DNA of 64,000 nucleotides from Loktanella sp. IMCC34160 (GTDB taxonomy: Bacteria > Pseudomonadota > Alphaproteobacteria > Rhodobacterales > Rhodobacteraceae). Under the pieces are notes generated by a model. It saw only the letters and a list, made by a program, of their open reading frames with translations. It searched no databases and was not told where the DNA came from. Positions 1-64,000 of this stretch are shown piece after piece (position 1 is the first letter of the stretch; each line of letters begins with the position of its first letter). The position numbers were made by a program, and so were the translations under genes. The stretch covers positions 124,001 to 188,000 of the forward strand of contig NZ_SELP01000004.1 of the NCBI RefSeq assembly GCF_004145845.1, read 5' to 3'.

Positions 1-27
1 CAGGGCGGGTCGGCGGCACTAGGGGCC

Positions 28-516
28 ATGCGTCTTCTTGCCCTCATCCTTCCGCTTGCGCTGTCTGCCTGTATCGCGGTCGTTCCGGTCTATGTCCCGA
101 TCGGGCCGCAGCCGCCAGACAACCCGGTTCCCCTGTTGTCCGGGCCGGGGGCAGTGGACAGCTTTGGCCGCCGGTTGAACACCGAACGCGCGCGGGCCGG
201 GACCGGCCCGGTTGTGCGCAATCCGATGCTTGAAGCGGCGGCGATGGCCCACGCCCGGGACATGGCGGGCCGGGGCTATTTCGCGCATCGGTCGCCAGAG
301 GGGCGCGGTGTGGGCGACAGGGCCCGGGCGCAGGGCTATGTCTGGTGCCAGATCGCCGAAAACCTCGCGCAGGGCCAGACGGGCGAGGCACAGGTGCTGG
401 CCGATTGGATGGCGTCGACGGGCCACCGCCGGAACAACCTGCGGTCCAATGTCGATGAATACGGGCTGGCCCGCGTCGGCGAAACCTGGGTCTTGGTTCT
501 TGGGCGGCGCTGCTAG
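28..516 (+). CDS. CAP-domain (YkwD/SCP-like) lipoprotein
   Basis: 162-residue secreted protein. The first 15 residues form a lipoprotein signal peptide with lipobox LSAC (Cys15), so the mature protein should be membrane anchored on the periplasmic side. Residues about 50-162 match the bacterial CAP/SCP (YkwD) domain: an N-terminal helix with NTERARAG, a conserved His in MAHARDMA, the FAHRSPEG segment, a second conserved stretch around AENLAQG, and WMASTGHRRNNL. The CAP family has cavity histidines and glutamates, but its bacterial biochemical role is unsettled. The stop codon overlaps the stop of the convergent guanine deaminase by three bases. The family call is firm; the function is unknown. 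Confidence 0.85.
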   Translation: MRLLALILPLALSACIAVVPVYVPIGPQPPDNPVPLLSGPGAVDSFGRRLNTERARAGTGPVVRNPMLEAAAMAHARDMAGRGYFAHRSPEGRGVGDRARAQGYVWCQIAENLAQGQTGEAQVLADWMASTGHRRNNLRSNVDEYGLARVGETWVLVLGRRC

Positions 517-1808
517 CCCAGCCGCTTTTCCCCAGCAACCCAGACCGCCCGCACTGCGCGGTCGTCGCCCATCATGATGGTCGGGAACACCGCGTCCCAG
601 ATGTGTTCGGCCCGGTCTGTCCGCTGCTTGATGGCGGGGGTCGATCCAAGGTCCAACACGGTGATGTCCGCCGCCGCGCCGGTGCCCAGATGGCCGATTT
701 CGCCCGTCATATGCAGCGCCCGCGCCGATCCTTCGGTCGCCAGCCACATCAACTGCGCCGGGTGCACGGCTATGCCCCGCAGCTGCCCGATCTCATAGGC
801 CGCCGCCATGGTGTGCAGCATCGAAAAGGACGACCCGCCGCCGGTATCCGTCGCCAGACCCACGCGCATCCCCGCGCTGGCCAATCCCATCAGGTCGAAC
901 AACCCCGACCCGATGAAGGTGTTTGAGGTCGGACAGTGCACAAGGCTGCAATCATATTCCGCCAGCCGCGCCCTTTCGCGATCTTCCAGCCAGATCGCAT
1001 GGCCATAAAGGCCCTTGGTGCCCAAAAGGCCGAACTTTTCGTAGGTATCCAGATAGTCCCGCGCCTCGGGGAACAGCCGCTTGACCCAATCAATTTCGGG
1101 GACCTGTTCGGACAGGTGGGTCTGCATCGGGCAATCGGGAAATTCGGCCCAGAGCGCGCCCAAGGCCTCCAACTGCTCGGGCGTCGAAGTTGGGGAAAAC
1201 CGGGGCGTGATCGCATAGGTCGCGCGACCAACCCCATGCCATTTCTGAAGCAGGCGCTTGCTGTCGTCATAGGCCGTCTGTGCCGTGTCGCGCAGCGTGT
1301 CGGGCGCGTTGCGGTCCATGCATGTCTTGCCCGCGACAACCGCCATGCCCCGATCCGCCGCTGCGTTAAAGAAGGCGTCAACGCTTTCGGGGTGGATGGT
1401 GCAAAAACTGGTCAGGGTGGTCGTGCCATGGGCCAGCGCAAGGTCACAGGTGCGGCCCGCGATGTCGGCGGCATAGGCCGGATCGCCGAACTTTGATTCC
1501 TCGGGGAAGGTGTAGGTGTTCAGCCAGTCGATCAGCTGCTTTCCCCAACTCGCGATCATCGCGGTCTGGGGATAATGCATATGGGCATCGACAAACCCGG
1601 CGGTGATCAGCGCATCGCCGTAGTCCGTGACCGGCACCTGTGGGTTGGCCGCGCGTAGCACATCCGCCTGACCAACCGCCGCAATCCGGCCTCCGTCGAT
1701 CAGGACAGCCCCGCGCCGGGTGTGATGGGTCACATCCTCCCAAGCGGTCTGGAACGGGTCGCCGGAAAAGGCCAGCGTCTGGCCGAGAAGAAGATGTTGT
1801 TGGGTCAT
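513..1808 (-). CDS. guaD: Guanine deaminase
   Basis: 431-residue amidohydrolase predicted to convert guanine to xanthine in purine salvage/catabolism (cytosol). Metal-site residues of the family are all visible: HMH at residues 76-78 in VDAHMHYPQT, His231 in QTHLSEQ, His270 in YGHAIW, and Asp321 in ATDTGGG. The segment SWGKQLIDWLNTYTFPEE is characteristic of guanine deaminase rather than of other cytosine/atrazine-type amidohydrolases. Length matches the family (about 430-440). A 7-bp hairpin (1809-1827) lies directly upstream of the ATG and overlaps the G-rich ribosome-binding stretch. It stands alone here, without xanthine dehydrogenase genes. Confidence 0.93.
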   Translation of the reverse strand: MTQQHLLLGQTLAFSGDPFQTAWEDVTHHTRRGAVLIDGGRIAAVGQADVLRAANPQVPVTDYGDALITAGFVDAHMHYPQTAMIASWGKQLIDWLNTYTFPEESKFGDPAYAADIAGRTCDLALAHGTTTLTSFCTIHPESVDAFFNAAADRGMAVVAGKTCMDRNAPDTLRDTAQTAYDDSKRLLQKWHGVGRATYAITPRFSPTSTPEQLEALGALWAEFPDCPMQTHLSEQVPEIDWVKRLFPEARDYLDTYEKFGLLGTKGLYGHAIWLEDRERARLAEYDCSLVHCPTSNTFIGSGLFDLMGLASAGMRVGLATDTGGGSSFSMLHTMAAAYEIGQLRGIAVHPAQLMWLATEGSARALHMTGEIGHLGTGAAADITVLDLGSTPAIKQRTDRAEHIWDAVFPTIMMGDDRAVRAVWVAGEKRLG

Positions 1809-1827
1809 GGGCGGACGTTATCCGCCC
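1809..1827 (-). promoter_or_regulatory. Hairpin abutting the guaD start codon
   Basis: GGGCGGA (1809-1815) and TCCGCCC (1821-1827) form a perfect 7-bp stem with a 5-base loop, placed right before the guaD ATG on the minus strand and including the G-rich stretch that would act as ribosome-binding site. It could mask translation. No purine-riboswitch core could be recognised around it, so a regulatory role is only inferred. Confidence 0.3.
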
Positions 1828-1901
1828 CTCGTTTTTCGGTAAATCCGAAAAGTCCGAAGGGAGTTTCCGGCATCAGGCGAAAATAGGCGGGGTCGATCGC
1901 T

Positions 1902-1934
1902 AAAAAGGAAGAGCGGGCCCGAGGGGCCCGCTCT
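1902..1934 (-). terminator. Intrinsic terminator of the DUF481-like gene
   Basis: A perfect 11-bp stem (1910-1920 with 1924-1934) and 3-base loop is followed, reading the minus strand, by TCC and then five T (A-run at 1902-1906 on the plus strand). It lies 28 bases after the stop codon of the outer-membrane protein gene. Confidence 0.85.
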
Positions 1935-1961
1935 GGTGATTTCGGGAATGCAGCCGAAGGA

Positions 1962-2804
1962 TCAGTTGAAGTTGTAGACGATCGACGCGCCCAGCGTGTT
2001 TTCGTTGTTCGACAGGGCGTTGAAATCGGCGCCGCCGAACTTCGACGTATAGCTGGTCCGCATCGACAGCGTGTCGCTGAGGGACACGTTCAGCGCCAGT
2101 TCGTTCACGACGGTCACGTCAGACGCCGAGCCGATCAGCTGGACATCGTCCGAAAGGTAAACGGTATCGTTGAAGCGCTGGAAGAAGTTCGCCTCGACGC
2201 TATAGGCGGCTTCGTCGATCTGGGTGCCCAGACCGTCCTCGATAAAGCGGTAGCCCGGACCTGCCTTAACAGCAAGCTGGGTATCGTCGCTGTTCAGAAT
2301 CCGGTAGCCGATCCCGACACCGACAAAGGCGTCGCGATAGTTTTCACCGGCTTCATCGGCCAGACGGTCCCATTTCACATTCAGGTTGCCGTAGCCAAAG
2401 AAGGCATCGTTGAAATCGCGGGTGTAGTCATAGCCCGCGTTCAAGGTGTCCCGATCAACAACATCGCCGGTGCTGGAATAGGCGTAGGACAGGTTCAGCT
2501 CGGACCCGTTGGTGCCGTCGTAGAACCCGTATTGAGCGCCAATCCCCACGGTCGTGGTCGTGTCCGAGGTGTCAGAGGTCGAATGAACCGCCCGAAGGGC
2601 AACCGAGCCATAGGTGCCGATAGTGCGGCCTTCGTTTCCGAAGGTGAAGGTCTGGCGGTCCGCGTCATCTTCGATCGCTTCCTGAAGGTCGCCGATTTCA
2701 TCGGCGGCGGACTGGGTGCCGAACAGATCTTCCTGCGCGGCTGCACCGGTCACGACAAAGCCGGAGATTGCAGCGGCAAGGGCGAATTTCACAGTCTTAG
2801 ACAT
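1962..2804 (-). CDS. Outer-membrane beta-barrel protein, DUF481 (YdiY)-like
   Basis: 280 residues with a clear Sec signal peptide (cut near AAAQ-ED, residue 24). After a short acidic, probably periplasmic or coiled segment (residues 25-50), the rest alternates polar and hydrophobic residues with frequent aromatic ends (RDAFVGVGIGYRIL, YSVEANFFQRF, ASIVYNFN), as expected for an outer-membrane barrel of the DUF481/YdiY type. It has a strong AAAGGAG ribosome-binding site just before the ATG and its own terminator, so it is probably a monocistronic, well-expressed surface protein. The ligand or role is unknown. Confidence 0.75.
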   Translation of the reverse strand: MSKTVKFALAAAISGFVVTGAAAQEDLFGTQSAADEIGDLQEAIEDDADRQTFTFGNEGRTIGTYGSVALRAVHSTSDTSDTTTTVGIGAQYGFYDGTNGSELNLSYAYSSTGDVVDRDTLNAGYDYTRDFNDAFFGYGNLNVKWDRLADEAGENYRDAFVGVGIGYRILNSDDTQLAVKAGPGYRFIEDGLGTQIDEAAYSVEANFFQRFNDTVYLSDDVQLIGSASDVTVVNELALNVSLSDTLSMRTSYTSKFGGADFNALSNNENTLGASIVYNFN

Positions 2805-3424
2805 GATGAACTCCTTTCAATCAGTCCCCGAAAACAATGGGGATCGTTACATCACATCGGTCGAATGATCCGGAAACGCGCAATCAGCAAGGGGGAGGAA
2901 ACCAGCACAATTCACACCTGATTTTCCTGCAACATAAGCGGTTGTTCGCCAGTCCACCTCACTGGTTTGAAGCAATTCCCGGTGCGAAAAGGCCAATATT
3001 TTGGCGCCCCTCGTTCGCAGGGTCGGTGCGGCGGAAATCGGGTGGGGGAATTCCGCCTGTCGCCCACAAAAATTTTCGCGGGGGACTTGCAGATCAAGCG
3101 CGGTTCACGGGTTGAACTCGGGGCCCATTTTCCGGCCGCGAAGTCATCCAGCCGCGATTCTACGGCAGCGGGACGGCCAATTTGCGATTGCTAGGCCGGC
3201 CCGGATCACAAGAACACTTGATACGATGGGCATCACCGATTCTAGGGGCAGCAGTCCTGTCTATCCAGACGCATCTTCCGACGCCCGTTCCTCCGGCTCG
3301 CGATGAAATCCGAAGCCCTCACCGTCGATGTAATAAACCCAGATCGTCGGGCGCTGGGTTCGGCCTTTGGGCGGTTGTGGCTTGGCGCGCAATCGCTATG
3401 GTGCGCCAAGACCGGAGGAGTGCG
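2805..3424. other. 620-base gene-free divergent region
   Basis: Region between the divergent outer-membrane protein and mgtE genes. No frame with convincing coding character was found; several G/C-rich short dyads are present. A stop-free extension of the mgtE frame back to 3182 was rejected because a good ribosome-binding site sits at the downstream ATG. Apart from the hairpin next to mgtE, nothing is recognised. Confidence 0.5.
3381..3410 (+). promoter_or_regulatory. Hairpin in the mgtE leader
   Basis: CTTGGCGC (3381-3388) pairs perfectly with GCGCCAAG (3403-3410) across a 14-base loop, ending a few bases before the GGAGGAG ribosome-binding site of mgtE. It is not followed by a T-run, so it is not an obvious terminator. 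A role in controlling translation is inference; the region does not look like the known M-box magnesium riboswitch. Confidence 0.3.
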
Positions 3425-4801
3425 ATGGCCGAAGAGATTCTGGAACATGAAGATGATGAAGCCTTCGGTGTGACCGACAGGCTGATCTCCGAGGTTCTGG
3501 ACGCGGTCGAGGCCCGCGATGCGATAGCGATCGACGCGCTTCTGGACCCGCTGCACGCCGCCGACATCGCCCACCTGATCGAACAGGTCGATGCCCGCGA
3601 CCGGCGCGACCTTCTGACCGTCTGGAAGGGCGGGATGGATGGGGAAATCCTGTCCGAACTCGACGAATCCCTGCGCGAAGAAATCATCGACAACCTGGGC
3701 CCCGCCGAACTGGCCGAGGCAGTGCGCGATCTTGAATCGGACGACGTTGTCGACCTTGTCGAATACCTGGACGAGGAGCAGCAGGAACAGGTTCTGGACG
3801 CGCTCGAAGCGACCGACCGGGTCGCCGTCGAAAAGGCGCTGACCTACCCCGAGGAATCGGCGGGCCGTCACATGCAGTCCGAGGTGGTTCGGGTTCCCGA
3901 ACACTGGAGCGTGGGCGAAACCATCGACTTCCTGCGCTCTGACATCGAACTACCGGACCAGTTCTACCACGTGATCCTTGTGGACCCGCGGATGAAGCCT
4001 GTGTCTTATGCCACGCTGGGCCGCATCCTGTCGTCGAAGCGGGACGTGCCGCTGGCGGCGATCACCGAAGACAGTTTCAACACGTTCCATGTCGAGGATG
4101 ACGTGGAGGACGTGGCCCACGCCTTCAACCACTACCACCTGATTTCGGCCCCGGTGGTCGATGACGACGACCGGCTGGTCGGCGTGATCACCATCGACGA
4201 CGCCATGATCCTTCTGGACGAAGAACACGAGGAAGACATGTTGCGCCTTGCCGGTGTCGGCGAAGGCAGCCTCTCGGATTCGGTTCTGGACACCACGCGG
4301 CAGCGTATGCCGTGGCTGGGGGTGAACCTCGTAACCGCGATCCTCGCCTCGGGGGTCATTGCCCTGTTCGAAGAGGTGATCGCCGGGCTGGTGGCGTTGG
4401 CCGTGCTGATGCCGATCGTGGCCTCGATGGGGGGCAACGCGGGCACCCAGACCCTGACGGTTGCCGTGCGGGCCATCGCCACCCGCGACCTGACCGGGTC
4501 GAACGTCTGGCGGGTGATCCGGCGCGAGGTTCTGGTGGGCCTTCTGAACGGGATAATCTTTGCGCTGGTGATGGGGGTGATCGGATACCTCTGGTTCGGG
4601 ACCATGATGCTGGGTGTTGTCATCGCCGCCGCAATGGTGATCAATCTGGTCGTTGCCGGGCTGGCGGGAACGGCGGTGCCGGTGCTTCTTGAAAGGGCGG
4701 GGGTGGACCCGGCGCTTGCGTCCGGGGCCTTCGTGACGACCGTGACCGATGTGGTGGGCTTCTTCGCCTTCCTTGGGCTTGCGGCTGTCTTCCTTCTCTG
4801 A
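3425..4801 (+). CDS. mgtE: Magnesium transporter MgtE
   Basis: 458 residues from the ATG at 3425, chosen because GGAGGAG precedes it by a few bases; the frame stays open upstream to 3182 but the extra part has no family match. Architecture is the standard MgtE order: an acidic cytosolic MgtE-N superhelical domain (about 20-130), two CBS repeats (about 140-265) that sense Mg2+, and five C-terminal membrane helices (from about 295). The pore-lining signature MPIVASMGGNAGTQT is intact. It should be a homodimeric inner-membrane Mg2+ channel. It is followed after 23 bases by the folate cyclo-ligase gene. Confidence 0.95.
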   Translation: MAEEILEHEDDEAFGVTDRLISEVLDAVEARDAIAIDALLDPLHAADIAHLIEQVDARDRRDLLTVWKGGMDGEILSELDESLREEIIDNLGPAELAEAVRDLESDDVVDLVEYLDEEQQEQVLDALEATDRVAVEKALTYPEESAGRHMQSEVVRVPEHWSVGETIDFLRSDIELPDQFYHVILVDPRMKPVSYATLGRILSSKRDVPLAAITEDSFNTFHVEDDVEDVAHAFNHYHLISAPVVDDDDRLVGVITIDDAMILLDEEHEEDMLRLAGVGEGSLSDSVLDTTRQRMPWLGVNLVTAILASGVIALFEEVIAGLVALAVLMPIVASMGGNAGTQTLTVAVRAIATRDLTGSNVWRVIRREVLVGLLNGIIFALVMGVIGYLWFGTMMLGVVIAAAMVINLVVAGLAGTAVPVLLERAGVDPALASGAFVTTVTDVVGFFAFLGLAAVFLL

Positions 4802-4824
4802 TCCCCGGCAAAGGTGCCCCTGTG

Positions 4825-5397
4825 ATGACCGATCCTGACCTGACCGCCCGCAAGGCGGCCGCCCGCAAAGCCGCCTTTGCCCGCCGGGCCGAAGCCCATG
4901 CCCTTCATCGCAACGGCGCGACCGCCGCCCATTTGTCCGAGGTGCTGGCCGGATATCGCGGCGTGCCGCTGGCCGGCTACGCCCAGATGCGGACCGAGAT
5001 CGACCCGACCCCAGCCATGGACGAGGCGGCAGCCCACGGGCCTGTGGCCCTGCCGGTGATCATCGGCGCAGGCCAGCCGCTGAAGTTCCGGGCCTGGACC
5101 CCGGGGTGCGCCATGGCGGATGGCGAGTTTGGCGCGCGCATCCCGGCCGAAGGCGATTGGATCGAGCCCGAAATCCTGATCGTGCCGCTGGTGGCCTTCT
5201 CCCGCGCGGGTGGGCGGCTGGGCTATGGCGGGGGGTTCTACGACCGGACGCTGGAAGGGCTGCGGGCCAAGCGCCCGACGATGGCCATCGGCTTTGCCTA
5301 CGCCGCGCAGGAAGACCCGGACCTGCCGCTGGAAGCGACGGACCAATGGCTTGACCTGATCGTGACCGAAGCCGGGGTGATCGAACCTCGCCGCTAG
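4825..5397 (+). CDS. 5-formyltetrahydrofolate cyclo-ligase
   Basis: 190 residues from ATG 4825; a GTG three bases upstream (4822) is an alternative start. The enzyme makes 5,10-methenyl-THF from 5-formyl-THF and ATP, rescuing folate from a dead-end form. The family fingerprint is visible: basic N-terminus with KAAARKAAFARR, a central LPVIIGAGQPLKFRAW strand region, and the nucleotide-binding GYGGGFYDRTL motif near residue 135, with Asp-Leu-Ile in the C-terminal DLIVTEAGV. Length is normal for the family. It lies between mgtE and an intergenic repeat block. Confidence 0.93.
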   Translation: MTDPDLTARKAAARKAAFARRAEAHALHRNGATAAHLSEVLAGYRGVPLAGYAQMRTEIDPTPAMDEAAAHGPVALPVIIGAGQPLKFRAWTPGCAMADGEFGARIPAEGDWIEPEILIVPLVAFSRAGGRLGYGGGFYDRTLEGLRAKRPTMAIGFAYAAQEDPDLPLEATDQWLDLIVTEAGVIEPRR

Positions 5398-5402
5398 GAA
5401 AT

Positions 5403-5603
5403 GGTGGGTCAAGACCCACCTTACCCCGGGGGCGCTTCGCCCCCCACCAGATAATTCATGGCCCCCAGAGGATATTTAGAACCCAAAGAAGAATGGACGC
5501 TGAGTCCAGCCCCCTTCTTTGGGTCAATAAATATCCCGGGGTGAATGGCCCGACAGGGCCAGAGGGGCAGAGCCCCTGAACGTAAGGTGGGTTTCAACCC
5601 ACC
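5403..5603. repeat. Intergenic palindromic repeat block, copy 1 (paired inverted units)
   Basis: The block is bounded by two 18-bp palindromes, GGTGGGTCAAGACCCACC (5403-5420) and GGTGGGTTTCAACCCACC (5586-5603), placed in opposite orientation and each followed inward by TTAC. Between them each half carries a GC hairpin (such as 5427-5443), ATTCA, a GATATTTA-type core and ACCCAAAGAAG, in mirror orientation, so two copies of one unit face each other around a small TGGAC/GTCCA hairpin. Related blocks lie at 11006-11189, 45168-45233 and 61969-62028. Confidence 0.8.
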
Positions 5604-5648
5604 ATCCCCGTGCTTGCGCTTGCCCCCTCCCTTGCCTAGAGGAAAGCC

Positions 5649-6464
5649 ATGAGACTTCTATTCTTGGGTGATATCGTGGGCCGGGGTGGCCGTCAGGCCG
5701 TGGCCCAACGGCTGCCGAAGCTGCGCGACGACTGGCGGCTCGATTTCGTGGTGATCAACGGCGAAAACGCCACCGGCGGGATGGGCCTGTCGGGCAATCA
5801 CGCCCGCGCCCTGTTCGAGGCGGGGGCCGATGTCGTCACCCTCGGAGATCATGCCTTCGACCAGAAGGACATGCTGCAATTCTGTGAACAGGAACCGCGC
5901 ATCATCCGGCCGCTGAATTTTTCCAAGGTGGCGCCGGGCAAGGGCGCACGGGTGTTCACCGCCCGGGGCGGGCAAAAGGTTCTGGTGGCGCAAGTGCTGG
6001 GGCAGGTTTTCATGAAACGGCCCTTTGACGATCCGTTCAGCGCGGTAGACGCAGTTCTGCGCCAATACCCCTTGGGCGGGATGGTGCAGGCCAGCCTGAT
6101 CGACATGCATTGCGAAGCCACCAGCGAAAAGATGGCGATGGGCCATTTTTGCGATGGCCGTGCCTCGGTCATCGTCGGCACCCATACCCATGTGCCCACC
6201 GCCGATGCGATGATCCTGCCCAAGGGCAGCGCCTATCAGACCGATGCGGGCATGTGCGGGGACTACAATTCGGTCATCGGGATGAAGAAGGACGAACCGC
6301 TGCGCCGTTTCATTACCGGCATGGCGAAGGAGCGGTTCGAGCCGGCGCTGGCCGATGTCACCCTGTCGGGCCTCTACGTTGAAACCGACGACCGCACCGG
6401 CAAGGCCAAGCGGGTCGAACAGGTTCGGCAAGGCGGTCTCTTGTCATCGGCCGGACCCGCATGA
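5649..6464 (+). CDS. TIGR00282/YmdB-type metallophosphoesterase
   Basis: 271-residue protein of the YmdB (TIGR00282) calcineurin-like phosphoesterase family. The N-terminus MRLLFLGDIVGRGGRQ carries the first metal-binding Asp, NGENATGG and LGDHAFD give further ligands, and VGTHTHVPTAD and TDAGMCGDYNSVIG are the family's C-terminal hallmarks. Bacillus YmdB hydrolyses 2',3'-cyclic nucleotides and affects RNA turnover; whether that holds in alphaproteobacteria is inferred. Its stop codon overlaps the start of the downstream exporter by four bases, so the two are translationally coupled. Confidence 0.9.
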   Translation: MRLLFLGDIVGRGGRQAVAQRLPKLRDDWRLDFVVINGENATGGMGLSGNHARALFEAGADVVTLGDHAFDQKDMLQFCEQEPRIIRPLNFSKVAPGKGARVFTARGGQKVLVAQVLGQVFMKRPFDDPFSAVDAVLRQYPLGGMVQASLIDMHCEATSEKMAMGHFCDGRASVIVGTHTHVPTADAMILPKGSAYQTDAGMCGDYNSVIGMKKDEPLRRFITGMAKERFEPALADVTLSGLYVETDDRTGKAKRVEQVRQGGLLSSAGPA

Positions 6465-7417
6465 CCGACCGGGTCCGGGATCGGCTGGTCCTGAGCGGGA
6501 TACTTCTGGTGCTTGGGGCCGGTTGGGGGCTGACCGTACCGCTCAGCCGGATCGCCGTTTCCACCGGGCACCTGCCGTTTGGGCTTTTGTTCTGGCAGCT
6601 GTTGATTGGGTCCGTCCTGCTGGGTGGGCTGCTGGCCATGCGTCGCCGTCCCTTTCCGCTGGGCTGGCCCGCGTTGCGGGTCTTCGTGGTGATCGCCTGT
6701 CTGGGAACGATTCTGCCCAATTCCTTCAGTTATCGCGCGGCGGCACATCTGCCCGCCGGGATCATGGCGATCATCATCGCCACGGTGCCGATGTTCGCCT
6801 TTCCCGTGGCCTTGGCGCTGGGGCAGGACCGCTTTGCCCTGCGGCGTCTTCTGGGCCTGTGCCTTGGGCTTCTGGGTGTCGGGCTGATCGCGGCGCCAGA
6901 GGCAAGCCTGCCCGACCCGGCCATGCTGGCCTGGATCCCCGTCGCCCTGATCGCGCCGCTTTGTTATGGGCTAGAGGGCAATGTCGTCGCCCGCTGGGGC
7001 CTGTCCGGGCTGGACCCGGTGCAGGCGCTTTTTGGCGCTTCGGTTCTGGGGGCGGTTTTCATGGCACCCGCCGCGCTGGCCACCGGCCAATTCATCGACC
7101 CGACGGCGGGCATGGGTGCGCCGGAATGGGCGCTGGTCGTGTCGGCGCTGATCCATGCAACGGTCTATGCGGCCTATGTCTGGCTGGTGGGCCGGGCCGG
7201 GCCGGTTTTCGCGGGGCAGGTCGCCTATGTCGTCACCGGCTTTGGGGTGCTCTGGTCCATGGTTCTCTTGTCCGAAACCTACGCCATCTGGATCTGGGTG
7301 GCGCTGGGCGTGATGCTCTGCGGCATCGCGCTGGTTCAGCCGCGGCCGCGTGAAACCCTTGCGCCGGAAGCGGAAGCGGTGGACAGTCAGGCGAACGCAG
7401 CGACCGAGGCCAGATGA
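6461..7417 (+). CDS. EamA/DMT-family transporter
   Basis: 318 residues with about ten hydrophobic segments in two repeated halves, the EamA (drug/metabolite transporter) pattern. The short first half motif GAGWGLTVPLSRIAVSTG and the second-half VARWGLSGLDPVQALFGASV support the family. Such inner-membrane proteins export or import small metabolites; the substrate cannot be read from sequence. The gene overlaps its upstream and downstream neighbours by four bases each, giving an operon phosphoesterase-EamA-SLC13. The C-terminal 25 residues are hydrophilic. Confidence 0.85.
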   Translation: MTDRVRDRLVLSGILLVLGAGWGLTVPLSRIAVSTGHLPFGLLFWQLLIGSVLLGGLLAMRRRPFPLGWPALRVFVVIACLGTILPNSFSYRAAAHLPAGIMAIIIATVPMFAFPVALALGQDRFALRRLLGLCLGLLGVGLIAAPEASLPDPAMLAWIPVALIAPLCYGLEGNVVARWGLSGLDPVQALFGASVLGAVFMAPAALATGQFIDPTAGMGAPEWALVVSALIHATVYAAYVWLVGRAGPVFAGQVAYVVTGFGVLWSMVLLSETYAIWIWVALGVMLCGIALVQPRPRETLAPEAEAVDSQANAATEAR

Positions 7418-9195
7418 ACGACATTCTCCAGTTGTCCGGAACCGGGCAGGCGATCCTTGCCCTGTCGGTTGTCGGGCTCATGTTCGCCCTGTTCCTGCGG
7501 GAAGTCCTGCCGACCGAGGTGGTCGCGCTGACCGGTGTGGCGCTTTTGCTTGTCACCGGTGTCCTGCCCTACCAGATGGCCGTTGATGTGCTGGCCAACC
7601 CCGCCCCATGGACCATTGCGGCGATGTTCATCGTCATGGGCGCGCTGGTGCGCACCGGGGCGCTGGATGTGCTGACCGGGCAGGCCGAGCGATACGCGCG
7701 GACCCATCCAAAGGCCGCCATCATCGGATTAATGGCCTTTGTCATGGCGGGTTCGGCCTTCATGAACAACACGCCGGTGGTCGTCGTGATGATCCCGGTC
7801 TTCGTGACCATTTCCAAGACCATGGGCTTTGCCGCCTCGCGCCTGCTGATCCCGCTGTCCTATGGCGCGATCATGGGCGGGTCGCTGACCCTGATCGGCA
7901 CTTCGACCAACCTGCTGGTCGACGGGGTCGCGCGGGCGGGGGGGCTGCAGCCCTTCACCATCTTCGAAATCACCCCCATCGGCCTTGTCGTCTGCCTGTG
8001 GGGGATGATCTATCTGGCCACCATCGGCCGGCGGCTTCTGCCCGACCGGGACAGCATGGCCAACCTTCTGTCCGACAAGTCCAAGATGCGGTTCTTTACC
8101 GAGGCCGTGATCCCCCCCGACAGCAACCTGATCGGGCGCGAGGTTCTGGGCGTGCAACTGTTCAAGCGTCCCGGTGTGCGACTGGTGGACGTGGTGCGCG
8201 GCGATGCATCGCTGCGGCGCAACCTTCAGGGGGTGTCGTTACAGGTGGGTGACCGGGTCGTGCTGCGCACCCAGATGACCGAGCTTTTGTCCCTGCAATC
8301 GAACAAGTCGCTGCGCCGGGTCGATCAGGTCAGCGCGGTGGAAACCACCACGGTCGAGGTGCTGATCACCCCCGATTGCCGGCTTGTGGGCCGCCGTCTG
8401 GGTGAAATGCGCCTGCGTCGCCGCTATGGGGTCTATGTGCTGGCCGTGCACCGGCGGGACAAGAACATCGGCCGCCAGATTGACGATCTGGTGGTGCGGG
8501 TCGGGGATACGCTGCTTCTGGAAGGGGCGGCCGAGGATATTCAGCGGCTGGCGGCGGATATGAACATGGTGGACGTGTCGCACCCATCGGCCCGCGCCTT
8601 CCGCCGGGCCCATGCGCCGATTGCGCTGGCGGCACTGGCAGGGATCGTGGTTCTGGCCGCGCTGGGCGTGGCCCCGATCCTGTTTCTGGCCGTTATTGCC
8701 GTCGCCGTGGTTCTGGCGACCCGCTGCATCGACGCGGAAGAGGCCTATGGCTATGTCGAAAGCAGCCTGCTGGTGCTGATCTTTTCCATGCTGGCCGTGG
8801 GCGCGGCCCTGCAACACACCGGCGCGGTGTCGCTGATCGTCGACGGGCTGACACCGTTGATCGGTGATTTGCCGCCTTTCATGGTGGTCTGGGCGATCTA
8901 CCTGATTACTTCGGTCCTGACCGAATTGGTGTCGAACAACGCGGTGGCCGTCGTGGTGACCCCGATTGCAATTGGGCTTGCGGGTGCGCTGGGTGTCGAT
9001 CCGCGCCCGCTGGTCGTGGCGGTGATGGTCGCGGCCTCGGCCAGTTTCGCCACGCCCATCGGCTATCAGACCAACACGCTCGTCTACGGGCCGGGGGGCT
9101 ACAAGTTCAAGGATTTCCTCAAGGTCGGGATTCCGCTGAACCTGTCGATGGGGCTCATCGTCTCTGCTGTGATCCCGCTAATCTGGCCGCTGTGA
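7414..9195 (+). CDS. SLC13/DASS-type permease with TrkA-C domains
   Basis: 593-residue inner-membrane carrier of the CitMHS/SLC13 superfamily. Membrane helices occupy about 1-210 and 400-593, each half having the family loop with paired Asn/Thr (FMNNTPVVVVMIP and LIGTSTNLLVDG; LVSNNAVAVVVTP and IGYQTNTLVYGPGGY). Between them are two soluble RCK-C/TrkA-C regulatory domains (about 210-385). Family members carry dicarboxylates or sulfate with sodium; the substrate here is unknown. It overlaps the EamA gene by four bases. A second member of the same family lies at 11195-12964 on the other strand. Confidence 0.9.
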   Translation: MNDILQLSGTGQAILALSVVGLMFALFLREVLPTEVVALTGVALLLVTGVLPYQMAVDVLANPAPWTIAAMFIVMGALVRTGALDVLTGQAERYARTHPKAAIIGLMAFVMAGSAFMNNTPVVVVMIPVFVTISKTMGFAASRLLIPLSYGAIMGGSLTLIGTSTNLLVDGVARAGGLQPFTIFEITPIGLVVCLWGMIYLATIGRRLLPDRDSMANLLSDKSKMRFFTEAVIPPDSNLIGREVLGVQLFKRPGVRLVDVVRGDASLRRNLQGVSLQVGDRVVLRTQMTELLSLQSNKSLRRVDQVSAVETTTVEVLITPDCRLVGRRLGEMRLRRRYGVYVLAVHRRDKNIGRQIDDLVVRVGDTLLLEGAAEDIQRLAADMNMVDVSHPSARAFRRAHAPIALAALAGIVVLAALGVAPILFLAVIAVAVVLATRCIDAEEAYGYVESSLLVLIFSMLAVGAALQHTGAVSLIVDGLTPLIGDLPPFMVVWAIYLITSVLTELVSNNAVAVVVTPIAIGLAGALGVDPRPLVVAVMVAASASFATPIGYQTNTLVYGPGGYKFKDFLKVGIPLNLSMGLIVSAVIPLIWPL

Positions 9196-9265
9196 TCCCG
9201 CCTTGCCGGGGCGTGGCAGGGTTGCTAGCGTCCGCCGGTCGGTACGTGGCAAAGGGGAGGTGGCA

Positions 9266-10222
9266 ATGTCCGGACATGGTTACGAAAAAGGGCGGCTGAA
9301 CCTGCCCTTCGTGGGGATCGCGACCTTTGGCAAGCGGCCCTATGTCGAGGATTGGTCAAAGATCGACGCCGACGTCGCGGTCCTTGGGGCACCCTTCGAT
9401 TTCGGCACGCAGTGGCGGTCCGGCGCACGGTTCGGCCCGCGCGGCGTGCGCGAGGCATCGACCCTGTTCAGCTTTGGCCACGCCGGGGCCTATGACCACG
9501 AAGACGACGCGACCTACCTGCCGGGTGACGTGCGGATCGTCGATATCGGGGATGCCGATATCGTCCACACCGATACGATGACGTCGCACGCCAATATCGA
9601 AACCGGAGTGCGGGCGATCCTTGCAGCGGGCGCCTTGCCGGTGGTGATCGGCGGGGACCATTCGATCAACATCCCCTGCATCAACGCCTTCGACGATCAG
9701 GGGGATATTCACGTTCTGCAGATCGACGCGCACCTCGACTTCGTCGATGAACGGCACGGGGTCCGCTATGGGCACGGCAACCCGATGCGGCGGGCCGCGG
9801 ACAAGCCCTATGTCACGGGGCTGACGCAGGTGGGCATCCGCAACGTCAGCTCGACCGCCAAGGAAGGCTATGACGACGCGCGACGGATGGGGTCGTCGAT
9901 CATCTCGGTCCGGCAGGCGCGGAAGATGGGGACCGAAGGGGTGGTCGGCCACATCCCCGAAAAGGCGCGGGTCTATATCACCATCGACATTGATGCCTTC
10001 TGCCCCTCGATCGCGCCGGGAACAGGCACGCCCAGCCATGGCGGCTTCCTCTATTACGAGGTGCTGGAAATGCTGCAGGCCGTGGCGCAGCGGCACGAGG
10101 TCGTCGGGATTGATCTGGTCGAAGTGGCTCCGGATTATGACCCCACGGGATCGACCAGCATCCTTGCGGCGCAGGTCCTGCTGAACCTTCTGGGGTTCAT
10201 CTTTCACGCAAAGGGGAAATAG
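9266..10222 (+). CDS. speB: Agmatinase-family ureohydrolase
   Basis: 318 residues from ATG 9266, selected because AAGGGGAGG precedes it; the frame is open back to 9203. All three Mn-binding signatures of arginases/agmatinases are present: GGDHS, DAHLDF and DIDAFCPSIAPGTGTPSHGG. The last motif has Ala-Phe-Cys-Pro in place of the usual Gly/Ala-Leu-Asp-Pro, so the substrate may be agmatine or another guanidino compound such as guanidinobutyrate. The reaction releases urea. The symbol is given for the family; substrate is not proven. A glutamine amidotransferase gene converges seven bases downstream. Confidence 0.8.
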   Translation: MSGHGYEKGRLNLPFVGIATFGKRPYVEDWSKIDADVAVLGAPFDFGTQWRSGARFGPRGVREASTLFSFGHAGAYDHEDDATYLPGDVRIVDIGDADIVHTDTMTSHANIETGVRAILAAGALPVVIGGDHSINIPCINAFDDQGDIHVLQIDAHLDFVDERHGVRYGHGNPMRRAADKPYVTGLTQVGIRNVSSTAKEGYDDARRMGSSIISVRQARKMGTEGVVGHIPEKARVYITIDIDAFCPSIAPGTGTPSHGGFLYYEVLEMLQAVAQRHEVVGIDLVEVAPDYDPTGSTSILAAQVLLNLLGFIFHAKGK

Positions 10223-10228
10223 CGGGGG

Positions 10229-10963
10229 TCAGCCGAAGCGGGCCACGAACCGTTGCAGGATCAGTTCCGGCACGGTCACATCGGCCGCACGGCACATGGC
10301 GATCAGGTCCTCGGCAGCCTCGGGCGGGAAATAGCCCTTGTTGCGGTAGATGCGGATGCGGGTCTCAAACCCGGCCGCGTCCGCCTCGGGGTGGAACTGC
10401 GTGGCATAGACGTTCTGACCATAGCGGATCATCTGGAACGGGCAGGCGTCGGAATGCAGCAGATGGGCGCAGCCTTCGGGCAGGGTCTGCGCCGCTTCCT
10501 TGTGGCCGACAAAGGCGTCAAAGCGGTCGGGCAGGCCGGACAGCAGCGGATCGGTGCGGCCCGCGTCGGTCAGTTCGCAGGTGGTCGTGCCGACGGGTTC
10601 ACCATAGCGGGCCTTCGATACCTCGGCCCCAAGATGGTGGGTCAGGATGCCGATCCCATAGCAGCAGCCCATGAAGGGCATGTCTCGGGCGGTGATCTCG
10701 GGCATGAGCGACAGGCAGGCGGCCTCAATCCGGGCCTCGGTCGGGTCCTTGTCCTCGGGCGCGTCAGAGACGCAGCCGGGGCCGCCGCCGACAATGACGC
10801 CGGCATAGGCGTCAAGGGACAGGTCCGCGGGCAGATCCTGCTGATCCAGCCGGATACGATGGGTGCGGTCCGCCGTCAGCCGGCCCTTGGCAAGGATGGC
10901 TGCGAATTCATCGTCGGCGGCCTCGGTTTCCGGGCGCAGCTGCAGGATCAGGAACGGTTTCAT
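10229..10963 (-). CDS. Class I glutamine amidotransferase (GMP synthase-like)
   Basis: 244 residues starting at MKPFLILQLRPE; ten in-frame residues upstream are unlikely to be translated. It is a stand-alone GATase1 domain: nucleophile Cys in MPFMGCCYGIGIL (the elbow reads GCCYG) and the His/Glu pair in ATQFHPEADA. Such single-domain proteins hydrolyse glutamine or gamma-glutamyl compounds; the acceptor partner is not in this window. It lies next to an agmatinase-family gene, which would fit a polyamine or gamma-glutamyl pathway, but the genes are convergent, so this is weak inference. Confidence 0.8.
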   Translation of the reverse strand: MKPFLILQLRPETEAADDEFAAILAKGRLTADRTHRIRLDQQDLPADLSLDAYAGVIVGGGPGCVSDAPEDKDPTEARIEAACLSLMPEITARDMPFMGCCYGIGILTHHLGAEVSKARYGEPVGTTTCELTDAGRTDPLLSGLPDRFDAFVGHKEAAQTLPEGCAHLLHSDACPFQMIRYGQNVYATQFHPEADAAGFETRIRIYRNKGYFPPEAAEDLIAMCRAADVTVPELILQRFVARFG

Positions 10964-11005
10964 GCCTGTCCCGATAGCCAAAACCCCGGCCAAGGGGAAG
11001 GGGGC

Positions 11006-11189
11006 GGTGGGTCAAGACCCACCTTACACGGCAGGGGGCGCTGCCCCCTCGGCCCGCCGGGCCTCACCCCCGAAGTATTTTTGGCAAAATGAGAGTCCAT
11101 TCTTCTTTGGGTCTCAAATATCCTCGGGGGGCCATGAATCATTTGGTGGGGGGCGACGCGCCCCCGGGTAAAGTGGGTCTTGACCCACC
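11006..11189. repeat. Intergenic palindromic repeat block, copy 2
   Basis: Same layout as copy 1: palindrome GGTGGGTCAAGACCCACC at 11006-11023 with TTAC on its inner side, and the oppositely oriented AGTGGGTCTTGACCCACC at 11172-11189. The right half, read on the minus strand (CACC-TTAC-CGGGGGCG hairpin-GATTCATGG-CCGAGGATATTTGAGACCCAAAGAAG), closely matches the left half of copy 1. It fills the gap between the amidotransferase and the second SLC13 permease. Confidence 0.8.
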
Positions 11190-11194
11190 ACCCC

Positions 11195-12964
11195 CTACAG
11201 CGGCCAGAACAGCAGGATCGTCGGGATCGACACCGCGATCACGATCAGTTCCAACGGCAGACCCATTTGCCAATAATCCCCGAACCGGTAACCGCCGGGC
11301 CCAAGGATCAGCGTGTTGTTCTTGTGCCCGATCGGCGTGAGGAACGCGCAAGAGGCCGCGACGGCCACCGCCATCAGGAACGGATCGGGTGATACCCCCA
11401 GCGTCTGCGCCATCTGGATCCCCACCGGGGCCGCGACGATGGTTGTCGCCGTGTTGTTCAGCACATCCGACAGCGACATCGTCACCACCATCAGAACCGT
11501 CAGCACGGCCCAGGCGGGCCATCCCGCTGTCAGCCCGGTCAGCGTTCCGGCGATGAGTTCGGTGCCGCCCGAGGTTTCCAGCGCCGCGCCCAGCGGGATC
11601 ATCGACCCCAGCAAGACCACCACCGGCCATTCGATGTGGTCGTAGATGTTCCTGAGCGGCAGAATGCCCGTGAGCACGAAGGCCACGACCACAATCCCCA
11701 GCGCGACCGGCAGGTAAACCAGCCCGAGCGAGGCCGCGAGAACCGCCGCCCCGAACAGCCCGATTGCCAGCCAGACCTTGCGATCGGCGGTGACGGACAG
11801 GCCCCGGTCAGCCAGCGCCAGGCATCCCAGCCAGTCGATCACATCCGCCGCCGCTTCCTTTGGGACCAGCAGCAGAAGGATATCGCCGGCCTGCACCTCG
11901 GTCTTGCGGATCCGGCTGCGGATCGGTTTGCCGCGCCGCGACAGGCCCAGAAGGATCGCCCGCTGCCGCCACGCCAGACCGATGGTTTGCGCGGTCTTCC
12001 CCGTGATCCGCGATTCCGGCGTCGCCACGGCCTCGACGATCACCATATCGGCGCCTGCGGCATCGACCGTCGCCTCGGCAAGGTCCAGTTTCTGCGCGAC
12101 CCGGAATTCATCCAGCGTATCGGGCGCCGCCTCGATCACCAGATGATCGCCGGGGCGGATCGTGGCGTTCCGAGCCCGGCCCGGCAGGCGCTTGCCCTCG
12201 CGGATCAGCCCGAGAAGCGCGACATCTGCGGCCTCGGCCAGATCGTCCAGATCCCGAACCCGCTGGCCGGTCAGGGGCGATCCTTCGGGAACGGCCAGTT
12301 CTGACAGGTATTCGGCGTAGTCCCGCAGTGGGTCGCCTTCCAGCCCCGCGCCGTCCTTTTGCGGGATCAGGCGCCAGCCGATCAGCGCGACAAAGGCCAG
12401 CCCGGCAATCGCCACAATCCCGCCCACGGGCGCGAAATCGAACATGGCGAATGGCGTGCCCAAAGCCTCGCCCCGGATCGACGCGATGATGATGTTCGGC
12501 GGCGTGCCGATCAGCGTGACCATCCCGCCAAGGATCGTCGCGAAGGACAGCGGCATCAATGTCACCCCCGCGGCCCGTCCGGCCTTGCGCGCGGTGGCGA
12601 TATCGACCGGCATCAGCAGCGCCAGCGCGGCCACGTTGTTCATGAAGGCCGACAAGACGCCGCCGACAGCCCCCATGATCGCGATATGGGTGCCCAGTTT
12701 GCGGCTGCTGTCCACCAGCGTCCGGGTAATCAGCATCACCGCGCCGGACCGCACCAACCCGGCCGAGACCACCAGCACCAGCGCCACGACCAGCGTCGCC
12801 GGGTGCCCGAACCCGCTGAACGCGTCCTTGGTCGGGACCACCCCCAGAACGACCCCGGCCATCAGGGCCGAGAAGGCAACTAGATCATAGCGGTATCGCC
12901 CCCAAAGAAGCAGGGCAAAGACAAGTCCAAAGAGCGAAAACAGGATGATCTGGTGTTGGGTCAT
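11195..12964 (-). CDS. SLC13/DASS-type permease with TrkA-C domains (second paralogue)
   Basis: 589 residues from ATG 12964 (MTQHQIILFSLFGL); an upstream TTG in frame was not chosen. Architecture equals the paralogue at 7414-9195: N-terminal membrane bundle with FMNNVAALALLMPV and LIGTPPNIIIASI, two central RCK-C/TrkA-C domains (about 200-370), and a C-terminal bundle with LNNTATTIVAAPVG and IGHKNNTLILGPGGY. The Asn-Thr-Leu loop before GPGGY is shared with the first copy. Substrate unknown; a sodium-coupled anion (dicarboxylate, sulfate) is usual for the family. Confidence 0.88.
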   Translation of the reverse strand: MTQHQIILFSLFGLVFALLLWGRYRYDLVAFSALMAGVVLGVVPTKDAFSGFGHPATLVVALVLVVSAGLVRSGAVMLITRTLVDSSRKLGTHIAIMGAVGGVLSAFMNNVAALALLMPVDIATARKAGRAAGVTLMPLSFATILGGMVTLIGTPPNIIIASIRGEALGTPFAMFDFAPVGGIVAIAGLAFVALIGWRLIPQKDGAGLEGDPLRDYAEYLSELAVPEGSPLTGQRVRDLDDLAEAADVALLGLIREGKRLPGRARNATIRPGDHLVIEAAPDTLDEFRVAQKLDLAEATVDAAGADMVIVEAVATPESRITGKTAQTIGLAWRQRAILLGLSRRGKPIRSRIRKTEVQAGDILLLLVPKEAAADVIDWLGCLALADRGLSVTADRKVWLAIGLFGAAVLAASLGLVYLPVALGIVVVAFVLTGILPLRNIYDHIEWPVVVLLGSMIPLGAALETSGGTELIAGTLTGLTAGWPAWAVLTVLMVVTMSLSDVLNNTATTIVAAPVGIQMAQTLGVSPDPFLMAVAVAASCAFLTPIGHKNNTLILGPGGYRFGDYWQMGLPLELIVIAVSIPTILLFWPL

Positions 12965-13115
12965 GGCCCAAACCTGCCGGAAATCCGCATCCGATGCCAC
13001 GGGGAAAACGGGGTGCGCCGTTTCCAAGGCGGCGGGAATCCCCTATCCCGGGCACACGTTCCGGGTGTAGCCTTGTCAAATTAGCAAAGATTCATTTTCG
13101 GACGGAGGAAACACC

Positions 13116-13559
13116 ATGACCCAATTCGTGCGTTGGGTGCCCTACCAATTCGGGCAGAATGCCGTGAACGCGGGCTTCATATCTCACAACGGCTCGGCGC
13201 TTTGGATATTCGACCTGACCCAGACCTATCGCCCCGGTGGGCGCATCCAGAACGGTGCGGTCCTGATTGCCTATGATCTGGACCAGACCGCGATTACCAA
13301 TATCACCACGGTCATGCAGATCGATTTTGAAAACGAAGCTTTCGAGGGCGAGGGCAAGCATCCCCAACATGTAATCTGTAAGGCGAACGAGCCCGGCGCG
13401 CGCGGCGTCGGCATTGGGCGCCAAAAGACGACGAACTACCATGTGACCGCGCGCTTTGCGACGAAACGGGAAGTCGCCAAGGCGTTGAGTGTTCCGGGGG
13501 TGAAGGTCAGCGAAAGGGAGGTCGACAACAAGTATCGACCGCCGGGCGGCTGGCCATAG
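13116..13559 (+). CDS. Hypothetical protein
   Basis: 147 residues preceded by a good GGAGG ribosome-binding site, so it is probably real. No family is recognised. There is no signal peptide or membrane segment. The N-terminal two thirds alternates beta-like stretches rich in Gln, Thr and aromatic residues (VRWVPYQFGQNAVNAGF, ALWIFDLTQTYRPGG, AVLIAYDLDQTAITN), and the C-terminal part is basic with a proline-rich tail ending GGWP. It is divergent from the permease gene upstream and convergent with the UbiK-like gene downstream. Confidence 0.6.
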   Translation: MTQFVRWVPYQFGQNAVNAGFISHNGSALWIFDLTQTYRPGGRIQNGAVLIAYDLDQTAITNITTVMQIDFENEAFEGEGKHPQHVICKANEPGARGVGIGRQKTTNYHVTARFATKREVAKALSVPGVKVSEREVDNKYRPPGGWP

Positions 13560-13575
13560 GCCCCAGCCGCGTCTG

Positions 13576-13821
13576 TCAGCCGGACTTGGCTTCCAGCGCC
13601 TCGATCCGGGCCTTGAGGGCCTCGTTTTCTTCACGGGCTTTCTGGGCCATGGCGCGGACCGCGTCGAATTCCTCGCGGGTCACGAAATCGCGGTCGGCAA
13701 GCCAGCGGTCCAGCAGGGACTTCATGGCCGTTTCCGCCTCGGTCTTGGCGCCCTGGGCCACGCCCATGGCGTTGGTCATCAACTGGCCGATATCGTCCAT
13801 GATCTTGTTGCGGGTCTGCAT
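13576..13821 (-). CDS. UbiK-like accessory factor (BMFP domain)
   Basis: 81 residues from the ATG at 13821, giving MQTRNKIMDDIGQLMTNAMG. The pattern is that of the BMFP/UbiK (YqiC) family: an amphipathic N-terminal helix that binds membranes, a middle MKSLLDRWLADRDFVTREEFDAVRAMA segment seen across the family, and a C-terminal trimeric coiled coil (ALKARIEALEAK). UbiK assists ubiquinone biosynthesis by the Ubi complex in proteobacteria. The frame is open further upstream but the extension has no family similarity. Confidence 0.85.
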   Translation of the reverse strand: MQTRNKIMDDIGQLMTNAMGVAQGAKTEAETAMKSLLDRWLADRDFVTREEFDAVRAMAQKAREENEALKARIEALEAKSG

Positions 13822-13994
13822 CGGGTCTCTCCGTGGCTTTGTCTGCTCTATATGGGGTGGAATGCGTAGGTTCACAACCGCGGAACCGGGCCAGACCGCC
13901 AACCCGGGTTCAGGATGCCCATCCATTGGCTATGTTGGCAGGGCTTGGATGCCCTGCATCGCGGGTGGCACAAGAGGGGCTTACAAGGCATAAA

Positions 13995-14008
13995 CATATT
14001 TGAATATG
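13995..14008. promoter_or_regulatory. Candidate operator upstream of soxB
   Basis: CATATT-TG-AATATG is a perfect 6+6 dyad with a 2-base centre in an otherwise GC-rich area, 31 bases before the soxB start codon. AT-rich dyads of this sort are the usual binding sites of small ArsR-family winged-helix regulators, which control many sulfur-oxidation genes. The link to such a regulator is inference; none is encoded in the window. Confidence 0.4.
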
Positions 14009-14038
14009 ATGTGGGAAACGAATCGGGGAGGACCAGAC

Positions 14039-15736
14039 GTGCCCATTACCAGACGGGATTTCATTCAATACGGCATGAACGCCACCTTGACGCTTGGCGC
14101 GGCCGGACTTGCCGGCAACCCGACGCGGGCGCTGGCCCAGCAGAAACTGACGCAGGATGACCTGCTGAAGTTCGACGCCAAGGGGCAGGTGACGCTGCTG
14201 CACTTCACCGATGTGCACGCCCAATTGGCCCCGGTTTACTTCCGCCCGCCGGACACCAACATTGGCGTGGGCGACTATGCCGGTATCCCACCGCATCTGG
14301 TGGGAGAGGAGTTCATGCGCCATTTCGGAATCGAACGGGGCAGCCCGCTGGCCTATGCGCATACATTTGTCGATTACGTCGACCTTGCCCGTACCTATGG
14401 CCGGCTGGGCGGGCTGGACCGCACCGCGACGCTGGTCAAGGCGATCCGCGCCGACCGGGGCGACGACAAGGTTCTGTTCCTTGACGGTGGCGACACCTGG
14501 CAGGGCTCCTACACCTCGCTCAAGACCAATGGCGAGGACATGGTCGAATGCATGAAGCTGCTGAAGCCCGACGCGATGACCGGCCACTGGGAATTCACCT
14601 TTGGCACCGATCGGTTCCTCGAACTGACCGAAAGCATGGGATACCCCTTCCTTGCGTCCAACATCTTCGACGTGGAATGGGACGAACCCGCCTTTGAGAA
14701 CACTGCCTTCTTCGAAAAGGGCGGGGTGAACGTGGCGGTGATCGGGCAGGCCATGCCCTATACCCCCATCGCGAACCCGCGCTGGATGTTCCCCGAATAC
14801 AGCTTCGGCATCCGTCCCGAGGTGCTTCAGGAAAACGTGGACGCCGCCCGCGCCGCTGGGGCCGAGGTCGTGGTGCTGCTGTCGCATGACGGGTTCGACG
14901 TGGACCGCAAACTGGCCACCGTCGTGTCCGGTATCGACGTGATCCTGACCGGCCACACCCACGACGCCATCCCGCAGGCGGTCGAGGTGAACGGGACGAT
15001 CATCCTGTCCTCGGGCAGCCACGGCAAATATCTGGGCCGTGTCGATCTTGAGGTGCAGGATGGCAAGGTCGTCGGCTACAGCTCCAACCTGATCCCGGTC
15101 TTCTCGGATGTGATCACGCCCGATCCGGAAATGGCCGCCAAGATCGCCGAATACCGCGATCCGCACGCCGCCGAACTGAACCGCGTTCTGGGCAAGACCG
15201 AAACGCTGCTGTATCGGCGCGGCAACTTCAACGGCACTTGGGATGATCTGATCTGTCAGGGTATCCGCGAACAGCGCGACGTTCAGATTGCTCTGTCGCC
15301 GGGCTTCCGCTGGGGCACGACCCTGCTGCCGGGGCAGGACATCACGGTGGATGATCTCTATACCGAAACCTCGATGAGCTACCCGGCGGTCTACCGGACG
15401 GAAATGTCGGGCGAACAGCTCAAGGTCATCCTTGAAGATGTCTGTGACAACCTGTTCAACAAGGACCCGTTCTATCAGCAGGGCGGCGACATGGTTCGCG
15501 TCGGCGGCATGCGCTACACCTGCCACGTCAACAACGACGCCGGGAACCGGATCGCTGACATGCTGCTGGACGACGGCACCCCGATCGAGGCCGACAAGAC
15601 CTACACCGTCGGTGGTTGGGCGTCCGTCAACGAAGGCACCGAAGGTCCGGCCATCTACGACCTGATGGAGGATTACATCACCTCCAAGGGCGTGGTGAAC
15701 GTGCCGGACGAACGGACCGTCAAGATCGAACTATAA
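14039..15736 (+). CDS. soxB: Thiosulfohydrolase SoxB
   Basis: 565 residues from the GTG at 14039, chosen because GGGAGGA lies just upstream and the protein then begins with a twin-arginine signal (MPITRRDFIQ, hydrophobic stretch, ALAQ cut near residue 34). SoxB is the dinuclear-Mn periplasmic enzyme that releases sulfate from SoxYZ-bound thiosulfate. Calcineurin-like motifs are present: DVHAQLAPVYFRPPD near residue 58, LDGGDTWQGS, and GHWEFTFG, where Trp replaces the Asn of GNHE as in authentic SoxB, plus GHTHD. The C-terminal 5'-nucleotidase domain includes GFRWGTTLLPGQ. No soxXYZACD gene is adjacent. Confidence 0.93.
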   Translation: MPITRRDFIQYGMNATLTLGAAGLAGNPTRALAQQKLTQDDLLKFDAKGQVTLLHFTDVHAQLAPVYFRPPDTNIGVGDYAGIPPHLVGEEFMRHFGIERGSPLAYAHTFVDYVDLARTYGRLGGLDRTATLVKAIRADRGDDKVLFLDGGDTWQGSYTSLKTNGEDMVECMKLLKPDAMTGHWEFTFGTDRFLELTESMGYPFLASNIFDVEWDEPAFENTAFFEKGGVNVAVIGQAMPYTPIANPRWMFPEYSFGIRPEVLQENVDAARAAGAEVVVLLSHDGFDVDRKLATVVSGIDVILTGHTHDAIPQAVEVNGTIILSSGSHGKYLGRVDLEVQDGKVVGYSSNLIPVFSDVITPDPEMAAKIAEYRDPHAAELNRVLGKTETLLYRRGNFNGTWDDLICQGIREQRDVQIALSPGFRWGTTLLPGQDITVDDLYTETSMSYPAVYRTEMSGEQLKVILEDVCDNLFNKDPFYQQGGDMVRVGGMRYTCHVNNDAGNRIADMLLDDGTPIEADKTYTVGGWASVNEGTEGPAIYDLMEDYITSKGVVNVPDERTVKIEL

Positions 15737-15760
15737 CGGGGGGCCTCCCTGCACCCGTCG

Positions 15761-15791
15761 CGCGCCTCCCGTCACCGGGGGGCGCGTTTTT
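15761..15791 (+). terminator. Intrinsic terminator after soxB
   Basis: CGCGCCTCCC (15761-15770) pairs with GGGGGGCGCG (15777-15786) with one G-T wobble, followed by five T. It lies 24 bases after the soxB stop and immediately precedes the convergent chrA stop. Confidence 0.85.
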
Positions 15792-15794
15792 CGT

Positions 15795-16991
15795 TCAGGC
15801 CAGCGCCAAGACGATCCCGCCAGCCGCGCCTGCAAGGACCGCCAACCAGGGCGGGCATTTCCAGACCGTCAGGGCCACGAACAGCGCCAGCGCCAAAGCG
15901 AAGTCGGCCATGCCGCCGACGCTGCCGGTGAAAACCGGGTCATAGAGCGCCGCACCAAGGATCCCGACCACCGCCGCGTTGATGCCCCGCAATGCGCGGC
16001 GAACCGGCGCAACCTGCCGCAGCCGGTCCCAGAAGGGCAGGACCCCGATCAGGATCAGGAACCCCGGCAGGAAGATCGCCGCAAGGGCCAGCGCCGCCCC
16101 GGCAAGGCCACCCGGACCCGCGATGCTGACCGCGCCCAGATAGGCGCTGAGCGTGAACAAAGGCCCCGGAACCGCCTGCGCCGCCCCATAGCCCGCCAGA
16201 AAATCCGCATCACTGACCCAGCCGGGCTGCACTACGGCGGCGTCCAGCAAGGGAAGGACCACATGGCCGCCCCCGAACACCAATGCGCCGGACCGGTAGA
16301 AGGCATCGGCGACCGCCCAAACCTCTGCCCGATCCGCAAGGAGGGGCAGGGCGACCAACCCGGTGGCAAAAAGCGCCGATGCCGCAATGCCGACCCAGCG
16401 AGGTAAGGACAGGCTGGCCCTGCCTGTCGGTGCGGATTCCCCCGCACGGCCTGTGACCAGCCCCGCGAGCGCCCCCAGACCAATCGCCCCGATCATGCCC
16501 ATCCCGGACGGAAACGCCGCCAGCGCAACGACGGCCGCAACGGCAATCGCCGCGGTCTCGCGGTCCGGGCACAATGTGCGCGCCATGCCAAGCACCGCTT
16601 GCGCCACCACGGCCACGGCAACGATCTTCAGCCCGTGCAGCGCGCCCACGGCCACTGGTCCAGTCAGTGATCCGACCCCCAACGCGAACCCCAGAAGGAC
16701 AAGGGCGGACGGCAGGGTAAAACCCACAAACGCCGCCAGTGCCCCCAAGGGTCCCGCACGGTGCAGCCCCAGTGCAAATCCCACTTGGCTGGAGGCCGGG
16801 CCGGGCAATACCTGACAGAGCGCCACAAGGTCGGCATAGTCCGCGTCAGACAGCCACCCACGCCGGTCTACGCATTCCGCGCGGAAATATCCCAGATGGG
16901 CAATGGGGCCGCCAAAGGACGTGCAGCCCAGCCGCAGGAAGGTCCAAAACACCTCTGCCACGGTTCCCGCCGGTTTGCCTGTTTGTGCCAT
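15795..16991 (-). CDS. chrA: Chromate transporter ChrA
   Basis: 398 residues from the ATG at 16991 (MAQTGKPAGTVAEVFWTFLRLG); an open extension of 32 residues was not used. It is a long-chain CHR protein with two homologous halves. The N-terminal half has TFLRLGCTSFGGPIAHLGYF and the CQVLPGPASSQVGFALG motif; the C-terminal half has the matching SGALVFGGGHVVLPLLDAAV and GYGAAQAVPGPLFTLSAYLG. About ten to twelve membrane helices. The family exports chromate, although many chromosomal copies have no proven chromate role. It is divergent from lgt. Confidence 0.9.
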   Translation of the reverse strand: MAQTGKPAGTVAEVFWTFLRLGCTSFGGPIAHLGYFRAECVDRRGWLSDADYADLVALCQVLPGPASSQVGFALGLHRAGPLGALAAFVGFTLPSALVLLGFALGVGSLTGPVAVGALHGLKIVAVAVVAQAVLGMARTLCPDRETAAIAVAAVVALAAFPSGMGMIGAIGLGALAGLVTGRAGESAPTGRASLSLPRWVGIAASALFATGLVALPLLADRAEVWAVADAFYRSGALVFGGGHVVLPLLDAAVVQPGWVSDADFLAGYGAAQAVPGPLFTLSAYLGAVSIAGPGGLAGAALALAAIFLPGFLILIGVLPFWDRLRQVAPVRRALRGINAAVVGILGAALYDPVFTGSVGGMADFALALALFVALTVWKCPPWLAVLAGAAGGIVLALA

Positions 16992-17098
16992 GCCGCCTGT
17001 GCCCTCAACCAATTGGCACAGGTCTAGGACCAATCGCGCCTCTGGCCAAGACCGCCCGGCCTTGACTTCCCTCCGGTGCCGTCCCATCCATTCTTCCC

Positions 17099-17983
17099 AT
17101 GCAGGCCGCGCTTTCTTTCCCCGACATCTCGCCCGAGATTTTCTCGATCACGCTCTTCGGGATGGAGTTCGCGCTGCGCTGGTATGCGCTGGGCTATATC
17201 GCCGGGATTGCCATCGGCTGGGGTCTGATCCGCTGGCTGATCGGGCGGGTCGGGTTATGGCCGGAAAACCAGCCACCGATGAGCCGCGAAGACCTTGAAA
17301 ATCTTGCCACATGGATCGTTGTCGGCGTCATTCTGGGCGGGCGGATTGGCTATGTGCTGTTCTACAGTCAGGGCGCCTACCTGAGCGATCCATTGGCCAT
17401 TCTGCGCGTCTGGGAAGGAGGCATGTCCTTCCACGGCGGGTTCCTCGGCGTGGTCGCTGCCGTGTTCTTTTTCGCGCGCAGGCATGGCCTGCCGCTGGGG
17501 TCCACCGCCGATGTCATCGCCGTGGCCGCGCCGCCCGGCATTTTCCTTGTACGCGTCGCCAATTTCATCAACGCCGAACTTTGGGGTCGCCCGACGGACC
17601 TGCCATGGGGCGTCGTGTTCCCGGGCGAGGCGGCACAGGATTGCGGGCCGGATATCCTGCTTCTTTGCGCCCGGCATCCCAGCCAGCTGTACGAGGCCGG
17701 TCTGGAAGGATTGCTTCTGGGCCTGATCCTGATTGTGGTCGCCCTGCGTGGCGGGTTCAAGCGGCCGTGGCTGGTGTCGGGGCTGTTCTTCGCGGGTTAC
17801 GGGTTGTCCCGGTTCATGGTTGAATTCGTGCGCCAGCCCGACGCGCAATTCGTCACGCCCGGCAACCCGCTGGGGCTTTATCTGCATCTGGATGGCTACG
17901 GTCTGACCGCGGGGCAATTGTTGTCGCTGCCGATGATCCTGATCGGGCTTTGGGTGATCCTGCGATCGCGGCGGCGGGCATGA
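17099..17983 (+). CDS. lgt: Prolipoprotein diacylglyceryl transferase
   Basis: 294-residue polytopic inner-membrane enzyme that attaches diacylglyceryl to the lipobox cysteine of prolipoproteins. Seven hydrophobic segments are visible. The Lgt signature is present as [19 protein letters not shown], with the essential HGG in [11 protein letters not shown] and the conserved [12 protein letters not shown]. It opens an operon with a methyltransferase and pgeF: its TGA overlaps the next ATG in an ATGA junction. Confidence 0.95.
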
Positions 17984-19038
17984 CTGCGCTGGCCGACCTG
18001 CTGATCCGCCGGATCGCGGCGACCGGTCCGATGACGCTGGCCGAGTTCATGGCCGAGGCGCTGATGCACCCCGAGCACGGCTATTACAGCACCCGCGATC
18101 CTTTGGGCGCGGGCGGCGATTTCATCACCGCGCCCGAGATCAGCCAGATGTTCGGGGAAATGATCGGCCTGTCGCTGGCGCAGGCGTGGATGGATCAGGG
18201 CAGCCCGGCGTCATTCACACTGGCCGAACTGGGGCCGGGGCGCGGGACGTTAATGGCCGATATCCTGCGGGCCACGCGGGGCGTGCCGGGGTTTCATGCC
18301 GCCACCACTGTGCATCTGGTCGAAACCTCTGCCACGCTGCGGGCGGAACAGGCGGCGCGGGTTCCCGGTGCGATCTGGCACGACTGTGCTGATGACCTGC
18401 CCGAGGCACCGCTGTTTCTGGTCGCGAACGAGTTCCTGGACGCTCTGCCGATCCGGCAATTCACCCGCGACCAGAATGGTTGGCGCGAACGGATGGTCGG
18501 CGTGACCGAGGGCAGTCTGACCTTCGGCCTTTCCGCACCCGCGCCCATTGCCGCGCTGGACCACCGGCTGGACGATACGCAGCCCGGTGACATCGTCGAA
18601 TCCTGCCCGGCGCTTCCTGGGATTGTCGGCGCGGTGGGGCAGCGCATCGCGGACCACGGCGGCGCGGCCCTGTTCATCGACTACGGCGACTGGCGGTCGC
18701 TGGGCGATACGCTTCAGGCGCTGTCGGGGCATGACACAACAGATCCGCTTGCCGCGCCGGGACAGGCCGACCTGACGGCGCATGTGGATTTCGAAGCGGT
18801 GGCCAATGCCGCCGCTCCCGCCCGGCACACGCGGCTGGTGACCCAAGGGGTGTTTCTGGAACGGCTGGGCATCACGGCGCGGGCGCAATCGCTGGCTGCG
18901 CGGATGACCGATCCGGCGCTGGAACAGCATATTGCCGCGCATCGGCGCTTGACCCACCCGGCGGAAATGGGTGACCTGTTCAAGGTAATGGGACTCTATC
19001 CTGACGGCTGTCCGCCGCCACCGGGGACCGAGGCATGA
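17980..19038 (+). CDS. NDUFAF7/MidA-type SAM-dependent methyltransferase
   Basis: 352 residues from ATG 17980, which overlaps the lgt stop by four bases. It belongs to the COG1565 family (human NDUFAF7/MidA), arginine methyltransferases needed for respiratory complex I assembly in eukaryotes. Visible features: [21 protein letters not shown] at the start, the SAM-binding [20 protein letters not shown], and [11 protein letters not shown], followed by [10 protein letters not shown] and FEAVANAA further on. The bacterial substrate is not established. It overlaps pgeF by four bases. Confidence 0.9.
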
Positions 19039-19802
19039 CACTGGACATCATCACCTCTGACCTACTGTCGCCCCTGCGGCACGGGTTCTTTGCCCGCAAG
19101 GGTGGGGCGTCGTCCGGCGTGTTCGAGGGGCTGAACTGCGGCTACGGCAGTTCTGACCAGCACGAGGCGGTCACCATCAACCGCACCCGCGTGGCCGAGG
19201 CGATGGGCGCGCCGATCAAGGCGCTGCAAGGGGTGCACCAGACCCATTCGGCAAAGGTTCTGACCGTCGACGGTCCGGTCGATGACCCCGAAGGCCCAAG
19301 GCCCGAGGCCGATGGCATCGTCACCGCGACACCGGGGATCGTCGTCTCCGTCCTGACCGCCGATTGCCAGCCGGTGCTGTTTGCCGACCCGCGCGCCGGG
19401 GTCGTGGGCGCGGCCCATGCGGGCTGGAAAGGGGCGCTGGGCGGGGTGCTGGAGGCAACCGTCGACGCGATGGAGGCGCTGGGCGCCGAACGGCAGGACA
19501 TCGTCGCGGTCATCGGCCCGTCGATCAGCCAGCGCGCCTATGAGGTCGGGCCGGAGTTCTTCGAGGACTTCATGGACGAAGACCCCGCCTATGGCCGGTT
19601 CTTTGCCAATGGCGATGGCGACCGGTTCCTGTTCGACCTTCCCGGGTTTGGCCTGTACCGATTGCGCGCCGCCGGGGTCGGGCAGGCCGAATGGACCCGG
19701 CACTGCACCTATTCAGACCCGGCGCGGTTCTATAGCTACCGCCGCACCACCCATGAACGTCAGGCCGACTATGGGCGGCTCATCTCGGCGATCCGGCTGT
19801 AA
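19035..19802 (+). CDS. pgeF: Peptidoglycan editing factor / polyphenol oxidase (YfiH)
   Basis: 255 residues of the YfiH/PgeF (laccase-domain) family. Conserved elements are RHGFFARKGGASSGVFEGLNCGYGSSD, HQTHSAKV, the metal-site TADCQPVLFADP, and AAHAGWKGALGGVLEATV, plus IGPSISQRAYEVGPEF. In E. coli the enzyme removes wrongly incorporated L-Ser from muropeptide precursors; other members oxidise phenols or deaminate purine nucleosides. It ends the lgt operon, consistent with an envelope role. Confidence 0.92.
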   Translation: MTLDIITSDLLSPLRHGFFARKGGASSGVFEGLNCGYGSSDQHEAVTINRTRVAEAMGAPIKALQGVHQTHSAKVLTVDGPVDDPEGPRPEADGIVTATPGIVVSVLTADCQPVLFADPRAGVVGAAHAGWKGALGGVLEATVDAMEALGAERQDIVAVIGPSISQRAYEVGPEFFEDFMDEDPAYGRFFANGDGDRFLFDLPGFGLYRLRAAGVGQAEWTRHCTYSDPARFYSYRRTTHERQADYGRLISAIRL

Positions 19803-20065
19803 TTCGGGCAGAAATCGGGCAAGTTCGACTGCCCCGATCCGGAAACAAACCACCTGAGAATGGCAGTATTGTTTTGAAATCCCTTGTTTTGCTGGGGTTT
19901 GCCGCCGTTGTTTCCATTTCAAAGGGCAATCCTGCAGAAACTTCGGGATTTGATGCAATTCCTTGGAAAATCCTTGATTTGTCAAACTCGCGCCAAGAAC
20001 CGCCGCGATAGTGGGTCCAACGTCGGCAAGATCGGCGACCTAGCGAGCAGCAAAGGATTGAACAG
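19803..20065. other. 263-base AT-richer gene-free region
   Basis: Lower GC than its surroundings, with TTGATTTGTCAAAC near 19975-19988 and other T-rich stretches that could hold the promoter of the small gene at 20066. No protein-coding frame was supported. Confidence 0.4.
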
Positions 20066-20263
20066 ATGAAGAAACGTTGGATGAACGGGGTGATCGACGA
20101 AGCAGCGAAATGCACGACCCGGATGCCTTGGGAACGTGGTCTGCGCCGTCAGGCTTTCATCGCCAGCCGCAAGGCGTCGCTGAGCGACCGGGAAGTGGCC
20201 AGCCTCGCCACGGTCGCGCGTGGTCGCGCCAAGGTTTTCATGGGGGCTCAGGTCGTCGCCTGA
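20066..20263 (+). CDS. Small basic conserved protein
   Basis: 65 residues: [16 protein letters not shown], then [17 protein letters not shown] and a C-terminal [20 protein letters not shown]. Basic, no signal peptide or membrane segment. Support for coding comes from AAAGGA upstream of the ATG, its own promoter-like AT-rich upstream region and a strong terminator 63 bases downstream, which together define a stand-alone transcript. The MPWxRGxRRxAFIAxR pattern resembles small proteins I associate with Rhodobacterales, but I cannot name a family. Function unknown; an RNA- or DNA-binding role would fit the charge. Confidence 0.65.
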
Positions 20264-20325
20264 TCGCTCCGGCGGGTCGCTCGGTCCCGCACGGTTTCCC
20301 TCGGGGTTCCTCCCCCGAACCTGAA

Positions 20326-20358
20326 ACGGCCCCTTGCCAATCGGCAGGGGCCGTTTTT
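20326..20358 (+). terminator. Intrinsic terminator of the small basic protein gene
   Basis: ACGGCCCCTTGCC and GGCAGGGGCCGT form a 12-bp stem with one bulged T and a 4-base loop, followed by five T. This fixes the 3' end of the short transcript starting upstream of 20066. Confidence 0.9.
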
Positions 20359-20572
20359 CGTTCTGTCGGCCCGGGGGCACGCCGAAATATGGCAGGATTG
20401 GCCGGCTGCCGCGAACAATCCGCTTCAAAGACTTGCATTGAAGCGGAATTCATACCCTTCCACATAGAATTTTTGACAAATGCGGTCCCGTCGGGGAATC
20501 GTTTCCTGACTCATGATCTGCTGATCGTTGCCGGTGGGGGCCGGCGAAAAGCGCAACTTTGATAGGTTTCGC

Positions 20573-21364
20573 ATGACCGCTGCCCCTTCGATTGGCCATT
20601 TCGGCTCTCTTCGCCCGTCCCGTGACCACAATGACCGGTTCGCCCAGACCGGCGACCAGCCGCAGCGCCGCCCCCCGGTGATGCGCCGGTTCGAGGTGGT
20701 TCACCTTGCCCCGAATGGCGATATTGCCGACTTTGCCCGAGTGGCCCCCGCAATGGAGGCCTTCGAGGAAGCCTTTTCCGCCTTTGCGCGCGGCACCCTG
20801 TTCCAGACCGAGGACGGCCCCCGCGCGGTCGAGGATCTTTTGCCGGGGGACCGGGTCAAGACCGCCGATCGTGGATTTCAGCCGCTGATCTGGAAGGGCA
20901 GTTGCAGCCTGATCGCGAATATCCCCGAACAGGCGTCGAAATTGCGGTCTCTTGTCCGGGTGTCGGCCGATTCCCTCGGGTTTGGTCGTCCGGGGCGCGA
21001 TATTGTTCTGGGCCCCTCGGCCCGGCTGTTCCACAGCTCAGAAGGGGTGCGCACCATGACCGGGCGGCCCACCGCCGTCGTGCCGGTGCGGGACTTCGCG
21101 GATGGGGTGAACATCGTCGATCTGACGCCACAGACCGCCGTGCAGGTCTATCACCTTGGGTTCGAGGAACAGGAGCGGCTGGTCGCCGACGGGATCGAGC
21201 TGGAAAGCTTCCATCCTGGCCCGGTACACCGCCTGCCGCTGCGCGGGGATCTGCTGGACCTTTACCTGTCCTTCTTCCCGCATATCCCCGATCTGATGGG
21301 GTTTGGCGCGCCCCGTTTCCCCCGGCTGCGTCTGGCTGATCTGGATCTGTTTTCTGCCGCTTAG
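20573..21364 (+). CDS. Hint-domain (hedgehog/intein-type) protein
   Basis: 263 residues from ATG 20573. After about 65 residues of unassigned sequence the central part is a Hint domain: FARGTLFQTEDGPRAVEDLLPGDRVKTADRG is the block-A like start, with WKGSC, a SARLFHSSEG segment (equivalent of the block with catalytic His) and HLGFEEQERLVADGIELESF near its end. The family is common in Rhodobacterales, often at the C-terminus of large secreted proteins; this one stands alone. The usual Cys or Ser splice nucleophile is replaced: the domain begins Ala-Arg-Gly-Thr, so autoprocessing is uncertain. It converges on the Lrp gene with overlapping stops. Confidence 0.75.
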   Translation: MTAAPSIGHFGSLRPSRDHNDRFAQTGDQPQRRPPVMRRFEVVHLAPNGDIADFARVAPAMEAFEEAFSAFARGTLFQTEDGPRAVEDLLPGDRVKTADRGFQPLIWKGSCSLIANIPEQASKLRSLVRVSADSLGFGRPGRDIVLGPSARLFHSSEGVRTMTGRPTAVVPVRDFADGVNIVDLTPQTAVQVYHLGFEEQERLVADGIELESFHPGPVHRLPLRGDLLDLYLSFFPHIPDLMGFGAPRFPRLRLADLDLFSAA

Positions 21365-21861
21365 GCGTCTTTCGCCAGCCGCGCTTCCAGAACGTCGAAG
21401 GGGACGCCGGGTTCATCCTTGGCGCCCCGGATCACAAGGCTGGTCTTGACGCTGGCCACATTGGGCGCGGCGGTCAGCTGTTCGGTCAGGAAGGTCTGGA
21501 AGCTGCGCAGGTCCGGGGCCACGCATTTCAGGATGAAATCCACCTCGCCGTTCAGCATGTGGCATTCGCGAACCAGTGGCCAGTTGCGGCACCGCTCCTC
21601 AAACGCGCTCAGGTCGGCTTCGGCCTGGCTGACCAGCCCGACCATGGCAAAGACCTGCACCTCGAACCCCAGTTCGCGGGCATCGACATCGGCGTGATAG
21701 CCCCGGATGAACCCCTGTTCTTCCAGCGTGCGCACCCGGCGCAGGCAGGGCGGGGCAGAGATGCCCACCCGCTTGGCCAGTTCGACGTTCGTCATGCGCC
21801 CGTCCGCCTGAAGCTCTGCCAGAATCATCCGGTCGATTTCATCGAGTTTGGAACCCGGCAT
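21361..21861 (-). CDS. Lrp/AsnC-family transcriptional regulator
   Basis: 166 residues. An N-terminal winged helix-turn-helix (LDEIDRMILAELQADGRMTNVELAKRVGISAPPCLRRVRTLEEQGFIRGY, residues about 6-55) is followed by an AsnC ligand-binding/oligomer domain (about 70-150) with GEVDFILKCVAPDLRSFQTFL. The MTNVELAKRVGISAPPCLRR recognition helix is typical of alphaproteobacterial Lrp proteins. It is divergent from trxB, 225 bases away. Targets are not evident from sequence. Confidence 0.93.
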   Translation of the reverse strand: MPGSKLDEIDRMILAELQADGRMTNVELAKRVGISAPPCLRRVRTLEEQGFIRGYHADVDARELGFEVQVFAMVGLVSQAEADLSAFEERCRNWPLVRECHMLNGEVDFILKCVAPDLRSFQTFLTEQLTAAPNVASVKTSLVIRGAKDEPGVPFDVLEARLAKDA

Positions 21862-21981
21862 ACGTCATCCCCAAGAAATTTTGCGAACACTACGCCGAAG
21901 GTGCGGGCTGCGCAATATTGTTTCGTGTCGGCGCAAGATTCTTAGCGTCCAACGTCTTTCCCCCTGCTCCGTCCGGCATAG

Positions 21982-23528
<1,547 letters not shown>

Positions 23529-23651
23529 CATCCCAAGGTGGATCGACGGAGTGCTGGGTCGGGTGCGCAGGCGTGACCCACCGGACACAGTCCGGAATGG
23601 TCTGATTTTGCCAAGATTTCCCCCTAGTCTCGCCATTCGCTTCGGCTTATG

Positions 23652-23667
23652 TGTTCACGCGTGAACA
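23652..23667. promoter_or_regulatory. Perfect 16-bp palindrome before the winged-helix/ATP-sulfurylase gene
   Basis: TGTTCACGCGTGAACA is a fully symmetric 16-mer ending 15 bases before the ATG at 23683. Its flanks (TATG to the left, TATT to the right) are AT-rich, so it probably overlaps or adjoins the promoter. Given the DNA-binding domain encoded at the start of the gene, it is a natural candidate for an autoregulatory operator; this link is inferred. Confidence 0.6.
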
Positions 23668-23682
23668 TATTGCGAGTCCCCG

Positions 23683-25758
23683 ATGCCCACCTCCGTGGCC
23701 AGACATAACCCTGCCGAGGAAGACCTGATCTTCCGGCTCTTGCGCCAGCTGGACGCTGCGCCAGGGGCGTCGCAGCGTGCGACGGCGGCGGCGTTGGATA
23801 TCTCGCTTGGGCGGCTCAATGCGTTGTTGCGTGGCGCGGCAGAGGCCGGGTTGATCACCATCAACGCCCGGCCTGGCCCCGATAAACGCCAACGGTTCGC
23901 CTATACCATCACCACCCGTGGCGCCGCTGAAAAGACGCGGCTGCGCGACCAATTCCTTGCCCGCAAATTCGCCGAATACGATGCCCTGCACGCAGAGCTG
24001 ACCGGTTCCAGCAGCGGCCTCACTCCCATCAAACACAGGACCCATCCGATGCAGAATAACCTTGCCCCCATCCCAGAGCTCTACGTCTCTTACGAGAGTG
24101 CACAGAAGCTCAAGGTCGAAGCCGCTGATCTGACCAGCCACGACCTGACCCCGCGCCAGATCTGCGATCTGGAACTGCTGATGAACGGGGGCTTCAACCC
24201 GCTCAAGGGCTTCCTGTCCGAGGAAGATTACAATGGCGTTGTGGACAACATGCGCCTTGCCGATGGCACCCTGTGGCCGATGCCGATCACGCTGGACGTG
24301 TCCGAAGCTTTTGCCGACAGCATCGAATTGGGTCAGGACATCGCGCTGCGCGATCAGGAAGGCGTGATCCTTGCCACCATGACCGTGACCGACCGCTGGA
24401 CCCCGAACAAGTCGCATGAGGCGGAAAAGGTGTTCGGCGCCGACGATCTGGCGCACCCGGCGGTGAATTACCTGCATCACACGGCCGGCAAGGTCTATCT
24501 GGGCGGGCCGATCACCGGCATCCAGCAGCCCGTGCACTATGATTTCCGGGGCCGTCGCGACACGCCGAACGAACTGCGCGCCTATTTCCGCAAGCTGGGC
24601 TGGCGCCGCGTTGTGGCCTTCCAGACCCGCAACCCGCTGCACCGCGCGCACCAGGAACTGACCTTCCGGGCCGCGAAAGAGGCACAGGCCAACCTGCTGA
24701 TCCACCCGGTGGTTGGCATGACCAAACCGGGCGACGTGGACCACTTCACCCGCGTCCGCTGCTACGAGGCAGTTCTGGACAAATACCCCCAGTCCACCAC
24801 CACCATGTCGCTGCTGAACCTTGCCATGCGCATGGCTGGCCCGCGCGAAGCGGTCTGGCACGGGATCATCCGCCGCAACCACGGCTGCACCCATATGATC
24901 GTCGGCCGTGACCACGCGGGCCCGGGCAAGAACAGCGCGGGCGAGGATTTCTACGGCCCCTATGACGCGCAGGACCTGTTCCGCGAGCACCAGTCCGAGA
25001 TCGGCATCGAAATGGTCGACTTCAAGCACATGGTCTATGTGCAGGAACGCGCCCAATACGAACCCAACGACGAGATCGAGAATCGGGATAACGTCACCAT
25101 CCTCAACATCTCGGGCACGGAATTGCGCCGCCGCCTGCGCGAAGGGCTGGAGATTCCGGAATGGTTCTCGTTCCCCGAGGTGGTGAAGGAACTGCGCCGC
25201 ACCTCTCCGCCCCGGTCCAAGCAGGGCTTTACCGTCTTCTTCACCGGCTTCTCGGGGTCGGGCAAATCCACCATCGCCAACGCGCTGATGGTCAAGCTGA
25301 TGGAGATGGGCGGCCGCCCGGTGACCCTTCTGGACGGGGATATCGTGCGGAAGAACCTGTCGTCGGAACTTGGGTTCTCGAAGGAACACCGCGACCTGAA
25401 CATTCGCCGCATCGGCTATGTCGCGTCCGAGATCACCAAGAACGGCGGGATCGCCATCTGCGCCCCGATCGCGCCCTATACCGCAACCCGCCGCGCGGTC
25501 CGGGAAGAGATCGAACAGTATGGTGCCTTTGTCGAAGTTCACGTGGCCACCAGCATCGAAGAGTGCGAACGGCGTGACCGCAAGGGGCTCTACAAGCTGG
25601 CCCGCGAAGGCAAGATCAAGGAATTCACCGGGATTTCCGACCCCTACGAAGAGCCGGCGAACCCGGAACTGCGGGTCGAAACCGAAAATGTGGACGTCGA
25701 CAACTGCGCCCACCAGGTGATCTTGAAGTTGGAAAGCATGGGGCTGATCGCGGGCTGA
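23683..25758 (+). CDS. Winged-helix domain fused to sulfate adenylyltransferase/adenylylsulfate kinase
   Basis: 691 residues in one uninterrupted frame. Residues about 12-105 resemble the EPS-associated MarR-like regulators (TIGR04176): DLIFRLLRQLDAAPGASQRA, ISLGRLNALLRGAAEAGLI, YTITTRGAAEKTRLRDQFLA and KFAEYDALHAEL. After a linker, Met123 (24049) begins a complete 569-residue ATP sulfurylase (about 123-510; QTRNPLHRAH at 314, GRDHAGPG at 408) plus APS kinase (P-loop GFSGSGKST at 522-530). The enzyme makes PAPS from sulfate and two ATP. Stand-alone homologues start like Met123, and AGGA lies eight bases before that ATG, so a shorter enzyme could also be made by internal initiation. Confidence 0.9.
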   Translation: MPTSVARHNPAEEDLIFRLLRQLDAAPGASQRATAAALDISLGRLNALLRGAAEAGLITINARPGPDKRQRFAYTITTRGAAEKTRLRDQFLARKFAEYDALHAELTGSSSGLTPIKHRTHPMQNNLAPIPELYVSYESAQKLKVEAADLTSHDLTPRQICDLELLMNGGFNPLKGFLSEEDYNGVVDNMRLADGTLWPMPITLDVSEAFADSIELGQDIALRDQEGVILATMTVTDRWTPNKSHEAEKVFGADDLAHPAVNYLHHTAGKVYLGGPITGIQQPVHYDFRGRRDTPNELRAYFRKLGWRRVVAFQTRNPLHRAHQELTFRAAKEAQANLLIHPVVGMTKPGDVDHFTRVRCYEAVLDKYPQSTTTMSLLNLAMRMAGPREAVWHGIIRRNHGCTHMIVGRDHAGPGKNSAGEDFYGPYDAQDLFREHQSEIGIEMVDFKHMVYVQERAQYEPNDEIENRDNVTILNISGTELRRRLREGLEIPEWFSFPEVVKELRRTSPPRSKQGFTVFFTGFSGSGKSTIANALMVKLMEMGGRPVTLLDGDIVRKNLSSELGFSKEHRDLNIRRIGYVASEITKNGGIAICAPIAPYTATRRAVREEIEQYGAFVEVHVATSIEECERRDRKGLYKLAREGKIKEFTGISDPYEEPANPELRVETENVDVDNCAHQVILKLESMGLIAG

Positions 25759-25785
25759 TAAGCCGCTGGCATCATGGTAAGATTT

Positions 25786-25817
25786 GGGCGCCGCACGCTG
25801 TGTGGCGCCCTTTTTTT
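25786..25817 (+). terminator. Intrinsic terminator after the ATP-sulfurylase fusion gene
   Basis: GGGCGCCGCAC (25786-25796) pairs with GTGTGGCGCCC (25800-25810), one wobble, followed by seven T (25811-25817). A strong rho-independent terminator. Confidence 0.95.
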
Positions 25818-25878
25818 GGGTTGCAGATCGCCCCGGGGTTGCTAGCTTTGAGTCGTAAACACAGTTTTGGAGAGTAAC

Positions 25879-26292
25879 TTGAAAAAATTCGGCTTCATTG
25901 CGGCAATTCTATTTTCGCTTTATTCAATGCCGTCCTTCGCTCAGTCAGGTGAACCAATTGGTCAGTTGCCTGTGGACGACAGCTTTATCGACATTGGACC
26001 CAGGTGGGAGCAGGGACAATCCATCCACCTCTGGGTTACCGTTGTCGAACACCAGGGGCGGTTTGCTGTCTGTGCAATCACCCAAAACGTCCGAAATAAC
26101 CGAGATCGGCAGGTGATGAGCGCCATCAGCCTGACGGTCAACCAGACACGGATTCAGAACGGGTTCCGCTGGGCTCCCAATGTGACGGGCAATTCGCGGC
26201 CGGACGGCCGGCCCGCCGAATGCCGTCTGACCCCAATGGCAGTCGTCGACGACCCGGTTTTCGACGTCGAAATCAGCCGGACGCGATATTGA
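25879..26292 (+). CDS. Hypothetical secreted protein
   Basis: 137 residues from TTG 25879, chosen since GGAG sits seven bases upstream and the product then starts MKKFGFIAAILFSLYSMPSFAQS, a textbook Sec signal peptide cut after SFA. An in-frame TTG at 25867 would add four residues. The mature part (about 115 residues) has one disulfide-capable pair of Cys (CAITQNV and ECRLTP) and beta-like strands (HLWVTVVEHQGRFAVCAIT). No family recognised. Codon use and GC look slightly lower than neighbours. It is isolated between a terminator and a hairpin. Confidence 0.6.
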   Translation: MKKFGFIAAILFSLYSMPSFAQSGEPIGQLPVDDSFIDIGPRWEQGQSIHLWVTVVEHQGRFAVCAITQNVRNNRDRQVMSAISLTVNQTRIQNGFRWAPNVTGNSRPDGRPAECRLTPMAVVDDPVFDVEISRTRY

Positions 26293-26303
26293 TATCGTAA
26301 AGC

Positions 26304-26339
26304 CTGCCGCGAAATTCGAACCATTGAATTTCGCGGCAG
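26304..26339. terminator. Bidirectional hairpin between convergent genes
   Basis: A perfect 14-bp stem (26304-26317 with 26326-26339) and 8-base loop separates the secreted-protein gene from the convergent cytochrome gene. No T-run follows on either side, so termination efficiency is uncertain. Confidence 0.6.
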
Positions 26340-26354
26340 CGATGCCGGGCGCTT

Positions 26355-26831
26355 CTAGCGCATCCGCGCCATCAGGTTGTCCTTGACGATGAACTGGTGA
26401 TAGAGCGCCGCGCCGATGTGCAGCAGGATCAGCACCATCCCAAGCTGGAACAGGGGTTCATGAAACTCGGCCGCCGCCTCGATCCCGGCGCCAATGGCCA
26501 GCATCCCGGTAATCGGCAGGGCAAAGATCACGACATATAGACCGACATGCGTGAGCTTGGCCGCGAGGTCCTGAAGTTTCGGTGCAGGCACCGGGGCAGG
26601 GGCACCTTTGGTCAGCCGAAGGATGATCCGCAGAACCGCCAGCGCCAGGATCGTCAGACCCACAAGCTGGTGCACGCGCGCGCCGCCCTCGATCACGGCG
26701 GTGCCACCGTCTTCGACGACGTCCCAAGCTTCGCCCATCGCCTCGTGGGTGATGAAGCTGACAATCATCAGGGCCGCGATGGCCCAATGCAGGATGATCT
26801 GAAGGCGGCTGTATTTTTCGGGATTTGCCAT
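26355..26831 (-). CDS. Cytochrome b561 family protein
   Basis: 158 residues with four predicted membrane helices, matching the bacterial cytochrome b561 (CybB) family: N-terminal YSRLQIILHWAIAALMIVSF with the first haem His, ARVHQLVGLTILALAVLRI with the second, then KLTHVGLYVVIFALPITGML and ILLHIGAALYHQFIVKDNL with the other His ligands. Such proteins are di-haem membrane electron carriers oxidising ubiquinol. A single gene between two convergent/tandem units. Confidence 0.9.
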   Translation of the reverse strand: MANPEKYSRLQIILHWAIAALMIVSFITHEAMGEAWDVVEDGGTAVIEGGARVHQLVGLTILALAVLRIILRLTKGAPAPVPAPKLQDLAAKLTHVGLYVVIFALPITGMLAIGAGIEAAAEFHEPLFQLGMVLILLHIGAALYHQFIVKDNLMARMR

Positions 26832-26947
26832 GGTCGGGCCCTTTTTACATGGTCTCTTCGACTGATCTACGCCGAGCGGCGCAATTTCCGTCGAAACCTT
26901 AGGCCGCGATTTCGCGCCCGTCCATCGCGCAGACGGGCGCCCCTGTT

Positions 26948-27178
26948 TCAGTGAACGGTGACCGGGGTCATGTCATGTTGCCGCGCAAGGACAAAGGCCA
27001 TCGTCCGGTCAGCCACCAGCGCCAGCCGGTCGCCGTCGGTGTTGTGCACGGCGAACAGCTGCTTCAGCCCGCCGGCCTCTGCTTGGGCCTGAACATCTGC
27101 GGGCAGGTCATCCACATTGACCGGGCGGATATAAACGATGCCCTGTCCAAATGTGCTCAGGTCGAATTTCGTGTTCAT
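26948..27178 (-). CDS. DUF1150 family protein
   Basis: 76 residues matching DUF1150: YIRPVNVDDLPADVQAQA, LFAVHNTDGDRLALVADRTMAFVLARQHDM. The family is restricted to alphaproteobacteria and is repeatedly found beside a small heat-shock protein gene, as here, where the ATG overlaps the hsp20 stop by four bases. Function unknown; co-expression with Hsp20 under heat-shock control is inferred. Confidence 0.9.
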   Translation of the reverse strand: MNTKFDLSTFGQGIVYIRPVNVDDLPADVQAQAEAGGLKQLFAVHNTDGDRLALVADRTMAFVLARQHDMTPVTVH

Positions 27179-27597
27179 TTCGCACCTCCCTTCCGGATCT
27201 TGATGGTCTGAACAACGGTGTCGGGGACGCGGCGGTTCAGGTCGACGTGCAACAGGCCGTTTTCGATGATCGCTTCGCCCACATCCACCCCATCGGCCAG
27301 AACAAAGGACCGCTGGAACTGCCGCGCGGCAATTCCGCGGTGCAAAAAGATGCGGCCCTCGCTGTCATCCGACTGGCGGCCCCGGATGACAAGCTGGTTG
27401 TCCTCGACGGTGATTGACAGATCGGTTTCGGCAAACCCGGCGACCGCAAGGGTGATCCGGTAGGACCGGTCCGAGGTCTGTTCGATGTTATAGGGGGGAT
27501 AGCCGTCGTTGCCCGATTTGGCGGTCCGCTCGACCAGCCGTTCAAGCTGTTCAAATCCAAGAAGGAACGGATGCGTTCCAAGGGTCAGTTTCGTCAT
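27175..27597 (-). CDS. Hsp20-family small heat-shock protein
   Basis: 140 residues. The alpha-crystallin domain (about 33-130) runs YNIEQTSDRSYRITLAVAGFAETDLSITVEDNQLVIRG, then a basic FLHRGIAARQFQRSFVLADGV segment and ENGLLHVDLNRRVPD, the IbpA-type pattern. It is an ATP-independent holdase that prevents aggregation. It begins a two-gene unit with DUF1150, and a heat-shock sigma-like promoter is visible upstream (27661-27691). Confidence 0.95.
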   Translation of the reverse strand: MTKLTLGTHPFLLGFEQLERLVERTAKSGNDGYPPYNIEQTSDRSYRITLAVAGFAETDLSITVEDNQLVIRGRQSDDSEGRIFLHRGIAARQFQRSFVLADGVDVGEAIIENGLLHVDLNRRVPDTVVQTIKIRKGGAK

Positions 27598-27660
27598 GCG
27601 ACATGTCCTTTGTCAAAGCGACCGATGTCCGGATGGCCCCGATTGCGGCGGCCTGACTTG

Positions 27661-27691
27661 AAATATGGGCAGCAGGCCGCCCCGGTGCAAG
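27661..27691 (-). promoter_or_regulatory. Candidate RpoH-type promoter of hsp20
   Basis: On the minus strand CTTGCA (27691-27686) is followed after 16 bases by CCCATATTT (27669-27661), close to the heat-shock sigma consensus CTTGAA...CCCCATnT. The start codon is 63 bases downstream of the -10. Recognised by eye; the gene content supports it. Confidence 0.45.
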
Positions 27692-27759
27692 AGGAAGGGC
27701 TAGGCGAAACGCCTGCCAGCCCTTATCTTGGGGTGCAGGAAACAGGTTCGGGCCCACCG

Positions 27760-27978
27760 ATGAACAAATCAGCGAAAATGGAACAGCTCGAGGTGCTCCG
27801 GGTCGAACTGGAGATCTTCAAGCAACAGCATCGCGATCTGGACGAAGCGATTCATGCCCTGGAAGAGCGGGGCACCGGTGACCTGCTGACGATTCGGCGC
27901 TTGAAGAAGCAGAAGCTCGCGCTGAAGGACAAGATTGCCCGGATCGAAGACCGGATTTTGCCCGATATCATCGCCTGA
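27760..27978 (+). CDS. DUF465 (YdcH-like) protein
   Basis: 72 residues from ATG 27760 (MNKSAKMEQLEVLRVELE); Met7 is an alternative start. It is a short helical hairpin with the DUF465 signature: KQQHRDLDEAIHALEE, then LTIRRLKKQKLALKDKIARIED. The family is widespread in proteobacteria and its role is not known. Divergent from hsp20 and convergent with the HisA paralogue; a shared hairpin lies just downstream. Confidence 0.85.
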   Translation: MNKSAKMEQLEVLRVELEIFKQQHRDLDEAIHALEERGTGDLLTIRRLKKQKLALKDKIARIEDRILPDIIA

Positions 27979-27981
27979 ACG

Positions 27982-28007
27982 AAAAAGGCCGCCCGGTCGG
28001 GGCGGCC
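27982..28007 (-). terminator. Terminator of the HisA-paralogue gene
   Basis: GGCCGCCC (27987-27994) pairs with GGGCGGCC (28000-28007); on the minus strand the stem is followed by five T (A-run 27982-27986). It starts 23 bases after the hisA-like stop and is also just downstream of the DUF465 stop. Confidence 0.85.
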
Positions 28008-28029
28008 CTCTGATCTATGCTCACGCCCT

Positions 28030-28776
28030 TCAGACGAAAGGCGCGGTCGCTTCCTTGCCCGCACCGGCGACGGCCAATGCCTCGCCCAGATCAACGGACC
28101 GGTCGAACAGCGACCGGCCAATGATGGTGCCGGACACGCGCGGGACGTATTTCAGGCGGCTGATGTCATCCAGCGACCGGATGGTGCCGCGCGCGATCAC
28201 CGGCGCGCTGGCCAGCTCGGCGGCGCGGGTGATCATCGCCAGCGAGGCATCGCTTTCCGCGATATCCGCGTCGATGTCGGTGACGATCATCGCTGCCAGC
28301 GGGTCACGGTCGAACTGGCGGATGAAATCCTCGGGGGCGAAGGCCGTGCTTTCGCGCCATCCGCCGGACATGACCTTGCCCTTGTAGACATCGACCGCGA
28401 CGACGATCTGGTCGGGATAGGCATGGGCCGCGTCCTTGACCAACTGCGGCTGGGTCACGGCGGCAGAGCTGATGACGATGCGGCCCGCGCCGGCCTCGGC
28501 CCAATGGGCGATCTGGTCCATGGACTTCACGCCGCCGCCATATTGCACCGGAATGCCCACCGCGCGGATGATCTCTTGCACCAGATCGGCGTTGGTTTCT
28601 TCATTCCCGGCGACCGCATCGAAGTCGGTCAGGTGCATCCAGCTGGCCCCGGCGGCGGCAAAGCTGCGGGCCCGGTCAACCGGGTTCACGTGCCAGATTT
28701 GCGGCTCTTCCAGCCGGCCGCGATGCAGGCTGACGCAGCGGCCCTTTTGCAGTTCGATGGTGGGGTAGATGATCAT
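28030..28776 (-). CDS. HisA-like (ProFAR isomerase family) TIM-barrel protein
   Basis: 248-residue HisA/HisF-type half-barrel repeat protein. It aligns along the whole length with HisA (phosphate-binding VQYGGGVKS near residue 78 and GTIIGRSLF near 222), but the N-terminal catalytic Asp of canonical HisA (PAIDL) is Glu8 here (YPTIELQKG); Asp129 in VVAVDV, the second catalytic position, is kept. It is not beside any other his gene. Related lone copies with PTIEL occur in Rhodobacterales as I recall, so this may be a paralogue with changed function rather than the pathway enzyme. Automatic annotation would call it HisA. Confidence 0.8.
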   Translation of the reverse strand: MIIYPTIELQKGRCVSLHRGRLEEPQIWHVNPVDRARSFAAAGASWMHLTDFDAVAGNEETNADLVQEIIRAVGIPVQYGGGVKSMDQIAHWAEAGAGRIVISSAAVTQPQLVKDAAHAYPDQIVVAVDVYKGKVMSGGWRESTAFAPEDFIRQFDRDPLAAMIVTDIDADIAESDASLAMITRAAELASAPVIARGTIRSLDDISRLKYVPRVSGTIIGRSLFDRSVDLGEALAVAGAGKEATAPFV

Positions 28777-29008
28777 CCTGACCTCCGCTGAAATGTGGAA
28801 TCCGATGTCGCGCTAGGGGCGAGTCGCCCCGACCCTAGGGCCCATGATACAGCATGGATCGCGCAAAAGCGGCACTTTGGCAGCGTGCAGCGGGGAAGCG
28901 GCCCGGCGATGCGGCCTGTTGCGGCCGCGGTTCCTCTCTGGGGATTGCCATTTTGCCCCGCGCTGCCCTATAGACGCGCTGATCCAATTCAGATGACGAG
29001 GACGACCC

Positions 29009-29758
29009 ATGGCCGGCCATTCCAAATGGGCGAATATTCAGCACCGCAAGGGGCGGCAGGACGCCGCCCGGTCCAAGCTTTTCTCCAAGCTTGCCAAGGA
29101 AATCACCGTGGCGGCAAAGATGGGCGACCCGGACCCGGACAAGAACCCCCGCCTGCGTCTTGCGGTGAAGGAAGCCAAGTCGCAATCGGTCCCCAAGGAC
29201 GTGATCGAACGCGCGATCAAGAAATCGCAGGGCGGCGAGGGCGATGATTACGAAGAAATCCGCTACGAAGGCTATGGCCCCGGCGGTGTCGCCGTCATCG
29301 TCGAGGCGATGACCGACAACCGCAACCGGACCGCCTCGGTCGTGCGGTCGACCTTTGGCAAGCATGGCGGCAACCTTGGGGAAACCGGCTCGGTCGGCTT
29401 CATGTTCGATCGCAAGGGCGAAGTCGTCTACCCGGCCTCTGTCGGCGACGCGGACACGGTGATGATGGCTGCGATCGAAGCCGGGGCCGAGGACGTCGAA
29501 AGCGATGACGACGGCCACGTGATCTATTGCGCCGATACCGACCTGAACGAGGTCTCCACCGCGCTGGAAGCCACCCTGGGCGAGTCGGAATCGACCAAGC
29601 TGGTCTGGAAACCCACAACCACCGCCGAACTGGACCTTGAAGGGGTTCAGAAGCTGATGCGGCTGGTCGAGGTGTTGGAAGACGACGACGACGTGCAGCG
29701 CGTCACCACCAACATGGAAGCCTCGGACGAGGTCATGGAACAGTTCGCCAATTCCTGA
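29009..29758 (+). CDS. yebC: YebC/PmpR-family translational/transcriptional regulator
   Basis: 249 residues beginning [28 protein letters not shown], the universal YebC start. The rest matches, with [52 protein letters not shown] and [11 protein letters not shown]. Family members have been described as transcription factors and recently as ribosome-associated factors relieving stalling. Located before a clear terminator; in other proteobacteria it often sits by ruvC, but not here. Confidence 0.95.
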
Positions 29759-29783
29759 ATATTACAGAACAGGCAAGAATCTG

Positions 29784-29817
29784 CGACCCGGTGCCTACGC
29801 GCCGGGTCGTTTCTTTT
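29784..29817 (+). terminator. Intrinsic terminator after yebC
   Basis: CGACCCGGTGC and GCGCCGGGTCG form an 11-bp stem (one wobble) with loop CTAC, followed by TTTCTTTT. It lies 25 bases after the stop codon. Confidence 0.85.
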
Positions 29818-29887
29818 CATGGCTTCCCATGAATGGCGGCTTGCCCCAAGATCAGCCAATAGTTGAACTGATAGCTTGGTGTTTTTC

Positions 29888-30622
29888 ATGACCAGTCCTT
29901 TCCGGCCTTTCGCCACAATCGCCGCCGCATATGTCGCGTCCATGACGTTGATTTCCTGTGTGCCGGAAAGCCCCGCTACGACCATGCCAACCCGTGCCGA
30001 ACGCGGTGCCGCCATCTTTGCCGAATGCGTTGCGACACAGTGTGAGACGCTCAACCTCGATCGAGCAACTTTAGAAGACTATTCGACGCTGGGTGGTCTG
30101 GACCACGTGACCGCCCTGATGATCAGCTACTCGGATTTTGACGACTTGTCCGATATCGCGGAAATGGATCAACTGACCGAGCTGCACATCGGCTGGACAG
30201 AAGTCTCGGACTTGTCATTGCTGAAGGCCTTCCCGAACCTAAGGCTACTTCACGCCCAACAGCTTGCCGAGGGCGCCGACCTTTCCGCGATCGGACAACT
30301 GAGCGGGCTTGAGGAGCTTGGGGTTGGGGATCGCTCCACAACCGATATCGGCTTTGTCTCTGGTCTGAGCTCGCTGCGCGCGTTGGATATCTCTGAAAGC
30401 GGTGTGTCCGACTTGTCGCCGCTCGAGGGCCTGCACAAACTTGAAAGACTGGATCTTGGTTGGATTTCGGTGACGGACCTTGGGCCTTTGATGAGACTGC
30501 CCAACCTAAAGCAGGTGAGCGTCACCCTGTATGACCGCGACGAAGAATTCCGGGCACAGGTTCAGGCGCTGAGAGATCGTGGGGTCGAAGTGACGGAAAT
30601 CGAAGTGATTGTGATGTGCTAG
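29888..30622 (+). CDS. Leucine-rich-repeat lipoprotein
   Basis: 244 residues from ATG 29888; signal peptide with lipobox LISC (Cys24). From about residue 60 it contains six or more LRR units of the internalin-like 21-23 residue type: LGGLDHVTALMISYSDFDDLSDI, MDQLTELHIGWTEVSDLSLL, FPNLRLLHAQ, LSGLEELGVGDRS, LSSLRALDISESGVSDLSPL, LHKLERLDLGWISVTDLGPL, LPNLKQVSV. Such surface repeats usually bind proteins; no ligand can be named. It has lower GC and less biased codons than its neighbours, hinting at less conserved or acquired DNA. Convergent with the following EamA gene. Confidence 0.8.
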   Translation: MTSPFRPFATIAAAYVASMTLISCVPESPATTMPTRAERGAAIFAECVATQCETLNLDRATLEDYSTLGGLDHVTALMISYSDFDDLSDIAEMDQLTELHIGWTEVSDLSLLKAFPNLRLLHAQQLAEGADLSAIGQLSGLEELGVGDRSTTDIGFVSGLSSLRALDISESGVSDLSPLEGLHKLERLDLGWISVTDLGPLMRLPNLKQVSVTLYDRDEEFRAQVQALRDRGVEVTEIEVIVMC

Positions 30623-30632
30623 GGGTTGGACC

Positions 30633-31538
30633 CTAGACCTTCGTTTCCGCCGGGGCAGGGGTGATCCGCCGTTTCGCCCGCGCCTCGCGCCAGGTGATGA
30701 AGCTGACCGATCCGACGATCACCAGCCCGCCGGCGACGACCCAGCCGTCCACGGCCTCGCCGAAGACGACAGCGCCCAGCGTCACCGCCCAGACCAGTTG
30801 CAGGAAGGTCACCGGCTGCGTCACGGTCAGCGGTGCGGCGGCAAAGGCAAGGGTCATGGTGTAATGCCCGGCGGTGGCGAAACAGGCGACGCCGAACAGC
30901 CAGAGGCATTGTTCCAGCGTCGGCGTAACCCAGACCGCGGCGGCGAAGGGCGCAAGCCCGATGGTGACGGTGATCGACAGCATCCCCACCACGACCGCCG
31001 GTTTCACCTCTCCGGACAGTTGCTTGGCCAGCATGTAGCCGACCGCGAACAGCGCGGCGGTGGCCAGCATGGCGATGTGACCCGGTTCCAACTCGCGTGC
31101 GCCGGGCCGCAGGATCAGAAGCGCCCCGCAGAGCGCGATCAGCACAGCGGCCAACCTGCGGGGCGGCAGTTTTTCCCCCATGAACAGGGCCGCGCCAAGG
31201 GTCACATAGACCGGGTTGAGGTAGTTGAGCGCCGTCACCTCGGCAATCGGGATGCGGGCCATGGCGAAGAACCACAGGATCACCGCCAGCGTATGCGCCA
31301 CCCCGCGCGCGGCGAACAGACCCAATTGGCGCCGTGTCAGACGGGCGGCAAGGATCGGGCGGATCATCGGGATCAGGAAGACGATGCCAAGGGCATAGCG
31401 CAGAAAGGCCGCCTCGGCCGCGGGCACGTCATCGCCCACATGTTTCACAAGCGCGGTGACGGCAACGAAGTTCAGCCCCGTCACCACCATCCAGAACACC
31501 CCGGCCAGCGGCCGGTCCTGTCTCACGCCTGTCGTCAT
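30633..31538 (-). CDS. EamA/DMT-family transporter
   Basis: 301 residues, ten predicted membrane helices in two EamA halves: FLRYALGIVFLIPMIRPILA and VAVILWFFAMARIPIAEVTALNYLNPVYVTLGAALFMGEKL in the first, FATAGHYTMTLAFAAAPLTVTQPVTFLQLVWAVTLGAVVFGEAV in the second, each ending in the GE motif before a last helix. The AxxP/EVTALNYLNPVY pattern is that of RhaT/YdcZ-like exporters. Substrate unknown. It lies downstream of argO on the same strand, 40 bases away, and may be co-transcribed with it. Confidence 0.88.
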   Translation of the reverse strand: MTTGVRQDRPLAGVFWMVVTGLNFVAVTALVKHVGDDVPAAEAAFLRYALGIVFLIPMIRPILAARLTRRQLGLFAARGVAHTLAVILWFFAMARIPIAEVTALNYLNPVYVTLGAALFMGEKLPPRRLAAVLIALCGALLILRPGARELEPGHIAMLATAALFAVGYMLAKQLSGEVKPAVVVGMLSITVTIGLAPFAAAVWVTPTLEQCLWLFGVACFATAGHYTMTLAFAAAPLTVTQPVTFLQLVWAVTLGAVVFGEAVDGWVVAGGLVIVGSVSFITWREARAKRRITPAPAETKV

Positions 31539-31578
31539 GGCGCCATAGGCGCACGGGAAGGCGGGGGGTGCAAGGGGC

Positions 31579-32184
31579 CTATCCCTTCAGGATCAGCCCG
31601 GCGGCGATGGACCACATGACACAGCCGATCACCACGTCGAGCACTCGCCACGCCATCGGCCGCGCAAACAGCGGTGCGAGAAGCCGCGCGCCATAGCCCA
31701 GCATGAAGAAGAACGCGAAGGATGCGGCAATGGCCCCGGCGCCAAAGGCCCGCTCCTGCCCCGGGAACCCCTGCGCGATGGACCCAAGCAAGACCACCGT
31801 GTCCAGATAGACGTGCGGGTTGAGCCATGTGAAGGCGAGGCAAGTCAGCACCGCCGCCCCAAGGCTCAATCCCCTGTCCGCCGTCGGGTCCAGCGCCGCG
31901 CCGCCACGGAGCGCCGCCCGGAACGACAGCGCACCATAGACGATCAGGAAACTGGCCCCAAGCCAACGCATGACCGGGGCCAACCCCGGCAACACATCGG
32001 CCACCCCGGCAAACCCCCAGACCCCGACAGAGATCAGGACTGCATCGGACAGTGCGCAGGTCAGCACCAGTGGCAAGACATGCGCCCGCCGCAACCCCAT
32101 TTTCAGGACAAAGGCGTTTTGCGCCCCGATGGCCATGATCAGGGAAAACGACAGGCCAAACCCTGTGAAGAACGTGCCGAGCAT
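31579..32184 (-). CDS. argO: LysE/ArgO-family basic amino-acid exporter
   Basis: 201 residues, five to six membrane helices. The start GFGLSFSLIMAIGAQNAFVLKMGLRRAHVLP is the LysE/ArgO signature, with the SDAVLISVGVWG and LVFLTWLNPHVYLDTVVLLGS-type segment (here TWLNPHVYLDTVVLLGSIA) conserved. These proteins export L-arginine or L-lysine. Its divergent neighbour is an ArgP-type LysR regulator, the known activator of argO, which strengthens the call. Confidence 0.92.
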   Translation of the reverse strand: MLGTFFTGFGLSFSLIMAIGAQNAFVLKMGLRRAHVLPLVLTCALSDAVLISVGVWGFAGVADVLPGLAPVMRWLGASFLIVYGALSFRAALRGGAALDPTADRGLSLGAAVLTCLAFTWLNPHVYLDTVVLLGSIAQGFPGQERAFGAGAIAASFAFFFMLGYGARLLAPLFARPMAWRVLDVVIGCVMWSIAAGLILKG

Positions 32185-32240
32185 TTGTGCACCCTTTTGC
32201 GGTCTTGGCCGGGATAGCTGCCGGAAATGAATAAGGAAAA

Positions 32241-32278
32241 TGAATTGATTTTAGCGCTCATTAGTGAAACTTAATTCA
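32241..32278. promoter_or_regulatory. argO-argP intergenic dyads (candidate ArgP site)
   Basis: The 95-base divergent region is strikingly AT-rich. It contains TGAATT (32241-32246) and AATTCA (32273-32278) as outer arms, a central AGCGCT palindrome (32253-32258), and an ATTAGTGAAACTTAAT dyad (32260-32275). LysR-type activators bind such dyads next to the promoter of the gene they control. The assignment is based on position and symmetry only. Confidence 0.45.
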
Positions 32279-32279
32279 C

Positions 32280-33158
32280 ATGCTGGATTACGATGCCCTT
32301 TCTGCCCTTGCCGCCGTCCTGCGCACCGGATCGTTCGACCGGGCGGCGGCGCAGCTTGGGGTGACGCCCTCGGCCGTGTCGCAGCGGATCAAGGGGCTGG
32401 AGGACCGGATGGGGGCCACGCTGGTGCTGCGGGGGCAGCCCTGCGCCGCCACGCCCACCGGCGCGCGGCTGCTGCGCCATCTCGACGACGTGGCGCTGAT
32501 GGAGCAGGGGCTGGCCCGCGATCTGGGCACGCCCGCCAGCCCCCGGCCCACGGTGCGGATTGCGGTGAACGCCGACAGCCTTGCCACCTGGTTCCTGCCC
32601 GCCATCGCCCGCGTACCGGACATGCTGTTCGAGCTGGAGATAGATGATCAAGACCATTCCGACGTCTGGCTGCGCAAGGCCGAGGTGGCGGCTGCGGTCA
32701 CGGCGCGGGCCACCCCGGTGCAGGGCTGTGACAGCATCGCGCTGGGCACCCTGTCCTATGTTGCGACCGCAAGCCCCGGCTTTGTCGCCCGCTGGTTCCC
32801 CAAGGGCGCGACGGCCACGGCGTTGGGGCAGGCCCCGGCGCTGGTCTTCTCGCTGAAGGACCGGTTGCAGCAGGATTGGGTGACAAAGGTCGCGGGGCAG
32901 CGGGTGGCCCTGCCCGCGCACCGGATCGCATCCAGCCACGATTTCCGCCGCGCCGCGATCCTTGGGCTGGGCTGGGGCATGAACCCCGAACCCCTTGTCG
33001 CCGAAGATATCGCCGCGGGGCGGCTGGTCGCCATCGCGCCCGAGACGATGGAAACCCCGCTTTATTGGCAGGTCAGCCGTCTGTCGGCGCCCGCGCTTGC
33101 GCCCCTGACCCGCGCGATCCGGGAAACCGCCCGCAAGATGCTGCTGCAAAGCCGATAA
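32280..33158 (+). CDS. argP: LysR-family regulator ArgP
   Basis: 292 residues. N-terminal LysR winged helix (residues 3-60: YDALSALAAVLRTGSFDRAAAQLGVTPSAVSQRIKGLEDRMGATLV), followed by an effector domain. ArgP-specific features are RGQPCAATPTGARLLRHLDDVALME, VNADSLATWFLPAI and the C-terminal HDFRRAAILGLGWGMNPEPLV. In E. coli ArgP activates argO with arginine and is blocked by lysine. The divergent argO gene supports the same circuit here. Confidence 0.92.
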   Translation: MLDYDALSALAAVLRTGSFDRAAAQLGVTPSAVSQRIKGLEDRMGATLVLRGQPCAATPTGARLLRHLDDVALMEQGLARDLGTPASPRPTVRIAVNADSLATWFLPAIARVPDMLFELEIDDQDHSDVWLRKAEVAAAVTARATPVQGCDSIALGTLSYVATASPGFVARWFPKGATATALGQAPALVFSLKDRLQQDWVTKVAGQRVALPAHRIASSHDFRRAAILGLGWGMNPEPLVAEDIAAGRLVAIAPETMETPLYWQVSRLSAPALAPLTRAIRETARKMLLQSR

Positions 33159-33239
33159 TTCGGGGCAATGCCCCCTCGCCCCCGGGGGCGGGTTTGCCTA
33201 TAAGCGTTGGGAATCCCGCATTGCCCATGGAGCTGCCCC

Positions 33240-34028
33240 ATGCCGTCCGAACTGTCCCCGATCGACAAGGCCAAATTCGTCGCCGCCAAACGGGCGACCC
33301 AATATGTCGAAAGCGGCATGAAGGTGGGGCTTGGCACCGGGTCCACCGCCGCGTGGCTGGTCCGCTGCCTGGGCGACATGGTTCAGAACGAAGGGCTGAA
33401 GATCAAGGGCGTGCCGACGTCGTCGCGCACCGCCGAACTGGCCCGGCAGGTCGGGATCGAGGTGATCTCGCTGGACGAGGCGAAGTGGCTGGACGTGACC
33501 ATCGACGGGGCGGACGAGTTTGACCCGAACCTGAACCTGATCAAGGGCGGCGGCGGTGCCCATCTTCAGGAGAAGATCGTGGCAACGGCAAGCGACCAGA
33601 TGGTCGTGATCACCGATGCGACCAAGCAGGTCGAAACTCTGGGGGCCTTCCCGCTTCCGCTCGAGGTGATCCCCTTCGGCTGGCAGACCACCAAGACGCT
33701 TGTTGAGGAGGTCCTGATCGGCATGGATGTTCTGGGCCGGACCACCAGCCTGCGGATGAACGGCGACGCACCTTTCATCACCGACGAAGGCAACCATATC
33801 CTTGATCTGCATCTGAATCGCATCGGCAACGCCCGGCAGCTCAGCCTTGTGCTGAACCAGATCCCCGGCGTGGTCGAAAACGGCCTGTTCATCGATATCT
33901 GCGACGCGGTGGTGATCGGCTATGGCGATGGCCGCGTGGAAGTGCGCGACATCAACGAAGGATCGGTCGAGAAGGAAAAATTCGACTTCCTGGACGACGA
34001 CAACCTGTTTTCCGATCTCGGGGACTGA
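33240..34028 (+). CDS. rpiA: Ribose-5-phosphate isomerase A
   Basis: 262 residues from ATG 33240. RpiA motifs: GLGTGSTAAWLV (phosphate loop), SSRTAELARQVGI, the catalytic DGADEFDPNLNLIKGGGGAHLQEKI and the later KQVETLGAFPLPLEVIPFGW. It interconverts ribose-5-phosphate and ribulose-5-phosphate in the pentose-phosphate pathway. Length is slightly above the E. coli enzyme owing to a C-terminal acidic tail. It precedes gor by 115 bases on the same strand. Confidence 0.96.
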   Translation: MPSELSPIDKAKFVAAKRATQYVESGMKVGLGTGSTAAWLVRCLGDMVQNEGLKIKGVPTSSRTAELARQVGIEVISLDEAKWLDVTIDGADEFDPNLNLIKGGGGAHLQEKIVATASDQMVVITDATKQVETLGAFPLPLEVIPFGWQTTKTLVEEVLIGMDVLGRTTSLRMNGDAPFITDEGNHILDLHLNRIGNARQLSLVLNQIPGVVENGLFIDICDAVVIGYGDGRVEVRDINEGSVEKEKFDFLDDDNLFSDLGD

Positions 34029-34143
34029 CCGCCGGCGGGGCAGGGCGGAACATCGCAATTGCGTGTTCCCGACCCGCCCGGGCTTGCCCCGGCAGGCACC
34101 GCAGCCCAAGTAGGCGGGGCACAGAATGGAAGGACAGGCAAGA

Positions 34144-35499
34144 ATGGCATTCGATTTTGACCTTTTCGTCATTGGTGGCGGGTCCGGCGGGGTCCGGGCG
34201 GCACGGGTGGCGGCCGCGACCGGGGCAAAGGTTGCACTGGCCGAGGAATATCGGATGGGCGGCACCTGCGTGATCCGGGGCTGCGTGCCGAAAAAGCTGA
34301 TGGTCTTCGCCAGCGAATTTCACGAGGCCATGTCGGACGCGCGCGCCTATGGCTGGGACGTGCAGGACGGATCGTTCAACTGGACCACGTTCCGGGGCAA
34401 GCTGGACGCCGAACTTGACCGGCTGGAAGGGGTCTATCGGCGGTTGCTGGACGGGTCCGGCGTGACCGTGTTCGACGCCCGCGCCGCGCTGGCCGACCCG
34501 CATACGGTGACCCTGTCGACAGGTGAGACGAAGACCGCCAAGCATATCCTTGTCGCCACCGGCGGCCGCCCCGTCCTGCCGGATATGCCGGGGGCTGGGC
34601 TGGGCATCACCTCGAACGAGATTTTCAAGCTGAACCAACTGCCTGACAGCATCCTGATCGTCGGCGGCGGTTATATCGCCTGCGAATTCGCGGGCATCCT
34701 GAACGGGCTGGGCGTGAAGGTGACTCAGTTCTACCGGGGCGCGCAGATCCTGCGCGGCTTTGATGGCGAAGCGCGGGGGCTGATTGCCGACCAGATGCGC
34801 GAACGCGGGGTCGACCTGCATTGCGGCACCAACATCCTGTCGATGGAGCAGGTTGACGGCGGCGTCCGGGTCAAGGGATCGAACGGGTCCGAGGCGACCT
34901 ATGGTCAGGTCATGTTCGCCACTGGCCGGGTCCCCAATACCGACGGCATCGGGTTGGAAGAGGCCGGGGTGAAGATCGGCCGCCGGGGTGAAATCGTCGT
35001 GGATGACTATTCCCAGACCGCGGTGCCGTCGATCTATGCGGTGGGCGATGTGACCAACCGGGTCAACCTGACCCCTGTGGCAATCCGCGAAGGCATGGCG
35101 TTCGTCGAAACCGTGTTCAAGGGCAACCCGACGCCGGTCGATCACGATCTGATCCCCTCGGCCGTCTTTACCCAGCCCGAATTCGGCACCGTCGGCCTGT
35201 CCGAAGAGGACGCCCGCGAACAGGAACCGATCGAGGTCTATTGCACTTCGTTCAAGCCGATGAACCATTCCTTTGCGGGCCGGTCGGATCGGGTGATGAT
35301 GAAACTGATCGTCAGCAAGGCCACCCGCAAGGTTTTGGGCTGTCATATCGTCGCGGACCACGCGGGCGAGCTGATCCAGATGGTTGGCATCGCGGTCAAG
35401 ATGGGCGCCACGAAAGAGGACTTTGACCGAACCGTTGCGGTGCATCCGACGATCTCGGAAGAACTGGTAACGATGAAGGAACCGGTGCGCAGCGCTTGA
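34144..35499 (+). CDS. gor: Glutathione-disulfide reductase
   Basis: 451 residues from ATG 34144 with AAGGACAGG upstream; an in-frame ATG six codons earlier is possible. FAD-binding GGGSGGVRAARVAA, the redox pair Cys42/Cys47 in TCVIRGCVPKK, the NADPH-binding GGGYIACEFAGI with GKD-type basic residues, GDVTNRVNLTPVA and the C-terminal HPTISEELVTM with the active-site His-Glu pair identify a glutathione reductase rather than lipoamide dehydrogenase. It forms a homodimer in the cytosol. Follows rpiA, which supports NADPH generation only indirectly. Confidence 0.94.
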   Translation: MAFDFDLFVIGGGSGGVRAARVAAATGAKVALAEEYRMGGTCVIRGCVPKKLMVFASEFHEAMSDARAYGWDVQDGSFNWTTFRGKLDAELDRLEGVYRRLLDGSGVTVFDARAALADPHTVTLSTGETKTAKHILVATGGRPVLPDMPGAGLGITSNEIFKLNQLPDSILIVGGGYIACEFAGILNGLGVKVTQFYRGAQILRGFDGEARGLIADQMRERGVDLHCGTNILSMEQVDGGVRVKGSNGSEATYGQVMFATGRVPNTDGIGLEEAGVKIGRRGEIVVDDYSQTAVPSIYAVGDVTNRVNLTPVAIREGMAFVETVFKGNPTPVDHDLIPSAVFTQPEFGTVGLSEEDAREQEPIEVYCTSFKPMNHSFAGRSDRVMMKLIVSKATRKVLGCHIVADHAGELIQMVGIAVKMGATKEDFDRTVAVHPTISEELVTMKEPVRSA

Positions 35500-35593
35500 T
35501 TTTCCGCGCTGAACGCACAAGTTGAAAGACAACCCGGTGTGCGGCCTGTCCGCGCCGCCGGAGATTGGAAACAGGAAGGACCAAAGGTAACCG

Positions 35594-36808
35594 ATGGCTG
35601 GAAACTACGGCGGCCCCTGGGGCGGCGGCGGAAACCGTGGCCCGCGCGGCGGCGATGGCGGCGACAATGGCAATGGCGACGACCGAAACCGGGGCCCGCA
35701 GCGCCCGAACGAACCGCAGATCCCCGAACTTGACGAGCTGATGAACAAGGGGCGCGAACAGCTTCGCGTTCTGATGGGCGGCGGCGGCGGTGGCCGTGGT
35801 CCGGGTGGCACCGGCGGAAGCGGTGGCCCGTCCGGCCCCCTTCTGACAAAGGGCACCATCGGCCTTGGCGTCATTGGTGCCGCGATTCTTTGGGGGTTTG
35901 CCTCTTTCTACACGGTCAAGCCGGAAGAACGGTCGATCAACCTGTTCCTTGGCGAATACATGTCGACCGGCGAACCGGGCCTGAACTTTGCACCCTGGCC
36001 GGTGGTGACTGCCGAGGTTGAGCCGGTCACGACCGAGCGCAACATCGCGATCGGTACGGCCGCGTCGGGCCTTGATGCCGGCCTGATGCTGACCGGGGAC
36101 GAAAATATCGTCGACATCGACTTTGAAGTGGTCTGGAACATTTCCAACCTACGCGATTACAAATTCAACCTTGCCGCGCCCGCCGCCACGATCGAAGCGG
36201 TGTCCGAGTCGGCCATGCGCGAAATCATCGCCCAGTCGGAAATGGCGCCGATCCTGAACCGGGACCGGGGCGCGATTGCCGACCGTCTGAAGGACCTGAT
36301 CCAGTCCACTCTCGACAGCTATGACAGCGGGGTCAACATCGTCCGTGTGAACCTGAACGCGGCCGAACCGCCCTCGACCGAGGTGGCAGTCACCGACATC
36401 GACGGAAACCAGCGCCGCACCTCGCCGCTGGATGCCTTCCGCGACGTGCAGGACGCCGAACAGGAACGTGACCAGCTTCAGAACCGTGCAGATGCCTATG
36501 CCAACCGGGCACTTGCCGAAGCGCGGGGTCAATCGGCCCAGCTTCTGGAAGAGGCCGAAGCCTACCGCGCGCAGGTCGTGAACGAAGCCAGCGGTGAAGC
36601 CAGCCGGTTCAGCGCCGTTCTGGCAGAATACCGCAATGCGCCGGAAGTGACCCGCAAGCGCCTGTACCTCGAAACGATGGAACAGGTTCTGGGTGGCGTC
36701 GACATCATCCTGCTGGATGATGGCGCGGGGGATGGCGGCAATGGTGTCGTGCCATACCTGCCCCTGAATGAAATTCGCCGAAGCACCACCACGGGAGGGT
36801 CGAACTGA
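35594..36808 (+). CDS. hflK: FtsH protease modulator HflK
   Basis: 404 residues. The N-terminal 80 residues are Gly/Arg/Pro-rich and cytosolic (GGPWGGGGNRGPRGG), followed by one membrane helix (GTIGLGVIGAAILWGFASFY, about 95-114) and a periplasmic SPFH/Band-7 domain (about 115-345): FYTVKPEERSINLFLGEY, ENIVDIDFEVVWNISNL, SAMREIIAQSEMAPIL. HflK and HflC form a cage around FtsH that controls membrane protein degradation. Stop and hflC start overlap by one base. Confidence 0.96.
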   Translation: MAGNYGGPWGGGGNRGPRGGDGGDNGNGDDRNRGPQRPNEPQIPELDELMNKGREQLRVLMGGGGGGRGPGGTGGSGGPSGPLLTKGTIGLGVIGAAILWGFASFYTVKPEERSINLFLGEYMSTGEPGLNFAPWPVVTAEVEPVTTERNIAIGTAASGLDAGLMLTGDENIVDIDFEVVWNISNLRDYKFNLAAPAATIEAVSESAMREIIAQSEMAPILNRDRGAIADRLKDLIQSTLDSYDSGVNIVRVNLNAAEPPSTEVAVTDIDGNQRRTSPLDAFRDVQDAEQERDQLQNRADAYANRALAEARGQSAQLLEEAEAYRAQVVNEASGEASRFSAVLAEYRNAPEVTRKRLYLETMEQVLGGVDIILLDDGAGDGGNGVVPYLPLNEIRRSTTTGGSN

Positions 36809-37707
36809 TGCGCAAGACTGCTTTGCTTCTGCCCGCTTTCGTGGCGCTTGTGGCCGCTGGCCTGGCCTCTATCTTCATCGTGGATGAACGCGAAAAGGTG
36901 CTGGTCCTGCAATTCGGACAGATTGTCCGGGTCGAGGACGATCCCGGCATCGGGTTCCGCATCCCGATCTTCCAGCAGGTTGTCAAATACGATGACCGTA
37001 TCCTGTCGATCGACATGGACCCGCTGGAAGTCACGCCGCTGGATGACCGCCGTCTGATCGTGGACGCCTTCGCGCGGTTCCGGATCAACGACGTGGAACA
37101 GTTCCGTCAAGCCACCGGTGCCGGTGGCGATCAGGCGATTTTTGTCGCCAGCCGCCGGCTCGACTCGATCCTGCGCGCCGCGACGCGAGAGGTGCTTGGT
37201 TCGGTCAGCTCCAATGACATCCTGTCGACGGATCGGGCCGCGCTGATGCTGCGTATCCGTAACGCCGCAATTTCCGAAGCCAATGCGCTGGGTCTTCTGG
37301 TGATCGACGTGCGCCTGAAGCGGACCGACCTGCCGCCCGCGAACCTTGAGGCGACCTTCCGCCGGATGGTGGCCGAACGGGAACGCGAGGCCGAAGACGA
37401 ACGCGCCCGTGGCCGCGAAGCCGCGCAGCGTATCCGTGCACAGGCCGACCGGACCGTGGTGGAACGGGTGTCTGACGCGACCCGTCAGGCGGAAATCATC
37501 CGTGGTGAGGCCGACGCCGAGCGGAACCGCATCTTTGCCGAAGCCTTTGGCGAAGACCCGGAATTCTTTGAATTCTACCGCTCGATGACCGCCTATCAGA
37601 ATTCGCTGCGTCCCGGGTCCACCTCTTTGGTGCTGACCCCGGACAATGAATTCTTCAACTACCTGAAGTCGGACAGCGGTGCCGACGCGGACGCCTCGGC
37701 CAACTGA
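36808..37707 (+). CDS. hflC: FtsH protease modulator HflC
   Basis: 299 residues. One N-terminal signal anchor (LLLPAFVALVAAGLASIFIV) and an SPFH domain: VDEREKVLVLQFGQIVRV, DRRLIVDAFARFRINDVEQFR, STDRAALMLRIRNAAISEANALGLLVIDVRLKRTDLP, then the coiled RERE/KAEA-type helix (EREREAEDERARGREAAQRIRAQADR) and FAEAFGEDPEFFEFYRSM. It partners HflK. The gene starts in the hflK stop and ends in the start codon of the DUF2065 gene, a tight operon. Confidence 0.96.
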   Translation: MRKTALLLPAFVALVAAGLASIFIVDEREKVLVLQFGQIVRVEDDPGIGFRIPIFQQVVKYDDRILSIDMDPLEVTPLDDRRLIVDAFARFRINDVEQFRQATGAGGDQAIFVASRRLDSILRAATREVLGSVSSNDILSTDRAALMLRIRNAAISEANALGLLVIDVRLKRTDLPPANLEATFRRMVAEREREAEDERARGREAAQRIRAQADRTVVERVSDATRQAEIIRGEADAERNRIFAEAFGEDPEFFEFYRSMTAYQNSLRPGSTSLVLTPDNEFFNYLKSDSGADADASAN

Positions 37708-37913
37708 TGGCAGAGGTGTTGGCCACCGCGCTACTGGCGCTGGGCCTTGTCTTCGTGGTGGAGGGGCTGATCTACGCGGTCGCCCCCTCCATCATCGAAG
37801 ATCTTCTGGACGCAATGCGGCGGATGCCAATGGATCAGCGGCGGGCCTTCGGGCTGGGCGCGCTGGCGTTTGGCGTGGTTCTGGTCTGGATCGCAAAGGG
37901 GCTTGGCGCCTGA
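37707..37913 (+). CDS. DUF2065 (YjeT-like) membrane protein
   Basis: 68 residues with two membrane helices (TALLALGLVFVVEGLIYAVAP and FGLGALAFGVVLVWIAKGL) flanking a short MRRMPMDQRRAFG loop, the DUF2065/YjeT pattern. The family is commonly encoded right after hflKC, as here with a one-base overlap. Function unknown; an accessory to the FtsH-HflKC complex is a reasonable inference. Confidence 0.88.
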   Translation: MAEVLATALLALGLVFVVEGLIYAVAPSIIEDLLDAMRRMPMDQRRAFGLGALAFGVVLVWIAKGLGA

Positions 37914-38046
37914 CCGGCGGCTTCACGCGCAAGTGACGGAATGCGATCCGGGATTGCGTTGAACCCGGCGACCCTTAGGATGACATTCAGCCCCGGAGGG
38001 TCACCGGTTTCCACCGGTGACGGCAATGGAAACAAGGAGGTCCATC

Positions 38047-39501
38047 GTGACGAGCAAAGCAATTTCCCTGACCCGGCGGGACGAGGGGAAACTTCGTGCG
38101 GGCGTGACCGCACTGGTCCTTGGTCTGGCCCTTGCGCTGGCGCAGGCCCTGCCCATCGGGGCGCAGGACCGGCCGGCAAGCTTTGCCGATCTGGCAGAGC
38201 AGGTCAGCCCGGCAGTGGTCAATATCACCACCTCGACCGTTGTGGCGGCCAACACCGGCCCGCAGGGCGTTGTGCCCGAAGGATCCCCGTTCGAAGATTT
38301 CTTCCGCGACTTTCAGGACCGGGGCAACAATGGTCCGCGCCGATCCTCGGCGCTCGGCTCTGGCTTCGTGATCTCCGCGGACGGGTTTATCGTGACCAAC
38401 AATCACGTCATCGAAGGCGCCGATGAAATCCTGATCGAGTTTTTCTCGGGTGACGAGTTGCCCGCCGAATTGGTCGGCACTGACCCCAACACCGATATCG
38501 CCCTTTTGAAGGTCGATGCGCAGGGGCTGGCCTTTGTGCCTTTCGGCGACAGTGACACCGCCCGCGTGGGCGATTGGGTCATGGCCATGGGCAACCCGCT
38601 TGGCCAAGGGTTCTCGGTCTCGGCCGGGATCGTATCGGCCCGCAACCGGGAACTGTCGGGCACCTATGACGACTACATCCAGACTGACGCGGCGATCAAC
38701 CGGGGCAACTCTGGCGGGCCGCTGTTCAATCTGGACGGTGAGGTGATTGGCGTGAATACCGCGATCCTGTCGCCAAACGGCGGGTCCATCGGGATCGGCT
38801 TTTCCATGGCGTCGAATGTGGTTACCAATGTTGTCGATCAGCTGAAGGAATACGGGGAAACCCGGCGCGGCTGGCTGGGCGTCCGCATTCAGGACGTGAC
38901 CGAAGACATGGTCGAGGCGATTGAAGGGCTTGAGGTGGCGCGTGGCGCGATGGTGTCGGACGTGCCTGAAGGCCCGGCCCTGGATGGTGGTGTCGAAGCC
39001 GGTGATGTCATCACGTCTTTCGACGGGATCGAAATCGCCGACACCCGCGAACTGGTCCGTATCGTCGGCAATTCGCCCGTGGGCAAAACGGTCGAGGTGA
39101 TCGTGCTGCGCGATGGTGAACCGGTGACACTTGCCGTGACCCTTGGCCGCCGCGAAACCGCCGAGGCCGCTGCCTTCCCCGCCGAGGAACCGGAAGTGGT
39201 GGAACAGGCCCAGGTGCTTGGACTGACCCTGTCCGAGATCACGCCCGAGCTTGCCGATCAGTTCAGCCTGACACTGTCGGACGGGCTGGTCATCACCGAG
39301 GTTGCACCGGAGTCGGACGCCGAATCCAAGGGACTTGTCCCCGGCGATCTGATCACCGAGGCAGGCCAGCAACCGGTCGCGAGTGTTGAAGACCTTGAAG
39401 CGCGGATCGAAGAGGCCCGCGAAGCAGGGCGGAAATCGATCCTCCTGCTGATCCGCCGCGGCGGCGACCCGCGATTCGTGGCGCTGGGTTTGGACGAATA
39501 G
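38047..39501 (+). CDS. degP: Periplasmic Do/DegP-type serine protease
   Basis: 484 residues from GTG 38047, chosen because AAGGAGG ends six bases upstream; an open extension begins at 38017. A signal peptide (hydrophobic 19-36, cut near GAQ-DR) is followed by the trypsin-like domain with His120 (VTNNHVIE), Asp150 (DPNTDIALLKV) and Ser222 (NRGNSGGPLF), then two PDZ domains (about 275-375 and 390-480; GWLGVRIQDV, GLVPGDLITEAG). It degrades or refolds damaged envelope proteins. Placement after hflKC-DUF2065 gives an envelope quality-control cluster. Confidence 0.95.
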   Translation: MTSKAISLTRRDEGKLRAGVTALVLGLALALAQALPIGAQDRPASFADLAEQVSPAVVNITTSTVVAANTGPQGVVPEGSPFEDFFRDFQDRGNNGPRRSSALGSGFVISADGFIVTNNHVIEGADEILIEFFSGDELPAELVGTDPNTDIALLKVDAQGLAFVPFGDSDTARVGDWVMAMGNPLGQGFSVSAGIVSARNRELSGTYDDYIQTDAAINRGNSGGPLFNLDGEVIGVNTAILSPNGGSIGIGFSMASNVVTNVVDQLKEYGETRRGWLGVRIQDVTEDMVEAIEGLEVARGAMVSDVPEGPALDGGVEAGDVITSFDGIEIADTRELVRIVGNSPVGKTVEVIVLRDGEPVTLAVTLGRRETAEAAAFPAEEPEVVEQAQVLGLTLSEITPELADQFSLTLSDGLVITEVAPESDAESKGLVPGDLITEAGQQPVASVEDLEARIEEAREAGRKSILLLIRRGGDPRFVALGLDE

Positions 39502-39524
39502 GTCCGATACCATTCGAACTGGAG

Positions 39525-39550
39525 AAGGGGCGGTCGTCGAACCGCCCCTT
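39525..39550. terminator. Bidirectional terminator degP/NUDIX
   Basis: AAGGGGCGGT (39525-39534) and ACCGCCCCTT (39541-39550) form a perfect 10-bp stem with a 6-base loop between the convergent degP and NUDIX genes. TTGTCTATTT follows on the plus side. Confidence 0.75.
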
Positions 39551-39552
39551 GT

Positions 39553-40008
39553 CTATTTCTGGATCGGCTCGAGCGGGTCGTAGGCTGGCGCTCCGGGGTC
39601 CTTCCACGCGACCGCGGCAAGACTGTCAGGTTTTGCGCGAAGCCGCGACAACTCCTCTCGGGTGACCCAGCGGCGGTGTGTCACCACCCCTTCCGGGTCG
39701 GTCCAGTCGCCGGTGAGATTGCCGCTGATGATCCGGCACCGGAAATAGATATCGACCTGATGGAAAGCGCCGCCCGGATCGTGAAATTCGTTCACCAGAC
39801 AGGGGGCGCCAACCGCAACCTCCAACCCGCATTCCTCCATCACCTCGCGGGCAAGGTTTTCGGGCAGGCTTTGATGCGGTTCGGCCCCGCCGCCGGGTGC
39901 ACACCACAGATGAGTGCGGCCTTTCCAAGCATTCACGATCAGCAACCGATTATCGTGCATGATAATCGCGCGGGTCGCGATCCGGATGGGGCGGGGCGGC
40001 TGTGCCAT
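39553..40008 (-). CDS. NUDIX hydrolase
   Basis: 151 residues. The Nudix box is readable as GGGAEPHQSLPENLAREVMEECGLEV (read in two parts around residues 45-70): the REVMEECGL catalytic core is intact, while the first conserved Glu of GX5E is Gln (HQSLPE). Upstream RIATRAIIMHDNRLLIVNAW is the usual first strand. The family cleaves nucleoside diphosphates linked to another moiety; substrate cannot be predicted. Convergent with degP and divergent from the lipase-like gene. Confidence 0.85.
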   Translation of the reverse strand: MAQPPRPIRIATRAIIMHDNRLLIVNAWKGRTHLWCAPGGGAEPHQSLPENLAREVMEECGLEVAVGAPCLVNEFHDPGGAFHQVDIYFRCRIISGNLTGDWTDPEGVVTHRRWVTREELSRLRAKPDSLAAVAWKDPGAPAYDPLEPIQK

Positions 40009-40097
40009 GGCGCCAAATTGCCGGTTCTGGCATACTGACGCAAGGTCAGGATGACCTCACCTTATAACCGACCTGGGCAACTCTTATCTTTGACCCC

Positions 40098-40847
40098 ATG
40101 AAACGCCTTGTCGCCCTTTTTGCCCTGTTGGCCCTATCCGCAACGCCGCTGCGTGCCACGCCTTCGCCGGATACGGATTGCGTGGTTCTGCTGCATGGGC
40201 TGGCCCGGTCGGATTTCTCGCTTGCGCCGATGGAGCTGGTGCTTGAGCGGGAAGGCTATTTCGTCGTCAATTCCGGCTACCCCTCAACGGAACAGACCAT
40301 CCAGACCCTCGTCGATATTGCCTTGCCCCGCGATGTAGAGGCCTGTGGCGACAGGACCGTGAACTTTGTCACCCATTCAATGGGCGGCATCCTTGTCCGG
40401 GCGTGGCTGACGAAACACCGGCCCGCGAAAATGGGCCGCGTGGTGATGATGGGGCCGCCGAACCACGGGTCGGAACTGGTGGATATGTTCGGGGATTTCG
40501 AGCCGTTCCAATGGGTCAACGGCCCGGCGGGGCTGCAATTGGGCACCGCCGAGACCAGCCTGCCCAATTCCCTTGCCCTGCCAAGTTACGAGGTGGGGAT
40601 CATCGCCGGGAACCAATCCCTGAACCCCATCTATTCCAGCCTGATCGAGGGGCCGGATGACGGTAAGGTCTCGGTCGCCTCGACCCGGATGGACGGGATG
40701 CGCGACCATATCGTCCTGCCGGTCACCCATACCTTCATGATGAACAACCCGCTGGTTATGGCGCAGGTCATCGCCTTTCTGGACAGCGGGCGGTTTGACC
40801 GCAGCCTGACCCTGACCGGCGTGATCTTCGGCGAAGACGACAGCTAG
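40098..40847 (+). CDS. Secreted alpha/beta-hydrolase (lipase-like)
   Basis: 249 residues with a Sec signal peptide ([20 protein letters not shown], cut at about 20). The hydrolase core shows the oxyanion-hole segment [14 protein letters not shown] and the nucleophile elbow THSMGG (Ser94), with [13 protein letters not shown] after it, as in lipase class 2/LipA-like periplasmic enzymes. A late His in LPVTHTFMM can complete the triad. A conserved protein in proteobacteria, substrate unknown. Its stop codon lies inside a 107-bp near-palindromic element. Confidence 0.8.
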
Positions 40848-40950
40848 AGCGTCTGACGAAATACCTGAAGCAACAAGAATCACCTAACGCTTTGAAATCT
40901 TGGATTTCAGGCAGCGTTAGGTGATTCAGGTTTTTCGCATGACGCTTTAG
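40844..40950. repeat. 107-bp near-palindromic element
   Basis: Ends read CTAGAGCGTCTGACGAAA and, on the other strand, CTAAAGCGTCATGCGAAA; both arms continue with ACCTGAA, then AATCACCTAACGCT and TGAAATC. The inner arms AATCACCTAACGCT/AGCGTTAGGTGATT (14 bp) and TGAAATC/GATTTCA (7 bp) are perfect. The whole can fold into one long hairpin. It contains both stop codons of the convergent lipase-like (TAG) and purK (TAA) genes, so it probably also acts as a bidirectional terminator. Resembles dispersed palindromic elements in related genomes. Confidence 0.8.
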
Positions 40951-42020
40951 GACGCGGGGCCGGTCACCCGGTTGACGTGCCCCATCTTGCGGCCCGGCTT
41001 GGCCTCGGCCTTGCCGTAAAGATGGATCGCCGCATCTGTCCGCGCGATCTCGGGGATACGGTCCACGTCCGCGCCGATCAGGTTTTCCATCACCACGTTG
41101 GAATGGCGGCTGCCGTTGCCAAGGGGCCAGCCCGCAACCGCGCGAATGTGCTGTTCGAACTGGTCGATCGCACAGCCGTTCTGGGTCCAGTGGCCGGAAT
41201 TGTGCACGCGCGGCGCGATCTCGTTCACGATCAGCCCCGCAGGCGTCACGAACAGCTCTACCCCCATGACGCCAACGTAATCCAACGCGTTCAGGATCTT
41301 CGCGGCGATCAGAACCGCGTCGGTCCGCTGTGACGGCGACAGGCGGGCGGGCACGGTGGTGGTGTGCAGGATGCCGTCGCGGTGGACGTTTTCACCGGGG
41401 TCGAAACAGGCAACCGCCCCGTCCAGACCACGCGCGCCGATCACCGAGACCTCGTGGCTGAAGTCGACAAACCCCTCGTAGATCGACGGGGCACCGGCCA
41501 TGGCGTCCAGCGCGTCAGGGCCATCCTCTGCCGACCTGATCCGCGCCTGCCCCTTGCCGTCATAGCCGAAACGGCGGGTCTTCAGGATCGCGGGCGTGCC
41601 GATTTCTTCAATGGCCTCTGCCATATCCTGGGCATCGTCGACAGCGGCAAAGGGGGCGGTCTGAAGCCCCAGATCGGTCAGGAACGCCTTTTCGGTCAAC
41701 CGGTCCTGGCTGACGGCAAGCGCCTTGCGGTTCGGACGGATCGGTTTCAGCGATTCCAGCAGGTCCAGCGCCGAGGTCGGGATATTCTCGAACTCGTAGG
41801 TGATGACATCGACAGCGCCCGCAAAGGCCCGCAGCGCCGCTTCATCCTCGTAGGCGGCGGTGGTTACCGCATCAGCCACCTGACCGGCGGGCGGGTTCGC
41901 GCCCGGCTCAAAGATATGGGTCTTGAACCCAAGCCGCGAGGCGGCCACCGAGAGCATCCGGCCCAGCTGGCCGCCGCCCAGAATACCAATGGTTGCACCG
42001 GGGGGCAGCATTTCAGTCAT
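40947..42020 (-). CDS. purK: N5-carboxyaminoimidazole ribonucleotide synthase
   Basis: 357 residues from the ATG at 42020, inside the end of purE (8-base overlap). ATP-grasp protein: N-terminal [40 protein letters not shown]-binding [28 protein letters not shown], and the C-terminal [18 protein letters not shown], all PurK hallmarks. It makes N5-CAIR from AIR, ATP and bicarbonate in de novo purine synthesis. Upstream open sequence was not used. Forms a purE-purK operon. Confidence 0.96.
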
Positions 42021-42501
42021 CGGACGGCTCATCAGGGATAGAGGCGGACAGGGCATCGCGCCACGCGTCCAGCCGGTCGGCAAGGGCGGGGTCCTGCAGG
42101 GCAAGGATACCTGCGGCCATGAGGCCCGCATTGGCGGCCCCTGCCGCGCCAATTGCCATGGTGGCAACCGGGAACCCCTTGGGCATCTGCACGATGGAAT
42201 ACAGGCTGTCGACACCGGACAGGGCACGTGTCTGGACCGGCACGCCGATCACCGGGACGCGGGTTTTCGACGCCATCATCCCGGGCAAGTGAGCTGCCCC
42301 GCCAGCCCCTGCGATGATCACCTGAAGGCCACGGCCCGCGGCCTCTTTCCCATAGTTCCACAGCCGGTCCGGGGTGCGGTGCGCCGAGACGATCTTGGTC
42401 TCATAGGCCACGCCCAATTCGTCCAGAATGGTTGCGGCCTCCTTCATCGTGGCCCAGTCCGACTGGCTGCCCATGATGATCCCGACCTTGACCTGCGCCA
42501 T
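42013..42501 (-). CDS. purE: N5-CAIR mutase
   Basis: 162 residues from ATG 42501. Class I Pur[63 protein letters not shown] and [39 protein letters not shown] are all typical, with the catalytic His in SAHRTP. It rearranges N5-CAIR to CAIR and forms an octamer. Overlaps purK by eight bases, consistent with translational coupling. Confidence 0.97.
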
Positions 42502-42680
42502 ATTCGCCCCCGTCTGAAAGGAAGCGGCACTATAGCGGCGCTGCGGCGCGGCGCAATGGGGCGAAGGGCCGCCGGGGCAGGGAAAACGGGGCAAATCGCG
42601 GTCTTTCCTGACGTTCCGTCAGGCTTGCCTTTGCCCCGGCGCGCGCCCACCTTTCCGCAAGGTCAAACAGGGGGCGTGGG

Positions 42681-43799
42681 ATGCACGGCGTAGCCATTAC
42701 CGGTTCGGGGCTGTTCACCCCGCCCGAGGTTATCACAAATGACGAGCTGGTCGCGGCCTTCAACGCCTATGCGGACCGGTTCAACGCCGCCCATGCCGAT
42801 GCCATCGCGGCGGGGGAGGTGGCGGCGAAACCCCAATCCTCGGCCGAGTTCATCTTCAACGCCTCCGGCATCGAACGGCGGCATGTGATGGACAAGGCGG
42901 GGGTGCTGGACCCCGACAGGATGTGCCCGCGCCTTGACGCCCGGCCCGACGACGCCCCGTCGATCATGGCCGAGATGGGGGTTGATGCCTGCCGCAAGGC
43001 GCTGGACATGGCCGGGGTCGATCCGGGCGCGGTGGACGCGGTCATCTGCGCCGCCTCGAACCACGAACGGGCCTATCCGGCGATTGCCGTGGAAATCCAG
43101 TCTCTGTTGGGCACCAGCGGCTTCGCCTTTGATATGAACGTGGCCTGTTCCTCGGCCACTTTCGGCATCCAGACCGCCGCCGACATGATCCGCGCGGGCA
43201 GCATCCGCCGCGCGCTGGTGGTCAACCCCGAGATTTGCTCGGGCCACCTCGAATGGCGGGATAGGGATTGCCATTTCATCTTTGGCGATGTCGCCACGGC
43301 GGTTCTGCTGGAACGGGACGAGGGGTTGAGCGGTCCACGCTATCGCATTCTGTCCACCCGCTGCGCGACCCAGTTTTCCAACAACATCCGCAACAACAAT
43401 GGCTTCCTGCGCCGCGCCCATGACCAGATGGAAGATCGGCGCGACATGCAGTTCATGCAGGAAGGCCGCAAGGTGTTCAAAGAGGTGCTGCCGATGGTGT
43501 CAGCCCATATCGCCGGGCACATGCAGGACGAAGGCGTGACAGCGGACAGTTTGAAACGGCTGTGGCTGCATCAGGCCAACAAGACAATGAACGACTATAT
43601 CGGGAAGAAGGTGCTTGGCCGGACGCCAGAACGGGGCGAACAGCCCAATATCCTTCAGGACTACGCCAATACGTCCTCTGCCGGGTCGATCATCGCCTTT
43701 GCCCTGCATTCCGGCGACCTTGCCCCCGGCGACCGGGGACTGATCTGTTCCTTCGGGGCGGGCTATTCCGTCGGGTCGGTCATCGTCGAACGGGCATAG
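42681..43799 (+). CDS. Beta-ketoacyl-ACP synthase III-type protein
   Basis: 372 residues, longer than typical FabH (about 320), with an extra acidic insert near residues 25-85. The KAS III catalytic triad is complete: Cys156 (NVACSSATFG), His297 (WLHQANKTMNDY) and Asn330 (ANTSSAGS). The active-site context Ala-Cys-Ser-Ser-Ala and the long N-terminal region suggest a secondary KAS III rather than the main fatty-acid initiator, which usually sits in plsX-fabH. Role could be in secondary acyl chain priming; substrate unknown. Divergent from purE. Confidence 0.82.
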   Translation: MHGVAITGSGLFTPPEVITNDELVAAFNAYADRFNAAHADAIAAGEVAAKPQSSAEFIFNASGIERRHVMDKAGVLDPDRMCPRLDARPDDAPSIMAEMGVDACRKALDMAGVDPGAVDAVICAASNHERAYPAIAVEIQSLLGTSGFAFDMNVACSSATFGIQTAADMIRAGSIRRALVVNPEICSGHLEWRDRDCHFIFGDVATAVLLERDEGLSGPRYRILSTRCATQFSNNIRNNNGFLRRAHDQMEDRRDMQFMQEGRKVFKEVLPMVSAHIAGHMQDEGVTADSLKRLWLHQANKTMNDYIGKKVLGRTPERGEQPNILQDYANTSSAGSIIAFALHSGDLAPGDRGLICSFGAGYSVGSVIVERA

Positions 43800-43847
43800 C
43801 CCCACGTTGCCACAGGCCCCCGTGCCTGACCCTCTCGTTCAGATGGG

Positions 43848-44321
43848 TCAGGTAACCTCGTCCTCGAGGTGCAGCTTCATGTCCACCAGCACCTTCTGAA
43901 GGGCCGTCGTTTCCCGCAAAAGCCGCTTGGCCTCGTTCACGGAAATCACCCCATCCTCGATCGACTGGTTGTATTCCGCCATCAGGATCGCGAACCGCTG
44001 CGACAGGGTGATGACGTCGGAATTGATCCCACCTTCGGAATTGCGATGTTCGCTGTCGAAGGTCAGGGAAATGCCGCGCAATTCGGCCAGCGCCGCGGTC
44101 ACATGCGGGTAGGATGCCCCAGCCTCCAACGCGGCAACCGCATCGACCGGGATGAACCGGTCCGAATGTTCGTCCGAGTCCGAATAGTATCGGCCCAGCG
44201 TCGCCTTGGATTTGCCCGTCAGTTCGCAGGCCGCTTCGATGCCTACGTCCTTGACCAGTGCTTCGGTATGTTTCTTCAAATAGCTGCCAACTGCCCGGCT
44301 CATTAACTCACCCACTCTCAT
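43848..44321 (-). CDS. Hypothetical protein with HTH-like segment
   Basis: 157 residues from ATG 44321 (GGGAGG ribosome-binding site just upstream); Met7 at 44303 is an alternative. Residues about 22-60 (VKDVGIEAACELTGKSKATLGRYYS) have the spacing of a helix-turn-helix, followed by a HSDRFIPVDAVAALEAGASYPHVTAALAEL segment and a C-terminal helical part (SVNEAKRLLRETTALQKVLVDMKLHLED) that may form a coiled coil. No family can be named with confidence; a DNA-binding regulator is the most likely reading. Confidence 0.6.
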   Translation of the reverse strand: MRVGELMSRAVGSYLKKHTEALVKDVGIEAACELTGKSKATLGRYYSDSDEHSDRFIPVDAVAALEAGASYPHVTAALAELRGISLTFDSEHRNSEGGINSDVITLSQRFAILMAEYNQSIEDGVISVNEAKRLLRETTALQKVLVDMKLHLEDEVT

Positions 44322-44426
44322 TCGCCTCCCGCGTCAGGGGAAGCCCCCACACCTTTTCCCATTAATGGTCTGACATGCGTTTGTCATTGATAAACCTGTC
44401 TCGCCTTGCGGGAAGCTTAACGAGTT

Positions 44427-44521
44427 CCAGCCTCTTCGGGGGCTGGGGGTCGGGGATCCCACAACCCCATCCTGTGCCCTCCTGATGGAAGGCGCATGTG
44501 GGATCTCCGGCCCGGTTTTTT
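44427..44521 (+). ncRNA. Structured leader or small RNA ending in a T-run before tdk
   Basis: CCAGCC (44427-44432)/GGCTGG (44441-44446) forms one hairpin; GATCCCACA (44455-44463) and TGTGGGATC (44497-44505) form a 9-bp stem enclosing an inner CCATC/GATGG stem; a short CCGG/CCGG and six T (44516-44521) follow, 51 bases before the tdk ATG. This could be a terminator/attenuator in the tdk leader or the 3' end of a small RNA. No known riboswitch was recognised. Confidence 0.35.
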
Positions 44522-44572
44522 GAATGGCGCTTGCGTCTTGCGGTTGGCGGTCCTCTGCGGCTACGACGGGGC

Positions 44573-45163
44573 ATGGCAAAGCTCTACTTCAACTACTCCA
44601 CCATGAACGCCGGTAAATCGACGGTGCTTTTGCAGGCCTCGCACAACTATGTGGAACGGGGGATGCAAACCTATCTTCTCACCGCGCAATTTGACAACCG
44701 GGCCGGCGAGGGCCGGATCGCCAGCCGGATCGGCATCGGGGCTGAGGCGGACACCTATGGCCCGGGCGAAGACCTCTTTGCCAAGATCGCCGCGCGGCTG
44801 GCCGAGGGCCCCTGCGCCTGCGTCTTCGTGGACGAGGCGCAGTTTCTGGAGGCGGATCAGGTCTGGCAACTGGCCCGCGCCGTCGACGACTTGTCGGTGC
44901 CGGTCATGTGCTACGGGCTGCGGGTCGATTTTCTGGGCAACCTCTTTCCCGGCTCCGCCGCGCTTCTGGCGCTGGCCGACGAAATGCGCGAGGTGCGGAC
45001 CATCTGCCATTGCGGCAAGAAGGCGACAATGGTGGTGCGCAAGGATGCGGAGGGCAAGGTCCTGACCGGTGGCGATCAGGTCGCGATCGGGGGCAATGAA
45101 CGCTATGTCTCGCTGTGTCGCAGGCATTGGCGCGCGGCCGTGGGTGACAGTCCCGCCGCATAA
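44573..45163 (+). CDS. tdk: Thymidine kinase
   Basis: 196 residues from ATG 44573. Type II thymidine kinase: P-loop STMNAGKSTVLLQ (residues 9-21), the Asp/Glu of CVFVDEAQFLE, the lasso-domain CHCGKKATMVVR and CRRHW cysteine/histidine zinc ligands, and GNERYVSLCRRHW near the C-terminus. It phosphorylates thymidine (and dU) with ATP in the salvage pathway. An upstream open stretch was rejected as leader sequence. Followed by an intergenic repeat. Confidence 0.94.
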   Translation: MAKLYFNYSTMNAGKSTVLLQASHNYVERGMQTYLLTAQFDNRAGEGRIASRIGIGAEADTYGPGEDLFAKIAARLAEGPCACVFVDEAQFLEADQVWQLARAVDDLSVPVMCYGLRVDFLGNLFPGSAALLALADEMREVRTICHCGKKATMVVRKDAEGKVLTGGDQVAIGGNERYVSLCRRHWRAAVGDSPAA

Positions 45164-45167
45164 CCCC

Positions 45168-45233
45168 TTCTTTGGGTCGATAAATATCCCGGGGTGAATG
45201 GCCCGGTCACGGGCCAGAGGGGCAGAGCCCCTG
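45168..45233. repeat. Intergenic repeat, copy 3 (single half)
   Basis: CTTCTTTGGGTCGATAAATATCCCGGGGTGAATGGCCCG and the following AGAGGGGCAGAGCCCC correspond closely to the right-hand half of copy 1 (from 5514), but the terminal GGTGGGT palindrome is absent. It lies five bases after the tdk stop, in the gap before the convergent dehydrogenase gene. Read in pieces; the sequence is continuous in the window. Confidence 0.75.
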
Positions 45234-45260
45234 CGCGGGCCGCAGGCCCGCGCCCCCCGG

Positions 45261-45312
45261 CGACGCCGCAGGCGGCGCAAAACATTCGAAGACGACGTCG
45301 CAGGCGGCGCAA
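45261..45312. repeat. Short direct repeat in the tdk-dehydrogenase gap
   Basis: CGACGCCGCAGGCGGCGCAA (45261-45280) recurs as CGACGTCGCAGGCGGCGCAA (45293-45312), 19 of 20 bases identical. Each contains a GCCGCAGGCGGC-type short dyad. No function is suggested. Confidence 0.7.
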
Positions 45313-45345
45313 GACCTCCCCCCTGAATCCTCTGATATCAGGGCG

Positions 45346-46299
45346 TCAGTTGACCCGCTGCGGCGGGTCGCGCCCTTCGTCCCAGGCAAGGATATTGTCC
45401 AGTGCCATCTGACCCATCGCTTGACGTGTCTCGACCGTCGCCGACCCAAGGTGCGGCAGCAGCACGCAGTTTTCCAGCGCCCGCAGCCGCTCTGGCACAT
45501 GCGGTTCCTTCTCGTAGACATCCAGCCCGGCGCCCGCGATCCCGCCCGCTTCCAGCACCTCGATCAGGGCCGCCTCGTCCACCACCTCGCCCCGTGCGAT
45601 ATTGACGAAGATCCCCGTGGGCTTCATCGCCGCCAGTGCCGCCGCATCAATCAGCCGGGTCGTTTCCGCCCCGCCGGGCACGGTGACCACCACGAAATCG
45701 GCGGCCCGCATCAGATCATGCAGGCCGTCGACCTGCCGGGCAGGGAAATCGACCGTCTTGGGGGATCGGTTGTAATACAGAACTTCCATGCCAAAGCCGA
45801 AATGCCCGCGCCGGGCCACGGCCTGCCCGATCCGGCCCATGCCGACGACGCCCAGCACTTTGCCAGTCACATGGGTCCCCAGCATGGATTTCGGGCCAAA
45901 GCCGCCCCATTTCCCGGCCCGCAGCATTCGCTCGCCTTCGCCCGCGCGACGGGCGGTGGACAGGATCAGGGTCCAGCCAATATCGGCGGTCGCGTCGGTC
46001 AGCACGTCGGGTGTGTTGGTCACGATCACCCCATGGGCGGCGGCGGCCCGCGCGTCGATATGATTGTAGCCGACCCCGAAATTGCCAAGGATCTTGCAGC
46101 GCGGGTTTGTCCCCGCCTCCTCGAACGCCTGCGCGGTAAAGGCATCGCCCAGCGTCGGCAGGATCGCATCATAGGCCGCTAGCGCGGCCGCCGCCTGGTC
46201 CTCGGTCAGGGCGCCATCGCCCAGGGTCACGTCAAACCGGGCGCGGGCCTGATCCAGCACCGGTTCGGCGATGCGCCGCGTGATCAGCAGTTTCTTCAT
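45346..46299 (-). CDS. D-isomer-specific 2-hydroxyacid dehydrogenase
   Basis: 317 residues from ATG 46299, one base overlapping the csaA stop; a GTG at 46305 is an alternative. Two-domain D-2-hydroxyacid dehydrogenase: NAD-binding VLGVVGMGRIGQAVARRGHFGFGMEVLYYNRS, catalytic Arg in NIARGEVVDEAAL, Glu in DVYEKEP and His in LLPHLGSA. The GFGMEVLYYNRSPK segment and length favour glyoxylate/hydroxypyruvate reductase (D-glycerate dehydrogenase) activity. Substrate remains inferred. Part of a proC-csaA-dehydrogenase run. Confidence 0.9.
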   Translation of the reverse strand: MKKLLITRRIAEPVLDQARARFDVTLGDGALTEDQAAAALAAYDAILPTLGDAFTAQAFEEAGTNPRCKILGNFGVGYNHIDARAAAAHGVIVTNTPDVLTDATADIGWTLILSTARRAGEGERMLRAGKWGGFGPKSMLGTHVTGKVLGVVGMGRIGQAVARRGHFGFGMEVLYYNRSPKTVDFPARQVDGLHDLMRAADFVVVTVPGGAETTRLIDAAALAAMKPTGIFVNIARGEVVDEAALIEVLEAGGIAGAGLDVYEKEPHVPERLRALENCVLLPHLGSATVETRQAMGQMALDNILAWDEGRDPPQRVN

Positions 46300-46640
46300 C
46301 AGCACATTCGCGCCCCTTCGGGCACCTCCTTGTCGGGCGACAGCAGGACAACCCCGCCATCGGCATCATGCAGACCCAGCACCAGCACTTCGGACATGAA
46401 TTTGCCGATCTGGCGGGGCGGGAAATTCACGACGCCGATCACTTGTTTTCCGATCAGGTCCTCCGGGCTGTAATGGGCCGTGATCTGGGCCGAGGTCTTG
46501 CGTTCGCCGATCTCGGCCCCGAAATCCACCCACATCTTGATCGCGGGCTTGCGTGCCTCGGGAAAGGGCTCGGCCCGCAGGACACGGCCCACCCGGATAT
46601 CCACCTTCAGAAAATCGTCGAATGTGATCGCGTCAGCCAC
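46299..46640 (-). CDS. csaA: CsaA/tRNA-binding-domain chaperone
   Basis: 113 residues forming a single EMAP-II-like OB domain (tRNA-binding): TFDDFLKVDIRVGRVLRAEPFPEARKPAIKMWVDFG, ERKTSAQITAHY, GKQVIGVVNFPPRQIGKFMSEVLVLG. This is the CsaA family, described as a SecA-related export chaperone, homodimeric. It overlaps the proC start side by eight bases and touches the dehydrogenase, so the three genes are likely one transcript. Confidence 0.9.
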   Translation of the reverse strand: MADAITFDDFLKVDIRVGRVLRAEPFPEARKPAIKMWVDFGAEIGERKTSAQITAHYSPEDLIGKQVIGVVNFPPRQIGKFMSEVLVLGLHDADGGVVLLSPDKEVPEGARMC

Positions 46641-47448
46641 GGGCCAGCTCCTTTGACCGGTTGGTGGCCGCCGCCACCGCGCGGGTCAGAAGGGCGGGGA
46701 AGCCATCTGTCTCATTCATCAGAACCTCCAGCGCGGCCTGTGTCGTGCCGTTGGGCGAGGTAACGTTGACACGCAATTGCGCCGGGTCTTCCTCGGCCGC
46801 CTCGGCCAAGGCGCCTGCGCCCGCGACGGTGGCCTTGGCCAACTGCATGGACAGTTCAGGGGACAGCCCCTGCGCCACCCCGGCGGCGGCCAGCGTTTCG
46901 ATCAGGTGGAACACATAGGCCGGGCCGGACCCGGACACCCCGGTAACCGCGTCCATCTGGTCCTCGCTGTCCAACCGGACAACCTGTCCCACCGCCTCCA
47001 GCAGCGATTGCGCAAGATCCAGATGGCCCGCACCCGTCATTCCGTTGCCGATGATCGCCGTAATCCCCCGGCCAACGGCAGCGGGGGTATTGGGCATGGC
47101 GCGGATGATCGGGGTCCGGTCCCCCAGAACGGTTTCGAAAGTTGCAATCGGGGTCCCGGCGGCGACCGACACAAACAGGGTAGTGCCGTTGCCAAGCGCC
47201 TGCATGGACGGCAGCGCATCGCCCATCATCTGCGGCTTGACCGCGATCAGCGCAATCGCCGGATCGGCGGGAAGGTCGGCGTTCACATGCACACCCTGCG
47301 CGGTGACCCAGTCGCTGGGGTAGGGGTCGATGACCCAGACCGATGCCGCCGGCAGCCCGCCTTTCAGCCAGCCAGCCAGCATTGCCGACCCCATCTTGCC
47401 ACAGCCCAAAAGCACAAGGCCCCGGCGTGCCACGTCATCCATGTTCAT
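46633..47448 (-). CDS. proC: Pyrroline-5-carboxylate reductase
   Basis: 271 residues from ATG 47448, with AAAGGGG upstream. NADPH-binding LVLLGCGKMGSAMLAGWLKGG at the N-terminus, VKPQMMGDALPSM, IRAMPNTPAAVGRGITAI and the C-terminal dimer-forming VTGVSGSGPAYVFHLIETLAAAGVAQGLSPELSMQLA are standard ProC features. It reduces P5C to proline. The stop-side eight bases overlap csaA. Longer upstream reading was not supported. Confidence 0.95.
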   Translation of the reverse strand: MNMDDVARRGLVLLGCGKMGSAMLAGWLKGGLPAASVWVIDPYPSDWVTAQGVHVNADLPADPAIALIAVKPQMMGDALPSMQALGNGTTLFVSVAAGTPIATFETVLGDRTPIIRAMPNTPAAVGRGITAIIGNGMTGAGHLDLAQSLLEAVGQVVRLDSEDQMDAVTGVSGSGPAYVFHLIETLAAAGVAQGLSPELSMQLAKATVAGAGALAEAAEEDPAQLRVNVTSPNGTTQAALEVLMNETDGFPALLTRAVAAATNRSKELARG

Positions 47449-47546
47449 TGGAAATCCCCTTTGCGCGCGTCGCTTTGCGGGCACGTTAGCCAGCGGCCCA
47501 AGGGGGTGCAAGGCGGGGCGGGCATCGCGCGCCGCCCCTGCGCCGA

Positions 47547-48050
47547 TCAGGCGGTGCCGTAGGCCTCGGCGATGGCGACGTCCATCGACTCTGCCGGGGT
47601 CCGTTCGGCCCAGGTCACCAGTTGGAAGGCCGGGTAGAACCGCTCACAGCTCATCACCGCCGCGCCGATCATCGTGTCGATCTGCTCGGGACTGGCGATC
47701 TGGTCGCCCGCAAGGATCAGGCCGTAGCGGAACACCATCAGCTTCTGGTCGGGCCACCAGGTAAAGGCCCCTGCCCAGCAATGTTCATTGGCCCGGCTCA
47801 GCGCCTCGTAGAGGGCAGCGGTCCGATGCTCGGGCGGTTCCATTTCGAAAGTGCAGATCAAGCGCAGGGTCTGGTCATAGTCGGACCAGGCAAGCGTCAG
47901 CGAATAGGTCCGCCACTGGCCCTCGACCTGCATTGCGATCTGGTCATAGGCCAGCCTGTCGAACTCCCAGTCGTGGTGTTCGGCAATATGTTCCACCAGA
48001 TCAATTGGATGAATGTCGCCTGTATCGAGAAAGCTCTCGGACAATGCCAT
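47547..48050 (-). CDS. YbjN-domain protein
   Basis: 167 residues from ATG 48050. Matches the YbjN/type III secretion chaperone-like (Tir chaperone) fold family: HPIDLVEHIAEHHDWEFDRLAYDQIAMQVEG, a YSLTLAWSDYDQTLRLICTFEMEPPEHR strand region and a C-terminal helix ERFYPAFQLVTW. The family is common in alphaproteobacteria beside proC or ribosome genes; function is uncertain. A 97-base gap separates it from proC on the same strand. Confidence 0.85.
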   Translation of the reverse strand: MALSESFLDTGDIHPIDLVEHIAEHHDWEFDRLAYDQIAMQVEGQWRTYSLTLAWSDYDQTLRLICTFEMEPPEHRTAALYEALSRANEHCWAGAFTWWPDQKLMVFRYGLILAGDQIASPEQIDTMIGAAVMSCERFYPAFQLVTWAERTPAESMDVAIAEAYGTA

Positions 48051-48125
48051 CGCACGTACCCCCGGTCTTGGCGCTCGGTATGAGGCAGCACCCAAGCGCT
48101 CGTTGACTGCTCTAGGGAGGGTGTT

Positions 48126-48170
48126 ATGACCACGCCGCCCCTACGAGATATGGTGGGGCCTATGCGCTGA
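48126..48170 (+). CDS. Candidate 14-codon small ORF
   Basis: MTTPPLRDMVGPMR, too short for usual gene finding. AGGGAGG (48114-48120) ends five bases before the ATG, one of the strongest Shine-Dalgarno matches in the window. It is divergent from the YbjN gene and lies within a region that ends in a strong GC hairpin (48267-48290). It may be a leader peptide or a small regulatory-RNA reading frame. No downstream plus-strand gene exists for about 5 kb. Confidence 0.35.
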   Translation: MTTPPLRDMVGPMR

Positions 48171-48266
48171 TCTGTAAAGCAATTTCTTGGGGATAAGTCC
48201 CGATCCAGCCAAAAGGTCAGGGGACGAAAACCGTATAACGCATCCTTTCAGGCGCAAGAACGTCAA

Positions 48267-48298
48267 CAGCCCGCGCCGGGGCGCGGGCTGTCTTTGTT
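48267..48298. terminator. GC hairpin between the small ORF and carB
   Basis: CAGCCCGCGCC (48267-48277) pairs with GGCGCGGGCTG (48280-48290) and is followed on the plus strand by TCTTTGTT. It can terminate a plus-strand small transcript and, reading the other way, lies 28 bases after the carB stop. The T-rich side favours the plus direction. Confidence 0.55.
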
Positions 48299-48317
48299 GG
48301 TCAGATCGGTCGCAGAT

Positions 48318-51300
48318 TTACCCCTGCAGCGCCCGCACCCGCAGTTCGCCTTCCTTGCCTTCGCGCATCGCCAGCGCGGCGGCATGCGACGCGGCGGCGG
48401 TGGTGAAATAGGGGATCTTGTCATAAAGCGCCACGGCCCGGATATCGCGGCTGTCCTCGACCGCCTGCGCCCCTTCGGTGGAGTTGAACACCAGCTGCAC
48501 CTCGCCGTCCTTCAGGCGGTCGACGATGGTGCGCCCGCCTTCATAGACCTTGTTGACCTTTTCGGCGGAAATTCCGTTTTCGGTCAGCCATTTGGCGGTG
48601 CCGGCGGTTGCGATGATCTTGAAGCCAAGACCTTCGATGATCTGGGCGCATTCCAGCATCATCGGGCCCTTGTCGGCGTCCTTGATCGACAGGAAGACGG
48701 TGCCCTCGGTCGGAAGGTGGGTGCCTGCGCCCAGCTGTGCCTTGAGGAAGGCGCGGGCAAAGTTGCGGGCCCAGCCCATAACCTCGCCGGTAGAGCGCAT
48801 TTCCGGCCCAAGGATCGTATCCACACCGGGGAAGCGGGCGAAGGGCATCACGGCCTCTTTCACGCTGAACCACGGGGTGTTCGGATCGGCCAGCGTGAAC
48901 GGGTTGCCCAGCGGCAGCACGGTCATCGGGTCTTCGGCCTCGGGGTAGGGCGCGCGCAGCGGGAAGTTCGACAGCGGTTCACCCGCCATCAGCCGCGCGG
49001 CGATCGACGCAATCGCGCTGTCGGTCGCCTTGGCGACGAAGGGCACGGTGCGCGAGGCACGCGGGTTCACCTCGATCAGGTAGACATCGCCATCCTTGAC
49101 GGCGAATTGCACGTTCATCAGGCCGATCACGTTCAGTGCCTTGGCCAGCGCCTCGGTCTGGCGGCGGATCTCGGCGATGATCTCGTCGGACAGGGAATGG
49201 GGCGGCAGGCAGCAGGCACTGTCGCCGGAATGGACCCCGGCCTCTTCGATGTGCTGCATGATGCCCGCAACATGGGTGTCCTTGCCGTCGGACAGGCAGT
49301 CCACGTCCACCTCGACCGCGCCGGACAGGTAGCTGTCCAGAAGCACCGGGCTGTCGCCGGACACGACCACCGCGTCACGGATGTAGCGTTTCAACTGATC
49401 CATGTCGCGGACGATTTCCATCGCCCGGCCGCCCAGAACGTAAGACGGGCGGATCACTAGCGGAAAGCCAATATCCTTGGCGATTTCAAAGGCTTGTTCG
49501 TCGGTCGACGCAATGCCGTTGTGCGGCTGCTTCAGACCAAGCCGGTTCACGAGGTCCTGGAACCGTTCGCGGTCTTCGGCAAGGTCGATGGCGTCGGGCG
49601 TGGTGCCCAGGATCGGGATGCCCGCCTCTTCCAGCGCGTTGGCCAGCTTCAGGGGGGTCTGGCCGCCGAACTGGACGATGACCCCGTGCAGGGTGCCATT
49701 GTCCTGCTCGACCCGCAGGATTTCCATCACATGTTCAAAGGTCAGCGGTTCGAAATACAGCCGGTCCGACGTGTCATAGTCGGTCGACACGGTTTCCGGG
49801 TTGCAGTTGATCATGATCGTTTCATAGCCCTGATCGGTCAGGGCGAAACAGGCGTGACAGCAGCAATAGTCGAACTCGATCCCCTGACCGATCCGGTTGG
49901 GGCCGCCGCCAAGAATGACGACCTTCTTGCGGTCGCTGGGGCGGGCCTCGCATTCCACGTCGCCCATCGCGGGAGCTTCGTAGGTGGAATACATATAGGG
50001 GGTCTGGGCCTCGAATTCGGCGGCGCAGGTGTCGATCCGTTTGAAGACGGCGTTGACGCCAAGGTTCTGGCGGGCGCGGCGCACGTTGGCCTCGTCCCGG
50101 CCGGTCAGCTTGGCAAGGCGGGCATCGGTAAAGCCCATCATCTTGACCCGGCGCAGGCCCTCTTCGGTCACCGGCAGGCCATCCTTGCGGATCACTTCCT
50201 CGGCCTCGATGATTTCGCGGATGCGGGCAAGGAACCACGGGTCAAAGGCGGTGACGCCGATGATCTCGTCATCGGTCAGCCCGTGGCGCATGGCCTGGGC
50301 GATGGTGCGCAACCGGTCGGGGGTGGCCACCGACAGGGCCTTGATCACCGCGGCCTTGTCCGGCGCGCCGGGGATCTCGACCTCGTCAAAGCCGGTCAGC
50401 CCGGTCTCCATCGACGCGAGCGCCTTTTGCACAGACTCATGGAAGGTGCGGCCGATGGACATCGCCTCGCCCACGGATTTCATCGCGGTGGTCAGGTGCG
50501 GTTCGGACCCCGGGAATTTCTCGAACGCGAAGCGGGGGATCTTGGTTACGACATAGTCGATGGTCGGTTCGAAGGACGCGGGGGTCACCTTGGTGATGTC
50601 GTTGTCCAACTCGTCCAGCGTATAGCCGACCGCCAGCTTGGCCGCGATCTTGGCAATCGGGAAACCGGTCGCCTTGGAGGCCAGTGCCGACGACCGCGAC
50701 ACGCGCGGGTTCATTTCGATCACGACCATCCGGCCGTCTTCGGGGTTGATCGCCCATTGCACGTTCGACCCGCCGGTCTCGACACCGATCTCGCGCAGCA
50801 CGGCGATCGAGCCGTTGCGCATGATCTGGTATTCCTTGTCGGTCAGGGTCAGGGCCGGGGCGACGGTGATGCTGTCGCCGGTGTGGACGCCCATCGGGTC
50901 CACGTTTTCGATGGAACAGACGATGATCGCGTTATCCGCCTTGTCGCGGACGACCTCCATCTCGAATTCCTTCCAGCCCAGCAGGCTTTCGTCGACGAGG
51001 ATCTGGTTCACCGGGCTGGCATCCATGCCTGAGCGGCAGAAGTGGATGTATTCTTCGCGGTTGTAGGCCACGCCGCCGCCGGTGCCGCCAAGAGTAAAGG
51101 CCGGGCGGATGATCGCGGGCAGACCGATGTTCTCCAGCTCTTCCAGCGCCATCTGCACGCCCTTTTCAAGGTCGGCGTTGCCGTTGGGCTTTTTCGGGGC
51201 GGTGATGATGGTGGCCTTGGGGTTTTCCAGACCGATCCGGTCCATCGCCTCGCGGAACAGTTTCCGGTCTTCCGCCATTTCGATGGCGTCGCGGTTGGCG

Positions 51301-51650
51301 CCGATCATCTGCACGCCGAATTTCTTCAGCACACCCATTTCTTCCAGCGCGAGCGAGGTGTTCAGACCGGTCTGCCCGCCCATGGTGGGCAACAGAGCGT
51401 CGGGGCGTTCCTTCTCGATGATCTTGGCGACGACCTCGGGGGTGATCGGTTCGATATAGGTGGCGTCGGCCAGCCCCGGGTCGGTCATGATCGTTGCAGG
51501 GTTGGAGTTGACGAGGATCACCCGATACCCCTCTTCACGCAGGGCCTTGCAGGCCTGTGCACCAGAGTAGTCGAATTCGCAGGCTTGCCCGATCACGATT
51601 GGTCCCGCTCCGATGATCATGATCGACTTGATGTCGGTTCTTTTCGGCAT
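48318..51650 (-). CDS. carB: Carbamoyl-phosphate synthase large subunit
   Basis: 1110 residues with the full duplicated layout: two ATP-grasp synthetase halves (about 1-400 and 560-940; [15 protein letters not shown] at the start, [17 protein letters not shown] in the second half), an oligomerisation domain between them, and a C-terminal MGS-like allosteric domain (about 945-1110) that binds regulators. It uses glutamine-derived ammonia (via CarA), bicarbonate and two ATP to make carbamoyl phosphate for arginine and pyrimidines. carA is not in the window. Confidence 0.98.
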
Positions 51651-51797
51651 GGGACTCTCCGTCGTGATATGTGGCAGCGGGCCACCCGCCGCACCCGGAG
51701 GAATCTGTCCGGGGGCAGGGCGCGCCCAAATTGTCGTGGGTTATAGGGATGGAGTGGCGGGGCGCAAGGCCTCAATCGCCCCATTCTTGCGGAAACT

Positions 51798-53060
51798 TCA
51801 GTCTTTCGCCGCAGGAGGGGCAAGGAGGAAGGCCAAACCCAAGCCGGCCATGGCAACCGTGCCGACGATCTGCGGCAGCAACAGGCCGGATGCGGGCAAA
51901 GGCAAAAGGCCAAGCACGGGCAGGGTGACCGGCGCGACAACGGCAAGAACGATCAACCCGCCCCGGCGCGGACCATAGCGGTTCAGGAGATCCGGCAGAA
52001 AGGCCAGCGCGGGCAGGTAGTGATACCCCCAACTGAGCGGCGAGATCAGCGCCAGCGCGACAAGGACGAAGGGCCAGAACAGCAGGTCTGCCCCGCCCCG
52101 CGCCCGGAGCGCCGCAAAGGCGGCAAGCGCCACAAGCGCGACCGTGGACAGGCCCGACCAGACCGCCCCCTTGGCCATGACCGACCATCCCAACTGGTTG
52201 GCCGCGTCTGGAAGGTTGTCGAGGCCGGGAACGAACTGCAACTGGTCCGCATGGGCGATCTGGGCGATCACCGGGTCGATCCCGTAGGTGAACGACGTCA
52301 CAAGGGCGGTGTTGCGGATCGCCGAAACATCGGACAGGAATACCTCGTGCAGGGGCCAACCCGCCAGCAGGATGGACAGGGTGCCAAGGGATGCGCCCAC
52401 AATGGCAAAGCTGGCAACACTGCCCCAGCGGCGCGCGGCAAGCCACAGCACCACCAGAAGCGCGGGGTAAAGCTTGATCGCGGCGGCCAGCGCCAGCGCG
52501 GCCCCGGCGGTGCGCACTGCCCCGGCCCGATCCCGTTCGATGGCCGCGACAATCAGGAAGCTGACAAGGATCTGCGGCTGGTTCTGTTCCAGCGCAACGG
52601 AACCGGGCAGGGTCACCATCATGATCCCCAGCCCCAGAACCACAAAGCGGACAAGCGCCCAACCCTGCGCACCCGTGGCCCGCCCGGCAAGGGCGATCAT
52701 TCCCGCCATCAGCACCGGGTTGACCAGGCTGGCCACCACTTGGAACGCATCCAACCCGACCAACGGGGTCAGCCAGCCGGTCACCACCGCCCAGATCGGA
52801 GGGTAGACATAAGGGAAGACCGATTGGTCCCGCCCCTGCGATTGCAGGTAGGGCCACCAGTCGGATGGCGGCAACATGGTATAAAGCCCGTCATACCCGG
52901 CATAGACCTGATCGGTCGCGCCGATCTGGTGGAAATACCCGGCCAGCCAGGTCGCCATGAGGTCGGGGGAGTGGCCAAATCCGAAAACCGCAAAAGAGAA
53001 CGCGGCGAACCCGGCGAAGATCGCGATCAAGGCGAAGACCGCCCCGTTGTTTTTGCCCAT
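51798..53060 (-). CDS. GT87-family membrane glycosyltransferase
   Basis: 420 residues with about ten membrane helices. The pattern is DUF2029/GT87 (mannosyltransferase-like, polyprenyl-phosphate sugar donors): an N-terminal helix, a periplasmic loop with GYFHQIGATDQVYAGYDGLYTM and VYPPIWAVVTGWL, then AAIKLYPALLVVLWLAAR and PLSWGYHYLPALAFLPDLL. The catalytic Asp region typical of GT-C enzymes lies in the first loop. Acceptor unknown, possibly envelope glycan or exopolysaccharide. It lies upstream of carB on the same strand, 147 bases away; the pair is probably not functionally linked. Confidence 0.85.
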   Translation of the reverse strand: MGKNNGAVFALIAIFAGFAAFSFAVFGFGHSPDLMATWLAGYFHQIGATDQVYAGYDGLYTMLPPSDWWPYLQSQGRDQSVFPYVYPPIWAVVTGWLTPLVGLDAFQVVASLVNPVLMAGMIALAGRATGAQGWALVRFVVLGLGIMMVTLPGSVALEQNQPQILVSFLIVAAIERDRAGAVRTAGAALALAAAIKLYPALLVVLWLAARRWGSVASFAIVGASLGTLSILLAGWPLHEVFLSDVSAIRNTALVTSFTYGIDPVIAQIAHADQLQFVPGLDNLPDAANQLGWSVMAKGAVWSGLSTVALVALAAFAALRARGGADLLFWPFVLVALALISPLSWGYHYLPALAFLPDLLNRYGPRRGGLIVLAVVAPVTLPVLGLLPLPASGLLLPQIVGTVAMAGLGLAFLLAPPAAKD

Positions 53061-53174
53061 CTCTGCCCCTTCGGTCCGCCTTTTGTGGCCGATTGGACGT
53101 TTTCTGCCCTGTCCTAAGCGGCAGGGTCAACTTAAGTAGGCAACCAGAAGAAGGATCGACGAGAGGGTGTTGCG

Positions 53175-54311
53175 GTGCGGATTCGCTTTGATCGCGGACC
53201 AGAGCAGGAAACAGGCGGTGCAGCCGCCCGGTTCGACGCGCCCGAACGTCTGATCGAGGCGCACAGGCCCGAAGGTGTGCCGATGGCCCTCGCCGCGCTG
53301 GATGCCGCGCTGTCGGACGGGCTGTGGATCGCGGGCTACGCCAGCTATGAACTTGGCTATGCGCTGGAACCGCGCCTTTTGCCGCTGATCCCCGAAGACC
53401 GCCGGGTGCCCTTGCTGCGGTTTGGGGCCTATCGCGGGCCAGAGGAGGCGACCGCCCTGCAACGCGGCCCGGCCAGCCTGACCGCCCCGCGCCCGGACTG
53501 GGATGCGGATCGTTATGCCTATGCCTTTCGGCGGCTGCACGACTGGATCGGGGCCGGGGATGTCTATCAGGCCAACCTGACCTTCCCGCTGAGCGCCGAC
53601 GTGACCGGCACGCCCGAGGCGATCTATGCTGCCCTGACAGACCGGCAGGCCGTGGGTCACGGGGTGCTGATCGAACAGGACAGCGGCCCGGCGCTTCTGT
53701 CCCGCAGCCCGGAACTGTTCTTCCGCATCCACGCGGGCGGCAAGCTGGAAACCCTACCGATGAAGGGGACCATGCCGCGCGGGGAAACGGATGTCGAAGA
53801 CGCCGCCAACCGCGCCTTTCTGTGGAGCGACACGAAAAACCGGGCCGAAAACCTGATGATCGTGGACCTGTTGCGCAATGACCTGTCCCGCATCGCCGAG
53901 GTGGGCAGCGTCAAGGTGCCGGAACTGTTCAAGGTCGAAACCTATGCCACCGTCCACCAGATGGTCAGCCGTGTGACCGGGCAATTGCAGCCGGGCACCG
54001 GTCTGGGCGACATCTTCCGCGCGCTTTACCCCTGCGGGTCGATCACCGGCGCGCCGAAACTGCGCTCGATGGAGATCATCCGGGCGCTGGAAGGGACCGC
54101 GCGGGACATCTACTGCGGGTCGATCGGATGGGCCGCGCCGGATGGCCGGGCCGAATTCAACGTGGCGATCCGCACCATGATGGTTGAAGATGGCAAGGCC
54201 CGCCTGAACGTGGGCGGCGGGGTGGTCTGGGATTCCACCGCCCCCAGCGAATACGAGGAAGCCCTGTGGAAAGCCCGTTACGCGGCCGCGTTCCAGACGG
54301 AACACAGCTGA
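53175..54311 (+). CDS. pabB: Aminodeoxychorismate synthase component I
   Basis: 378 residues starting at GTG 53175. Anthranilate/para-aminobenzoate synthase component I fold: N-terminal FDAPERLIEAHRPEG and GYASYELGYALEP, GDVYQANLTFPLSA, the LPMKGTMPRGETDVEDAANRAFL catalytic region with KGT, and C-terminal GSITGAPKLRSMEIIRALEG, IYCGSIGWA and NVAIRTMMV. PabB adds ammonia (from PabA) to chorismate to give ADC. The next gene encodes the ADC lyase-type enzyme, overlapping by 46 bases. Confidence 0.93.
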   Translation: MRIRFDRGPEQETGGAAARFDAPERLIEAHRPEGVPMALAALDAALSDGLWIAGYASYELGYALEPRLLPLIPEDRRVPLLRFGAYRGPEEATALQRGPASLTAPRPDWDADRYAYAFRRLHDWIGAGDVYQANLTFPLSADVTGTPEAIYAALTDRQAVGHGVLIEQDSGPALLSRSPELFFRIHAGGKLETLPMKGTMPRGETDVEDAANRAFLWSDTKNRAENLMIVDLLRNDLSRIAEVGSVKVPELFKVETYATVHQMVSRVTGQLQPGTGLGDIFRALYPCGSITGAPKLRSMEIIRALEGTARDIYCGSIGWAAPDGRAEFNVAIRTMMVEDGKARLNVGGGVVWDSTAPSEYEEALWKARYAAAFQTEHS

Positions 54312-54910
54312 TCGAAACCTTTCGCGCTGATCCCGGTGGGGGTGTTGCCCACGCCGACCGGCACCTTGCGCGGATGGCGCGGGGGGCGGCTGCGCTGGGC
54401 TATCCGTTCGACGCGGGCGCGGCACGGCAGGCGATGAGCCTAACGGTCGATGCCGCGACCCGCTGTCGCCTGACACTGGATGCGGTCGGGCAATTTGACC
54501 TGACCACCGCCCCGCTGCCGCCCGCGCCGGCAGAATGGCGGGTGGCGATCCACCCGGACCGGTTGCAGTCGGACGATCCATGGTTGCGGCACAAGACCAC
54601 GCAAAGGGTGCTTTACGATGCCGCCCGGGCGGACCTGCCCGCCGACGTCGATGAGGCCCTGTTCCTGAACGAACGGGGCGAGGTCTGCGAAGGGACGATC
54701 ACCAATCTTTTCGCCGAACTGGCCGATGGGGCGCGGGTCACGCCGCCCCTTTCCTCGGGCCTGCTGCCCGGTATCCTGCGCGAAACCTGTCTGGCCGACG
54801 GGTGGCAGGAACGGGTCTTGACCCCCGCTGACCTGACAGCCGCGCGCCGCATCTGGATGGGCAACGCCCTGCGCGGGCTGATCCCGGCCCGGATCGTCCC
54901 GATTGCTTGA
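54266..54910 (+). CDS. pabC: Aminotransferase class IV, likely ADC lyase
   Basis: 214 residues starting at GTG 54266, 46 bases inside the end of pabB. A PLP class IV fold: LIETFRADPGGGVAHADRHLARMARGAAALGYPF (read in two parts), the Schiff-base Lys in RHKTTQRVLYDAAR and EVCEGTITNLFAEL. Position right after pabB makes 4-amino-4-deoxychorismate lyase (p-aminobenzoate for folate) the most likely role; branched-chain aminotransferase-type activity is less likely given its short length. Confidence 0.85.
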   Translation: MESPLRGRVPDGTQLIETFRADPGGGVAHADRHLARMARGAAALGYPFDAGAARQAMSLTVDAATRCRLTLDAVGQFDLTTAPLPPAPAEWRVAIHPDRLQSDDPWLRHKTTQRVLYDAARADLPADVDEALFLNERGEVCEGTITNLFAELADGARVTPPLSSGLLPGILRETCLADGWQERVLTPADLTAARRIWMGNALRGLIPARIVPIA

Positions 54911-54982
54911 CAATGGTCGCGCAACCGAGTGTATCGGCGTGACGCCGACAAAAGACGCCCGAAACCCAAGGAACGCCCGAAA

Positions 54983-56761
54983 ATGCACGCCTATCGCTCT
55001 CATACCTGCGCCGATCTGACCGCCAAGAACGTGGGCGATACCGTTCGCCTGTCGGGCTGGGTCCATCGGGTTCGTGACCACGGCGGGATCCTGTTCATCG
55101 ACCTGCGCGACCACTACGGGATTACCCAGGTGCTGTGCGACCCCGACAGCCCGGTCTTCGCTGAGGTGGAAAAGGTGCGGTCCGAATGGTGCATCCGCAT
55201 CGACGGCACGGTCAAGGCGCGGGCCCCGGAACTGGTGAACCCCAAGATCCCGACCGGCGAGATCGAAGTTTTCGTGCGCGACCTCGAAGTGCTGGGCGCC
55301 GCGCAGGAACTGCCGCTGATGGTGTTCGGCGATCAGGAATACCCGGAAGAAACCCGGCTGCGCTATCGCTACCTCGACCTGCGGCGCGAAAACATGCAGC
55401 GCAACATGACCCTGCGCTCCGATGTCGTCGCCTCGATGCGCAAGCGGATGTGGGACAAGGGGTTCCGCGAATTCCAGACCCCGATCATCACCGCCTCCAG
55501 CCCCGAAGGCGCGCGCGACTTCCTTGTGCCGTCGCGTCTGCACCCGGGCAAGTTCTATGCGCTGCCGCAGGCCCCGCAGCAGTTCAAACAGCTGATCATG
55601 GCCTCGGGCTATGACAAGTATTTCCAGATCGCGCCCTGCTTCCGCGATGAAGACCCGCGCGCCGACCGGTCGCCGACGGACTTCTACCAGCTTGACCTTG
55701 AAATGAGCTTTGTCACCCAGCAGGACGTGTTCGACACGATCCAGCCGGTCCTGCAAGGCGTGTTCGAGGAGTTTGGCGGCGGTCGCAAGGTTGATGCCGA
55801 CTGGCCGCAGATTTCCTATGCCGATGCCGCCAAATGGTATGGCACGGACAAGCCCGACCTGCGCAACCCGATCAAGATGCAGGATTGTTCGGATCACTTC
55901 CGCGGCTCCGGCTTTGCGATCTTCGCCAAGCTGCTGGAGCAGGACGGCACCGAGATCCGCGCGATCCCGGCGCCCACCGGCGGCAGCCGCAAGTTCTGCG
56001 ACCGGATGAACGCCTTTGCCCAGAAAGAGGGCCTGCCGGGGATGGGGTATATCTTCTGGCGGGAAACCGATGGCCAGATGGAAGCCGCAGGCCCGCTGGC
56101 CAAGAACATCGGCCCCGAACGGACCGAGGCGATCCGCCAGCAGCTTGGCCTTGGCGTCGGCGATGCGGCCTTCTTCCTTGGCGGCAAACCAAAGACCGTT
56201 GAAGGCGTCGCCGGCAAGGCCCGCAATGTCATCGGCGAGGAACTGGGGCTGACCGACAAGGACCGCTTCGCCTTTGCCTGGATCGTGGATTTCCCGATCT
56301 ACGAAAAGGACGCGGAAACCGGCGCGATCGACTTCGAACACAACCCCTTCTCCATGCCACAGGGCGGGATGGAGGCGCTGATGGGCGATCCGCTGGAAGT
56401 CAAAGGCTTTCAGTATGACCTTGCCTGCAACGGCTATGAACTGGTCTCGGGCGCGATCCGTAACCACAAACCCGACGTGATGCTGAAGGCCTTCGAAATT
56501 GCGGGCTATGGCGAGGAAGAGGTCAAGAACCGCTTTGGCGCCCTGTTCCAGGCGTTCCACTACGGCGCCCCGCCGCACGGTGGCTGCGCCGCCGGGATCG
56601 ACCGGATCGTCATGCTGCTGGCCGATACGGTCAACATCCGCGAGGTCATCATGTTCCCGATGAACCAGCGGGCCGAAGACCTGATGATGAACGCGCCCAG
56701 CGATCCCAGCAACGAACAGCTGCGCGAGTTGCGGCTGCGGGTCCTGCCGCCCGAAGCTTAA
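54983..56761 (+). CDS. aspS: Aspartyl-tRNA synthetase
   Basis: 592 residues from ATG 54983 ([18 protein letters not shown]). Bacterial-type AspRS: N-terminal OB anticodon-binding domain ([23 protein letters not shown]), class II motif 2 ([24 protein letters not shown]), the GAD insertion around 310-420, and motif 3 ([24 protein letters not shown]) near the C-terminus. It charges tRNA-Asp; whether it also charges tRNA-Asn cannot be judged here. A strong terminator follows directly. Confidence 0.97.
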
Positions 56762-56768
56762 AGACAGG

Positions 56769-56793
56769 GGCGGCCGAAGGGCCGCCCTTTTTC
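56769..56793 (+). terminator. Intrinsic terminator after aspS
   Basis: GGGCGGCC (56769-56776) and GGCCGCCC (56781-56788) form a perfect 8-bp stem with a 4-base loop, followed by five T. It lies eight bases after the stop codon. Confidence 0.9.
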
Positions 56794-56807
56794 GTTGGAG
56801 GGCCGGA

Positions 56808-57284
56808 ATGGACGATCTGCTCGCAACGCTGCGCCATTACATCGACCGGGTGGATCATCTGGTGATCAAGTCCGAAACGGTGGAGGGGGCGCTGGAGGTG
56901 GTGCCATGGCCCGGCACCTTCCCCGCGGGTCAGCATTTCGCCGTGGCGCTGGGGTTTGCGGCGCGGGCCGCACTGAAACCGGCGGGCAGGACGATGCCCG
57001 CGTTTCCCGATCAATTTACCGCGCCACAGTTGCGGGCGATGGCCCGGCAAACCCGCGCGGCGCTGGACGGCCTGACCGGGGCCGACCTGCGCGGTCCGGT
57101 CACGCATGTGGCGGGATTTGCGAACCTCGAACAGACCCTTGCCGACTACCTGCTCAGGTTTGCCTTTCCCAACATGATCTTTCACCTAACCGCTGGCTAT
57201 GCCGGGCTTCGTCAGGCGGGTGTCGCGGTCGGCAAGGCGGATGTGGACGGGCTGCACGCCTATCCCGACGGCTTCACCTTTTAG
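56808..57284 (+). CDS. DUF1993 family protein
   Basis: 158 residues, soluble. Matches DUF1993 (DinB-like four-helix bundle): N-terminal LLATLRHYIDRVDHLVIK, GQHFAVALGFAARAALKPAG, then a C-terminal LLRFAFPNMIFHLTAGYAGLRQAGVAVGKADVDG, which is the most conserved segment of the family. His in FHLT may be a metal ligand. Function unknown. A GGAGGG ribosome-binding site lies before the ATG. Confidence 0.85.
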   Translation: MDDLLATLRHYIDRVDHLVIKSETVEGALEVVPWPGTFPAGQHFAVALGFAARAALKPAGRTMPAFPDQFTAPQLRAMARQTRAALDGLTGADLRGPVTHVAGFANLEQTLADYLLRFAFPNMIFHLTAGYAGLRQAGVAVGKADVDGLHAYPDGFTF

Positions 57285-57384
57285 TCGCCGGGGTTGATCC
57301 CGGGCGGAACGTCGCCAAGTCTAACGATGGCGGGCGAAGCAGCGCCCGGAATGGGCTAGGGTAGGTCCAGGCAGTTACAGGCGG

Positions 57385-58776
57385 GTGCGGCAGATGTTCG
57401 ATCCGGTTATCGCGGAAACCAGATTTGGGATGGGTCTGTCGCCACAACAGCCCCTGCCGACCGGAGTGGAAGACATGATGGTGCGGCTGGCCGGTCCCGA
57501 TCTTGCCGCAGCCCGCTTCCCGATCCCAACCTATGACGCGGCCTACCCCTCTCTCGGGCAATTGACCGCGGTGTCACGCGACCGCAACGCCGCCCGCCGC
57601 GCGGGGCAGGACGACCAGGCAGAGCAGCTTGAGCAAGAGCGCCGGGACATGCTGCGCGCGGCGCAGGTGCTACAACAGCAGACCCTTGCCGCGACGTTGG
57701 CCCGCGCGATTGACGGCGAAGACGGGCTGCGCGAACGGCTGGTCCGGTTCTGGGCCGATCATTTTACCGTCACCGCGCGGGTCGGGGGATCGTCCCACCT
57801 TGTCACCCCATTTGTCGAAACGGCGATCCGCCCCCATGTCACCGGCCGCTTCGTGGATATGCTGATGGTGGTCACGCTGCATCCGATGATGCTTCTCTAC
57901 CTCGATCAGACCCAATCCGTTGGCCCGGACAGCCGCGTTGGGGGGGGCGGGCGCCGGGGGTTGAACGAAAACCTTGCCCGTGAAGTGCTGGAACTGCACA
58001 CCATGGGTGTCGCGGGCGGCTACGCCCAGGATGACGTGCGGCAACTTGCGGAACTGTTCACCGGGCTGACGCTGGACGAAGATCGCGCCTTCTGGTTCCG
58101 AACCGAGGCGGCGGAACCGGGCGAAGAGGTGGTTCTGGGCCAGACCTATGGCCCGACCCCGCAACTGGCCGAGATCCGGCGTGCTCTGTTCGATATCGCC
58201 GCCCGGCCCGAAACGGCCCGGCACATCGCGCAGAAACTTGCCGTTCATTTCGTATCGGACCGGCCCGCACCCGATCTTGTCGCGGCGCTGGCCGAGGATT
58301 TCATGGCGACCGGCGGCGATCTTCTGTCTCTTGTCCGCACCCTTCTGGACCATCCGGCGGCCTGGGCGGCGGAGCGAGCCAAGGTGAAAGACCCGTTCAG
58401 CTTCATCGCCGCCTCCCTGCGGGCCTTGGGCGTGTCGGGCGCGGCAATCACGGGGCTGGGCCCGCGCATCTTGCGGCGGGATTTCGTACGGCCATTGGGT
58501 CTGATGGGGCAGCCGTGGGAAAACCCTGTCGGCCCGGACGGCTGGCCGGAAGAGCCAGAGGCCTGGGTCACGCCGCAGGGCATGGCGGCGCGGATCAACT
58601 GGGCGCTGTCCGTGCCGCGCCGCATGGTCGATCGGTTGCCAATGCCCATGCATTTCGTGACGGACGCCCTTGGCCCTAATCCCGCGCCAGCCGTGGTGCA
58701 GGCCGCGCGCGACGCCCCCAACCGGCGCGACGGGGTGGCCGTGATCCTGTGTTCCGCCGCGTTTCAGAGGAGATAG
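57385..58776 (+). CDS. DUF1800 domain protein
   Basis: 463 residues starting at GTG 57385 (an ATG at 57394 would give MFDPVIAETRFGMGL). DUF1800 pattern: N-terminal RFGMGLSPQQP, RLVRFWADHFTV, HPMMLLYLDQTQSVG, NENLAREVLELHTMGV (the family signature), FTGLTL and HIAQKLAVHFVSD, with LGQPWENP-like C-terminal segments. The family is encoded with DUF1501 genes, as here with a three-base gap, and is thought to be membrane-associated or secreted. Function unknown. Confidence 0.9.
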   Translation: MRQMFDPVIAETRFGMGLSPQQPLPTGVEDMMVRLAGPDLAAARFPIPTYDAAYPSLGQLTAVSRDRNAARRAGQDDQAEQLEQERRDMLRAAQVLQQQTLAATLARAIDGEDGLRERLVRFWADHFTVTARVGGSSHLVTPFVETAIRPHVTGRFVDMLMVVTLHPMMLLYLDQTQSVGPDSRVGGGGRRGLNENLAREVLELHTMGVAGGYAQDDVRQLAELFTGLTLDEDRAFWFRTEAAEPGEEVVLGQTYGPTPQLAEIRRALFDIAARPETARHIAQKLAVHFVSDRPAPDLVAALAEDFMATGGDLLSLVRTLLDHPAAWAAERAKVKDPFSFIAASLRALGVSGAAITGLGPRILRRDFVRPLGLMGQPWENPVGPDGWPEEPEAWVTPQGMAARINWALSVPRRMVDRLPMPMHFVTDALGPNPAPAVVQAARDAPNRRDGVAVILCSAAFQRR

Positions 58777-58779
58777 GCC

Positions 58780-59991
58780 ATGGCACTTTCCAGACGGGAC
58801 ATGTTGCTGGGTGGCGCGGCGCTGGGCTGTTCGGCGGCGGCCTCGCCCCTGATGACGCCGGTCGCCTTTGCCGATGTGCCCGGTGACAACCGGCTGGTCG
58901 TGATCGTGCTGCGCGGGGCGATGGACGGGCTGGACGTGCTGCGCCCCTACGGCGATCCGTTCTATGCAGGGCTTCGGCCGACGCTCGCCGCCGGGGGCGG
59001 GGCCGACCTTGACGGGTTCTTCGGGCTGCACCCGGCCCTCGCACCGCTGCGTCCGCTGTGGGACGCGGGCGATCTTGGCTTTGCCCACGCGACCTCGACC
59101 CCTTATCGCGATGTCCGGTCCCATTTCGATGGGCAGGATGTGCTCGAGGCCGGGGTGGCCGACCCGAAGGGCGATCTGCGGGACGGTTGGCTGAACCGGC
59201 TGGTACAGGTCGTGCCGGGCGCGCAATCCGACACCGCCTATGCCATCGGGCGCGACAGGATGCTGATCTTGGCAGGCGCGGCAGAGGTGGCGCATTGGGC
59301 GCCCGAGGCGCAGCTGGACCTGAACCCCCGCACCCGCCGCCTGATCGAACTGGTGCATGACGGTGACCCGCTTTTTGAACAGGCCAGCGCCGAGGCGATC
59401 GAGATCGCCCAGCAGATCGACGCCGAGGCGGAGATGACCGAGGCGCTGGAGGACCAGATCGCCGCCGACCCGATGATGGGAGAGATCGCCCTGCGCGGCG
59501 ACCATATCCGGTTGGCCGAATTCGCCGCCGGGCGGCTCCGGGGCGCGTCCCGCATCGCCAGCTTTTCGCTGGCCGGATGGGACACGCACAACCGGCAGGG
59601 CCAGCATCTGCCGCGCGCGCTGGATCGGTTGGCGGCGGTCCTGCTGACCCTGCGGGTCGGTCTGGCCGACCATTGGGACAGGACCGCGATTCTGTGTCTG
59701 ACGGAGTTCGGGCGCACAGTGCGGGAAAACGGAACCCTTGGCACGGATCACGGCACCGGCGGGGCGATGATCTATGCCGGGGGCGCCCTGCGGGGCGGCA
59801 GGGTACTAGGCGACTGGCCGGGCCTATCCGATTTCGACCTTTACGATGGTCGGGATCTGATGCCGACGCGCGATGTGCGGGCCTATGCCGCCTGGGTCCT
59901 GCGGGGGCTTTACGGGGTCAAGCCGTCCACGCTTGCGGGAATGATCTTTCCCGGGGTCGACCTTGGGGCCGATCCCGGGATCGTCAGATAG
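58780..59991 (+). CDS. DUF1501 (Tat-exported sulfatase-like) protein
   Basis: 403 residues. Twin-arginine signal MALSRRDMLLGGAALGCSAA, cut near AFA (residue 30). The DUF1501 core resembles alkaline-phosphatase/sulfatase folds: VVIVLRGAMDGLDVLRPYGDP, FAHATSTPYRDVRSHFDGQDVLEAG, the SLAGWDTHNRQGQHLPRALDRL and TEFGRTVRENGTLGTDHGTGG motifs that probably hold metal ligands. Forms a pair with the upstream DUF1800 gene, an arrangement seen in many bacteria. Substrate unknown. Confidence 0.9.
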   Translation: MALSRRDMLLGGAALGCSAAASPLMTPVAFADVPGDNRLVVIVLRGAMDGLDVLRPYGDPFYAGLRPTLAAGGGADLDGFFGLHPALAPLRPLWDAGDLGFAHATSTPYRDVRSHFDGQDVLEAGVADPKGDLRDGWLNRLVQVVPGAQSDTAYAIGRDRMLILAGAAEVAHWAPEAQLDLNPRTRRLIELVHDGDPLFEQASAEAIEIAQQIDAEAEMTEALEDQIAADPMMGEIALRGDHIRLAEFAAGRLRGASRIASFSLAGWDTHNRQGQHLPRALDRLAAVLLTLRVGLADHWDRTAILCLTEFGRTVRENGTLGTDHGTGGAMIYAGGALRGGRVLGDWPGLSDFDLYDGRDLMPTRDVRAYAAWVLRGLYGVKPSTLAGMIFPGVDLGADPGIVR

Positions 59992-59993
59992 CC

Positions 59994-60164
59994 TTACAGG
60001 GTCGAGATGACCGCTGCGGTCTCGTCGGCGATTCCGGTGGTCGGGCCGCCGATGGCCGTTGCCACGGCCACGCTCAGAAGCAACAGTCCGGCGGTCAGAA
60101 CCATCCAGTCGATGGTCGTATTGCCGTCTTCGGATTTCACGAAGGTTTGCAGAAAAGGGGTCAT
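59994..60164 (-). CDS. Flp-pilin-like small membrane protein
   Basis: 56 residues, MTPFLQTFVKSEDGNTTIDWMVLTAGLLLLSVAVATAIGG and a short tail. The part around SEDGNTTIDWMVLTA resembles Flp/class III prepilins, in which a Gly is followed by a hydrophobic helix; here Asp sits where the fifth-position Glu is usual. One membrane helix (about 20-40). AGAGGA precedes the ATG. It ends two bases from the convergent DUF1501 stop. Too short for many gene callers. A pilin role is inferred; it could be a small Flp-related membrane protein of another kind. Confidence 0.6.
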   Translation of the reverse strand: MTPFLQTFVKSEDGNTTIDWMVLTAGLLLLSVAVATAIGGPTTGIADETAAVISTL

Positions 60165-60338
60165 TGCTCTGTCCTCTACTCGTTACGCTTATTGTTCACG
60201 GATCTTGGTCAATTCCGCTTATTCTTGGGGATCGCACCCCAATTCGACCCGGCGGTGACAGGAGATTGACCGCCGCAGATCGTTTTCGGGGCAATATTGC
60301 GTCGACGCCGTTTGGGGCGCGTAGCCGGCTAGGGCGGG

Positions 60339-61061
60339 CTAGATCGGCCCTGACGCACCCAGCCGGGCGGTGACCAGTTTTGACAGGTCGGCGCGGGCGG
60401 CGGCGATCAGGACAGGGTCACTACGGGACTGGCCAAGGCGGCCAGCGGCTTCGCCAAGGTCGATATCGTTGGCGGTCCGGGCAAGGCCGCCCACGAATTG
60501 CGACAGGTATGCGACCGTGTCGGACGACAGGGTTCCCCTGTCGGCAAGAACATCCGCGACCAAGGCCAGATCATCCCGCAGGGCCAGCGGGTCGGGTTCA
60601 ATCACCTCGTCCCGGACAAGGCGCGGGCCGGGCGGCTGCCGGTCCCTGGGCAGAAGCGACAGGATCGCATTCTGGAACGCGGACAAAGAGGCGACAGGCT
60701 TGGCGATGAACCCATCCGCCCCGGCATCAATGGCCCGGTCGGCGGCATCCGGGTCGCCGCTGGTGCCAAGCACCACGTCAACCCGCGGCGTCCCGTGGGT
60801 CAGGTCGTGGATCAACCCTTCGCCCGGGCCGTCGGGCAGGCCAAGGTCGACGATGACGACGGAGGGGCGATAGACCTTCAGGTGCTGGCGGGCGTGAGCA
60901 AGGCTGTCGGCCCGCCGGATACGCGCGCCCGACCGCTGGCACAAAAGGCGGATCGCGTCGCAGGCAAAGCGGCTGTCTTCCACCACCAGAACCGTCAGCC
61001 CCAGCAACGGGCGGTTGGCGGTCGGCGGCCGCATTACAAGAAAGTCGTCAAGGTTGTCCAT
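60339..61061 (-). CDS. Response regulator (receiver domain, no known output)
   Basis: 240 residues from ATG 61061 with AGAGGA upstream; a 54-residue open extension is rejected. REC domain at about 22-140: acidic pocket Glu28-Asp29 (LVVEDS), phosphoacceptor Asp72 (IVDLGLPDG), Thr100 and Lys121 (FIAKPV). The C-terminal 100 residues (DLALVADVLADRG, SQFVGGLARTANDIDLGEAAGRLGQS) are helical and carry no recognised DNA-binding domain, so it may act by protein contact. It lies on the same strand upstream of the Flp-like gene. Confidence 0.85.
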   Translation of the reverse strand: MDNLDDFLVMRPPTANRPLLGLTVLVVEDSRFACDAIRLLCQRSGARIRRADSLAHARQHLKVYRPSVVIVDLGLPDGPGEGLIHDLTHGTPRVDVVLGTSGDPDAADRAIDAGADGFIAKPVASLSAFQNAILSLLPRDRQPPGPRLVRDEVIEPDPLALRDDLALVADVLADRGTLSSDTVAYLSQFVGGLARTANDIDLGEAAGRLGQSRSDPVLIAAARADLSKLVTARLGASGPI

Positions 61062-61221
61062 GGTCCAGTCCTCTGGAAGGCAGCTGTTGAACTGGACAGA
61101 TTGATGCACAGGCTTGGTGAACGCGGGGTTAACGCCTGCGCGCGCCCCGCGACGCTTTGCCCGTTGCGTCACCGCGCCTGCCGGGGAATAACCGGCGCAA
61201 AGCTGCGAAAGGGATATTTCC

Positions 61222-61626
61222 ATGATCGGTCGCCTGAATCACGTCGCCATTGCCGTTCCGGACCTCGACGCCGCATCGGCTCAATATCGCACCGCGCTGG
61301 GGGCCAAGGTCGGCGCACCGCAGGACGAACCCGATCACGGGGTCACGGTGGTGTTCATCGAACTTCCCAACACCAAGATCGAACTTCTGTATCCGCTGGG
61401 CGACGACAGCCCGATCAAGGGGTTTCTGGAAAAGAACCCCTCGGGCGGGATTCATCATGTCTGCTACGAAGTCGAGGATATCATCGCCGCCCGCGACCAT
61501 CTGAAGGCAACCGGCGCCCGGGTTCTGGGCACCGGCGAACCAAAGATCGGCGCCCATGGCAAGCCGGTCCTGTTTCTGCACCCGAAAGACTTTAACGGCT
61601 GCCTGGTCGAGCTAGAACAGGTCTAG
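61222..61626 (+). CDS. mce: Methylmalonyl-CoA epimerase
   Basis: 134 residues, one glyoxalase/VOC domain with the two-repeat pattern of methylmalonyl-CoA epimerase: MIGRLNHVAIAVPDLDAASAQYRTALGA (metal His7), GVTVVFIELPNTKIELLYPLGDDSPI (metal Glu), and KNPSGGIHHVCYEVEDI (His). It interconverts the R and S forms in propionate/branched-chain degradation via the succinyl-CoA route. Followed 40 bases later by a DUF1467 gene, a pairing I associate with Rhodobacterales. Confidence 0.93.
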   Translation: MIGRLNHVAIAVPDLDAASAQYRTALGAKVGAPQDEPDHGVTVVFIELPNTKIELLYPLGDDSPIKGFLEKNPSGGIHHVCYEVEDIIAARDHLKATGARVLGTGEPKIGAHGKPVLFLHPKDFNGCLVELEQV

Positions 61627-61666
61627 GGCCCAAGGCCCCCATCGAACCGACGAAAGGAACCCCGTA

Positions 61667-61957
61667 ATGGGCATTACATCGGCACTCGTCCTTCTGGCCG
61701 TGATCTGGTTCATGGTGCTGTTCATCGTGCTGCCGCTGCGGCTGGAAACCCAGGGCGACCGCGGAGAGGTGGTGCCCGGCACCCATTCCTCGGCCCCGGC
61801 GGATTTCAACTTCAAGCGCAAGGCAAAGATCGTCACCATCGTCGCGGTGCCGATCTGGCTGGTGATCGCCGGGACGATCCTGTCGGGGGTGATCAGCGTG
61901 CGCGACCTCGACTGGTTCCACCGGATGTCCACGCCGCAATCGGTGCAGACGGACTGA
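61667..61957 (+). CDS. DUF1467 family membrane protein
   Basis: 96 residues, two membrane helices: ALVLLAVIWFMVLFIVLPLRLETQGDRGEVVPGTHSSAPADFNFKRK (first helix and loop, read in parts) and IVTIVAVPIWLVIAGTILSG. The loop with LPLRLETQGDRG and PGTHSSAPADFN is the DUF1467 signature. Function unknown. Its downstream region holds a repeat pair. Confidence 0.9.
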   Translation: MGITSALVLLAVIWFMVLFIVLPLRLETQGDRGEVVPGTHSSAPADFNFKRKAKIVTIVAVPIWLVIAGTILSGVISVRDLDWFHRMSTPQSVQTD

Positions 61958-61968
61958 CGCTTCGTTGG

Positions 61969-62028
61969 GGTGGGTCAAGACCCACCTTACGTTTCAGCGC
62001 AACACCGTAAGGTGGGTTTCAACCCACC
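61969..62028. repeat. Intergenic palindromic repeat, copy 4 (minimal form)
   Basis: GGTGGGTCAAGACCCACC (61969-61986) followed by TTACG, 18 bases of spacer, then CGTAA and GGTGGGTTTCAACCCACC (62011-62028): the same inverted end palindromes as in copies 1 and 2 but with almost no interior. It overlaps the last codons and stop (62019-62021) of the EI24 gene on the minus strand. Confidence 0.8.
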
Positions 62029-62714
62029 TTTGCCGCCAACCGGTGGTAAAGATGGGTAAAGGTCGCGGCCCCAAGGATCGGGACCAGAAGATTCACCAGC
62101 GGGATCGTCAGCGGCACGGCCATCAGGCACCCCGCAAGCCAGATTTCCCCAAAATGCCGCGACCTTAGCGCCTTGGCCCCGTCGCGCCCTTCGCGCCGCA
62201 TCGCGGCCAGTTGGAAGTATTCCCGCCCCAGCAGGAACCCGTTCAGCCCGTAAAAGATGACCGGCGCGGCGAAGGGCAGGATCACATAGGCGAAGATCGC
62301 AAGGATATTCGCCCCAAGGAGCACGCCGAGGAAATTGACGGAATCCCGCACCCCCTCCCAGAATGTCACGCGCGGGGGGCGGGGCAGGTGCGGGTAATGC
62401 GCGTCCTCTACCGCCTGCGCGATGTCGTCCAGAAACAGCGACGTTATGGCCGAGGCGACCGGGATCATCAGGAAGATCGACAGAAACAGCATGAAGAACA
62501 GCGACCCCCAGGACAGAAGATCGCCGATCCACGTGATCTCTCCGACCCCCGGAAGGGTAATGGCCTGCGGGTCGATCAGCGAGACCAGCCACAACAGCCC
62601 CGCATAGGCCCCATACAAAAGCGCGATGGTCAGGGCGATGCCTAGCCAAAGCACCCGCTGAAACCGGCCGTCGGGCAGTTGCCCCACGGCTTTCAGGAAA
62701 TCGGACAGGATCAT
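62019..62714 (-). CDS. EI24/CysZ-like membrane protein
   Basis: 231 residues with about five membrane helices. EI24 (CysZ/etoposide-induced 2.4) pattern: N-terminal FLKAVGQLPDGRFQRVLWLGIALTIALLY, long helical hairpin, SLFLDDIAQAVEDAHYPHLP, NILAIFAYVILPFAAPVIFYGLNGFLLGREYFQLAAMRR and a final LAGCLMAVPLTIPLVNLLVP. CysZ transports sulfate, but this member cannot be assigned a substrate. Stop codon lies inside repeat copy 4; the start overlaps the nitroreductase gene by four bases. Confidence 0.82.
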   Translation of the reverse strand: MILSDFLKAVGQLPDGRFQRVLWLGIALTIALLYGAYAGLLWLVSLIDPQAITLPGVGEITWIGDLLSWGSLFFMLFLSIFLMIPVASAITSLFLDDIAQAVEDAHYPHLPRPPRVTFWEGVRDSVNFLGVLLGANILAIFAYVILPFAAPVIFYGLNGFLLGREYFQLAAMRREGRDGAKALRSRHFGEIWLAGCLMAVPLTIPLVNLLVPILGAATFTHLYHRLAAKVG

Positions 62715-63289
62715 TCGGAAACCCGGCTGACGATCTTTGACAGGTCCGGGCGGGGCCGGTCGGGCGCGGCGGGGCCGGGGGTGCCGATGTGGATCAGCCC
62801 GGCAACGGTTTCGCCGGTCCCGATGCCCAGAACCTCGGTCGTGAAGGTCCGGTCATGGCTGAACCAGCCCGACAGCCAGTTCGCCCCCCAGCCCGCCGCC
62901 GTGGCCGCATTGACCAGCCCAAGGCAAAGCGCGGCCGCCGATTGAACCTGTTCAATCTCGGGGATCTTGTCGGACGGCACGGGGGCCGACACCACCATCA
63001 CCGCCAGCGGCGATCCCCGGTAGGTGCCCGCCGATTTGGCGATCTTGTCAGCGTCGACGCCCGCGGCGGGGCCACGCGCCTCGATCTCGGCCGCGATCCG
63101 GGTCAGGGCTGCATCTTCCAGCACCACCAGCCGCCAGGGTTCCAGCTTACCATGGTCCGGCACCCGCAGCGCCGCCGTCAGGATTTCCGCCAGCGCGGCC
63201 TCGTCCGGCCCCGGCCCGGTCATCATCTTGGCCGGATAGGACCGGCGGGTCAGCAGGAAATCGAGGGCGGGTTGGTTCCGGTCGGGCAT
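62711..63289 (-). CDS. Nitroreductase family protein
   Basis: 192 residues of the NAD(P)H:FMN nitroreductase fold: LTRRSYPAKMMTGPGPDEAALAEILTAALRVPDHGKLEPWRLVV at the N-terminus (FMN contacts), AGTYRGSPLAVMVVS, AAALCLGLVNAATAAGWGANWLSGW, and LIHIGTPG at the C-terminus. It is close to the YdjA-like group (short nitroreductases). Substrate unknown. Overlaps the EI24 gene by four bases on the same strand. Confidence 0.9.
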   Translation of the reverse strand: MPDRNQPALDFLLTRRSYPAKMMTGPGPDEAALAEILTAALRVPDHGKLEPWRLVVLEDAALTRIAAEIEARGPAAGVDADKIAKSAGTYRGSPLAVMVVSAPVPSDKIPEIEQVQSAAALCLGLVNAATAAGWGANWLSGWFSHDRTFTTEVLGIGTGETVAGLIHIGTPGPAAPDRPRPDLSKIVSRVSE

Positions 63290-63328
63290 CTGCGGTCCTT
63301 CGTCTAAGTGGTCAGCCCCTAGATAGGG

Positions 63329-64000
63329 TCAGGCGAGCGCCGATGCCATATCGCCGATCAACCCCTTGGTGAATTCTTCAAACCGGGCGTCGGGCTGGCG
63401 GATGTCCCAGATGTCGCCAAAGGGGTCTGGCGCGTCGATGGCGCTGCCCGACATTTCCGCCAGAACCGCATGGCCGCAGAACGGAACATAGGTTTCGGAA
63501 TAGCCGCCTTCGTGGACCATGACCAACCGACCGCCGCAGACGTCGGCGGCAAGGTCCATCACCTGCCGGGTCATCGCCCGGAAGCTGCCCATGTGGCACA
63601 GCATCCGGCCCAGCGGGTCCATCGCGGCGGCGTCAAACCCGCAGGCGATGATCAGCACATCCGGGGCGAAATCTCGGATCGCGGGCAGGGCGAGCCGATC
63701 CATCGCGTCCAGATAGGTCGCGTGGCCCGACCCGGCGGGCAGCGGGATGTTCAGATTGGTCCCTTCGCCCGCGCCCACGCCCCGGTCCTCGAACGCGCCG
63801 GTGTCCCACGGGTAGTTCCGGTCCTGATGGATCGACACGGTCAGCACATCGGCCCGGTCGTAAAAGATCGCCTCGGTCCCATTGCCGTGGTGCACGTCCC
63901 AGTCCAGCACGGCATAGCGTTTGGCCAGTCCCGCGGCGCGGGCGGCCTCGATCGCGATGGCGATATTGGCGAACAGGCAGAATCCGTTGGGATATTCGGG
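63329..64000 (-). CDS. Histone deacetylase-family / acetylpolyamine hydrolase (partial)
   Basis: The 3' part of a larger gene; its 5' end lies beyond the window. In the window 223 residues are read. Deacetylase motifs: PNGFCLFANIAIA, the catalytic VLDWDVHHGNGTEAIFYD (Asp and His pairs), SIHQDRNYPWDTG, LIIACGFDAAAMDP and GGYSETYVPFCGHA. Bacterial members remove acetyl groups from polyamines or similar small amides. It is on the same strand as the nitroreductase gene, 39 bases upstream of it. Confidence 0.9.
   Translation of the reverse strand, partial: PEYPNGFCLFANIAIAIEAARAAGLAKRYAVLDWDVHHGNGTEAIFYDRADVLTVSIHQDRNYPWDTGAFEDRGVGAGEGTNLNIPLPAGSGHATYLDAMDRLALPAIRDFAPDVLIIACGFDAAAMDPLGRMLCHMGSFRAMTRQVMDLAADVCGGRLVMVHEGGYSETYVPFCGHAVLAEMSGSAIDAPDPFGDIWDIRQPDARFEEFTKGLIGDMASALA

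Follow-up and report, generated by a model that had tools for sequence, protein, structure and literature searches.

We describe here a gene that probably encodes a self-regulating sulfate-activating enzyme. In the window, by which we mean the whole 64,000-nucleotide stretch of Loktanella sp. IMCC34160 DNA that was analysed, one open reading frame joins a MarR-type winged-helix domain to a complete ATP sulfurylase/APS kinase (sat/cysC); the long form is predicted to repress its own promoter, and an internal start to yield the enzyme free of its regulator. Our evidence comes from comparison of this locus with its fused and unfused relatives, together with structure prediction. Coordinates of the features discussed are collected in Table 1.

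Table 1. Features of the fused sat/cysC locus, in window coordinates
Feature	Position	Strand	Basis or remark
Putative -10 element TTATGT	23647..23652	+	directly 5' of the operator, one base shared; family consensus CRATGY
Putative operator, perfect 16-bp palindrome TGTTCACGCGTGAACA	23652..23667	.	window sequence and comparison; family consensus YGTTCA-N4-TGAACA
Long form, winged helix + ATP sulfurylase + APS kinase, 691 aa	23683..25758	+	open reading frame, domain profiles
MarR-type winged-helix domain, residues 11-107	23713..24003	+	TIGR04176, AlphaFold2, Foldseek
Linker, residues 108-122, probably flexible	24004..24048	+	gap-free alignment of 37 loci; low pLDDT at 116-123
Putative internal Shine-Dalgarno AGGA (Arg codon AGG and next A)	24037..24040	+	conserved codon
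Predicted short form from Met123, enzyme without DNA-binding domain, 569 aa	24049..25758	+	conserved internal start
PUA-like domain of ATP sulfurylase, residues 130-281	24070..24525	+	PF14306, 170 bits
ATP sulfurylase catalytic domain, residues 292-506	24556..25200	+	PF01747, 302 bits
APS kinase domain, residues 514-665	25222..25677	+	PF01583, 203 bits
Intrinsic terminator-like hairpin and T run, 3' of the gene	25786..25817	+	1 found against a shuffle mean of 2.1; weak alone

The fused reading frame

The frame runs uninterrupted from an ATG at 23683 to a TGA at 25756-25758. A preliminary description of this DNA had placed a winged helix, a linker and a complete ATP sulfurylase/APS kinase in one stop-free frame, with a perfect 16-bp palindrome 15 bases ahead of the first ATG, and we found both the frame and the palindrome as described. 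Residues 12-107 matched the TIGR04176 MarR_EPS model with 77 bits when the N-terminal piece was searched by itself and with 72.4 bits in the whole protein, each below the curated cut-off of 88. Residues 121-690 matched NF004040 (bifunctional sulfate adenylyltransferase/adenylylsulfate kinase) with 1052 bits, exceeding the curated cut-off of 669 and covering nearly the whole model (positions 4-571 of 572). The motifs QTRNPxHRxH, GRDHAG, GxSGSGKS (P-loop) and DGD, which we take to be the catalytic motifs of the ATP sulfurylase and APS kinase domains, were all invariant in a 42-row alignment, and both active sites of the enzyme look intact. Elsewhere, a second APS-kinase-like stretch (G002:C40:23004-23564), 85% identical to the C-terminal domain, was observed in a frame of 254 residues.

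An AlphaFold2 model of the N-terminal domain (pLDDT 88) shows a winged helix and, C-terminal to it, a helix of 30 residues (78-107) that probably serves dimerisation, and Foldseek searches with this model returned MarR proteins as the closest structures (E from 4e-5). The full-length model reached a pTM of 0.58, with low confidence in the linker (low pLDDT at residues 116-123); so weak a model, with such a linker, lends no weight to the idea that domain and enzyme are tightly coupled by allostery.

Distribution of the fusion and selection on the N-terminal domain

The joined protein was sought in other Rhodobacterales, and 89 of the 394 family genomes proved to have the N-terminal domain as part of a long frame. 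Each of these 89 reached 113 bits or more, and no match ranked below them exceeded 81. The frames that carry these 89 domains span about 600-1060 residues, with one exception of 267 residues that is cut by the end of its contig; apart from that one, none of the 89 domains is encoded by itself in a short frame. Domain and enzyme were read directly as one frame at 37 of these loci, the window's own included, and in a set of 30 sat loci drawn from 61 genomes, 8, again counting our own, were fused. Among 385 genomes of the class no fusion was found outside the family, frames of more than 343 residues occurring only in G000 and G233, both of the same family.

A scan of named genomes yielded 303 relatives, and we used the best 80, which, being ranked by similarity to the query, are biased to close kin; the 37 directly read loci are the more diverse set. 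The 80 include Leisingera, Shimia, Phaeobacter, Aliiroseovarius, Roseovarius, Sulfitobacter and other genera. All 80 were fused in frame, with N-terminal domains 71-84% identical to that of the window and aligned without gaps; one locus (L121) is truncated by its contig end, 123 residues inside the enzyme. The record of another (L072) is titled Nocardioides marinus, its locus is of roseobacter type, and it is probably mislabelled or contaminated.

Since all of these best 80 of 303 loci were free of stops through the N-terminal domain and the linker, the fusion is not an artefact: sequencing error or chance readthrough is ruled out, and an indel or stop between residues 106 and 122, which the preliminary description had raised, was found not to be a general cause. 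In the more diverse set, the 37 N-terminal domains with their linkers (112 codons ahead of codon 123) aligned over 112 columns with zero gaps, the linker being of identical length throughout. The median dN/dS of the N-terminal domain was 0.11 and its maximum 0.29 (386 pairs from 79 loci), and the median for the enzyme part was 0.06. By these comparisons it is well supported that the N-terminal domain evolves under purifying selection and that the fusion is real and selected.

The putative operator and promoter region

The palindrome TGTTCACGCGTGAACA is single in the window, where 0.26 matches at up to 3 mismatches would be expected, and the search of the genome that had been proposed for it returned one exact copy in 3.77 Mb. 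The TGA within its right half doubles as an in-frame stop immediately 5' of the long frame. We sought the core pattern GTTCA-N4-TGAAC in the 900 bases 5' of codon 123 of fused genes and in the 600 bases 5' of unfused ones, and observed it at 37 of 37 distinct fused loci (the window's included) against 0 of 22 unfused loci, of which 21 are of the window's family and 1 of another. In the best 80 of the 303 relatives it was present at 79 loci, beginning 393-415 bases before codon 123. The exception, L140 from Sulfitobacter undariae, carries a related site, TGTTCTTGCATGAACA, in the same region with one left-arm base altered. The identity of the arms is fixed by the search pattern, and the evidence lies in the constant position of the site in nearly every fused gene while its middle four bases vary.

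Stand-alone relatives of the domain tie the pattern to the protein. We examined 18 MarR_EPS-like genes from 17 genomes, mostly the top of the lower-scoring matches in the 394-genome search. The exact pattern was present within about 300 bases 5' of 11 of them and a near variant, judged by eye, was present ahead of 5 more; no such operator was found upstream of the other 2, both from G012. Because the same arms lie upstream of these relatives, GTTCA-N4-TGAAC is very probably the fused domain's own operator. The outermost right base was G in the ten readable stand-alone sites, and 75 of the 79 sites at named fused loci have A there; the two kinds of operator may thus be partly insulated from each other. 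Ten chosen proteins encoded downstream of the stand-alone genes comprised two UDP-sugar dehydrogenases, two epimerase-type proteins, three ABC transporters, one polysaccharide-synthesis protein, one FdtA-like protein and one nitroreductase. In these same regions we observed the leader 8-mer GCGG[T/C]AGC, which we take to resemble the ops element of RfaH-controlled polysaccharide operons, at most 300 bases 5' of 17 of the 18 stand-alone genes (L148, L150-L164, L166); among 115 fused loci, searched over a longer and mostly coding stretch, 24 had it too.

A wider regulon received no support. In the window's own genome the core pattern occurs twice, once at the fused gene and once within a frame that stays open for 988 residues or more. 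Sites of the form YGTTCANNNNTGAACR numbered 96 in 60 of the 89 fusion genomes, with the sat sites included, and 12 in 14 genomes without the fusion, three of which (G014, G017 and G026) are without a full sat/cysC match. Among the places listed, the only exact-pattern site of one fusion genome (G105) lies away from sat. Fusion genomes thus show no excess of further operator sites, which points to autorepression of a single gene.

When 116 fused loci (100 distinct sequences) were aligned on the operator, they shared CTTTGC at -29, CATGnRATGC ending at -1 and CACTTTGAGTC to the 3' side, and positions -6 to -1 ahead of the operator formed a conserved block. This spacing is promoter-like and would put the operator where the -10 element and the transcription start are expected. 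The window's own -35 region, CTAGTC, is unlike the CTTTGC of the family, and a plain sigma-70 scan found no promoter at the window's operator region, so that the -10 role in Table 1 is assigned from conservation. A second related site was seen 26-33 bases 5' of the operator in four fused loci (L034, L044, L059 and L130). Also, the conservation of CACTTTGAGTC, which lies at +15 to +26 when counted from the operator's first G, exceeds the apparent need of a weak Shine-Dalgarno sequence.

The predicted internal start

The preliminary description had suggested a second start at Met123 with an AGGA site. In the window AGGA lies eight bases ahead of Met123, and comparison supports the suggestion well. 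The Arg codon twelve bases 5' of codon 123 was AGG in all of the best 80 of 303 relatives and at all 37 other loci, and the base after it was A at all 117 fused loci; elsewhere in those 80 genes, AGG accounts for 25 of 4056 Arg codons (0.6%). Codon 123 itself was ATG in 72, GTG in 7 and TTG in 1 of the best 80, and ATG in 34, GTG in 2 and TTG in 1 of the 37 other fused loci, all of these loci being related by descent and hence not independent. A rare codon so invariably held, where the amino acid alone does not require AGG, argues strongly for a ribosome-binding site, and the comparison shows that the internal start is itself under selection. Predicted pairing with the 16S tail averaged -4.2 kcal/mol at the internal start and -2.0 at the long start, and was stronger at the internal one in 113 of 115 loci; the long starts were picked by rule, and from the 117 loci L140 (no exact operator) and L125 (no rule start) were omitted. 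Since its own Shine-Dalgarno sequence is weak, the level of the long form is uncertain.

Two unfused plasmid copies have annotated starts that align with codon 122 or 123, and complete unfused orthologues have 565-570 residues against 569 for the predicted short form. We infer that one gene probably makes both a repressor-enzyme and a regulator-free enzyme.

Evolutionary history and genome setting

The fused N-terminal domains (38 loci) formed one clade apart from the stand-alone ones (100/100, from few columns and with the bootstrap not settled). A tree of the enzyme part with 80 rows, which used 20 of the 79 named rows that remained after L034 and L121 were dropped as too short, required 11 changes between fused and unfused states against a shuffled mean of 19.6, with 36 of 77 forks open. 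Because trxB and lrp lie near sat at 17 of 20 unfused loci, we read this pattern as a single acquisition followed by recurrent loss at the same locus, which would be the simplest history, with transfer as an alternative. In this history the promoter, operator and winged-helix frame would have been inserted once ahead of sat, whose own start would have been kept, and several later losses of the domain would have been eased by that internal start. The domain is missing from the corresponding locus in many close relatives and so is dispensable. A search for remnants of the domain 5' of the unfused genes gave nothing convincing (best E 0.001 over 33 residues), and an apparent trace of the linker was seen by eye at one unfused locus, L013. 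Possibly, the fusion arose a second time, independently, in G319, where a divergent sat fusion (L147, at about 2000-2500) has a winged helix of 42% identity (46 bits), a longer and different linker, two tandem operators and a very long branch (1.95); no close sister of it was found among the matches listed from the 394 genomes.

The Loktanella genome has one sat/cysC match. Its one PF01507 protein is CysH, with cysteine pairs that we assume to mark the iron-sulfur type; CysD being presumably a member of PF01507 as well, this sole match leaves no CysD. PAPS probably has users there, since four distinct sulfotransferase-like places exceeded the cut-offs of two Pfam families.

The link between PAPS supply and polysaccharide sulfation that the preliminary description had drawn is an indirect one. 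In its favour, stand-alone relatives with the same arms precede polysaccharide genes, and unfused sat/cysC copies adjoin such genes on two plasmids: pRLO149_63 of Roseobacter litoralis (L208), beside rhamnose and glycosyltransferase genes, and a plasmid of Sulfitobacter pontiacus (L209), next to a polysaccharide cluster that includes a sulfotransferase. Against it, the fused gene has lrp and trxB upstream rather than polysaccharide genes (within 8 kb at 78 of the best 80 of 303 loci, where part of the other neighbours were annotated), and the only other operator-like site in the genome is the one inside a long open frame.

Proposed mechanism and alternatives

In the mechanism that we favour, the winged helix of the long form would bind GTTCA-N4-TGAAC directly, over the expected -10 element and transcription start, and so would repress its own promoter. 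The second and stronger ribosome-binding site in the same frame would give the 569-residue enzyme without the DNA-binding domain, probably as the main product, and the two forms may assemble into mixed oligomers. Since no other ATP sulfurylase was found in the genome, the autoregulatory loop would hold the dose of this one steady. That the enzyme represses its own gene had been suggested beforehand; the part of this suggestion that makes the palindrome the domain's operator is borne out by comparison, and repression as opposed to activation, which is consistent with our observations, is deduced from the position of the operator alone. Sensing of sulfate, APS or PAPS, suggested there as well, may occur and agrees with what we observed.

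How such repression would be set can be read in two ways, each of which we hold tentatively. The protein may be a ligand-gated trigger enzyme, in which APS or PAPS in the enzyme part would shift the winged-helix pair, so that repression would track the level of product; in BirA, bio-5'-AMP alters repression. Gating is favoured by the persistence of enzyme and regulator as one chain (80 of the best 80 of 303) though the internal start would permit an operon, by the constant length of the linker in 37 sequences and by the apparent integrity of both active sites. It is disfavoured by the low-confidence linker and the weak full-length model, and by the long, probably dimerising helix of the domain itself, with which the domain could act alone as its stand-alone relatives presumably do. 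Alternatively, and with the same reserve, control may be free of any ligand: the long form would gauge its own amount, and the short form would be the working enzyme. A linker low in model confidence and perhaps flexible, a self-contained DNA-binding domain, fusion genomes without an excess of other operators and a strong internal start all agree with such dose control, which nevertheless leaves unexplained why domain and enzyme persist in one chain.

A more elaborate scheme, which we think unlikely, makes the gene a two-form sensor. The long form would be an APS/PAPS-gated repressor with which the short form would compete in mixed oligomers, so that product and amount of enzyme together would set sulfate activation, and the domain and its operator would derive from a regulator of polysaccharide operons. 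Given such an origin, PAPS supply and polysaccharide synthesis may share an operator code where both coexist.

It is quite improbable that the fused domain activates its promoter instead of repressing it: the operator begins within or right after the putative -10 element, and an operator that overlaps or abuts the -10 occupies the typical position for repression. Hardly credible, too, is that a different regulator, for instance a MarR_EPS protein encoded alone, binds the palindrome, with the fused domain a passenger or acting elsewhere; stand-alone family genes do have the same operator arms, yet this genome has the operator and shows one match to the domain (E <= 0.001), the fused copy, the operator tracks the fusion (37 of 37 against 0 of 22), and the N-terminal domain is under purifying selection. 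Least probable of all is that only the 569-residue enzyme is made and the upstream frame is a leader or relic, as a weak first start beside a strong and conserved internal one would allow, against which stand the dN/dS of about 0.11 in the N-terminal domain, the gap-free in-frame linker at 37 loci and the retention of the operator together with the domain.

Relation to known systems

The enzyme part is familiar. Residues 121-690 match NF004040 / PRK05537 end to end, as they do the solved relative 2gks and the fungal ATP sulfurylase 1i2d, but the NF004040 model is limited to those residues; the best stretch reached residues 1-129 in 0 of 36 solved-structure matches. The N-terminal domain resembles TIGR04176 MarR_EPS over about 96 aligned residues, in its MarR-type fold and in the operator arms that it shares with 11 of 18 stand-alone genes. 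It differs in scoring below the cut-off, in forming its own clade, in being joined to an enzyme, in a locus that is not beside polysaccharide genes and in an outermost operator base that is mostly A, not G.

The trigger enzymes PutA, NadR and BirA each combine a metabolic enzyme with a transcription-regulating DNA-binding domain in one protein (PMC8249747). The sat/cysC fusion is like them in having enzyme and DNA-binding domain in one chain, and like PutA in that it appears to have a single target; it is unlike them in its enzyme and pathway, sulfate activation, in its MarR-type domain and in the conserved internal start for a regulator-free form. Relative to the trigger enzymes, then, the pathway and the conserved second start would be new. 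In the accessible text of the open-licence literature we found no published account of a sulfate-activating trigger enzyme or of a winged helix-sat/cysC fusion, and a single brief reference to the EPS-associated MarR family.

The gene offers a compact and testable case of an enzyme that would regulate its own promoter and be made, from one message, in a regulator-free form as well, and from the operator code GTTCA-N4-TGAAC it should be possible to predict which genes the EPS-associated MarR proteins target. Cysteine synthesis and PAPS-dependent sulfation both draw on activated sulfate. Most of the bacteria in which the fusion is common are marine, and seawater is rich in sulfate; with sulfate so abundant, control by product or by dose makes sense. 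In many marine bacteria of the roseobacter type, one gene thus seems to encode the enzyme together with the control over how much of it is made.
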